NCBI GenBank assembly: GCA_021604105.1
Contig: BQIW01000041.1
Coordinates: 1-37,884, forward strand
DNA length: 37,884 nucleotides
Source: Nitrospirales bacterium
Lineage (GTDB): Bacteria > Nitrospirota > Nitrospiria > Nitrospirales > UBA8639
Reading direction: 5' to 3'
In this document: one piece after another, positions 1 to 37,884 of the stretch
Layout of the letters: every line of letters starts with the position of its first letter
How positions within the stretch are numbered: position 1 is the stretch's first letter
Notes under the pieces: generated by a model
What the model saw: the letters and a program-made list of their open reading frames with translations, nothing else
Told to the model about the DNA's origin: nothing
The model's database searches: none
Program-made: the position numbers and the translations under genes

Positions 1-15
1 TCGGCCACCCAAGAC

Positions 16-40
16 AGACGCCCCACCGGGGCGTCTCTAT
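16..40 (+). repeat. REP-like palindrome, copy 1
   Basis: Perfect hairpin: left arm AGACGCCCC (16-24), loop ACC, right arm GGGGCGTCT (28-36), then a tail CTAT. Compared with the other copies (arms AGACGTCCC and GGGACGTCT), both arms carry a change at the paired position (T to C on the left, A to G on the right). Base pairing is therefore kept, which points to selection on structure. It lies 45 bp past the stop of the TIR-STAND gene. Confidence 0.85.
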
Positions 41-85
41 AAGAAATTCGGAAGAGAAAAGGGTAAAAGGATACAGAGCAAAGGG

Positions 86-2716
86 TTAACGGGTGCCCTG
101 GGCAAGACGAAACCCGATGTCGTTGGTCCGGTCGTCTGTCGGGAACCAGTCCCGGAGTGATGCACGGAGGGGCCCCGGCCCGCTGCTGCCCCAGGACCCG
201 CCCCGAATCACACGCCGGGCGCAGTCACCTCCCCCGCCCTCTAACCAAGACGCCCCATCTGTCGGGGCCACAATATAATTCTCATGCCAACAATCCTCCA
301 CCCATTCGTAAACATTGCCGCTTAGGTCATAAAGGCCAAATTTATTGGGCTGTTTGCTTCCAATTTCAGCTGTTTTATCACCATGATAGACCGCGTAGTT
401 CCCCAGCTCACTTTTTTCCGATGTCCCTGCCCATGTTTCCTGTTTACTACCGCTCCGCGCCGCATATTCCCATTCGGTTTCGCTCGGTAACCGGTAGAAC
501 TTTCCGGTGGCCCGTGACAGCCAGGTAGCATAGGCCAGTGCATCGTCCCAGGACACATTGATCACTGGACGGCTACCACGACCCCAGTTTTCATCTCTCG
601 GGCTGTATGAACGCGCAGTGAGTTCCACAAATTGATCGTACTCATTAAACGTCACTTCATGCTGACTTAGTTGAAACGTGGCGATCGTCACCGTGTGAAC
701 GGGTTTTTCGTATTCACTCCCTAAAACCTCGACATCCCCCATTTGAAATTCGCCACCAGGAATCTCGACCATGTCCGGTTCACGGATCTCCACGAGATGC
801 AATCGGACCTGCACAATAGACCAGGCATAGGGCACGGTCACTCCGGAGTTGCCTAACCAGGCGATGGGGCCACCAACCAGTAGGAGTACCAGGAGGCTAC
901 CAAGGGTTGTGAACACACGGGATTTGGTTTTCCGGTTTTGACTGGCACTGACATATTGCCGCTCCTCCGAAGAGAAGTCCTCTGGCTTATTCTTGAGCCA
1001 TTTCCCAGCTTCAACCAGAGGCCGACCCCGGAGCAGCAGGTCGGCGCTGCGATGGCTTCGTTCCCACTCCTTGATTGAGAGACCCAGGCGTTGTTGCCAG
1101 GCAAGGAACTGCCGATCGCCGTCCACCCATTCTTTCAGTTGCCCCCACTGGCGGATCAACGCTTCATGGGAGACTTCAACCGTTTCCTCGGCACCGCCGG
1201 TCATTTGGGCGGTCACCAGCAAACGTTCGTCGGCCAACGTTTTGACGAGTGGTTGCAGGCCCTCGCCCAGTTCCGCGAAGGTGGCTCGCCTTCTGGTATC
1301 CGCTTCGCCTTCGCCCGGCCGCACCAGCCGCAAGAAGATGTGTTGTATTCTCCATTGATCTTCCAGGCTGGCCTTCTCGTACACAGCTTGAGCTTTCTGG
1401 GCGATTGCCCCTTCCAGCTGGCCCATGACGCGGTAGGCCTCATGATGGAGAAGTCCCCCGCGTCGTTCCTTCCAGAGTTGTCGCAGGACAAATTCCAGTA
1501 GCGGCAAATGTCCCGGTTCGTCGCCGGCCTGCTCCAACAGCAGATCCACCAGACCCGCTTCAAACGTGAGCCCTACCTGCCGCGCCGGCTCCTCGATAGC
1601 CAGGCGCAGTTCTTCCCGCTTCATCGGCCCCAGATTCACTTGAGCCCCTTGCACCCGGTCCGACAAGGGCCGATAGGCCGTAATGGCGCGGCCGAAAAAG
1701 TCGCCACGCAGAGTGAGCACCACCGTCAGCTTGGCGGTGGTCGTGGCCTCAAGCACATTGTCGATGAGGCACCGCCGGGCACGGTCGTCGTCACAGAGCG
1801 TGAATAACTCTTCCCATTGATCCACGAGGAGCAAAAGGCGGTCGGTCCCCGGCTGCTTGACGAGTGCCCGGTCTGAGATGTCCCGCAGGGTGACGGTCCC
1901 TTGGAGCAGGGCCTCGGCGAGTTTGTTTGTTTCGATCAACCGGTCCGTTTCGCGCAGGTCCGGCTCGAGTAACGGCATGAGCCCCGTAGCAAGTGCCTGC
2001 ACCGGGCGATCGGTCGGCACAATGGTGACGACTTCCCAGACACGTTCGCGACTCTTGCGTAGCTCCGGCACGAGGCCCGCCCTGACGACTGAGGACTTCC
2101 CGCTGCCTGATGCCCCCACGACCGCGACGAGACTGTGCTGCTCAACGGCGCAAACGAGCTGGGTGATGGCCTCCGTCCGTCCAAAGAAGAAAGACGCATC
2201 TTCCTCCCGGAAATAGAGCAAGCCTCGGAAGGGGCAGATGGTGGCGCGGGTCTCGCGGGCCATGACTTGTGCATCCGGCCCAGGCGGACGCCCGTGAACG
2301 GCATTCACAAGTGTAGTAAGCAGGACCGGATCGTCGACACGAGCCCGTAAATCGACCCAAGTCTGTTGACTGAGAAATCCCAACGGCGGTTCTCCGCCGG
2401 GAAGCAGGACAGGAATAACTGGGAAATGTTGACCGCTGCGTTCCGCGGACACCTGCCGTTCCAGCGCAAGATATTGCTCGCGCTGCTGCCAGGGGCCCAT
2501 GTCTCCTTGTCCGATGCAGACGGCCACGGCTCGACATTGCGCCAGGTTTGCCTCCAATGACTTGGGCCAGGATTGCCCCGGCGTGAGATACCACCGGTCG
2601 AGAAAGACCTGAAGGCCCTGCTCGCGCAACAGGCACGCGAGTCCCTCCACCAGCTCATGATCGCGCCAGTGATAACTCAGGAAGACATCGAAATAGATGG
2701 TGGCTTGATCCTCCAT
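86..2716 (-). CDS. TIR / STAND NTPase / transmembrane / FGE-fold protein
   Basis: 876 aa. Residues 8-145 form a TIR domain: it opens with FDVFLSYHWRD and has a later WQQREQYLALE helix, the region holding the catalytic Glu in NAD-cleaving TIRs. Residues 161-560 are an nSTAND1-type NTPase, with Walker A GASGSGKSS at 201-209, Walker B LLLLVDQWEE at 294-303 and a downstream PGHLPLLEF motif. A single membrane helix follows at about 601-620. Residues 649-873 are an FGE-sulfatase (C-type-lectin-like) domain with GGEFQMG, RLPSETEWEYA, GNVYEWVED and a terminal RGGSW...NDIGFRLA block. The catalytic Cys pair of true formylglycine-generating enzymes is not visible, so this domain more likely binds a ligand than catalyses. 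Inferred role: a sensor-effector conflict or anti-phage protein in which C-terminal sensing drives oligomerisation and TIR activity. It is a single gene flanked by REP copies at 16 and 2925. The start at 2716 has no clear Shine-Dalgarno sequence. Confidence 0.88.
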   Translation of the reverse strand: MEDQATIYFDVFLSYHWRDHELVEGLACLLREQGLQVFLDRWYLTPGQSWPKSLEANLAQCRAVAVCIGQGDMGPWQQREQYLALERQVSAERSGQHFPVIPVLLPGGEPPLGFLSQQTWVDLRARVDDPVLLTTLVNAVHGRPPGPDAQVMARETRATICPFRGLLYFREEDASFFFGRTEAITQLVCAVEQHSLVAVVGASGSGKSSVVRAGLVPELRKSRERVWEVVTIVPTDRPVQALATGLMPLLEPDLRETDRLIETNKLAEALLQGTVTLRDISDRALVKQPGTDRLLLLVDQWEELFTLCDDDRARRCLIDNVLEATTTAKLTVVLTLRGDFFGRAITAYRPLSDRVQGAQVNLGPMKREELRLAIEEPARQVGLTFEAGLVDLLLEQAGDEPGHLPLLEFVLRQLWKERRGGLLHHEAYRVMGQLEGAIAQKAQAVYEKASLEDQWRIQHIFLRLVRPGEGEADTRRRATFAELGEGLQPLVKTLADERLLVTAQMTGGAEETVEVSHEALIRQWGQLKEWVDGDRQFLAWQQRLGLSIKEWERSHRSADLLLRGRPLVEAGKWLKNKPEDFSSEERQYVSASQNRKTKSRVFTTLGSLLVLLLVGGPIAWLGNSGVTVPYAWSIVQVRLHLVEIREPDMVEIPGGEFQMGDVEVLGSEYEKPVHTVTIATFQLSQHEVTFNEYDQFVELTARSYSPRDENWGRGSRPVINVSWDDALAYATWLSRATGKFYRLPSETEWEYAARSGSKQETWAGTSEKSELGNYAVYHGDKTAEIGSKQPNKFGLYDLSGNVYEWVEDCWHENYIVAPTDGASWLEGGGGDCARRVIRGGSWGSSGPGPLRASLRDWFPTDDRTNDIGFRLAQGTR

Positions 2717-2924
2717 TCGAGTTCACGAATACCCATAAGGCCAAAAGCCATAGATTCTGGGAATGGGCCGCAGACCAACAACCGAGAGTTCCTCAGATCT
2801 TCGTAGGTGACGAAACGGTAGATGGTCGCCATGGTTTCTGCAGATCGGGAAGGAATTGTACCCGTTCCCTTGAATTGACTTATTGGGCCAGAATCAAGAA
2901 ATAACTTCAACCCTCTCGTCGGAT

Positions 2925-2949
2925 AGACGTCCCACCGGGACGTCTCTAC
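2925..2949 (+). repeat. REP-like palindrome, copy 2
   Basis: Left arm AGACGTCCC (2925-2933), loop ACC, right arm GGGACGTCT (2937-2945), tail CTAC. Same orientation as copies 1, 3 and 5. It lies about 210 bp upstream of the TIR-STAND start, so that gene sits between copies 1 and 2. The remaining sequence in 2717-3153 shows no gene I can support. Confidence 0.88.
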
Positions 2950-3153
2950 ATGAAAACGGTTGGTCCCTGTTCAGCGATAGGGTAGGATTTTCTTTTGTCG
3001 CGACGCATCGGTGAGACGTTGGCTTCAGTTGCTAGACGAGCGTCGATAATGGAGTCTTTGGATTGGATTTCGGCTCATAACGCACCCGGATTGATCGGCA
3101 GGATGTTGGCTGGGAATGTCTACTGATCCGGCGTTACCTATTTCCACGAGACC

Positions 3154-3240
3154 TTACCAAGCGGTTTTGACGGGGTATTGACGAATGGTCTCGTCTTTGG
3201 TGAGAAGAATGAGTTTTTCTGGATCCACTTGGTAGAACAG
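3154..3240 (-). pseudogene. C-terminal remnant of a PIN/VapC-type toxin
   Basis: Read leftward from 3240 the open frame gives FYQVDPEKLILLTKDETIRQ, then YPVKTAW and a stop at 3154. This matches the usual end of Phd-partnered PIN toxins (pattern: LLT.D..I..Y.V...W-stop). The rest of the toxin, including the N-terminal LLDTH region with its acidic residues, is missing, and a stop codon precedes the fragment at 3241-3243. It lies about 30 bp after the antitoxin gene, exactly where a toxin would be. The call rests on this short motif and on position, so it is moderate. Confidence 0.55.
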
Positions 3241-3270
3241 TTACCAATTACGGTGAATTGATTAAATGCC

Positions 3271-3501
3271 TCAAAGCTTTCCATCCTTGAGTTCTTCGAC
3301 CGATTCATCAAAGTTGGGAGCAATGTACTTCACGATTCCTTTGCCGCCTCCCAAGGTTCGCTCTTTTTTGAATGCAGGAATAGGGACAATTTTTGCGACT
3401 GGCTTCTTCCCCTTGGCCACAATAATTTCCTCCCCGGCTAAGGCCCGTTGAATCAGTTTCGAAAAATGCGTCTTGGCTTGATGAATGGTGACAATGGCCA
3501 T
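3271..3501 (-). CDS. Phd/YefM-family antitoxin
   Basis: 76 aa. The sequence has the standard Phd/YefM pattern: it starts MAIVTIHQAKTHFSKLIQRA, followed by GEEIIVAKGKKPVAKIVP, the N-terminal DNA-binding fold of the family. The C-terminal tail after residue 50 would bind and neutralise a toxin. Known for the family: it represses its own promoter and pairs with a PIN (VapC) or RelE-type toxin encoded just downstream. Here only a C-terminal PIN scrap remains downstream (3154-3240), so this is probably an orphan antitoxin. REP copies lie on both sides, at 2925 and 3580. Confidence 0.85.
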   Translation of the reverse strand: MAIVTIHQAKTHFSKLIQRALAGEEIIVAKGKKPVAKIVPIPAFKKERTLGGGKGIVKYIAPNFDESVEELKDGKL

Positions 3502-3579
3502 AATCCTTATTCCTCAATGGACTTATTCATTTAGTCAAGTTCCTCCTACCCTTTGTTTTCGTGACACATCAACCCTCGT

Positions 3580-3604
3580 AGACGTCCCACCGGGACGTCT
3601 CTAC
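3580..3604 (+). repeat. REP-like palindrome, copy 3
   Basis: Left arm AGACGTCCC (3580-3588), loop ACC, right arm GGGACGTCT (3592-3600), tail CTAC. It is identical to copy 2 over 25 bp. The upstream flank also resembles copy 2 (both follow AACCCTC). It lies between the antitoxin gene and the RAYT gene. Confidence 0.88.
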
Positions 3605-3675
3605 AAGAGTCCCTATTGATTGAAGGCATGATTCTTCCAGGGTGTACCTGCCGCTGGAACGTCTTCTTCGATGGG

Positions 3676-4218
3676 TCAAAAATTCTTTGGATTGTTAGCA
3701 TCTAATTCCCACTTCACCGGATTGTCCATCATATATTGGCGAATGGTTCCTAGCGATGACTCATCCCGAATAATATGCTCATAAAAACGTGTCTGCCAGC
3801 CAAATGGCCCAACCCCCGACCCACGAATCCATTTGGTACACACGGATTTAAATTGGCCAATGATGGATCCCAGAGAATCTGGTTTTAAATTTGCCTTTGT
3901 AGAGACGTCCCGGTGGGACGTCTTTTCTGCTCCGCCGGTGAACACCAAAATCCCATGCAGATGATTGGGCATGATGACGAACTCGTCCAAGCTAACATGC
4001 TCCCTGATCGTTGCCGTTCGCCGCCCCTCCTCTTCAACAACCAGGCCTGCTGGTGAAAGGACCACCTTCCCCTCAACAATTTCTCCCAACACACAACGTC
4101 GATCTTTCGTACAAACAGTCACAAAATACCATCCCGCCTGGGAATAATCCCACCAGGGAAGGCGAATGGAAGAACACCGATAATGAGGGTTCACTGAGGT
4201 CCCCGTAGAATTCCGCAC
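3676..4218 (-). CDS. REP-associated tyrosine transposase (RAYT, Y1 HUH family)
   Basis: 180 aa, a usual length for the family. It shows the RAYT N-terminus SIRLPWWDYSQAGWYFVTVC, the HUH metal motif in FVIMPNHLHGIL (His86 and His88), and a candidate nucleophile Tyr146 in RFYEHIIRDE followed by IRQYMMDNPVKWELD. These single-strand transposases bind and nick REP hairpins and are domesticated single-copy genes rather than classical insertion sequences. Matching palindromes lie on both sides (3580-3604 and 4233-4257), and one lies in the gene itself, covering about residues 99-106 in the variable loop between the HUH motif and the SIIGQFKS helix. The reading frame is intact and all key residues are visible, so the protein may be active. 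The start at 4218 is the first ATG. Confidence 0.9.
   Translation of the reverse strand: MRNSTGTSVNPHYRCSSIRLPWWDYSQAGWYFVTVCTKDRRCVLGEIVEGKVVLSPAGLVVEEEGRRTATIREHVSLDEFVIMPNHLHGILVFTGGAEKTSHRDVSTKANLKPDSLGSIIGQFKSVCTKWIRGSGVGPFGWQTRFYEHIIRDESSLGTIRQYMMDNPVKWELDANNPKNF
3899..3923 (-). repeat. REP-like palindrome, copy 4, inside the RAYT gene
   Basis: Inverted relative to the other four. On the plus strand the tail GTAG (3899-3902) precedes the arms AGACGTCCC (3903-3911) and GGGACGTCT (3915-3923). In the RAYT frame it encodes the stretch KTSHRDVS. The hairpin is perfect and identical in sequence to copies 2 and 3. Confidence 0.88.
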
Positions 4219-4232
4219 ACATCACCATTCAT

Positions 4233-4257
4233 AGAGGTCCCACCGGGACGTCTCTAC
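4233..4257 (+). repeat. REP-like palindrome, copy 5
   Basis: Left arm AGAGGTCCC (4233-4241), loop ACC, right arm GGGACGTCT (4245-4253), tail CTAC. One unpaired change (C to G) breaks a base pair in the stem, so this copy looks slightly decayed. It ends 3 bp from the stop codon of the outer-membrane factor gene and marks the right edge of the REP cluster. Confidence 0.82.
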
Positions 4258-4260
4258 CGG

Positions 4261-5742
4261 TCAGGGCTTTTCGTGGATAACTTGAGCCAGGTGTTCCTGC
4301 TGCCAACCGCCGCCGACGGCTTTGAACAGATCCACCATAGCCGTGAGACGTGCCCGCTCGGTTTGGACCACGCCCAATTCCGCATCCAGGACGATGCGCT
4401 GAGCATCGATGACGTCGATATAGCTGACCAATCCCTTCCGATACCGGATATCCGCGAGCTCCAGCGATTCCCGGGCGGCTGCCACATGTTGGTGTTGACT
4501 GACCAGTTGCTCTTTGCGCGTTTGCAGGGCGACCAGCACATCAGCCACTTCCCTAAACGCATTTAGAATGGTTTGCTGGTAGTCTTCCAACATTTGCTGA
4601 TACCGGTTTTCCGCCACCTCCAATCTGGCCAAATTGGTATAGCCTTCAAAGATGGGAAGGGTAACCGAGGGACCGATCGCCATGTTGCGGCTGCCCCATT
4701 TGAACCATTGATCGAATTCGCTGGTGAGAAATCCTCCGTTTCCCGTGATAGACAGACTCGGGAAAAAGTACGCTCGCGCTTCCCCGATGCGCGCATTGGC
4801 GGCTTTTAAGGTTTCTTCCTTTTCCAAAATATCCGGGCGCCGTTGCAACAGATCTGAAGGCAGACCAACAGGGATCGTTGGTTGCGCCATCACGGAACGA
4901 AGGGGTTTGGAGGACAACACCAGCGTACCGGGATTGGCTCCCGTCAACACTTCAAGTTGATGCAGTTGCACGGCCCGTTGACGCCGAAACTCGGGAATTT
5001 GCGAGGCCGTTTGAGCCACAAGGGTTTCCTCTCGTTTCACATCCAGGTCGGATACCAGACCGGCCTGCGCACGGCTCCGGATGATCGACAGTGAGTCTTC
5101 TTGAAGAGCCAGGTTCCTTTCCGCAATTTCCACTTGTTCGTCGAGTTCACGGAGCCGAAAATAGGATTCTCCCACTTCACCGACCAGGCTCAACAACAGA
5201 CCGCGACGATTCATTTCGCTCCCCAACGCTTCTGCGGTAAAAGCCTCCTTTCCACGTCGAATGCGACCCCATAAATCCAGTTCCCATCGAAGATCGATGT
5301 CCGCACGCCAAATATCAAAATTGGCTCCCGGTGGTGCGAACCCTTCGGGCGCCCCTCCTGTGGGACCAACCAAAATACTTTCCGATCGACGGATTCGGCT
5401 ATAAGATCCATCCAAGGACACATTGGGATACAGCCCGGCTCCTGACCCATAAGCGACCGCGCGCGCCTCCAGCACCCGAAACGCAGCTTCTCGGAGATCA
5501 TGGTTACGATCCAAGGCCTGTTCAATCAATCCATTCAATTCATCGTTGCCAAACATTCGCCACCATTCAGCCTCCGGCACCTGTCCCACCGTGATGGGAA
5601 GCTGAGAGGATGAGCCTTCCAGTGTCATCCTGTTCCAGTCTTCCGGGACATTGAGGTCCGGCTGCTGATAGTCCGGCCCCATCAGACATCCCGGCAGACA
5701 AAGGATGATAAACAGCATGGGTAGATGTTTCGTTGCAATCAT
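4261..5742 (-). CDS. NodT/OprM-type outer-membrane efflux lipoprotein
   Basis: 493 aa from the ATG at 5742. I prefer this to longer upstream frames because AAGGAG sits 6 bp before it and a lipoprotein signal follows at once: MIATKHLPMLFIILCLPGC, with Cys19 as the lipid-anchored residue. The next residues, MGPDYQQP, are the family hallmark. Two OEP repeats follow (e.g. PDLNVPEDW...WWRMFGNDELNGLIEQALD, then GLPSDLLQRRPDILEKEETL), the long helices forming a trimeric TolC-like tunnel. It should form the outer-membrane exit duct for the pump encoded just upstream. It is the last gene of the operon, 10 bp after the adaptor gene. The stop is 3 bp from a REP palindrome. Confidence 0.93.
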   Translation of the reverse strand: MIATKHLPMLFIILCLPGCLMGPDYQQPDLNVPEDWNRMTLEGSSSQLPITVGQVPEAEWWRMFGNDELNGLIEQALDRNHDLREAAFRVLEARAVAYGSGAGLYPNVSLDGSYSRIRRSESILVGPTGGAPEGFAPPGANFDIWRADIDLRWELDLWGRIRRGKEAFTAEALGSEMNRRGLLLSLVGEVGESYFRLRELDEQVEIAERNLALQEDSLSIIRSRAQAGLVSDLDVKREETLVAQTASQIPEFRRQRAVQLHQLEVLTGANPGTLVLSSKPLRSVMAQPTIPVGLPSDLLQRRPDILEKEETLKAANARIGEARAYFFPSLSITGNGGFLTSEFDQWFKWGSRNMAIGPSVTLPIFEGYTNLARLEVAENRYQQMLEDYQQTILNAFREVADVLVALQTRKEQLVSQHQHVAAARESLELADIRYRKGLVSYIDVIDAQRIVLDAELGVVQTERARLTAMVDLFKAVGGGWQQEHLAQVIHEKP

Positions 5743-5752
5743 ACGTTTCTCC

Positions 5753-6775
5753 TTACGGAGTATCCCCTGTCTCCGACAACGGACGGGAGGTATCCGATGG
5801 CCGGGTTCCGTTCTTCGATCGGTTAGAGTCCTGACTCGAAACCCCTTCAACAGGGCGCTCGATATAGACGTCGACTTGTTGGCCGACATAGACCGGGAAA
5901 GAAGGCCGTTCAAACCGATAAATGACCTGAAGCACCCTGGTGTCGACCCGCTCCCGATTGTCTCCAGTGAGGGAACGTTTGGGCACAATGTAGGGTTCAA
6001 TGCGATCGAAGGTAAGAGGAATAGCCTTATCCGTAAACCCTTTGAGATAGGCCACCGCCGGACTTCCCGGCACCATCAACGGCGCGTTGACCTCATCGAT
6101 ATCGGCCCGCACCTGTAAGGTTTCCGTATCCCCCAATATGATGAGCGGCTCGATGGCATTCACCGTGGCATATTCCCCGGCTCGAACATTGACCTGAAGA
6201 ATCGTCGCCGCACGCGGTGCTCGAACCGTGAGACGGTTTAATAACGCTTGCACTTCATCCCGTTCTGTTTTGGCCAAATGGAAATCAGCCCTTGCCCGAA
6301 CCAACGCACGCTTGGCACCTTCCGCTTCATGCCATTTCCTCTTCACATCATCTTCACTCACCGCCCGACGGTCCGTGACCGACTGAAGCCGCTTCAATTG
6401 GTCCTGGACATCCCGAAGCCGGATCTCCTGCTCGGCGATCCGCGCCGCTGCGGACGGGAGCGAATCGGTCTTGGTTTGCAGTTGTGCCCGCAACTCCCTA
6501 TCATCCAACTGAAACAACGGATCTCCCTGCTCAACATGATCCGCCACCGTGACATACACCTTCATCACCAGTCCGGAGACCGGAGGCGCAATCCTGACGT
6601 TTTCATTCACAGCCTCAATAATGCCTGCTGCGGCCACCGTGACCTGATACGGATTCTGGGGAGGAGCTTCCATCGGTGGAGGGGGAGCCACTTTCTTATT
6701 AGCGCCCCACAAGGTCGCAATCGTCAAAATGATGCCCCCCAACGCGATCCAAAAACTCACACGCCGCAGTACCAT
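5753..6775 (-). CDS. HlyD/DevB-type periplasmic adaptor (membrane fusion protein)
   Basis: 340 aa. One N-terminal membrane anchor (about residues 6-24), a Pro-rich linker, then a lipoyl half-motif (VRIAPPVSGLVMKVYVTVAD, VEQGDPLFQLDDRELRAQL). A long Glu/Arg/Ala-rich helical hairpin spans about residues 95-190. The second lipoyl half is VRAPRAATILQVNVRAGEY, followed by beta-barrel sequence ending VYVGQQVDVYIERP. It should bridge the inner-membrane ABC pump to the outer-membrane channel. The start ATG follows the ATPase stop codon directly (TAA then ATG), a sign of coupled translation. The hydrophilic Ser/Arg-rich tail after residue 310 has no recognised function. Confidence 0.92.
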   Translation of the reverse strand: MVLRRVSFWIALGGIILTIATLWGANKKVAPPPPMEAPPQNPYQVTVAAAGIIEAVNENVRIAPPVSGLVMKVYVTVADHVEQGDPLFQLDDRELRAQLQTKTDSLPSAAARIAEQEIRLRDVQDQLKRLQSVTDRRAVSEDDVKRKWHEAEGAKRALVRARADFHLAKTERDEVQALLNRLTVRAPRAATILQVNVRAGEYATVNAIEPLIILGDTETLQVRADIDEVNAPLMVPGSPAVAYLKGFTDKAIPLTFDRIEPYIVPKRSLTGDNRERVDTRVLQVIYRFERPSFPVYVGQQVDVYIERPVEGVSSQDSNRSKNGTRPSDTSRPLSETGDTP

Positions 6776-7549
6776 TTAAACGGGTGTCCCCTGTCCTTCT
6801 TGGATCTGATCCACTCGTCCATCTTCCATATGGACAATGCGATCGCCAAATTCAAAAATCCGGGTATCGTGCGTCACAATAATCACCCCCCGATCATGCT
6901 GTTTTCCGATATCATGCAATTGCTGCACAATTCGGTGTCCCGTTTCTCCATCCAGATTCGCCGTCGGTTCGTCACACAGCAGTAACTGGGGATCACTCAC
7001 CAAGGCCCGGGCAATCGCCACCCGCTGTTGCTCTCCTCCGGACAGTCTGGTTGGCAATGCAGCCAAGCGCTCTCCCATGCCCATGCTCCCGAGAATCTTC
7101 TCCGCTTGAGCCAGGGCCTCGTGTTTGGCTACCCCGCGAATCAATAACGGCACGGCCGCATTTTCAACCGCGGTGAGAGTGGGCAAAAGATGATATTGTT
7201 GGAAAATAAATCCCAGATGATCTCGACGAAACTTCGTTTTTTCCGACGCAGACAATTCCAGAATGGATTCGCCCAAAATTCTCACCTCTCCCTCATCGCT
7301 TTCTAAAATGCCGGCAATCACCGACAAGAGAGTCGTTTTCCCGCTACCTGAAGGCCCCACCAGCAACAAGACTTCCCCGTGGGCGACATGTAAATCAACT
7401 CCCTTCAGGACAGGTATCCGGGTCTCTCCTTCCCCAAACGATTTCACCACCCCCCTGGCTTGCACCAGCCAGTGAGCCGAATCATGGTTGAGAGTCGGAG
7501 ACGGATTTCCACTCACGGCGCTACCCTCGAAACACAATCGCCGGTTCAA
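6776..7549 (-). CDS. ABC exporter ATPase, MacB/LolD/DevA family
   Basis: 257 aa. All ABC ATPase motifs are present: Walker [10 protein letters not shown] (65-73), Q-loop FQQ (116-118), signature LSGGEQQ (169-175), Walker B LLLCDEP (189-195) with Glu194, D-loop NLD and switch His227. It is closest to the MacB/LolD/DevA class that powers mechanotransmission-type exporters. Substrate is not known. With the ATG at 7549 it overlaps the permease gene by 29 bp. A GTG at 7516 just past the permease stop is an alternative start that would remove 11 residues lying ahead of the conserved domain. Confidence 0.93.
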
Positions 7550-8654
7550 GTTTGGCCAACTTTCGAATGCTAATCACACTCGAGACACTACAGATCAACA
7601 GGAGCGCCACGGCCACTCCGACGAGAAGAGGCCATGTTTCTTTAAAGGGCAGCCGATCTCCACCTGCAGCGGTCAATCCAAACAGGGTGGCCAATCCCAC
7701 ACCGACTCCATATCCAATGGATCCGACGGTAAAACTTTGCAGAAGGATCATACGCGCCAGCATACCCGTGCTGGCTCCAATCGCTTTCAGTGCGCCAAAC
7801 TGCGGCAGGTTCTCAACCGTAAACAGGTAAAAGGTTTGTCCGGAAATCGCCATCCCCACAATAAATCCTAATAACACGGTAGTACCAAAATTTACGCCAA
7901 TACCGGTGTTTTGGAGAATCCATCGAATCGTTTTCCATCCGAACTGGTCTTCGGTAAATGCTCCCAATCCGGTTTGCTCATGAATTCGCCCGGCCAATTC
8001 TTCCGGGCTGATCCCACTCACCGGACTGACAAGGACATAGGACAATTTCCGCCGTTCTTCGGGCGTCACACTCAAGGCTCGTTCGTAGGTGGTGTAGACG
8101 AAAGGAAAATTTTGAAAACTTTTTTGTGTCTGCACGATCGCCACGACCCTGACACGGTGATCATTAATTTCAAACGTGGTGCCGAGATGAATGTTTTTGG
8201 GCCCACCTAACCGTTCCACCCCTAATTGATCGATCGCGACCGCGTCAGGAGACCGCAGCTCTTTAATGTTGCCTTCCAACACCCTAGCGGGTCGACCGAT
8301 TAACGTACTGGATTCAATCCCGACTAACGCAATTTGCTCATAGTTCCCATCCCGCAACCTCGCCCGCTGGACGCCCTTATAGAGGGGAACCGCCCACTCG
8401 ACACCGGAAACACTTCGAACCACGTTCACCGTGGTATCGGCCAGCGGTTTAATCTCTTCGACTTGATTGATATTGGAATCGGTGACCCACACAGGGGCAT
8501 TCACATTGGTGATGCCCGATTGCGACCAGGTCATTAACCCCCAGAAAATGGATCCCTGCTGAACGATGAGCATCGTGGAAAACGTGAGCCCCGCCAGCAA
8601 CATGAGGTATTTGGGGCGATCGCCAAACAACATTTTCAGGGCCACGTAATTCAT
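7521..8654 (-). CDS. ABC transporter permease, DevC/FtsX-like
   Basis: 377 aa. Topology is that of DevC and MacB-type permeases: one membrane helix near residues 18-40, a large periplasmic domain (about 45-255), then three helices (about 258-282, 298-328, 340-365). The FtsX-like segment LGFIVGMAISGQTFYLFTVE and ENLPQFGALKAIGAS, with the C-terminal [10 protein letters not shown], are typical of DevC. It pairs with the ATPase, adaptor and outer-membrane factor encoded downstream to form a complete trans-envelope exporter; in cyanobacteria DevBCA exports glycolipids, but the cargo here is unknown. Its ATG overlaps the regulator stop codon (ATGA at 8654-8651). Confidence 0.91.
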   Translation of the reverse strand: MNYVALKMLFGDRPKYLMLLAGLTFSTMLIVQQGSIFWGLMTWSQSGITNVNAPVWVTDSNINQVEEIKPLADTTVNVVRSVSGVEWAVPLYKGVQRARLRDGNYEQIALVGIESSTLIGRPARVLEGNIKELRSPDAVAIDQLGVERLGGPKNIHLGTTFEINDHRVRVVAIVQTQKSFQNFPFVYTTYERALSVTPEERRKLSYVLVSPVSGISPEELAGRIHEQTGLGAFTEDQFGWKTIRWILQNTGIGVNFGTTVLLGFIVGMAISGQTFYLFTVENLPQFGALKAIGASTGMLARMILLQSFTVGSIGYGVGVGLATLFGLTAAGGDRLPFKETWPLLVGVAVALLLICSVSSVISIRKLAKLEPAIVFRG

Positions 8655-9325
8655 ACCTTCCGTGCCGTCCGCGTCCGAGGTTTGTTTGTCTGACCTGACC
8701 TGCGTACCGCTCCCTTGGGTGTGGGGAGTTTGAGTCCGTTCATCATGATGTTCACAAAGGTCCGTGAAATGTCTTCGACGGTCTGAGGAAGTTGGGCCTG
8801 AAATAAGACCGTCACCAACCGATGATAAATCAGCATGCCCATAAAGGCGCGTGCAGCGATGAGGGGCTGAACCGGCTGAAAGGCTCCATCATCTATGCGC
8901 TGTTGAATGTAGCCGGCCAAAAAATCGTAAAACACCCGGATGTGGTTGTGGAAAAACATATCCGACATCTCGTGGTTTTCCAGTGCGCTAAACAAAATCA
9001 ACCTCATCAAATCGGAATCCGGAGCCCCTCCGACCACCGTCCGGGCAATCACGGAAAACACCTCCACATCCTTTTGTTGCTCAGCGAGACTTCTTATTTT
9101 GGAGAGTAATCCCGGCACGGGCGATTCCTCCGCAAGAATGGCCGCATACAAATCTTCTTTACTGGGAAAATGTTTAAAAATAAGGGCTTCGCTGACTCCG
9201 GCCCTCTGGGCAATCTCCCGGGTTTTGGTCCCGCTAAACCCTTTTTTGGCAAATAAGGAGGCCGCCGATTGAATGATTTTGGCCTTCCGCACCGGACCGG
9301 TTATTCTTTTCTGTGATGTGGGCAT
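8651..9325 (-). CDS. TetR/AcrR-family transcriptional repressor
   Basis: 224 aa from the ATG at 9325. The N-terminal helix-turn-helix is clear: KIIQSAASLFAKKGFSGTKT, REIAQRAGVSEALIFKHFPS. The C-terminal ligand-binding domain is all-helical (about residues 60-205), with a basic tail. A GTG at 9355 would extend it by 10 residues, but that codon lies inside a palindromic operator (9343-9356). A GGAAGG ribosome site sits about 6 bp before the ATG at 9325, so the shorter start is better. It is the first gene of the exporter operon and overlaps the permease start by 4 bp, so it most likely represses itself and the pump until an efflux substrate binds. Confidence 0.92.
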   Translation of the reverse strand: MPTSQKRITGPVRKAKIIQSAASLFAKKGFSGTKTREIAQRAGVSEALIFKHFPSKEDLYAAILAEESPVPGLLSKIRSLAEQQKDVEVFSVIARTVVGGAPDSDLMRLILFSALENHEMSDMFFHNHIRVFYDFLAGYIQQRIDDGAFQPVQPLIAARAFMGMLIYHRLVTVLFQAQLPQTVEDISRTFVNIMMNGLKLPTPKGAVRRSGQTNKPRTRTARKV

Positions 9326-9342
9326 TATCGACCTTCCAAGAT

Positions 9343-9356
9343 AGTGAGTATTCACT
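9343..9356. promoter_or_regulatory. Probable TetR operator
   Basis: Inverted repeat AGTGA (9343-9347), spacer GTAT, TCACT (9352-9356). TGAGTnnTCA-like palindromes are common operators of TetR-family efflux regulators. It lies 18 bp before the start codon of the TetR gene, well placed for autorepression of the whole exporter operon. Confidence 0.6.
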
Positions 9357-9640
9357 TACCATGGTACGATCCGGCCAAAAATCTGTCAAGGAATCTGGAT
9401 CATTTGCAATTTTATCGGGAACGGTGGAAAATTCGTAAAACTTACCCACCCAATCCTGTGTCATCACCGCCATCATTCCTCCGGATGTTCCGGGATGTTC
9501 AGAGGACACGAGGGAGATTCCACCTCCCGCTATGAGCACGAGAATTCATCATCAACACCGGTGGAGATTTTCAACTTCGCTCATGAAGGGCTTTTTGATT
9601 CTCTCCCCCAAGGCACAACCGGTTGGTCATGCCAATCAAT

Positions 9641-9668
9641 TTGACTCAACGAAAAAGATGCGTATCTT
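9641..9668 (+). promoter_or_regulatory. Candidate sigma-70 promoter of lon
   Basis: TTGACT (9641-9646), 16-bp spacer, TATCTT (9663-9668), about 45 bp upstream of the lon start. No CIRCE or clear heat-shock sigma site was seen. The rest of 9357-9640 holds no gene I can support. Confidence 0.4.
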
Positions 9669-9711
9669 GTTGGGGAGATCAGTTATCATGGTGGTATACA
9701 CCTGAAGGACG

Positions 9712-12165
9712 GTGACGATACAAATGGATACTCCCCCAGCTGCCGAGAATACACTCATTGTTTCCCTCCCGCTCGTCCCTGTTAAACGAACGGTCTTGTT
9801 TCCCGATACCCTTGTTCCCTTCACGATTGGCCGACCCCGCTCGATCGCAGCGGTGGAAGCGGCCATGAACTCGGAAGACAAAGCCTTGGTGTTCGCCACC
9901 CAGCGTGACTCAGAAAAGGAAGAACCCGAGTTCGATGACCTGTATGGCATCGGCACGAAAGCCGTCATCAAGCAAATGGGTAAAACCCCGGATGGCCATC
10001 TTCAGGTTCTCGCACAGGGAATCGAACGCGTCGTCTTACTGAAGAAGGAACAAGACGAACCCCATATGATCGTTCGGTCCCGGCAACTCGCTCTTGCGCT
10101 TGAATCCGACCTTGAACTGGAAGCCTTGCATCGTGAACTGGTTGAACTTATTGGCCAATTACCGGAATTATTGACGACCCAGGGCGTGGTGGAATTGGTG
10201 GCCGTGCTTCGAGCCGAAAAAAATCCCCTTTCAGTGGCATATCGACTCGTCTCCCTCCTCAATCTCAATGTGGAACGATTGCAAAGACTTCTGGAGCAAT
10301 CCGATGCCAAGGAGGTCCTTCGTCAGGTGTATGGCGCGTTAGCCCATGAACTCCATATCCTCAAGATCCGCCATGAAATCGCGAGCCAGGCCCAAGCAGA
10401 AATTGGAAAATCTCAACGGGAATATTTCCTTCGCCAACAGTTAAAGGAAATTCAACAAGAACTGGGAGAATTGGAGACTCAACCCGAAGATGGCGAAATC
10501 GGGGAATTAAAAGCCCGTATCGAGAAGGCCGACCTTCCCGACATCGTAAAAACCGAGGCCACCAGAGAATTAAAGCGTTTGGTCAAGCTGCCTCCTGCCT
10601 CTCCGGATCATCAAGTCATTCGGAGTTATCTGGAGTTGGTTCTGGAATTGCCCTGGAACACCCTTACGGAAGACCACCTGGATTTGACTCATGTTCGGAC
10701 CATATTAGATGAAGATCATTACGGCATTCAGGATGTCAAAGAACGCATCCTTGAGCACTTGGCCGTGTTGAAGTTAAATCCTTCTGCAAAGGCTCCCATC
10801 CTGTGTTTGGTGGGACCTCCGGGGGTGGGGAAAACCAGCTTGGGACAATCCATTGCCCGTGCCCTGGAAAGAAAGTTCGAACGCCTGAGTTTAGGGGGTC
10901 TCCATGACGAAGCCGAATTGCGTGGGCATCGCCGCACATATGTTGGCGCGATGCCAGGCCGTCTGATTCAAGCTCTCCGACGTGCCGGGGCCAAAAATCC
11001 GATCCTGATGCTGGACGAGGTCGATAAGGTCGGACAGGATTTTCGAGGAGATCCCGCGTCAGCCTTGTTAGAAATTCTTGACCCGGAACAGAATCATACC
11101 TTCCGCGACAATTACTTAGATTTGCCCTTTGACCTCTCTAAAGTGATGTTCATTACCACGGCCAATTCCCTGGACACCATCTCCCGTCCTCTCTTGGACC
11201 GTATGGAGGTCATACGTCTGGGAGGCTACAGTCATCAGGAAAAACTTGAAATCGCCAATCGCTATTTGTGGCCTCGCCGCTTAAAGGAGGCCGGCCTGGA
11301 GTCTAAACCCCTGACGTTAGAGGAACAGGTGATTCCCCATATCATCAAACGATATACCCGGGAGGCCGGCGTTCGCCAATTGGAACAAATGTTGGGACGC
11401 TTAACTCGCAAAGTGGCTCTGAAGCTGGCAGAACATCCGCCGGACCAACCAGAAGAATCTCTCACGATCACCCAAGTGGACCTTCCGGAATGGTTGGGAA
11501 TCGAACGATTTATGCCTGAGGAAGCCAGAAAGACATTGCCCCTGGGCGTAGCGACTGGAATGGCTTGGACCGAAACCGGCGGGGATGTCCTCTATGTCGA
11601 AAGTGCACTTCTTCCGGGAGGGAGCGACCTCACCATTACAGGCCACATTGGCGATGTCATGCAGGAATCAGCTCAAGCGGCTCGAAGTTATCTCTGGTCT
11701 CGTGCCGAATCGCTGGGATTGGATATCGCGGTGTTCAAGCAGAGCGGAATGCATATACATGTGCCGGAGGGTGCCATTCCCAAAGATGGGCCATCCGCCG
11801 GTGTGACCATGGCCAGTGCTCTGGCTTCCCTCTTACTGAAAATCCCGGTTAGGAAGGATACGGCGATGACCGGAGAAATTGGGTTAACCGGATTGGTCCT
11901 GCCTGTGGGCGGTATCAAAGAAAAGATTCTTGCGGCACACAGGGTCGGGTTGCGCCGCATTGTCCTTCCCAATGCCAATGAAAAAGATCTGAAAGATGTT
12001 CCTGACGCTGTGCGCTCTGAATTGTCCGTTGTTTTCGTGGAAACGATTGAAGAAGCCTTACTTGCTGTCCTGCTCAAGCCGCCGGACATTCGTGAAAGAG
12101 AAAAGAACCCTCCCCACATCCCGCCTGCCGGGAGTGAACAGAAATCCGCCACGGGCAGTCCCTAA
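9712..12165 (+). CDS. lon: ATP-dependent protease La (LonA)
   Basis: 817 aa, full length. N-terminal substrate-binding LAN domain (about 15-210), coiled linker, AAA+ module with Walker [10 protein letters not shown] (368-376) and Walker [10 protein letters not shown], and the C-terminal serine-lysine protease. Catalytic Ser695 is in [13 protein letters not shown] and Lys738 is in VGGIKEK, 43 residues later as in E. coli Lon. It degrades misfolded and short-lived regulatory proteins in the cytoplasm. The start is uncertain: GTG 9712 has AAGGA only 2 bp upstream, while the in-frame ATG at 9724 is preceded by GGTGA at 8 bp; the difference is 4 residues. It is apparently monocistronic, since the next gene is convergent. 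Confidence 0.97.
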
Positions 12166-12224
12166 GATTCGGGGATGGTCTTTTTTCCAACCTCGACTCC
12201 TCTCATGGTAATGAGGCGATAAGG

Positions 12225-12680
12225 TTACTTCCCGCCTGTGAGGAAAGAGGATGTCCTTTGCATGGTAAAGGTGCCGCCAGGCTCAAGAGGATTATGATCT
12301 TGGCCAATGCGGGTGTACCACCAACGTCCATGGGCAACCGGCGAATCATCTAACCACTTCAGCTCAAACCCTCCTTCCCGATCGTTGCCGGCTTGTATCC
12401 ATTTGCCCTTCCATACCCCATCCTTCAGTTCAAGGGTTTCAAGCCAGCCATCCTCCCAATCATAATGTCCTTTCCCCTCTTCATTTACGGTGATGGTCTT
12501 GGACCCGGTGTTATCGGCATACTCCCAGACCCCGGCAAGATCTTGAAGTTGTCGAGGTGGATGGGAGTGATCAAGTCCCTTCACTTCCTCGTGAAACGTT
12601 TGATGTGAGAGATCTGCACACCCCCCCACAGCAAAAACATTTATGACGATCAGGAACAATTTGACTATACTCTTCTGCAT
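12225..12680 (-). CDS. Small lipoprotein of unknown function
   Basis: 151 aa. A lipoprotein signal is clear: MQKSIVKLFLIVINVFAVGGC, with the lipobox VGGC and Cys21 as the lipidated residue. The mature part is rich in Trp, Gly and charged residues (DLAGVWEYADNTGSKTITVN, GHYDWEDGWLETLELKDGVW), suggesting a small lipocalin-like or beta-barrel fold that reports on a single domain. A GGGA ribosome site precedes the ATG. It is convergent with lon and sits alone. No family recognised. Confidence 0.8.
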   Translation of the reverse strand: MQKSIVKLFLIVINVFAVGGCADLSHQTFHEEVKGLDHSHPPRQLQDLAGVWEYADNTGSKTITVNEEGKGHYDWEDGWLETLELKDGVWKGKWIQAGNDREGGFELKWLDDSPVAHGRWWYTRIGQDHNPLEPGGTFTMQRTSSFLTGGK

Positions 12681-12826
12681 AGATCTTCCCTTGCCTTCCG
12701 CAATAAATGGGTTGGAACATCACCTCAGGATTGTATCAGATAAGACCGATAGACCTAGATACGTGAAACCCTGTATCCCGAAAGACCAACACTGATGAGC
12801 ACCGTCAAGACGGAGGCGCCTTCTCG

Positions 12827-14200
12827 ATGGAATTGACGCCCGCTTTGATTTGTACAACGTGCGGGTTGCTCAGAAATGGGAGAGAGAACTGTTCGCAATG
12901 TGGAGCCGCGTTTCATTCTCCACGACAGGAATCCGTGAACCACTCCAACGAATCACCATTGAGCACAGATCGTTCCAGCATGGCATCAGAATTTCAAAAG
13001 CCGTTGATCACTCCTAGAACAGACTCCTCCGTTGAACGTAATTCTGATTCGGCAACTTGGGACCCTGATCAGAGAGACCAGATCAGAACTCATCACGGCA
13101 TTCCTCCCTCCGAGCCGGACAAGGAGTCGGACTATTCCGATTTGTTCCCCATCCACCATCCCATTTTTTGGGGGCGTGGGCGCACACTCTTTGGCATTTT
13201 TATGGTGAATACCCTATTCACATTACTGACACTTGGTTTGTATTCTTTTTGGGGAAGAGTGCGTATTCGGCAATTTTTGAGCAGCCAAACCAGCTTTGCC
13301 CACGCTCGTTTTTCTTATCATGGAACTCCTCAAGAATTATTGAGGGGCTGGTCAAAAGCGTTCTTGGTTTTCGGACTCCCCTATGCGTTTCTCAGTCTCG
13401 TTCCCCTCATATGGGACCAGATTCCGACTTGGATTCCCAATGCCCTTGCAGGGACCATGGCCTTGTGCTTCATTCCTGTCGCCGTGGTCGGATCGCATCG
13501 TTATCGATTGAGCCGAACCTCTCTGGGAACAATTCGCTTCTCCTTCCGGGGGCACGTGAAAGAATATATGAAAATATGGGTCGTGGGAAGCGTATTGACC
13601 TTGTTGACCGCCGGCATCTATTACCCGTTTTTCGAAAATGCCAGAAGAAAATTTCTCGTCGCTCACACCTACTTTGGTAATCACCCATTCACCTATTCCG
13701 GAACGGGAAGGGGGCTTTTGAGGATCTATATAACATCCCTCGCCTTTAGCATAATCATTTTGGTCACACTCATCGGGATTCACGCAGGACCTGACGATCT
13801 TCCAGTCCTGGCCCAATGGCCATCCGACGGTTGGCCAGATCTCTTGTTCAATTCCCTGTTCATCACCGGATTGCTCACGCTGCTCCTTCCGTGGTTTTAC
13901 CTGCAGGTTGCCAAACAACGGTACCAATGGAATCATTCAGATTTTGGAGATGCCCATTTTCAGTTTTCTGCCTCCACTTGGAATTTAATGGAATTGCGCC
14001 TTACGAACTTCCTCATGCTCATTCTCACGTTTGGATTAGCCTGGCCGTGGGTCCAGGTCCGGAATCTCCAATTTCTCTATTATCATCTGAGCCTTCAAGG
14101 CCCGTTAGATTTTCAACGCATCGAACAGGAAGCCCTGGATGCTTCGCCCACAGGCGAAGAGCTTGCGGGATACTTTGACGCTGGCTTTGATTTAGGCTAA
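12827..14200 (+). CDS. DUF898 (YjgN-like) membrane protein with N-terminal zinc ribbon
   Basis: 457 aa. Residues 9-25 form a small zinc ribbon (Cys9, Cys12, Cys22, Cys25), then a disordered polar linker to about residue 100. The rest is a DUF898 domain with about six membrane helices and the internal repeat GRGRTLFGIFMVNTLFTLL, GLYSFWGRVRIRQFL and later AGIYYPFFENARRKFLV, each followed by an F.YHGT-like or F.YSGT-like motif. Function of DUF898 is not established. It lies 95 bp upstream of an M48 metalloprotease on the same strand; that pairing is often seen with this family, suggesting membrane-protein quality control or envelope remodelling. GGAGG lies 11 bp before the ATG. Confidence 0.85.
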   Translation: MELTPALICTTCGLLRNGRENCSQCGAAFHSPRQESVNHSNESPLSTDRSSMASEFQKPLITPRTDSSVERNSDSATWDPDQRDQIRTHHGIPPSEPDKESDYSDLFPIHHPIFWGRGRTLFGIFMVNTLFTLLTLGLYSFWGRVRIRQFLSSQTSFAHARFSYHGTPQELLRGWSKAFLVFGLPYAFLSLVPLIWDQIPTWIPNALAGTMALCFIPVAVVGSHRYRLSRTSLGTIRFSFRGHVKEYMKIWVVGSVLTLLTAGIYYPFFENARRKFLVAHTYFGNHPFTYSGTGRGLLRIYITSLAFSIIILVTLIGIHAGPDDLPVLAQWPSDGWPDLLFNSLFITGLLTLLLPWFYLQVAKQRYQWNHSDFGDAHFQFSASTWNLMELRLTNFLMLILTFGLAWPWVQVRNLQFLYYHLSLQGPLDFQRIEQEALDASPTGEELAGYFDAGFDLG

Positions 14201-14295
14201 TTTGGCCATTGTGCGTGTTCGGCTTCGATCTTCCCGTCATTTTTCTTTCCATCCACCGACGATTCATGCGCTTCTTAGGCTAAACCAATCCAATC

Positions 14296-15396
14296 ATGGC
14301 ATACCCCACGGAATGGAAAGGATCCTATTATGACGGGCAATCGGTAGTTCCCCAGTTTGTGACCATTACCGTTACAGATATCGGCCTGACTCTTCACTTT
14401 GCTGACTACACAAACACGACATGGAACTATCATGAACTTCGGCAGACCCAGGGGCGCTATTCCGGAGAAGAGGTACGATTTGAGCGAGGGACAGGAATTG
14501 GCGAGACCCTGGTCATCCCCAGCCCCAAAATTCTGCTGGCGATTCATGAGCATGGCGGACCACACGCCAATCATTTCCATCATCCCCGCACACGCCACAC
14601 TCGTGTATATTGGACGGTGCTTGCCGCACTCGCCAGCATTCCCATCGTCTATGGCATTTTCACCTGGGGTATACCCTCGTTGGCCCGGCCAATCACCGCC
14701 GCCATTCCGCTTTCCTGGGAGATTCAGTTGGGCCAATTTGTTCAACAGGAAGTCACAGCCGGGAACCCGGTTTGCAACAACCCGAAACTGATCCACGCGG
14801 TCGAATCCATCTTGACGGCCCTGACCAGTTCCATCGACCCCCTTCCCTATCAATTTCAGGTGACCGTGGTGGATAGCCCTGTCGTCAATGCCATGGCTGC
14901 CCCGGGCGGATATGTCGTGGTCTTTCGTGGTCTCCTGCAAGACACCGCTTCGCCCGAAGAACTCGCAGGAGTGCTGGCTCATGAAATTCAACACGTTCTG
15001 CTTCGACACACCATGCACCTTATCGTGCGGCATGTGTCGATGGCTTTCGTCATCGCCGCCCTTAGCGGGGATGCCAGCGGCATGGTGGCGTATGCACTCC
15101 AAGCCGCCCAAACTCTTCAGACCCTGTCCTATAGCCGTGACGCAGAAGACCAAGCCGATGAACAGGGATTCCGGTTATTACAACGGTCGGGGATTAATCC
15201 CGATGGGATGGTCACCTTTTTCGCTAAACTTGGGGAAGAACAACCTGCAAACGGTGTCCTTCGCTATCTTTCCACCCATCCAGCAACCGAAGACCGCCTG
15301 ACACACCTGAAGGCCTTGATACCACCAGACTCCAGGACCTATCGCGCCTTCCCGTTTCAAGGGGAGTGGTCTGACATCAACACATCCTGCAAGTGA
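14296..15396 (+). CDS. M48-family membrane-bound metalloprotease
   Basis: 366 aa. An N-terminal soluble domain (about 1-95), one membrane helix (about 103-125), then the M48 protease domain. The zinc site is complete: His229-Glu230 and His233 in AHEIQHVLL, with third ligand Glu284 in YSRDAEDQADEQGF. M48 proteases such as HtpX, LoiP and BepA cleave damaged membrane or outer-membrane proteins. The protease domain follows the helix, so it is probably periplasmic. The gene is paired with the DUF898 gene upstream and is likely cotranscribed. No strong ribosome site was seen before the ATG at 14296, so the exact start is less sure. Confidence 0.9.
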   Translation: MAYPTEWKGSYYDGQSVVPQFVTITVTDIGLTLHFADYTNTTWNYHELRQTQGRYSGEEVRFERGTGIGETLVIPSPKILLAIHEHGGPHANHFHHPRTRHTRVYWTVLAALASIPIVYGIFTWGIPSLARPITAAIPLSWEIQLGQFVQQEVTAGNPVCNNPKLIHAVESILTALTSSIDPLPYQFQVTVVDSPVVNAMAAPGGYVVVFRGLLQDTASPEELAGVLAHEIQHVLLRHTMHLIVRHVSMAFVIAALSGDASGMVAYALQAAQTLQTLSYSRDAEDQADEQGFRLLQRSGINPDGMVTFFAKLGEEQPANGVLRYLSTHPATEDRLTHLKALIPPDSRTYRAFPFQGEWSDINTSCK

Positions 15397-15638
15397 CTCC
15401 ATAGGGCTTGTTACTAACGCCGTTCGACTTCTGCAAAGGCGCCGTTAATGGAAGGGTTAACTCATCATTTGGAAATCTGGCCCATTGCTCTCTAGCCCTG
15501 GAGGCTTCATAATAACTCCATGCGAGACATACCGGAATGTATGGTGTTTTTGTCTGGACCACAACTCCAAATACACTCACACCCCGTCTGTCTAGTCCGA
15601 GGCTCTTATCATCAACACACAACAGGGGGGTGGGTCAC

Positions 15639-16055
15639 ATGGGAACCGAAATAACACGCTATGCTATTGGAGAGTTTGGAAAGTTGCATAAATTTACCGG
15701 CAAGGAGGTACCGGCAGGCACCGAGGCCCTGGTGGAAGAAGACGGAAAAAGCTTAACGGCGAAGGGAAAAACCTACACCGCACGGTTTTCGGATATTCTT
15801 CCGAACGTGGAAATCATTCGCGTGCAATTTGATCAATACAGCTCGAATCACATCGGCTTCGCCATGGAAGCCCATGACAGGACCCTGACCAAAATTCCGG
15901 AAATGCTAGAAAGCACAAAAATTATTTCTGAAAAACTCAGACATGATTGGATGGCACAAGACAAAGCCTACCAGGATACCGAAAAGGCCAAAAAGGTACC
16001 GCCTGCTGCCGCAAAAGCCACAGCGCCTGCGAAAGAAGCGATTGCCGCAACATAA
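15639..16055 (+). CDS. Hypothetical protein with Ala/Lys-rich tail
   Basis: 138 aa from the ATG at 15639, chosen because a G-rich ribosome site (GGGGGGTGGG) precedes it; a longer frame starts at 15537 but its extra residues look non-coding. The body (MGTEITRYAIGEFGKLHKFT ... GKTYTARFSDILPNVEIIRV) seems a small alpha/beta fold. The C-terminus (about residues 112-138) is low-complexity Ala/Pro/Lys, like tails that contact nucleic acid or act as linkers. No signal peptide. No family recognised. The 240 bp upstream hold nothing identifiable. Confidence 0.7.
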   Translation: MGTEITRYAIGEFGKLHKFTGKEVPAGTEALVEEDGKSLTAKGKTYTARFSDILPNVEIIRVQFDQYSSNHIGFAMEAHDRTLTKIPEMLESTKIISEKLRHDWMAQDKAYQDTEKAKKVPPAAAKATAPAKEAIAAT

Positions 16056-16131
16056 TCACCACCTCCCCGATTAAAGAACGTGTCAGGGAGAAACAAGGCA
16101 CCGTTCGCTTCATGGTCCTCACCATTATTTC

Positions 16132-16160
16132 CCCCCTCTGCGAAGAAAGTGCAGAGGGGG
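16132..16160. terminator. Strong hairpin downstream of 15639-16055
   Basis: Perfect 10-bp inverted repeat: CCCCCTCTGC (16132-16141), 9-nt loop, GCAGAGGGGG (16151-16160). There is no T-tract on the exit side of either strand, so it is not a textbook intrinsic terminator. It is 76 bp past a stop codon and may stabilise or end the transcript. Confidence 0.45.
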
Positions 16161-16311
16161 AAAACCTCCATATATTTCAATCCTCAAACCAAAAAATTTC
16201 GAAAGAGAGCCGGATTAAGCCGGTTGGGACCATGGCATGAAGGCTGAAGAAGAATTGGCAACAGTCATGGCGAAACAGCAGGCGTTGATGCACATGGCTC
16301 GAATGTGCGCA

Positions 16312-16602
16312 CTATTTTTTTCGAAACGAAATATGGTCTTTATACTCCTGAATCGCCGCGCCCAACGCCTTCGATCCTAAGGGAATATTGGCCTCCAGCG
16401 CAGTTTCAACCGCTTCATCGTCAATGATCACTTCATAACATTCGTGTTGATTGGTGAGCACCATGCCCTTCTCCGTTTGCCGGGGCATGTAGATTTCCGT
16501 CCATACCTCCTTTTCCACCAAACACACATCCCGAAACCGTTCATACAACAGCTGCAACCGTTCTTGCTCAGAAATGACGAGCGGATTATTTTCCATAGCC
16601 AT
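16312..16602 (-). CDS. Hypothetical small protein
   Basis: 96 aa, acidic, soluble, no signal peptide or membrane helix. The sequence MENNPLVISEQERLQLLYER, then FRDVCLVEKEVWTEIYMPRQ and YEVIIDDEAVETALEANIPL, looks mainly helical with a short beta section. A GGGAGAGG ribosome site lies just before the ATG at 16602. It is upstream of nothing on its own strand and follows the CPBP-like gene at 16678 (75 bp gap), so it may be the last gene of that leftward group. Function unknown. Confidence 0.7.
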   Translation of the reverse strand: MAMENNPLVISEQERLQLLYERFRDVCLVEKEVWTEIYMPRQTEKGMVLTNQHECYEVIIDDEAVETALEANIPLGSKALGAAIQEYKDHISFRKK

Positions 16603-16677
16603 ACCTCTCCCTTCACATCGATAACAATGGTTCTTTTTCTACTCCGCTCTCATCAAACTCGTCAAGTGGGTGGCCGG

Positions 16678-17307
16678 CTATTTTCCGAAAACGGATATCC
16701 AGGGGTCGCGGTCAAGAACCCAGAGATAAAAAAACGTGCCCAGCCAGCCATGATAGAGCCCAAGCGGCCAAAGATTTCGATCATGGATATAGAACGGGAT
16801 AAAAAAGCAGGCCATGAGTCCGGTGGCCAGCATCAGCCACCAGTCGGGGAAATGGACCAGGGCAAACAGAATCACCCCAATGGGTATGGCCAGCCACAGG
16901 CCATGCTGAGGAAAGATTTTTATGAGATTATCGACACCCAACGCCTGCACAAGAAACTGTTGGAGAATACCCCACAAAGGGTATAGGAACAACAGCAACA
17001 GCATATGGCCAGGCCAAAGCCCTCGACCGGCCACGATGCCATACCAGGCCATGGCTAGTCCCGACCCGGCAAATAAGACCGATGGCCACAAAAAGGCTGC
17101 CCGAAGATTGTCAGTGCGAAATCCCCAACAGTTCCACCTCGTCCGATCTCGGCGAACCTGCCAGACGACATAGCTCATCCAACTGGTGCCAGCCAAGGCT
17201 ATGAAGAGTCCCTTGGCATCAAGACTCTTGAATACAAGATGCAGCAGCCCGGTCAGGACAACCGCAGAGAATTCCCACCAATTGCCAGTCCGATCATCGG
17301 GAGTCAT
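16678..17307 (-). CDS. CPBP/Abi-like intramembrane protease family protein, atypical active site
   Basis: 209 aa from the ATG at 17307; a TTG at 17331 would add 8 residues. Six or so membrane helices. The C-terminal half has the CPBP layout: motif 1 position reads GILQQFLVQALG, motif 2 is VILFALVHFPDWW with a His, and motif 3 is GLYHGWLGTFFY with another His. Active members (Rce1-like) carry Glu-Glu-x3-Arg in motif 1; here it is Gln-Gln-x3-Gln, so the catalytic glutamates seem to be missing. It could be a non-catalytic relative or a variant subgroup. It follows the PAS-like gene directly on the same strand. Confidence 0.72.
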   Translation of the reverse strand: MTPDDRTGNWWEFSAVVLTGLLHLVFKSLDAKGLFIALAGTSWMSYVVWQVRRDRTRWNCWGFRTDNLRAAFLWPSVLFAGSGLAMAWYGIVAGRGLWPGHMLLLLFLYPLWGILQQFLVQALGVDNLIKIFPQHGLWLAIPIGVILFALVHFPDWWLMLATGLMACFFIPFYIHDRNLWPLGLYHGWLGTFFYLWVLDRDPWISVFGK

Positions 17308-17332
17308 TTCCAGAAGAGTTTTCCCGCACAAA

Positions 17333-17785
17333 TTACATCGAATAAGTTGGAGATCTTTTCAGAAAGGCCAAGGAGGGATCCTGCGGGGAAACCGAGATAA
17401 CGGGACAACCATCCAGGAAATGATCTGTAACAAAGCCCAATGCCTCAGACTCATAAGGAAATAACCGGACTACCGCCACAACCGTCTTTCCCAGGGTAGG
17501 AAAAACCAATTGAACATCTTGCGGCCGTTGGGTTTTCAGCGTTTTGATCAGGGCTTTTTTCAAACTTCTGGCTGAATCTTTAGGTAAGACCTCATTGATG
17601 GTCCGTCCAAGGAGATGCTCTCCACCTAAAAGGTGTTGACAGGGAACCGGGAAAAAACAGTCCTGATAGATTCCATTTTCATCCCAGCGAAAGATTTTAT
17701 GGGGAAGAAACGAGACATGATCCCCTGAAAAAATCCTGCTCAGGAATTCTTCCCACATAGCCTTCGACCAACGCTCACTGGACAT
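17333..17785 (-). CDS. PAS-like small protein
   Basis: 150 aa, soluble. The central part (FRWDENGIYQDCFFPVPCQH, LLGRTINEVLPKDSARSLKK, ALIKTLKTQRPQDVQLVFP, then a VVAVVRLFPYESEALGFVTD strand pair) follows the beta-alpha-beta order of a PAS domain, with the typical G(R/K)..E.LP segment. There is no kinase, cyclase or DNA-binding domain attached, so it would act as a stand-alone sensor or partner protein. GGGAGGG precedes the ATG at 17785. The stop lies 25 bp before the ATG of the CPBP-like gene; the two are probably cotranscribed. Confidence 0.7.
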   Translation of the reverse strand: MSSERWSKAMWEEFLSRIFSGDHVSFLPHKIFRWDENGIYQDCFFPVPCQHLLGGEHLLGRTINEVLPKDSARSLKKALIKTLKTQRPQDVQLVFPTLGKTVVAVVRLFPYESEALGFVTDHFLDGCPVISVSPQDPSLAFLKRSPTYSM

Positions 17786-17900
17786 CGAACCCTCCCTGGT
17801 TTCTATCCATTCCCCCTATCGCAAAGATGTATCTCCCATCAAATATCTCAGTGTTCTTTGCTCTTTCTAAAAAGTAAATAGGAGTGTCCACCTCATGCAC

Positions 17901-17953
17901 AACTAGTGAAATCCCTAGTTATTCGGGGAAAAACCCCTAGCATTCTATATAAT
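17901..17953 (+). promoter_or_regulatory. Candidate activator-dependent promoter with two palindromes
   Basis: First site: AACTAG (17901-17906) and CTAGTT (17915-17920) as an inverted repeat. Second site: GGGGAAAAACCCC (17925-17937). Both end in CCCTAG or CCCCTAG (ending at 17918 and 17940), 22 bp or two helical turns apart. A perfect TATAAT follows at 17948-17953 with no -35 box. This is the look of a promoter switched on by a LuxR/FixJ-type regulator, reading rightward. No sizeable rightward gene follows. Confidence 0.4.
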
Positions 17954-17972
17954 GTATTAAAAAAGGAACATT

Positions 17973-18002
17973 ATGACAATTACCCCTCTCCTCCTTGCCT
18001 GA
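17973..18002 (+). CDS. Possible 9-codon leader or mini-ORF
   Basis: ATG at 17973 with AAGGA 5 bp upstream, directly after the TATAAT at 17948. It encodes MTITPLLLA and then stops. It could be a leader peptide, the start of a decayed gene, or chance. No longer open frame continues from it. Confidence 0.2.
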   Translation: MTITPLLLA

Positions 18003-18774
18003 AACTTAGGCAGTCTTTCTCGTTCACCGGGAGCTCCTGGACGCCCCCCCTGCAGCACAATTTAAATCAGTAAAAGATAGGAGAAAACCAAGGGAATAGG
18101 TAGCTGGATGTCCAGCTCAAGATCCTGTCTCCTCAATTGGCGGCACAATTCGGCAGACTTCTATAGAGGCTCGACCCATTGCTGCAGATCGTTGTGATTG
18201 AGACCCCACATAGGATGTCACTCCCAGGGGGTTCAACCCGAGGTTACAATTATTGAGGAGCAAATGATACCCCATGGCTAAGTCACAGCCGAATTTTCTA
18301 GAAAGAGGCCGATCCGCGTTAGTCCCTTGGCTCAGGACTCGACATTGCACTCCCGCACCGGGCGCCTGTCTACTCAAATATTTTCGGAGAGGACCATCCA
18401 GCCTATCCGAAGTTCTATACTGGTTTCACTAAAGAGGCGGCATCCAAGCAACGGCATAGGGGTGCACGTCTCCTTGGTATGACAGAACAAGTAGGGGTAG
18501 AACTCATTGATCGGAATAAGAACATTTCCACACAAAATTCGCAGGCTCAAGCTGACCAAGTAATCGGCTGTCGTTTCCTTCCACTCGTGAGCACTCACTA
18601 TCTGACTCATCAATAAGCCCAGGACATTGACAAACATTATGACACTCTACCCATGCATCAGCCCTATCCTTCGTTAAGGCTTTAGTTGTGCGTTGATCGA
18701 CCCTGGCAAGCCATAAAATTTCTGGCCTCCGGAGCAGGAATAAAGGGCTTTTGCATGAGGAACCTCCCTGGAAA
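18003..18774. other. Gene-poor stretch with weak overlapping ORFs
   Basis: No gene here can be supported. Leftward ORFs at 18374-18637 (87 aa, ATG start) and 18117-18377 (86 aa, TTG start) overlap by 4 bp but have no ribosome sites and no recognisable family. A rightward frame open from 18323 to 18616 lacks an initiation codon until 18479. These frames contradict one another, so the region is best read as non-coding or decayed DNA. It could also hold an untranslated RNA made from the promoter-like array at 17901-17953. Confidence 0.35.
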
Positions 18775-19548
18775 TTACTGAGGGGGAAGTCCAGGATCCT
18801 CCGGTTCTCCGGAGTCGCTCATGACCGTTCCAATCAGTGGCTGATCATGACAGGATTCTGCAACATCCATTTGGCAATACATGGCTTGAGGATCATCTTC
18901 ATTCCATGCCCCACCGTTGTTAAAGCAATCCAATTTTTCAATACAGGTGTTTACCTGTTCACCCTGGCCGGCAACCGCACAGGTCGAATTGCAGGAGGCA
19001 AAGACGGATTCAATCGAGGTACCCGTGCAATCGCTCCCCCCTCCACTCAACAGACAATTCAGTGCTGCGGCGGTTAATTGGCGACCGAGCTGGAGTTTCG
19101 GGTCCCCACCTGGGGATACGCATAACGCTTCGAGAACGGAAGGAATTTGTTCAGGGCCATTGGGGTCTACGGAAATAATTTGGCCACAAATATCAATCCC
19201 CTCATATCCAATAGGGAAATTATTCAACAGGGTGATGTCATTCCTCTTCGCATCTCGACAGGCTTTCGGACTTCCCGCCTGGCCTGGCGGTTCAAAATCA
19301 CAAATTACCGTGCCATCCATTTCATAGGTACACTTGTCCGTCACCGTTTGATCATAGGAATTGGCGGTAGACAACCAGGCTCGGATAACTTCTTCAGAAA
19401 TGTTCGTACTACCGGATTTTTCCTCTCCTGCATGAGTGCCCCAAAATCCGGCCGTTCGGCAAATCTCTTGGGCATTCACCTGGCTCACAACACTTCCCAT
19501 TCCCATGCTAAAAACAAGACAACCTGCACACATTATCGTGGTTCTCAT
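18775..19548 (-). CDS. Secreted Cys-rich protein of unknown function
   Basis: 257 aa. A Sec signal peptide is likely: residues 1-27 are hydrophobic and end QVNA before QEICRTAGFWGTH. The mature protein has about 16 cysteines, many paired with acidic or Gly-rich loops (CTYEMDGTVICDFEPPGQ, CLLSGGGSDCTGTSIESV, CNSTCAVAGQGEQVNTCIEK), consistent with a disulfide-bonded extracytoplasmic protein. The CRTAGFWGTH start and the segment QLTAAALNCLLSGGG suggest a family of secreted proteins without assigned role; I cannot name it. GGAGGG lies 6 bp before the ATG at 19548. The tail (SGEPEDPGLPPQ) is Pro/Glu-rich. The second secreted gene at 20197 is on the same strand. Confidence 0.78.
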   Translation of the reverse strand: MRTTIMCAGCLVFSMGMGSVVSQVNAQEICRTAGFWGTHAGEEKSGSTNISEEVIRAWLSTANSYDQTVTDKCTYEMDGTVICDFEPPGQAGSPKACRDAKRNDITLLNNFPIGYEGIDICGQIISVDPNGPEQIPSVLEALCVSPGGDPKLQLGRQLTAAALNCLLSGGGSDCTGTSIESVFASCNSTCAVAGQGEQVNTCIEKLDCFNNGGAWNEDDPQAMYCQMDVAESCHDQPLIGTVMSDSGEPEDPGLPPQ

Positions 19549-20196
19549 TGTTAAACCCTCCTGAGAAAAATGTGGGTGTTTCCTTGGTGAGGATTGTGAA
19601 GTTCCCCCAATCTGATGAGATTCCCATGAAACCCTTCAAACAAAGTCCCTCAATAGTGGCATGGAGTGGAAAACCTCATTCCATCGTTCTTGGGAGTATT
19701 GCTATCTGCGAAGACCCTTGACTAAAAGATTTTGGGGGGACCTTGAGAACAATGCCCTTTGCATTATCGGCCCATGGGAGGACAACTTTACCCAGGCAGG
19801 AGCACCAGCGGGAAATTGAGGAAAAGTGTTCTAGCAATATTCCATAGGTGGTCTAGTAATGAGCTCTCTTGCCTGCAACTTTCATCAAGCTAAAACATTG
19901 AAAGGGGAATGGTAAAATATGGAGGGACAATGAACGTTTTAACCCTATAAGACCATGAAGTAGGAGAAAACCAAATAGGAGTCAATATAGGGATAAAGAA
20001 TTGTGAGGCACCTACCAATATTGAATGGGAGATGGAGTAGTGGCACGAACCCACTTCATTACATTCACTTATATCGTCAGCGTAACCCCTCATATTGTCC
20101 CTTCAACCGATCGGGATCTTTCCTGATGATTCATTGACAAACATTCGGCCTTCGCCAAGGAGATCAGAGTCAAATTTCCATATATTCGAGGCAAAA
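19549..20196. other. Long intergenic stretch between two secreted-protein genes
   Basis: About 650 bp with no supported gene. A leftward frame just after the 20197 gene (about 20200 down to 19890) reads coding-like but carries an in-frame TGA and no start with a ribosome site. The sequence TTCTAG...GTCTAGTAA near 19830-19860 recalls the CTAG motifs at 17901-17940 only loosely. Probably the 5' regulatory region of the 18775 gene plus degenerate DNA. Confidence 0.35.
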
Positions 20197-20997
20197 TTAT
20201 GGCACGATGCAGGGCACCACTCCTTTTATGTTCGTCCCATTCAAGTGAACATTTCGCAATCGCGCTTTTGCCAGACATTTCCACTTATCGTTTGAATCCT
20301 TTCGACCTTCGAGCCGAATACGATAGTGATGGTCTTCCTTCAAATCAGGAATGACATAATAATTATTTTCAAATTTTCGAACTTTTTGGTGCACGTCACA
20401 CGCGTTGGTAAAAGTATCGCCCCAATCTTTCCAGCAGATTTTCCATTTATCATACTTATCCGGCTGCACACTCCAGGTCACTTTGATGTTGCAAATGCCT
20501 TTGTCAAAATCACAGAAATGTCCACCCTCAAATCCGTCAGGACCTGTAGTCAGCCAAACTGACCCCCCAATACCTTTTTCATCATGCGGGGGTTCGTAGG
20601 GGTCGCTTTCATGCTCCTGCTGTGGAAGGCCGGCGGGACAATCCGGGTCGGCAGAGCAAGCGTTCAAGTTACAATAGCCATCCGCTCCACAAGGCGGTGG
20701 CCCATCAACAGAATCAAGCGCCACAAGCCGTATTGAAGCATCACTCCGACGATCTATTCGTGAAAATTTGAGTGGAGTGGAAGATAGCTGCCACTGAACC
20801 CTTCCATTATTCATGAACCAAAAAACCTTGTGAGCCTGATTCGTATCTTCTTCCATCAATACTCCCGATTGACCGGAATCCTGAAACGGCATTCCCTGAT
20901 TACGATCAGACTGGCCATACACACCAAGTGGTACGCAGAGCACTGCAGCCCATACAATGATGGAATGAGTTCGACGTTTGGTATGTTTCATCATCAT
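20197..20997 (-). CDS. Secreted protein with an FN3-like C-terminal domain
   Basis: 266 aa. Signal peptide at about 1-29 (charged MMMKHTKRRTHS, then a hydrophobic core ending GVYGQ). Residues 30-95 are polar. A Cys-rich linker follows at 103-120 (PCGADGYCNLNACSADPDCP). The C-terminal region, about 145-250, has the strand pattern of a fibronectin type III-like beta-sandwich: GICNIKVTWSVQPDKYDKWK, ICWKDWG, then YYVIPDLKEDHHYRIRLEGR, the usual Y.I..L....Y.IR.. end of that fold. Likely exported and involved in binding. A GGGAGGT ribosome site precedes the ATG at 20997. The domain call is by pattern only. Confidence 0.75.
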   Translation of the reverse strand: MMMKHTKRRTHSIIVWAAVLCVPLGVYGQSDRNQGMPFQDSGQSGVLMEEDTNQAHKVFWFMNNGRVQWQLSSTPLKFSRIDRRSDASIRLVALDSVDGPPPCGADGYCNLNACSADPDCPAGLPQQEHESDPYEPPHDEKGIGGSVWLTTGPDGFEGGHFCDFDKGICNIKVTWSVQPDKYDKWKICWKDWGDTFTNACDVHQKVRKFENNYYVIPDLKEDHHYRIRLEGRKDSNDKWKCLAKARLRNVHLNGTNIKGVVPCIVP

Positions 20998-21094
20998 GGA
21001 CCTCCCAGTGAATTTTCATAATTGCCCCCTTTCTGCATTGCAGAACATCCTTAAGGGGTTGAATGAGGATGTTGCTCTGAGTTGTCTCATGGCC

Positions 21095-21445
21095 TTATTC
21101 GTAGAAATTTCCAAAATAAATGGTCTGGTCCAATTCATTGGCCAGATAGATGTTATGCCGCATCATCCACGGTGCAGGATTCCAAATGGTGTCTGGATGA
21201 TAGGGGGTTCCCGGATCACCCCACGCACCGTTTTCTGCCGGCAACTATGAGATTTGGTCATAGTCCAGGATTTTGTCATACGCCACTGCGGTAATCCCGC
21301 GAGTTGTAAGGCTAAGCTTCATTTTTGTCTGTGCCACTGTAGAGTAACAGCAAAAGCCATTCCGTTCGCTGACGACCAATGGGCAACTATTCCAACTCCT
21401 TAAAACTATTGCACTGTTAGGACAAAGGAAAGGTGAGAAGAATTT
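21095..21445 (-). pseudogene. Possible decayed gene with one in-frame stop
   Basis: Read leftward, one frame is open from 21445 to a TAG at 21247-21245 and again to a TAA at 21097-21095, with protein-like content on both sides: SCPLVVSERNGFCCYSTVAQ and MKLSLTTRGITAVAYDKILD before the TAG, GAWGDPGTPYHPDTIWNPAP and NIYLANELDQTIYFGNFYE after it. There is no good start codon before an ATG at 21322. It could be a gene fragment with a nonsense change or a chance open frame. It lies directly upstream of the secreted gene at 20197. Confidence 0.35.
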
Positions 21446-21483
21446 TCAAAGGAAAGAATGGGGAGGATTCGGGTAGCCCCTGA

Positions 21484-21513
21484 GATACGATTTGTATCTA
21501 TCCTGATACAAAT
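21484..21513. promoter_or_regulatory. GATAC-type inverted repeat array
   Basis: Perfect 9-bp inverted repeat ATTTGTATC (21490-21498), 6-bp spacer, GATACAAAT (21505-21513), plus a further GATAC half-site at 21484-21488. The three half-sites alternate in orientation. It is either an operator for the leftward secreted-protein genes or a hairpin ending hyuB transcription; no T-run favours the operator reading. Confidence 0.45.
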
Positions 21514-21641
21514 TAGTTGCTGGGTTCCATGAGGGCTTTTGTTTAGGAGTATGAAGCAGGAAAACCCAGGCTCGTGAATGATTTTTCTATTTTAAAGTTT
21601 TCCATAATTGTGGAGTCGTTCTTTCCCAACTAACCGAAATT

Positions 21642-23210
21642 CTATTTGATTCCATATCCGCCACCGCCGGGAGTTTCAATGGTGAGTTGATCGCCGGCTT
21701 CAACGGGGAATGAACATTTTGCACTGACATCTTTTTCGATGCGGTTTTGCCTCAGGCTGTTGCGCCCGGAATTGCCTGGTGCTCCCCCTTCCAATCCATA
21801 TGGATTGGTGACCCGGCGGTCAGACAACAGCGTCACCTCGGCAGACTGAAGAAATTCGTAGGTCCGGACAATTCCGTCTCCGCCTTTTTGCTGACCGCTT
21901 CCTCCAGACTTTTCCCGCAGGGCATAGCGGGAAATCCGAAACGGATACGCATACTCCACGGCTTCGACCGGTGTGTTCAGGGTATTGGTCATGTGTGAAT
22001 GGCGGCCACTCGCGCCATCGAATTGAGGACCCGCGCCCATACCCCCGCCGATGGTTTCGTAATAGGCAAAGGGCCGGTTGTGTCTTTTGTCCCAGCCTCC
22101 AATGGTGAGATTATTCATCGTGCCCTGGCTGGCTGCTGGAATGCGATCAGGACAGGCTTGCGCCAGGGCTCCCAGTAGAACATCCACGATTCGCTGGGAG
22201 GTTTCGACATTTCCAGCCGCCACTGCGGAAGGACGTCTGGCGTTCACCAAGGTGCCTTCAGGCGCAATAATGTGAATCGGCCGCAAACATCCACTATTGG
22301 CCGGGATGTCTAATCCCAATACACACCGAAAGACATAGGCCACTGCGGACAGGGTAACCGGATACACCGCGTTAATGCTGCCGGGCCGTTGCCCATCAGT
22401 TCCCGAAAAATCCACCGTGACCTGTTCATCCTCGATCATGATGGCGACACGAATGACGGCAGGTTCCTCGGTAAAGCCATCGTTATCCAGAGCATCTTCA
22501 AAACGGTAGCAGCCATTGGGTAACGTGCTGATTAACTGGCGGGTCATACGTTCGCTATAACGAAGCAGGGCATCCATTTCCGCGAGCAGCGGTTGCATGC
22601 TAAACCGTTCAGCCATCGCTCGCATCCGTTCACCTCCAATTTGATTCGCGGCCAACTGAGCCTGGAGATCACCCATGCGTTCCTCTGGAGTACGGACATT
22701 CCCTAATAACAGCCGCCAGACGTCATCATTTTTTTTACCCCCCACCATGAGTTTCACCGGGGGAATAATCAGTCCTTCTTGGAAAATTTCCTGTGACAAC
22801 GGCATCGACCCTGCCGACATCCCGCCAATATCGGCATGGTGCGCGCGATTGGCGACCAACCCTAAGAGAGTGGGGGGGGAGGGGTCTTCCACAAAAACGG
22901 GCGACACCACGGTTAGATCGGGAAGATGTGTACCACCGCGATAGGGATCGTTGACCATGGCCACATCGCCAGGCGCCAACGTCAAGGACTCAAGGCAGGC
23001 CTGCACCGACAAGGGCATGGCGCCAAGATGAACCGGGATATGCGCCGCTTGCGCGACCAGATTTCCAGATGCATCAAACACCGCACAGGAAAAATCACAG
23101 CGTTCTTTGATGTTGGGCGAGAAGGCGGCCCTCTGCAGGCGAGCGCCCATTTCCTCGGCCACGGACACCAACCGGTGCTTCATCATTTCAGTGCGAATGG
23201 GATCATCCAT
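21642..23210 (-). CDS. hyuB: Hydantoinase B / oxoprolinase B-type subunit
   Basis: 522 aa from the ATG at 23210, which has GGAG 6 bp upstream; a TTG at 23222 would add 4 residues. The full hydantoinase_B family pattern is present: [76 protein letters not shown], and near the end [19 protein letters not shown] and [11 protein letters not shown]. With HyuA it would form an ATP-dependent amidohydrolase or carboxylase acting on a cyclic amide such as 5-oxoproline, an N-methylhydantoin or a related compound. Substrate cannot be read from sequence. It overlaps the hyuA stop by 8 bp, a sign of coupled translation. Confidence 0.93.
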
Positions 23211-25236
23211 CGGTGGCTCCAACCTTTATAAGAATATTCGAATACGTATCAATCGCGGCGTGATCCGTGGGTCCAAGATAGATGGTGGTATCATCCAGAA
23301 CCAGAATCGCCGGTCCATTGATTTCATGTCCCGGACGCAAGCGGGCTCCCCAATAATGCGGGACCGGGGGCATCCCTTGGGGCAAGACCACCGGACGATC
23401 TTCCCATTGAGCGGCAGTCGGATCGGCTGACCCGAGCGGCTTAGTGGGAATGGTCGGCGGCGTCACATGGCCGACTGCCCGGACGCGGACATTCACGACT
23501 TCGATAGGTGTCTCTGTCTGACTATAGCCATAGCGCTCGTGATGAATTCGATGAAATTCCTCGTGGAAGGTTGAAGTCAGCGGCACCACTAAGTCGAAGG
23601 ATTGCCCGACATAGCGGACATCGACGGCTCGAGATAGGACCCATTGGTCAGGATCCACCCCTTCCCGATGTAAGTCCTTTTGCCCCTGATCAATCAACGG
23701 TTGCGTACACTGCTCAAGAATTTCATTCGGCGTGTCTCCCGGTAGCATCACCGTCTGGACATAATCCAATTGCACCTCCGCAGCCAACATGCCCAGAGCA
23801 GAAAGCGTGGCGGCCATGGGCGACACCAACACATGCGGAATACCTAGTGCTCTGGCCAGATCGCAGGCATGTAATCCTCCGGCCCCACCGAATGCCACCA
23901 GGACAGTTTCCCTCGGATCTTCTCCCCGCTCCACCGAAATGACACGCAGCGCGCGCTCCATATGGACATTGGCAATTTGGATCATGCCCAAGGCCAAGGT
24001 CTGGCGGACATCCAAGCCGGGACGAGGGATCAAAACCATCTGCCGGCTCAGTTCATCGAACGCCTGTTGCGCCAACTCGACATTCAATCTCATCCGGCCC
24101 CCTAAAAACCCGTCGGTCGGCAATCGACCTAAAACTACATGAGCATCCGTGACCGTCGGGATGGTCCCTCCCCCCCCATAACACACCGGACCCGGTTGAG
24201 CTCCGGCACTTTGAGGTCCCACACGGAGGTTGCCGCCCGCATCGACGGTAGCCAGAGAACCACCTCCGGCACCAACAGTATGGATATCGATGACTGGCAC
24301 ACGGATGGGATTCCCCCCGACTGTGGCTTCGGTCGTGACATGAATCCTCTCATTAACCAACGCCACGTCTGTGGAGGTCCCGCCCATATCATACGTCAGA
24401 ATCCGGGTGAAGCCCGCCAACCCTGCCAGGTATCGCGCGCCCACCACACCTCCGGCGGGACCAGACAGAATGGAACGGACGCCATGCCCTCGCGCCTGGG
24501 CAACCGAAATACGCCCCCCGTTCGATTGCACAATATGAAACTCGGTCGGTTTTATCTCCCGTTCTAACCGGCCCAAATAGGCATCAAGAACCGGAGACAA
24601 ATAGGCGTTCACCACCGTCGTACTGGTTCGTTCATATTCCCGAAATTCCGGCAGGATTTCGGAGGAACCCGTCACAAAAAATCCTTCCTCACGCAATCGC
24701 TTTGTCACCCATTGCTCATGAGCAGGATTCACAAAGGAAAACAGAAACGATACGGCCACCGACTGGATCGCCTCATGCCGTAACATTTCAAGAATTGAGA
24801 CGAGGCCTTGGTCCTGAAGAGGCGTCAGGATGTTCCCTTCACAATCCACCCGCTCCGAGATTTCAAATGACCATTCACGCGGGACTAAGGGCGGAGAAAT
24901 GACAGGGAACAGGTCGTACAATTCAGGACGATTTTGTCGTCCAAAGTGCAACACATCACGAAAGCCTTTTGTCGTGATGAGAGCCGTCCGTGCCCCTTTG
25001 CGCTCCAGAATGGCATTGGTGGCCACGGTGGAACCATGCACAATATGCCGACCGGGATGGTGAGGAAGTTGGGCTAACCCTTGCAGGACTGCTTCCGCTG
25101 GGTCGGCCGGAGTCGAAAGAATTTTAAATCGCCGGAGTAATTGATCCGTGGAGGAATAGATGACAAAGTCGGTAAAGGTCCCTCCAATATCTATCCCCAC
25201 CCATACATTTTGACTGGATTGGCCGGAAGTCGACAT
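23203..25236 (-). CDS. hyuA: Hydantoinase A / oxoprolinase A-type subunit
   Basis: 677 aa from ATG 25236; a GTG at 25245 would add 3 residues. The N-terminal ASKHA-type nucleotide-binding signature is VGIDIGGTFTDFVIY. It continues with the hydantoinase_A core (HGSTVATNAILERKGARTAL, GFRDVLHFGRQNRPELYDL, SGPAGGVVGARYLAG, TYDMGGTSTDVALV). The conserved VAFGGAGGLHACDLARALG lies near residue 445. This is the ATP-hydrolysing subunit that phosphorylates the amide substrate. It forms a two-gene leftward operon with hyuB. About 130 bp separate it from the next gene upstream, with nothing recognisable in between. Confidence 0.93.
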   Translation of the reverse strand: MSTSGQSSQNVWVGIDIGGTFTDFVIYSSTDQLLRRFKILSTPADPAEAVLQGLAQLPHHPGRHIVHGSTVATNAILERKGARTALITTKGFRDVLHFGRQNRPELYDLFPVISPPLVPREWSFEISERVDCEGNILTPLQDQGLVSILEMLRHEAIQSVAVSFLFSFVNPAHEQWVTKRLREEGFFVTGSSEILPEFREYERTSTTVVNAYLSPVLDAYLGRLEREIKPTEFHIVQSNGGRISVAQARGHGVRSILSGPAGGVVGARYLAGLAGFTRILTYDMGGTSTDVALVNERIHVTTEATVGGNPIRVPVIDIHTVGAGGGSLATVDAGGNLRVGPQSAGAQPGPVCYGGGGTIPTVTDAHVVLGRLPTDGFLGGRMRLNVELAQQAFDELSRQMVLIPRPGLDVRQTLALGMIQIANVHMERALRVISVERGEDPRETVLVAFGGAGGLHACDLARALGIPHVLVSPMAATLSALGMLAAEVQLDYVQTVMLPGDTPNEILEQCTQPLIDQGQKDLHREGVDPDQWVLSRAVDVRYVGQSFDLVVPLTSTFHEEFHRIHHERYGYSQTETPIEVVNVRVRAVGHVTPPTIPTKPLGSADPTAAQWEDRPVVLPQGMPPVPHYWGARLRPGHEINGPAILVLDDTTIYLGPTDHAAIDTYSNILIKVGATDG

Positions 25237-25374
25237 CGAACACACTCTTATTCAGGAAATGGAAGAGCATACCGGATTATGGGGAAAGTTTGAAGGCAGA
25301 AATCACATGGCGTGATGGGAAGGGAGGGTAAGGGGCTGGTTCCGCTAGACATGCATTCCAACCAACACCCTTTC

Positions 25375-26886
25375 TTAACTTTTCACCAGGCCTTTTAACA
25401 CGACGCGTCGTGGACTACCGCTGGCATTATCGTGGATCGTGAGCATGGCATGGTGGGTTCCCGGTTCGTGTGGAGCGAATCCGACCTGGAGTGTGCACGA
25501 ATCGCCCGTATGAAGGGTTACATCCGCGCAAGTGTTATCCGCAACAGAAAAGGCATCCGCTTCATTTCCTGTAATCTTTACATCCCCAATTTTGAGCAGT
25601 CCCAACCCGATGTTGGAGACGCGCATCATGTGATGAGAGGATGAAGGATTCGCCTCCTGATCCGACTCCATCTCAAAGACCATGACATCCGTGCTCAGGC
25701 TTGGGAGGGGGATAGCCCCACCTCCGCTCAGCAGGACCGACACGCCATCGACATTCGTGCTGGCCGTGGCCAGATCGGGAAATTGGTCTTGATCAAAATC
25801 CTCCACCACCACTGCCGAAGGCGTGGCTCCGACACCAAAATGGCCCGCTGAGGTAAAACGTCCGGCTCCATTACCCAATAAAATCGACAAACTATTGGAA
25901 TCACGATTGACCACAACCATGTCCATCTCCTGATCTCCGTCGAAATCACGAAACATTACTCCTACTGGGGCAAAACCTACCTTTATAGGATCCAATTCGG
26001 TAAACGATCCCCCCTCGCGCTGGAGCAGAATGCGTACCGTATCCGAAAAGAGGCTGGTCACAGCGAGGTCCACCAATCCATTTTGGTTGATGTCGGCTCC
26101 CTGGATCGCGCTTAATGTGAAGCCCGGGTTGAGCTCCTTCTCAAGGACAAACTTCCCATTTCCGGTATTCTTCAGAATGGAAACAAGCCCGTTCGGGGAC
26201 CGCCAACTCGGCTGACTCCATGTCACCGCAAGGTCGGGCTTTCCATCACCGGTCAGATCCTCGACCAGCACCCCGGTCGGAAACATGCCGTCCCGTCCGT
26301 CCTGTTCGTACGCCACAGGGGCGAGCAGGCCTCCCTGGCCATCATTTAAGAGCACCGCGAGATCAAACGGCGGGTAATACCCAAAGCGTCCACTATTCAC
26401 CACCACCACATCACTCCATCCATCCCCGTTTACATCCCGAACCGCGAGAAAGGTCGTCCCTTTGCCTGCCTCCTGGCTGACTAACTTCTTAAACAGGCCG
26501 GTGCCCTGACCTTTCAGCACAACCACCTGATCAGCGCCGCTTAAGGCCAGAACCAGATCCAGGAGGCCGTCACGATCCATATCGGCGGCAACAACCGCCA
26601 GCGGAATTTTCCCGACTCCAAAGGACACAGCCGATCGAAAGGTGCCATTGCCATTGCCTAATAGCACTGAGACGTCGTCGGATGTGCCGTTAACCGTCGC
26701 GATATCCGACAATCCGTCCCCATTGAAATCTCCCGTGGTAATGGCTTGCGGAGCGCGCCCAACCGGATTACTCGGCGTGGGGGAATAGGTGAGATTCTGG
26801 GCATAGGCAGTGAAAAACCATCCGGGTAGACAGGCCCAAGCCATGCCGAAGAACACAGATCGTTTCACGAATGACCAGAACATCAT
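25375..26886 (-). CDS. Secreted FG-GAP/VCBS repeat protein with C-terminal ASH-like domain
   Basis: 503 aa. Signal peptide at 1-30, ending AYAQ. Residues about 40-400 contain roughly seven FG-GAP/VCBS repeats with calcium-binding DxNxDGxxD loops (GDFNGDGLSDIATVNG, ADMDRDGLLDLVLALS, RDVNGDGWSDVVVVNS, EDLTGDGKPDLAVTWS and others), which fold as a beta-propeller. The C-terminal region, about 408-500, resembles the ASH / choice-of-anchor-D Ig-like domain (MMRVSNIGLGLLKIGDVKI, CTLQVGFAPHEPGTHHAMLT). The protein is probably exported and may serve in adhesion or ligand binding. The start lacks a ribosome site and is 4 bp after the previous gene, so it is likely translationally coupled. Confidence 0.88.
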   Translation of the reverse strand: MMFWSFVKRSVFFGMAWACLPGWFFTAYAQNLTYSPTPSNPVGRAPQAITTGDFNGDGLSDIATVNGTSDDVSVLLGNGNGTFRSAVSFGVGKIPLAVVAADMDRDGLLDLVLALSGADQVVVLKGQGTGLFKKLVSQEAGKGTTFLAVRDVNGDGWSDVVVVNSGRFGYYPPFDLAVLLNDGQGGLLAPVAYEQDGRDGMFPTGVLVEDLTGDGKPDLAVTWSQPSWRSPNGLVSILKNTGNGKFVLEKELNPGFTLSAIQGADINQNGLVDLAVTSLFSDTVRILLQREGGSFTELDPIKVGFAPVGVMFRDFDGDQEMDMVVVNRDSNSLSILLGNGAGRFTSAGHFGVGATPSAVVVEDFDQDQFPDLATASTNVDGVSVLLSGGGAIPLPSLSTDVMVFEMESDQEANPSSSHHMMRVSNIGLGLLKIGDVKITGNEADAFSVADNTCADVTLHTGDSCTLQVGFAPHEPGTHHAMLTIHDNASGSPRRVVLKGLVKS

Positions 26887-26890
26887 GGGA

Positions 26891-27151
26891 TTAATTCAAT
26901 GAAGAATCGGTATAGGTTTTTTCTAAGACAATTTCAATTTCGTCCGTAGCGGCCTTGCCTCGATTTCGAAAACGGGCCACCCAGTCAGGATATTGTTCTA
27001 ATGTGCGAAATATACTTTTCACGATAGCAGGCTTCACGGTTTCTTCCCAATGTGCAAGCCATACCCTCTCATCCTCCTCGCCCTCATATTCATCCGGGAA
27101 GTTGGCTTCCAGAGAAAACCTTAGATTAAACGATTCCTCCTCTTGATACAT
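26891..27151 (-). CDS. Conserved hypothetical acidic protein
   Basis: 86 aa, acidic and soluble: MYQEEESFNLRFSLEANFPD, then EYEGEEDERVWLAHWEETVK and a mainly helical end. I have seen proteins of this look across several phyla, but know no assigned function. AAGGAG lies 7 bp before the ATG. It is followed after 4 bp by the FG-GAP gene, forming a leftward pair. Its upstream side is a divergent intergenic region shared with the FmdB-like gene. Confidence 0.75.
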   Translation of the reverse strand: MYQEEESFNLRFSLEANFPDEYEGEEDERVWLAHWEETVKPAIVKSIFRTLEQYPDWVARFRNRGKAATDEIEIVLEKTYTDSSLN

Positions 27152-27204
27152 CTATTTCTCCTTCTCCATCATGACGGGATACCACTCCCTTGCTCGAACC
27201 ACCA

Positions 27205-27234
27205 TTGTTCTCATCTCACATGATTGCCTATACT
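27205..27234 (+). promoter_or_regulatory. Candidate sigma-70 promoter of the FmdB-like gene
   Basis: TTGTTC (27205-27210), 18-bp spacer, TATACT (27229-27234), 38 bp upstream of the start codon at 27272. A leftward promoter for 26891-27151 probably overlaps it but was not resolved. Confidence 0.4.
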
Positions 27235-27271
27235 AGATGTACCATTTCATTCAAAAGGAGGTCCAGAACCT

Positions 27272-27496
27272 ATGCCGATTTTTGCCTATAGGTGTCAGGA
27301 ATGTTCACATCAATTTGAGATGCTTGTCCATGGCTCAACCATCCCGCAATGTCCGGAATGTCAGACCAATAGACTTGAAAAACAGTTGACGGGATTTGCC
27401 GTAGGGGGGACAGGTAGTGGAATGAACTTTGTTGATCCAGGCAGTTGCGGATCCTGCGGAGATCCCCGTGGACCAGGCGCCTGCTCAATGAATTAG
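27272..27496 (+). CDS. FmdB-family zinc ribbon protein
   Basis: 74 aa. The ATG at 27272 is chosen because AAAGGAGGT lies about 9 bp upstream and the family always starts MP.(Y/F).Y.C; a longer frame from 27224 adds unrelated residues. The ribbon uses Cys pairs CQEC and CPEC in MPIFAYRCQECSHQFEMLVH and STIPQCPECQTNRLEKQL. The tail is rich in Gly, Ser and Cys (GSCGSCGDPRGPGACSMN). Function is only loosely known (putative regulatory protein, FmdB). The gene is convergent with the interrupted gene at 27509-27918. Confidence 0.88.
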   Translation: MPIFAYRCQECSHQFEMLVHGSTIPQCPECQTNRLEKQLTGFAVGGTGSGMNFVDPGSCGSCGDPRGPGACSMN

Positions 27497-27508
27497 GGGG
27501 TCCGGAGA

Positions 27509-27918
27509 CTACCCTAGGTAGCAGATGACAGTCTCATTTCTCCAAATCAGGCTCTCTGCCCCATTGATATGTTCATTACCATTCAAGCCATCTTCTTCAG
27601 GATCAATCCAAATCTTTTCGGGAAAACCTAACGAATCTTCGCCCACACCATAGAAAAGTGCCTGGGCCGAAAGGATGTAGGTTATCCATCCAATCGTGCC
27701 ATCCCCTTCAACGATTCGATAGTGGGTCTGTTGAAAAAAGCCGCCAGCGGCGTTCTCGCCATTTTCCCGTGCTCACGTACTCAGTTTACGCTCCGCGCGT
27801 ACAATCGGCTGCGTTCTTGCCGGACGTACCCTTCGGGAAGACTCAGGGCATGCTTTTTTGAACCGACCCGGAGCCTTTGATGAGTAATCTCATCCTGCGC
27901 AAATTTGCCCTTGAACAT
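27509..27918 (-). pseudogene. Small gene split by a 146-bp inserted element
   Basis: The 5' part begins at ATG 27918 (MFKGKFAQDEITHQRL) and runs into the element at 27869. The 3' part resumes at 27723 (HYRIVEGDGTIGWITYILSA, QALFYGVGEDSLGFPEKIWI, DPEEDGLNGNEHINGAESLI, WRNETVICYLG) and stops at 27509. As it stands the two parts are in different frames and the element brings a stop. Removing 27724-27869 exactly (146 bp, remainder 2 modulo 3) joins them as ...THQRL-HYRIVEG... in one 87-aa frame. No family recognised for the restored protein. Confidence 0.75.
27724..27869. mobile_element. MITE-like element with terminal inverted repeats
   Basis: 146 bp. The left end reads GGGTCTGTTGAAAAAAGC (27724-27741); the right end, reverse-complemented, reads GGGTCGGTTCAAAAAAGC (27852-27869), 16 of 18 matching. 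Inside are short hairpins such as GCCGC-CA-GCGGC at 27740. It has no coding capacity and sits inside a gene whose frame is restored by its removal. No flanking target duplication is evident. Similar Nitrospira intergenic repeats come to mind, from memory only. Confidence 0.7.
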
Positions 27919-27923
27919 CCTTA

Positions 27924-28250
27924 TTATTCAACACTCCCATAGTGCATATCCAAGGCCTCAGGAAGGGATTCCTGTAGTCCAGGAATCACCATCAACACTC
28001 TATGCACACTGACATGCAGAGCGCGTTCCTGCTCCGTTTCCGGATACCGGATGGCCATCATGCCATTGGGAAGAAGGGTATTTTGGGTGAAGGTCGTAAC
28101 CTGAAACGCTGAAGGATTGAGTGAAGAATCACACGAACACGTTGTAGGGGGGAAGAAATCAGGAAAATAGGTGAGAACCCAAAGACCGCAAAGATCAGTG
28201 GACCAGCTCTGAAGCCTCCCATCGGATACCTCCTGCTCGGGAATCTTCAC
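27924..28250 (-). CDS. Hypothetical protein, possibly frameshifted at its 5' end
   Basis: 108 aa with a GTG start at 28250 and no ribosome site. It has plausible sequence such as STDLCGLWVLTYFPDFFPP and FQVTTFTQNTLLPNGMMAIR. A second frame (28195-28410) upstream on the same strand also reads protein-like (HLPGHDLPVFVRFLHDCSDV) and overlaps it near 28250-28270, so both may be parts of one gene broken by a frameshift. The stop is 5 bp before the start of the element-split gene at 27918, so the two were probably one operon. Function unknown. Confidence 0.4.
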   Translation of the reverse strand: MKIPEQEVSDGRLQSWSTDLCGLWVLTYFPDFFPPTTCSCDSSLNPSAFQVTTFTQNTLLPNGMMAIRYPETEQERALHVSVHRVLMVIPGLQESLPEALDMHYGSVE

Positions 28251-28667
28251 GACGACTTGTAACCCTTAGCTTCTTATCGGTCACATCTGAACAGTCATGA
28301 AGAAAACGAACAAAGACAGGAAGGTCATGTCCTGGAAGGTGCTGAAAAGGCGAAGGATTGAACAATCGGAGGTGATGTGCTGGCCAGTCCGGTTTGTGCA
28401 ATGGCGGCACAGGAAGTTCAGTGGATTATGTGGTCTTTCTCTCAGAACTGCATGCCCACATGATCTCATTCTAGGCACTTTTGCAGACGAATCATCCGAA
28501 ATCCGACAGGGTCCTAACAGACAATCCACAGACCTTAAGGCAGATGCCGACTTCTAGATTGGATAGGGGGGTAAGCGAACCCGAGGGTGTCGGGAGGCCG
28601 GATAGAAGTCTCGGTCATATGGGGAAGAAGAACCGGTTCCCGATGCCCGGTCAAAAGGTAACGTGGG
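28251..28667. other. Stretch without a supported gene
   Basis: About 415 bp. Several open frames overlap on both strands (28195-28410 and 28281-28529 leftward, 28297-28557 rightward) and none has a ribosome site or recognised motif. The part near 28250-28410 may be the 5' end of a broken gene continuing at 27924-28250. The rest shows nothing identifiable. Confidence 0.35.
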
Positions 28668-28883
28668 CTATTCCGAACTGCCCAGCATATCGTCGATGAG
28701 GGGACGATTCAGATCTTCGCAGCCTGGACAAATCACGTCAAAAAATGTTTCATGATCCGCCACATAGTTTTTTTCATCCACCAATTTTTCTTCATGTATG
28801 CTTTCGTAACATGCCGGGCAGAGCATCATGAGACCGCGCATGACCGATACCGTTTTTCTTCCCTGGCTACGTGGTAATTGCAT
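28668..28883 (-). CDS. Small zinc-ribbon protein
   Basis: 71 aa from ATG 28883, preceded by GGGAGGA; a longer frame starts at 28934 but lacks a site. Two Cys pairs 35-40 residues apart, CPACYES and CPGCEDL, with a charged helix between them (IHEEKLVDEKNYVADHETFF), form a probable zinc-binding fold. It lies 41 bp downstream of a second small CPxC protein on the same strand; the two are likely cotranscribed. Function unknown. Confidence 0.72.
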   Translation of the reverse strand: MQLPRSQGRKTVSVMRGLMMLCPACYESIHEEKLVDEKNYVADHETFFDVICPGCEDLNRPLIDDMLGSSE

Positions 28884-28924
28884 AGCGTCCTCCCTACCTG
28901 GGGTGGGTGCGGTCTCAACCGACA

Positions 28925-29119
28925 CTATGACCACCCTCGTTGTTGCGCTAGGAAAAAGTCTTCCTGTTCAAGGTCAATACCACACGCAGGACATTCATAA
29001 GGCTGATCATCAGGTGGGATGCCGACCGGCGTGTCCTGGACCTTTCCCTGACAGACGTGATAGAAGTTTCCTCGGGCATTTTCATCATGCAAGATATCGG
29101 ACTCATACTTTAGGATCAT
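28925..29119 (-). CDS. Small CPxC protein
   Basis: 64 aa from ATG 29119, which follows GAAGGAGAG; a longer frame from 29185 is less likely. One clear Cys pair, YECPACGIDLEQEDFF, plus an upstream HVCQG that may complete the metal site. Acidic, soluble. It is the upstream partner of the zinc-ribbon gene at 28668. The promoter must lie in the short region shared with the divergent dehydrogenase gene. Function unknown. Confidence 0.7.
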   Translation of the reverse strand: MILKYESDILHDENARGNFYHVCQGKVQDTPVGIPPDDQPYECPACGIDLEQEDFFLAQQRGWS

Positions 29120-29143
29120 TTCACTCTCCTTCACCTTTTCATT

Positions 29144-30403
29144 ATGGCTTCTCAATTTATAACAAGGCATCGATTTCCCGGGCAATCCCCATTGCTCTCA
29201 ATCCGTCCCCGAAATCGGCCAATCATTTTTTCTGGTCCCTTTCATAAACAACTAGGCCCCCTGATACTAGGAATGGTCTTTTGGATGGCGTTAGGGCTTT
29301 GGTCAACCTCGGGTTGGGGCCTTTCTGGAAAACCCGCCCCTGCCAATGGCCCCATTGGATTGCACCGCATGGTGGAACACGACTTTTCCAAGCCGGTCTT
29401 TCTCACCGCCAGTCCGGATCAGACCAACCGCTTGTTCGTGGTGGAACAGGATGGCCGCATTGTCATCCTGACCCCAGGCAAAAAAAATCCCTCTCTTTTC
29501 CTGGATATCGCTGAAAAACTTTCCACAGGAGGGGAACGAGGACTCCTGGGTCTGGCATTCCATCCTCAGTACTCGAAAAATGGCCGGTTCTTTGTCAACT
29601 ACACCAGAGCACGGGACGGGGCCACAGTGATTGCCGAATATCACGTATCATCCGATCCCGCCCGAGCGGACCCGCAAGAAACCATCCGACTCGTCATTCC
29701 ACAACCCTACAGCAACCATAACGGAGGCATGATCGCCTTTGGTCCCGATGCATTCTTGTATATTGGGACGGGAGATGGCGGAGCAGGTGGTGATCCCGAG
29801 AATCGAGCGCAAGATCGAATGTCAATGCTGGGGAAATTTCTTCGAATCGATGTGGATGAACCGCCTCCCTATCGCATCCCTGCCGACAACCCCTTTGTGG
29901 GACAACCAGGCCAACCTGAAATCTTTGCGCTTGGCCTTCGAAATCCCTGGCGCTTCTCCTTTGACCGCCAGACCGGGGACTTGTGGGCCGGAGATGTCGG
30001 ACAGAACCTTTGGGAAGAAATCGATGTGATTGCCAAAGGGAAAAACTATGGATGGCGCCTTTTAGAGGGGACCCACTGCTTCAACCCCTCGAAGAACTGC
30101 GAAGCGGGCCAGCAGGTGGTCCCGCCGGTCACAGAATACCGGCACGAGCACGGACGATGCTCGGTGACCGGAGGCTATGTCTATCGAGGGAAACGCGTGC
30201 CCTCGCTAGAAGGGGTCTATGTGTTCGGGGATTATTGTACCGGCGAAATCTGGGGCTATCGCGAGGGGAAGACGACACAACTGCTGAATACGGATTTAAA
30301 AATTGCGTCCTTTGGCGAAGATCGTGAGGGAGAACTCTATGTGATCGGTCACCAAGGTAAGATTTTTCAGATCACACCCAACGTCTCTGTTACATTGCCC
30401 TAG
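29144..30403 (+). CDS. PQQ-dependent glucose/sorbosone dehydrogenase-fold protein
   Basis: Up to 419 aa. The GSDH beta-propeller family is clear: DQTNRLFVVEQDGRIVILTP, GGERGLLGLAFHPQYSKNGR, SNHNGGMIAFGPDAFLYIGT, GDGGAGGDPENRAQD, LGLRNPWRFSFDRQTGDLWA, GDVGQNLWEEIDVI. The conserved His of YSNHNGG and the Arg of GLRNPWRF are the usual active-site and PQQ-binding residues; PQQ use is inferred, since this family also has members that do not bind it. An N-terminal hydrophobic segment (about residues 40-60, LILGMVFWMALGLWSTS) suggests export to the periplasm. The start is uncertain: ATG 29144 is only 24 bp from the divergent gene and has no ribosome site; ATG 29273 and TTG 29192 are alternatives. 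Confidence 0.88.
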   Translation: MASQFITRHRFPGQSPLLSIRPRNRPIIFSGPFHKQLGPLILGMVFWMALGLWSTSGWGLSGKPAPANGPIGLHRMVEHDFSKPVFLTASPDQTNRLFVVEQDGRIVILTPGKKNPSLFLDIAEKLSTGGERGLLGLAFHPQYSKNGRFFVNYTRARDGATVIAEYHVSSDPARADPQETIRLVIPQPYSNHNGGMIAFGPDAFLYIGTGDGGAGGDPENRAQDRMSMLGKFLRIDVDEPPPYRIPADNPFVGQPGQPEIFALGLRNPWRFSFDRQTGDLWAGDVGQNLWEEIDVIAKGKNYGWRLLEGTHCFNPSKNCEAGQQVVPPVTEYRHEHGRCSVTGGYVYRGKRVPSLEGVYVFGDYCTGEIWGYREGKTTQLLNTDLKIASFGEDREGELYVIGHQGKIFQITPNVSVTLP

Positions 30404-30410
30404 CCAACCA

Positions 30411-31439
30411 TTAAAATTTTTGAATCTTTTGAAATAAATCGACCTCATCAAGAGCTTTTCCCACACCATAGACGACGGAGGTCAAGGGATCTTCTACCGT
30501 TATAATGGGGAGATTGGTTTCTTCCTGAAACCGTGTGGCAATACCCGGCAACAATGATCCCCCGCCTGTAATTACCACTCCCTTATCGATGATATCTCCG
30601 GCCAACTCCGGCGGCGTATTCTCCAACGCGTTTCGTAAGGCATTCACGATGGCATGTATGGGATCTTCCAATGCTTCTCGAATCTCAGAATCATTCACCA
30701 CGACCGTCCGGGGAATACCCGAAATCATATCCCGCCCTTTGACCATCATGGTTTTGGCCTGTTCTAACGGATAGGCAGATCCGACTTCGATTTTCACCTT
30801 TTCCGCCATGTGATCACCGATCAGGAGGTTATACCGTCGCTTAATATAACTCATAATGGCATCATCCATGGAGTCACCCGCCACTTTAACCGACTCGCTA
30901 CAGACTATGCCCCCTAGAGAAATCACAGCAATATCGGTGGTACCTCCTCCAATGTCGACCACCATGTTCCCCGAAGGTTCCGTGATCGGTAATCCCGCTC
31001 CAATGGCTGCCGCAACCGGCTCTTCAATCAGATAGACTTCCCGGGCGCCGGCTTGGCTGGCCGATTCACGGACGGCCCGTTGCTCAACTTCGGTGATACG
31101 GGATGGCACACCAATAATACAGCGAGGCCTGACGAAGGCCCGTCGGTTATGCGCTTTGGTAATAAAATAATGCAACATGCGCTCGGTCATGGCGAAATCG
31201 GCAATGACCCCTTCTTTGATCGGGCGGATCGCCACAATATTACCCGGCGTCCTTCCTACCATGCGTTTGGCTTCGACACCCACAGCCAATACTGTGTTTG
31301 ATTGTTTTTCGATGGCCACCACCGAGGGTTCACTCAGGACGATGCCTTTACCACGAACATAGACCAGTGTCGTCGCCGTTCCTAAATCGATGGCTAAATC
31401 ACTCGAAAACCACCCTAGAATATCACTCAACCCTGGCAT
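30411..31439 (-). CDS. mreB: Rod-shape-determining actin MreB
   Basis: 342 aa, normal length. The actin-fold signatures are present: phosphate-1 [20 protein letters not shown], phosphate-2 [20 protein letters not shown], adenosine motif [14 protein letters not shown], plus [17 protein letters not shown] and [14 protein letters not shown]. It forms membrane-associated filaments that guide peptidoglycan synthesis during elongation, so a rod or spiral shape is likely. It ends 8 bp from the convergent dehydrogenase stop. No mreC, mreD or rodA is next to it in this window, though a membrane-anchored M23 peptidase is divergent from it. A G-rich ribosome site precedes the ATG. Confidence 0.97.
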
Positions 31440-31580
31440 GAGCCCCCCATGTGGAAAGACGGTTGATTCAGAAAATGCCGATCAGGCTGGAGCCTGTCCG
31501 GCACTACCGACATATTATCGGAACACCATTTGTCAAAATAAAGGAATATTGAGAAAATGTTCCGGAATGTGTTTGTCACC

Positions 31581-31599
31581 AAGAAGCCACCGGCTTCTT
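31581..31599. repeat. Perfect short hairpin in the mreB/M23 intergenic region
   Basis: AAGAAGCC (31581-31588), loop ACC, GGCTTCTT (31592-31599). The 8-bp stem and ACC loop recall the REP core (arms ending in CC, loop ACC, GG), but the arm sequence is different. It lies about 140 bp upstream of mreB in a 470-bp divergent region that otherwise holds only promoter-like sequence. Confidence 0.55.
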
Positions 31600-31825
31600 C
31601 CATGAAACCAAGCTCCTGATCAACCATTCAGGGAGCGGGAATTCCCACATCATCCATCTGGACGGAATACAAGGCCCGAGGAGGAGGGGAAATGAGACAT
31701 GAGGCCTGGCTGTGGCCCGGCACAGGCTAGGCGATCATCCTGTCCATGTCAAGAGTATAGAGAACCGATTTCCAGGGTTGGAAATCAGGAGCACGTGCTT
31801 CACGTCCGTTCACATACCCACACAC

Positions 31826-31853
31826 TTGCTCTGAAGGCTGGGTATGGTATAAG
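31826..31853 (+). promoter_or_regulatory. Candidate promoter of the M23 peptidase gene
   Basis: TTGCTC (31826-31831), 16-bp spacer, TATAAG (31848-31853), about 58 bp upstream of the chosen GTG start at 31912. Weak matches, so tentative. Confidence 0.3.
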
Positions 31854-31911
31854 AAGAGGAACATTTCTTGTTCTGCTCCCATCATCCTTTGGAGGAAGAG
31901 TTACCTCGATC

Positions 31912-33345
31912 GTGTCTAAAAAAGGCTTGCTGTTTATCATCGTCCTGGCTCTTATCGCCATTTATCTGGGATTAATTGGAAACGCACGTTGGGGAGATTC
32001 CACCGCCCCTGAAATTTCTCTCGAACAACCGTTCGAGCAGGTCGGCCCAACTACGCCACTGGTTCTTCGCATTCAAGATAATGGGACCGGTCTTCGGGAT
32101 ATCTCAGTTCGCATTATTCACAACCTGGAAACATTCAGCCTGGCCGACCAATCGTTTTCTTCTGAGGGGTTGTTGTCGGCAGCCGGCGGACGGGACCATG
32201 AATTCACGCTGAACATTGTTCCCTATGCCGACTCGGACCTGCCTCGACGACAGGGACAAGCTCAACTCATTGTGACCGCCCGGGATTATTCCTGGCGCAA
32301 CTGGTTTGAAGGTAACGGACAACGGCTGGAGAAGGAATTTACCCCGCAATTTACTCCACCCAGATTGGAACTCCTGTCCCCCCCCACGACCATCGTGCAA
32401 GGTGGAACAGGCATCGTCAGGTATCGAGTGATCCCGGAGGTGTCGACTCACGGGGTCAAGATTGGAAAGGCCTTCTTCCCGGGATATCCTGCACCGGACA
32501 AAGCCGGAATGTTTGCCTTCATTGCCTTTCCTTACAATTTGCCGTCCTCGACCCCGATTCAAGTGATTGCAGACGACGGGTATGGCAACTCCGCTCTCAT
32601 GGATGTGGGCTTCACAGTCAAACCGCAAGCCTGGCGTACCCGTTCCATCAGGATTTCCGACTCATTTATTCGTAAAACGGTTCCGACCATTCTGGCACAG
32701 ACTCCAGAATTACAAAGTCTGGACGATCCACTGAAGGATTTCCTTCTGGTCAACGACACGTTACGCGACATGAATAATGCGACCATTACCAAGCTGGCCA
32801 AGAGCAGCCGCCATGAATTTCTCTGGAAAGGGGCATTTCGCCAATTGTCGGGCTCACAGGTCGAAGCCTCCTTTGCCGACCACCGAAAATATACGTATAA
32901 GGGAAAGGTCGTCGACACCCAGGATCATTTAGGGTTTGACCTCGCCGTCACCCAGCATTATCCGGTTGAAGCCGCTAATAACGGAATTGTGATATTCGCT
33001 GGGTACCTGGGCATTTACGGAAACACGATTATTGTTGATCATGGATATGGATTGCTTTCCTTATATGCGCATCTCTCCTCGATTGAAGGCAAACCCGGTG
33101 ATGCGGTCACCATTGGGCAAATTATCGGCAAATCAGGCACCACCGGCCTCGCAGCCGGCGATCACCTGCATTTTAGTTTGATTTTGCATGGCGAACAGGT
33201 GAATCCCACTGAATGGTGGGATCCGTTTTGGGTGAAAACCCGCATCAAAGACCAGTTGGGATTGCCCTCTCTGGTCAAACCAACGGATGAAGAACCGGAA
33301 CCGTCCACAATACAGTTAGGCCCCTCGCCCGCGCCAGTCCAGTAA
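31912..33345 (+). CDS. Membrane-anchored M23-family peptidoglycan endopeptidase
   Basis: 477 aa from GTG 31912, chosen because AAGAG lies about 11 bp upstream and a membrane anchor follows at once (KKGLLFIIVLALIAIYLGLI); a longer frame from 31699 has unconvincing extra residues. The large middle region (about 30-310) looks like an extracytoplasmic Ig-like or unknown fold. The C-terminal LytM domain is complete: His339 and Asp343 in DHLGFDLA, a SLYAHLS strand, and His418-Leu-His420 in GDHLHFSL. It should cut peptide cross-links in the cell wall. It is divergent from mreB, which fits a role in growth of the wall. Proteins of this kind may also act as activators if the site is modified, but here all zinc ligands are present. 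Confidence 0.9.
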   Translation: MSKKGLLFIIVLALIAIYLGLIGNARWGDSTAPEISLEQPFEQVGPTTPLVLRIQDNGTGLRDISVRIIHNLETFSLADQSFSSEGLLSAAGGRDHEFTLNIVPYADSDLPRRQGQAQLIVTARDYSWRNWFEGNGQRLEKEFTPQFTPPRLELLSPPTTIVQGGTGIVRYRVIPEVSTHGVKIGKAFFPGYPAPDKAGMFAFIAFPYNLPSSTPIQVIADDGYGNSALMDVGFTVKPQAWRTRSIRISDSFIRKTVPTILAQTPELQSLDDPLKDFLLVNDTLRDMNNATITKLAKSSRHEFLWKGAFRQLSGSQVEASFADHRKYTYKGKVVDTQDHLGFDLAVTQHYPVEAANNGIVIFAGYLGIYGNTIIVDHGYGLLSLYAHLSSIEGKPGDAVTIGQIIGKSGTTGLAAGDHLHFSLILHGEQVNPTEWWDPFWVKTRIKDQLGLPSLVKPTDEEPEPSTIQLGPSPAPVQ

Positions 33346-33428
33346 TGTCATAAGGCGGCTTCACCCTCCGAGATCCCGAATCCCACATGAATTTCAAGAC
33401 CCTCTGAGTCATCAAAGGATACGAACGT

Positions 33429-35843
33429 ATGGCCAAACGAACCAGGTCTGGCACCGATAATTCCACCAACATCCCTTCAGAAATCACTCCCGTTCTGTTG
33501 GATGAGACGACGCGGCAACGCTATCTCAATTATGCGCTCTCGGTTATTACCTCTCGGGCCCTTCCGGATATCCGGGATGGATTGAAACCGGTGCAGCGGC
33601 GCATTTTATTCTCAATGTTTCACAACCATCGCCTCGTGCCTGACCGGCCACCCATCAAGAGCGCCAAAGTCGTGGGGTCCGTTATCGGTGAATGGCATCC
33701 ACATGGGGACGCGGCGGTCTATGACGCGATGGCTCGAATGGCTCAGCCCTGGTCATTGCGCAACACCCTGGTGGATGGCCATGGAAATTTCGGCAGCCAG
33801 GACGGTGACCGTCCCGCCGCCTATCGCTATACCGAAGCCCGTTTGACACCCCTCGCACTGGAACTGCTGAATGAACTGAATAAAAACACGGTTGACTTCC
33901 AACCCAATTACGACGGCAAAGCGGAAGAACCGATGGTACTTCCCGCCCGTTTTCCCAATCTGCTGGTGAATGGCTCGACAGGCATTGCGGTGGGCATGGC
34001 CACCAATATCCCTCCTCATAATTTAGGAGAGGTCGTTGAGGCCGCGATTGCCCTGATTGCGAAACGGGATGCCTCTATTTCCGATCTCATGAAATACCTG
34101 AAAGGCCCGGACTTCCCGACCGGTGGCGAAATATTGAACAACAAAACAGAAATCCGGGAAATGTATGAGACCGGGCAGGGGTCGATCCGGCTTCGCGGAG
34201 AATATGAAGTCAAAGCATTGGATCATGGGAAATCAGCCATTCTCATTACATCCATTCCCTTTGCCGTCGATAAGTCCACGATTGTGGAACGGATCGGCGA
34301 ATTAATCATCACCAAAAAGGTTCCGCAATTGGTGGATGTCCGGGATGAGTCCACGACCGAAGTTCAAATCGCGCTTGAAACACAAAAAGATGCCGATCCC
34401 CATCTGGCCATGGCCTATCTCTTCAAACATACGCCGTTGCAGAATAATTTTTCCGTTAATTTGACGTGTCTGGTTCCGGTACCAGGATCGACCGTGGCCC
34501 GTCCTGACTGCCTGAATCTCAAGCAGATGCTGGAACAGTTCATCGACTTTCGGTTTATCACCGTCAAGCGAAGATTCAGTTATGATTTGCAAGTCCTGGA
34601 AAAGCGAATCCATATCCTGAATGGATTCAAACTCATTTTCGACGCTCTGGATCAGGTACTCAAGATCATCCGGCAAAGTGAGGGTAAAGCCGATTCTGCC
34701 AATAAACTCCAACAACGATTCGGACTGGAACCCATACAAACCGATGCGATTTTGGAAACGCCCATCTATAAATTATCCCGAACCGAAATCAAAAAAATGC
34801 TGGATGAGCTGGCCGACAAGCTGCGCCAGGCCAAGAATCTCAAAACACTGCTGGCTTCCAATACCAAATTATGGGATGTGGTCAAAAAAGAACTGGAGGA
34901 GGTCGCCATAACCTTTAGGGACAGACGCCGGACCAAAATCGGCCGGCGGCAAACCGAGGAAGTCGAGTTTGATCCGGACGCGTTCCGGGTTAAAGAAGAT
35001 GCGGTGATCACCGTTTCCGCAGATGGCTGGATCCGGCGAGTCGGCCTGATTAAAGATCTTTCCAAAGCACGGGTTCGGGAAGGCGATCGGGTCATGACGA
35101 TTTTAGGCGGGAGCACCCTTGAATCGGTGGTGTTCTTTTCCAATTATGGCAGCGCCTACTCTATTCGCATCGGCGATATTCCACCGGCCCGAAGTGGCTT
35201 TGGCGATCCGGCACAGAAGCTGTTTAAATTCAAAGATGGCGAACGGATTATTGAGGGAATGAGTTTCGATCCGCGTATGCGAACAACGGGACTGTCCGCT
35301 CCTGCACCCTCAAAAGGTCGCAACCTGCCACTCTTCGACAGCACCCCATCCGGTCTATACGGAGAAGCCGTCGCCATGACGTCAAGCGGGATGGGGATTC
35401 GATTTGAGCTTGCCCCCTTCCGGGAGCCCTCGACCCGACTGGGTCGAAAATTTTGTAAACTCAAGGAAGGGGAAGAAGTCGTCGGAGTCAACCAGGTCAC
35501 CGCTCCTCTGCAAAAAACCGTCGTGGCCGTCGTCACCGTGCAAGGCCGAGCCTTGCTCTGTCAGGCCGAAGAGGTGGCGCAACTGGCCGGACCCGGTCGT
35601 GGAGTCATCGTCTTGAAAGTAGACCAACATGATACCGTGGTTGGGTTTAGATTATTGTCTTCAAAAGAGGAGGAACTCGTGCTTGTCAAAGAAGACGGGG
35701 GCACCCTTTCCGTCTCCCTTCGCAAGTACCAGGTGGTCGGACGGGGAGGGAAAGGACATCCCTTGCTTAGGCGGGGTCGTCTGACCGGCATGATGCCAAC
35801 TGAGTTGACCGTACCGATATTCCAAACCGACGTCACATCCTAG
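33429..35843 (+). CDS. Type IIA topoisomerase subunit A (ParC/GyrA)
   Basis: 804 aa. The breakage-reunion domain is typical: [50 protein letters not shown], with catalytic Tyr134 in [10 protein letters not shown]. The C-terminal beta-pinwheel starts near residue 520 ([20 protein letters not shown]). A canonical GyrA box (QRRGGKG) is absent; only [11 protein letters not shown] near the end resembles it, which favours topoisomerase IV over gyrase. At the quinolone-contact position (E. coli GyrA Ser83) this protein has Ala95; the Asp of the acidic pair is kept at Asp99. AAGGA lies 9 bp before the ATG. The partner gene follows 68 bp downstream. Confidence 0.92.
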
Positions 35844-35911
35844 TTTCCTGAAGCACGAGGGAATGAACGTTTTGACCGTATTGATATCTCTTCACTCACA
35901 AGGATCCGTTC

Positions 35912-37855
35912 ATGGGTAAAACATATAATGCCAGTGACATATTGGTACTGGAGGGGATCGAACCGGTCCGACGCCGCCCCGCTATGTATATCGGAGGCAC
36001 CGATAAAACGGGCCTGCACCACTTAGTCTGGGAAATTCTCGACAATGCGATCGATGAAGTCATTAATGGCTATGCCTCCCACATCATCGTGGAACTGGAT
36101 AAATCCCGTGAGGGTCTCCGCATCACGGATAACGGTCGGGGCATTCCTGTAGACAAACATCCCAAACACAAAAAGTCGGCATTAGAAATTATTATGACAA
36201 CCTTACATGCCGGAGGAAAATTTGATACGGGAAGCTACATCCATTCCGGCGGATTGCATGGAGTCGGCGCCTCGGTCGTGAATGCCCTGTCCCGTCATCT
36301 GGAAGTGCAGGTCAAACGTGACGGCAAGGAGTGGGAACAGACCTATCAGGCCGGGGGACCTCAAGGTCCCGTTAAAGCCTTGGGCAATGCACGAGGAACC
36401 GGGACTTCGGTCTATTTTCGTCCCGACCCCAAAATATTCGGCAAAACCATCCAATTCGATCCCGCTGTGTTACTGGACACGCTGGATGCGAAGGCCTATC
36501 TGCACAAGGGGCTCAAGCTGACTTTCAAAGATGGTACCACCGGAGAAACCCACCTGTTCCATCACGAACAGGGCATCCAGGAATACTTGCGCAAATTAGT
36601 GGCAGATCGCGGTCGAAAAACGACCGTCGATTTCGTCTTTTACCTGGAACGTCAATTTAAAAATGGCCCAACAGGTCCTGAAGGAGGCGCACAGGCGCTG
36701 AAGATGGAAGTCGCCTTGCAATGGACCGATGAACCCGCCGAATTTGTCAAAAGTTATGTCAATGGCGTGGCCACTCCCAATGGGGGTACGCATGAAATGG
36801 GGTTACGTGGCGGCATCGTGAAAGCGGCACGCAATTACATCGACACCCACAATCTCACGCCCAAAGGCCTCTCCCTTCAAGCCGAAGATATTCGCGAGGG
36901 CATGGCGGCCGTGCTGAGCGTCCTGGTTCTCCACCCGCAGTTTCAGGGACAAACGAAGGAACGGCTCAATAATCCGGAAGTGCAGGCACAAGTGGATAAT
37001 CTGGTCAGGCCGGCACTTGAAACCTATCTCAACGAAAATCAAAGTATTGCTGAAACTCTTGTGGGTCGTATGATTCTGGCCGCACGAGCCCGCGAAGCCT
37101 CTCGTGAAGCCTCCAAAGCCGTGATGCGGAAATCGGCCGTGAGCCATCGTCTCAATCTGCCGGGAAAACTGGCCGACTGCCAGAGCACGGATCCAACCAT
37201 CAGCGAATTGTTTATCGTCGAGGGGGACTCTGCAGGCGGGACAGCCAAACAAGGCCGTGACTTAAAAAATCAGGCCATTCTTCCCATACGCGGCAAAGTG
37301 CTGAACACGGAAGAACTCACTCTGGCCAAAGTGGTTGAGAACAAAGAGCTCGCGGATGTCGTCAAAGTCTTGGGCTGTGGAGTCGGGAAAGACTTTGATC
37401 TCAAGAAACTCCGGTATCATAAAATTATCCTGTTGATGGATGCGGATATTGACGGCTATCACATCAGCACACTATTGCTGACCTTTTTTTTCCGGCACAT
37501 GCCTGATCTGATCCGGCAAGGCCACGTCTTCATTGCCCAACCGCCACTCTACCGGATTGAAATCGGGAAGGAAGTCCACTGGGCCGGCACCGACGAGGAA
37601 AAAGAACGCATCGTGGCAGGGGCCCGCAGCAACGCCAATCCCACCATCAGCCGCTTCAAAGGCTTGGGCGAAATGTTTCCACAACAGCTCAAAGTCACCA
37701 CCCTCCACCCCGCCACCCGTCGCTTACTCAAAGTCGAACTGTTAGACGAACTACAAACCGACCGGACCTTTCAGGATTTGATGGGCAAACGCACCGAGGC
37801 CCGGTATGAATTTTTGATGGCCAACGCCGGGCTGGCGGACAACCTTGACGTGTAA
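35912..37855 (+). CDS. Type IIA topoisomerase subunit B (ParE/GyrB)
   Basis: 647 aa, a compact form without the long insert of proteobacterial GyrB. GHKL ATPase domain: YNASDILVLEGIEPVRRRPA, EILDNAIDEVINGYAS, ITDNGRGIPVD, LHAGGKFDTGSYIHSGGLHG. TOPRIM domain: Glu of VEGDSAGGTAKQGRD and the DADIDGYHI metal motif. The final region is RFKGLGEMFPQQL. It works with the subunit encoded upstream to pass one DNA duplex through another at the cost of ATP. AAGGA lies 8 bp before the ATG. ParE versus GyrB cannot be settled by motif reading; the N-terminus and the A-subunit partner favour ParE. It is the last gene; the window ends 29 bp after its stop. Confidence 0.92.
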   Translation: MGKTYNASDILVLEGIEPVRRRPAMYIGGTDKTGLHHLVWEILDNAIDEVINGYASHIIVELDKSREGLRITDNGRGIPVDKHPKHKKSALEIIMTTLHAGGKFDTGSYIHSGGLHGVGASVVNALSRHLEVQVKRDGKEWEQTYQAGGPQGPVKALGNARGTGTSVYFRPDPKIFGKTIQFDPAVLLDTLDAKAYLHKGLKLTFKDGTTGETHLFHHEQGIQEYLRKLVADRGRKTTVDFVFYLERQFKNGPTGPEGGAQALKMEVALQWTDEPAEFVKSYVNGVATPNGGTHEMGLRGGIVKAARNYIDTHNLTPKGLSLQAEDIREGMAAVLSVLVLHPQFQGQTKERLNNPEVQAQVDNLVRPALETYLNENQSIAETLVGRMILAARAREASREASKAVMRKSAVSHRLNLPGKLADCQSTDPTISELFIVEGDSAGGTAKQGRDLKNQAILPIRGKVLNTEELTLAKVVENKELADVVKVLGCGVGKDFDLKKLRYHKIILLMDADIDGYHISTLLLTFFFRHMPDLIRQGHVFIAQPPLYRIEIGKEVHWAGTDEEKERIVAGARSNANPTISRFKGLGEMFPQQLKVTTLHPATRRLLKVELLDELQTDRTFQDLMGKRTEARYEFLMANAGLADNLDV

Positions 37856-37884
37856 CAAACGGTCATGCTTGAACTGTGAGTGTG

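Follow-up and report, generated by a model that had tools for sequence, protein, structure and literature searches.

A high-copy 215-bp MITE in a small gene of a Nitrospirales bacterium and its likely source insertion sequence

Introduction

Bacterial MITEs derived from insertion sequences (IS) are short and non-coding, have terminal inverted repeats and a target-site duplication, reach high copy number and have ends in common with an autonomous IS. The element described here is like them in each of these respects. It is unlike bacterial MITEs in general in that its core is closed by an internal end-like repeat and is followed by an exchangeable tail on which the real right end lies, and in that the family has optional 24-bp modules. 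TIMEs are Tn3-derived, non-autonomous, hairpin-forming elements of 262 bp with AT-rich duplications of 5-6 bp; their Tn3 inverted repeats are 38 bp long, and as a rule they occur in a single copy (PMC4133298). The present family is also non-autonomous, with AT-rich duplications, hairpins and a similar size, but it has shared ends of ~12 bp and ~140 copies compared with the 38-bp repeats and single copy of TIMEs. REP and REPIN intergenic repeats resemble it in being palindromic, present in many copies and mostly intergenic. REPs are not known to have 5-bp duplications and DDE-type ends, whereas the present family has both, and the 5-bp duplications argue against its membership in the REP/REPIN class, which is linked to a RAYT (Y1) transposase.

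The window analyzed in this study is a stretch of 37,884 nucleotides from a Nitrospirales bacterium (contig BQIW01000041.1), in which an initial annotation had described a MITE-like element of 146 bp splitting a small gene. With high confidence, we interpret it as a high-copy, non-autonomous MITE of Nitrospirales, 215 bp in length (27724-27938), that lies in a small gene with 5 bp (ATAGT) duplicated and is related to an IS5/IS1182-like element. A search of the open literature on Nitrospira MITEs and on the end sequence gave no relevant match, and this abundant MITE family in nitrifier-type bacteria seems to be undescribed so far. Here the family is delimited to the base level and its likely source IS is named.

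Extent and structure of the element

Thirty genomic copies were aligned together with their flanks. The left flank was unique, differing in each copy. To the right of 27869, where the initial annotation had placed the end of the element, the same 69 bp was found in every aligned copy with enough contig, and unique flank began only past this tail. The element therefore extends from 27724 to 27938, a total of 215 bp. There is no target-site duplication around the 146-bp unit, while the 215-bp unit is flanked by ATAGT on both sides. The features of the element are as follows.

27724-27938, plus strand: complete MITE, true extent 215 bp (multicopy alignment with unique flanks beyond these bounds; empty sites in nine related genomes)
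27719-27723, no strand: left copy of the 5-bp target-site duplication, ATAGT
27939-27943, no strand: right copy of the 5-bp target-site duplication, ATAGT
27724-27759, plus strand: left end, GGGTCTGTTGAAAAAAGCCGCCAGCGGCGTTCTCGC, identical at 28 of 36 positions to the 3′ end of the candidate autonomous IS
27915-27938, minus strand: right end, GGGAGTGTTGAATAATAAGGATGT in the minus-strand reading, identical at 19-20 of 24 positions to the transposase-start end of the IS
27724-27869, plus strand: core domain, the 146-bp unit first annotated, an independent element in no copy examined
27852-27869, minus strand: inverted end-like repeat inside the element, matching the left end at 16 of 18 positions and followed by conserved repeat, not by unique flank
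27829-27852, plus strand: optional 24-bp module, of which 0, 1 or 2 inserts give the 191-, 215- and 239-bp classes
27870-27938, plus strand: 69-bp tail with the true right end, in which the spurious peptide MFKGKFAQDEITHQRL is read from the minus strand

The tail in the window, GGAGCCTTTGATGAG...TTATTATTCAACACTCCC, recurs in the aligned copies as GGAGCCTTTGATGAG(T/G)AATCTCATCCTGCGCAAATTTGCCCTTGAACATCCTTATTATTCAACACTCCC, with small deletions in a few of them. The end sequences of the MITE are GGGTCTGTTGAAAAAAGCC and GGGAGTGTTGAATAATAAGG. The terminal inverted repeats of the 215-bp element, GGGTCTGTTGAA and GGGAGTGTTGAA, match at 10 of 12 positions, and the similarity between the two ends fades after about 12-16 bp. 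The inverted repeat of 16/18 reported earlier does exist, with GGGTCTGTTGAAAAAAGC at 27724-27741 and its complement at 27852-27869; judged from the aligned copies, however, what lies at the 146-bp boundary is the left end repeated internally in inverted orientation, which was mistaken for the right terminus. Self-complementarity, noted at the same time as internal hairpins, is strong (DNA fold z = -3.0 versus shuffled sequence), and the absence of significant coding was confirmed: six-frame translation of the 215 bp yielded only short, meaningless frames. An Rfam scan of the region gave nothing above noise.

Copies, target sites and distribution

Further copies, which had been suggested as a check, were sought in the element's own genome, a fragmented MAG of 4.9 Mb in 217 contigs that is 96.4% complete. 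The 146-bp unit gave at least 40 scored copies (186 candidates) and the 69-bp tail 40 scored copies of 148 candidates. Since 137 + 145 matches to the end patterns were obtained versus 0 for a reversed-pattern control, the genome contains about 140 elements, dispersed and with fixed ends. The top copies are 92-96% identical across the whole unit. Using strict anchoring, a perfect 5-bp duplication was found in 36 of 69 copies and in 0 for each of six shifted controls. A broader count gave perfect duplications for 51 of the 94 copies examined in this genome, and the complete genome of a congener (G011) gave 23 of 34; the A+T fraction of the targets in these two genomes was 0.76-0.77. About half of the copies are without a perfect duplication, presumably as a result of decay or recombination. 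Element lengths cluster at 191, 215 and 239 bp, apart by the 24-bp modules. The module, of the CCCTTCGGGAAGACTCAGGGCATG type, occupies 27829-27852 and the equivalent place in other copies, and within the examined DNA of the own genome its motif is confined to copies of the element.

Individual copies showed further variation. An internal deletion derivative of 87 bp (L133/L182, G011:C1, about 16134-16220) has kept a perfect duplication, CTTGT. Past the core of a minus-strand copy starting at 2966 (L179), the tail is broken by unrelated sequence starting CACCTCTAAAAACCCCTGAC, which resembles the ends of another IS found in L128, L230 and L235. Several contigs of the MAG end in or beside copies (L003, L011, L056, L095 and others), so the repeat probably breaks this assembly. 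Such repeats probably contribute to the fragmentation of Nitrospira MAGs and to broken gene calls.

The element or its core is present in 36 of 41 genomes, including that of the window. In a survey of the phylum, 62 of 197 genomes gave matches, all in the same order except for one weak match, and by these searches the family appears to be confined to the order, that match aside. The left ~36 nt of the MITE is 91-97% conserved across the order, even in another family. In a sister subfamily the 122-bp core is shared but is followed by a tail of another sequence, which ends AATATTCAACAGTCCC and is closer to the IS end (loci L144, L161, L166, L167 and L061); some of its copies have a duplication beyond the core, TTAAT in L167 and CTGCA in L061. 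A '122-bp simple element', GGGAGTGTTGAAAAA...TTTTTGAACACTCC, was considered and rejected, as the conserved tail ending AATATTCAACAGTCCC follows it and the duplication lies beyond this tail. One speculative reading, to which we give little credence, is that a conserved core with an internal 'spare' end is kept while the tails with the working right end are swapped, and that the core has persisted across the order for so long that some copies now act as host regulatory or structural hairpins.

Only 7 of 52 insertion sites fall within ORFs of at least 120 aa, compared with 66% of random points. The sites are thus mostly outside ORFs, and the gene-breaking copy in the window is an exception. Together with the strong folding (z -3.0) and the persistence across the order, this distribution would suit an element that was once mobile and whose present copy number and avoidance of genes now reflect a REP-like host role in transcription termination, mRNA stability or DNA structure. 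We consider such a role unlikely: the avoidance of genes follows from purifying selection against their disruption, the frequent intact duplications show transposition, and the copy in the window breaks a gene.

Candidate source insertion sequence

The mobilizing transposase is absent from the window, as the initial annotation had stated. Transposase searches by family revealed an IS with GGGACTGTTGAA at both ends in G017. When the genus was searched at the protein level, the transposase proved to be intact in G002, G014 and G017, and decayed remains were seen in the window's own genome (G000), G004, G011 and G019. A transposase with matching ends, as the initial annotation had proposed to look for, is present in IS of congeners, with similar rather than identical ends, while in the own genome it is represented by a decayed relic with 38-56% identity and stop codons (C1:4367-4880). 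No intact autonomous IS was found in the 217 contigs of the own genome; one could be missing from the data because the assembly is fragmented and 96.4% complete. PF01609-type transposases in five genomes included none with matching ends. A search for larger elements with both ends, covering 20 loci in the own genome, 30 in G011 and 7 in G019, gave miniature elements only.

In the G002 copy (L244), the IS is 1228 bp long, encodes a transposase of 352 aa and is flanked by TATAG on both sides. Its 3′ end agrees with the left end of the MITE at 28 of 36 positions, and its transposase-start end agrees with the right end at 19 of 24 (19-20 of 24 for the autonomous element in general). When nine IS loci were compared with the MITE, its left end matched best at the 3′ end of the IS and its right end at the 5′ end. 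The ends are similar but not identical, usually differing at one of the outermost 12 positions, and the body of the IS is unrelated internally to that of the MITE. The IS of Nitrospira relatives (L244, L243, L236, L273 and L294) are thus like the MITE in their termini, which match end for end, and in the 5-bp duplication seen in several copies; they are unlike it in their length of 1.22 kb, their DDE transposase of 339-363 aa where intact, and their interior. More distant relatives of the IS, with GGG-NCTGTTGA ends and 5-bp duplications, were found in Nitrospira, Simkaniaceae, Neisseriaceae and others.

The transposase of the IS contains the domains DUF772 and DDE_Tnp_1. It scored 122-156 bits over part of the NCBIfam model for IS1182 (NF033551, cut-off 270) and 106-136 bits with that for IS5 (NF033581), which is near the cut-off of 140. 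As the scores are below both cut-offs, the IS is termed only IS5/IS1182-like. This 1.22-kb IS, intact in three congeners, is the likely driver of the MITE. The extent, multiplicity, duplication and empty site of the MITE, and its match at both ends to the congeneric 1.22-kb IS, are established at the level of sequence, and there is good support for its derivation, as a non-autonomous element, from an IS5/IS1182-like one. We infer that transposition occurs in trans: the IS transposase would bind the GGGNNTGTTGAA-type ends of the MITE and move it by a DDE mechanism, leaving the 5-bp duplication. The MITE may have originated from the IS by deletion or replacement, with about 36 bp retained from one end and about 20-24 bp from the opposite end. 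Its spread in this lineage may since have ceased, because the only trace of the transposase found in this incomplete genome is a decayed relic.

Mobilization by a Tn3-family transposase, as for TIMEs, is very improbable. The 5-bp AT-rich duplication and the GGG terminus are reminiscent of Tn3-derived TIMEs (PMC4133298), but there are no 38-bp Tn3-type terminal inverted repeats, the ends have only about 12 bp in common, and the ends of the IS5/IS1182-like element match far better. Neither the own genome nor the copy-rich G011 contains a Tn3 transposase. Among twelve genomes searched for Tn3 transposases (PF01526), these were absent from the copy-rich ones, and the ends of those found did not match. 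The absence of Tn3 from copy-rich genomes largely refutes this route.

The interrupted gene and empty sites

The two parts of the interrupted gene lie on either side of the duplicated ATAGT.

27944-28250, minus strand: upstream part of the gene, ending ...GLQESLPEALDM, with 74-87% protein identity to the closest congeners
27509-27723, minus strand: downstream part, from HYRIVEGDGTIGWITYILSA... to the stop (empty-site and locus alignments)

When the 215 bp and a single ATAGT are excised, the ORF that ends ...GLQESLPEALDM runs on into HYRIVEGDGTIGWITYILSA...; the protein junction then reads ...QESLPEALDM followed by HYRIVEGDGTIGW.... An empty site is present in nine related genomes (eight congeners and one genome of the same family); it aligns without a gap over 191-200 nt and contains a single ACTAT. 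When the insert was removed in silico, DNA identity to related loci was up to 92% over ~555 bp; when it was left in, the same loci matched as two separate blocks. By these alignments a small gene is disrupted by the MITE, as first proposed, with ends and an upstream half that differ from those given at the time; the boundaries stated then fail the refuting condition that the initial annotation had itself set.

The initial annotation had restored an 87-aa protein by deleting exactly 146 bp. Both peptides that it quoted are on the minus strand and the deletion does join them in frame, but the agreement is arithmetic only and does not restore the gene. The supposed upstream half, MFKGKFAQDEITHQRL, is the minus-strand reading of the element tail and is encoded genome-wide, so the 87-aa joined ORF is, on this evidence, coincidental. 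An uninterrupted homologue had been called for as a check; the intact gene of relatives reads ...QESLPEASDM-HYRIVEG with no trace of MFKGKFAQDEITHQRL, and the 87-aa join is unsupported. There is next to no chance that the element is exactly 146 bp (27724-27869) and that the gene product contains MFKGKFAQDEITHQRL-HYRIVEG. In favor of this are the 16/18 inverted repeat at both ends and the in-frame join, but the aligned copies repeat the following 69 bp and end 69 bp past 27869, the unit has no duplication around it, and the empty sites refute it. The ends of an element are poorly established by an in-frame join alone, and firmly so by multicopy alignment, duplications and empty sites.

At the best-aligned loci, the homologues in congeners are mostly open frames of 157-163 aa with a signal-peptide-like stretch; the G011 homologue matched no family in Pfam or NCBIfam. 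Besides the insertion, the gene in the window (27509-28250, minus strand) differs from the G011 and G019 homologues by 1-nt and 2-nt indels. The 1-nt indel is also present in G004, and the gene may therefore have been altered already before the MITE inserted.
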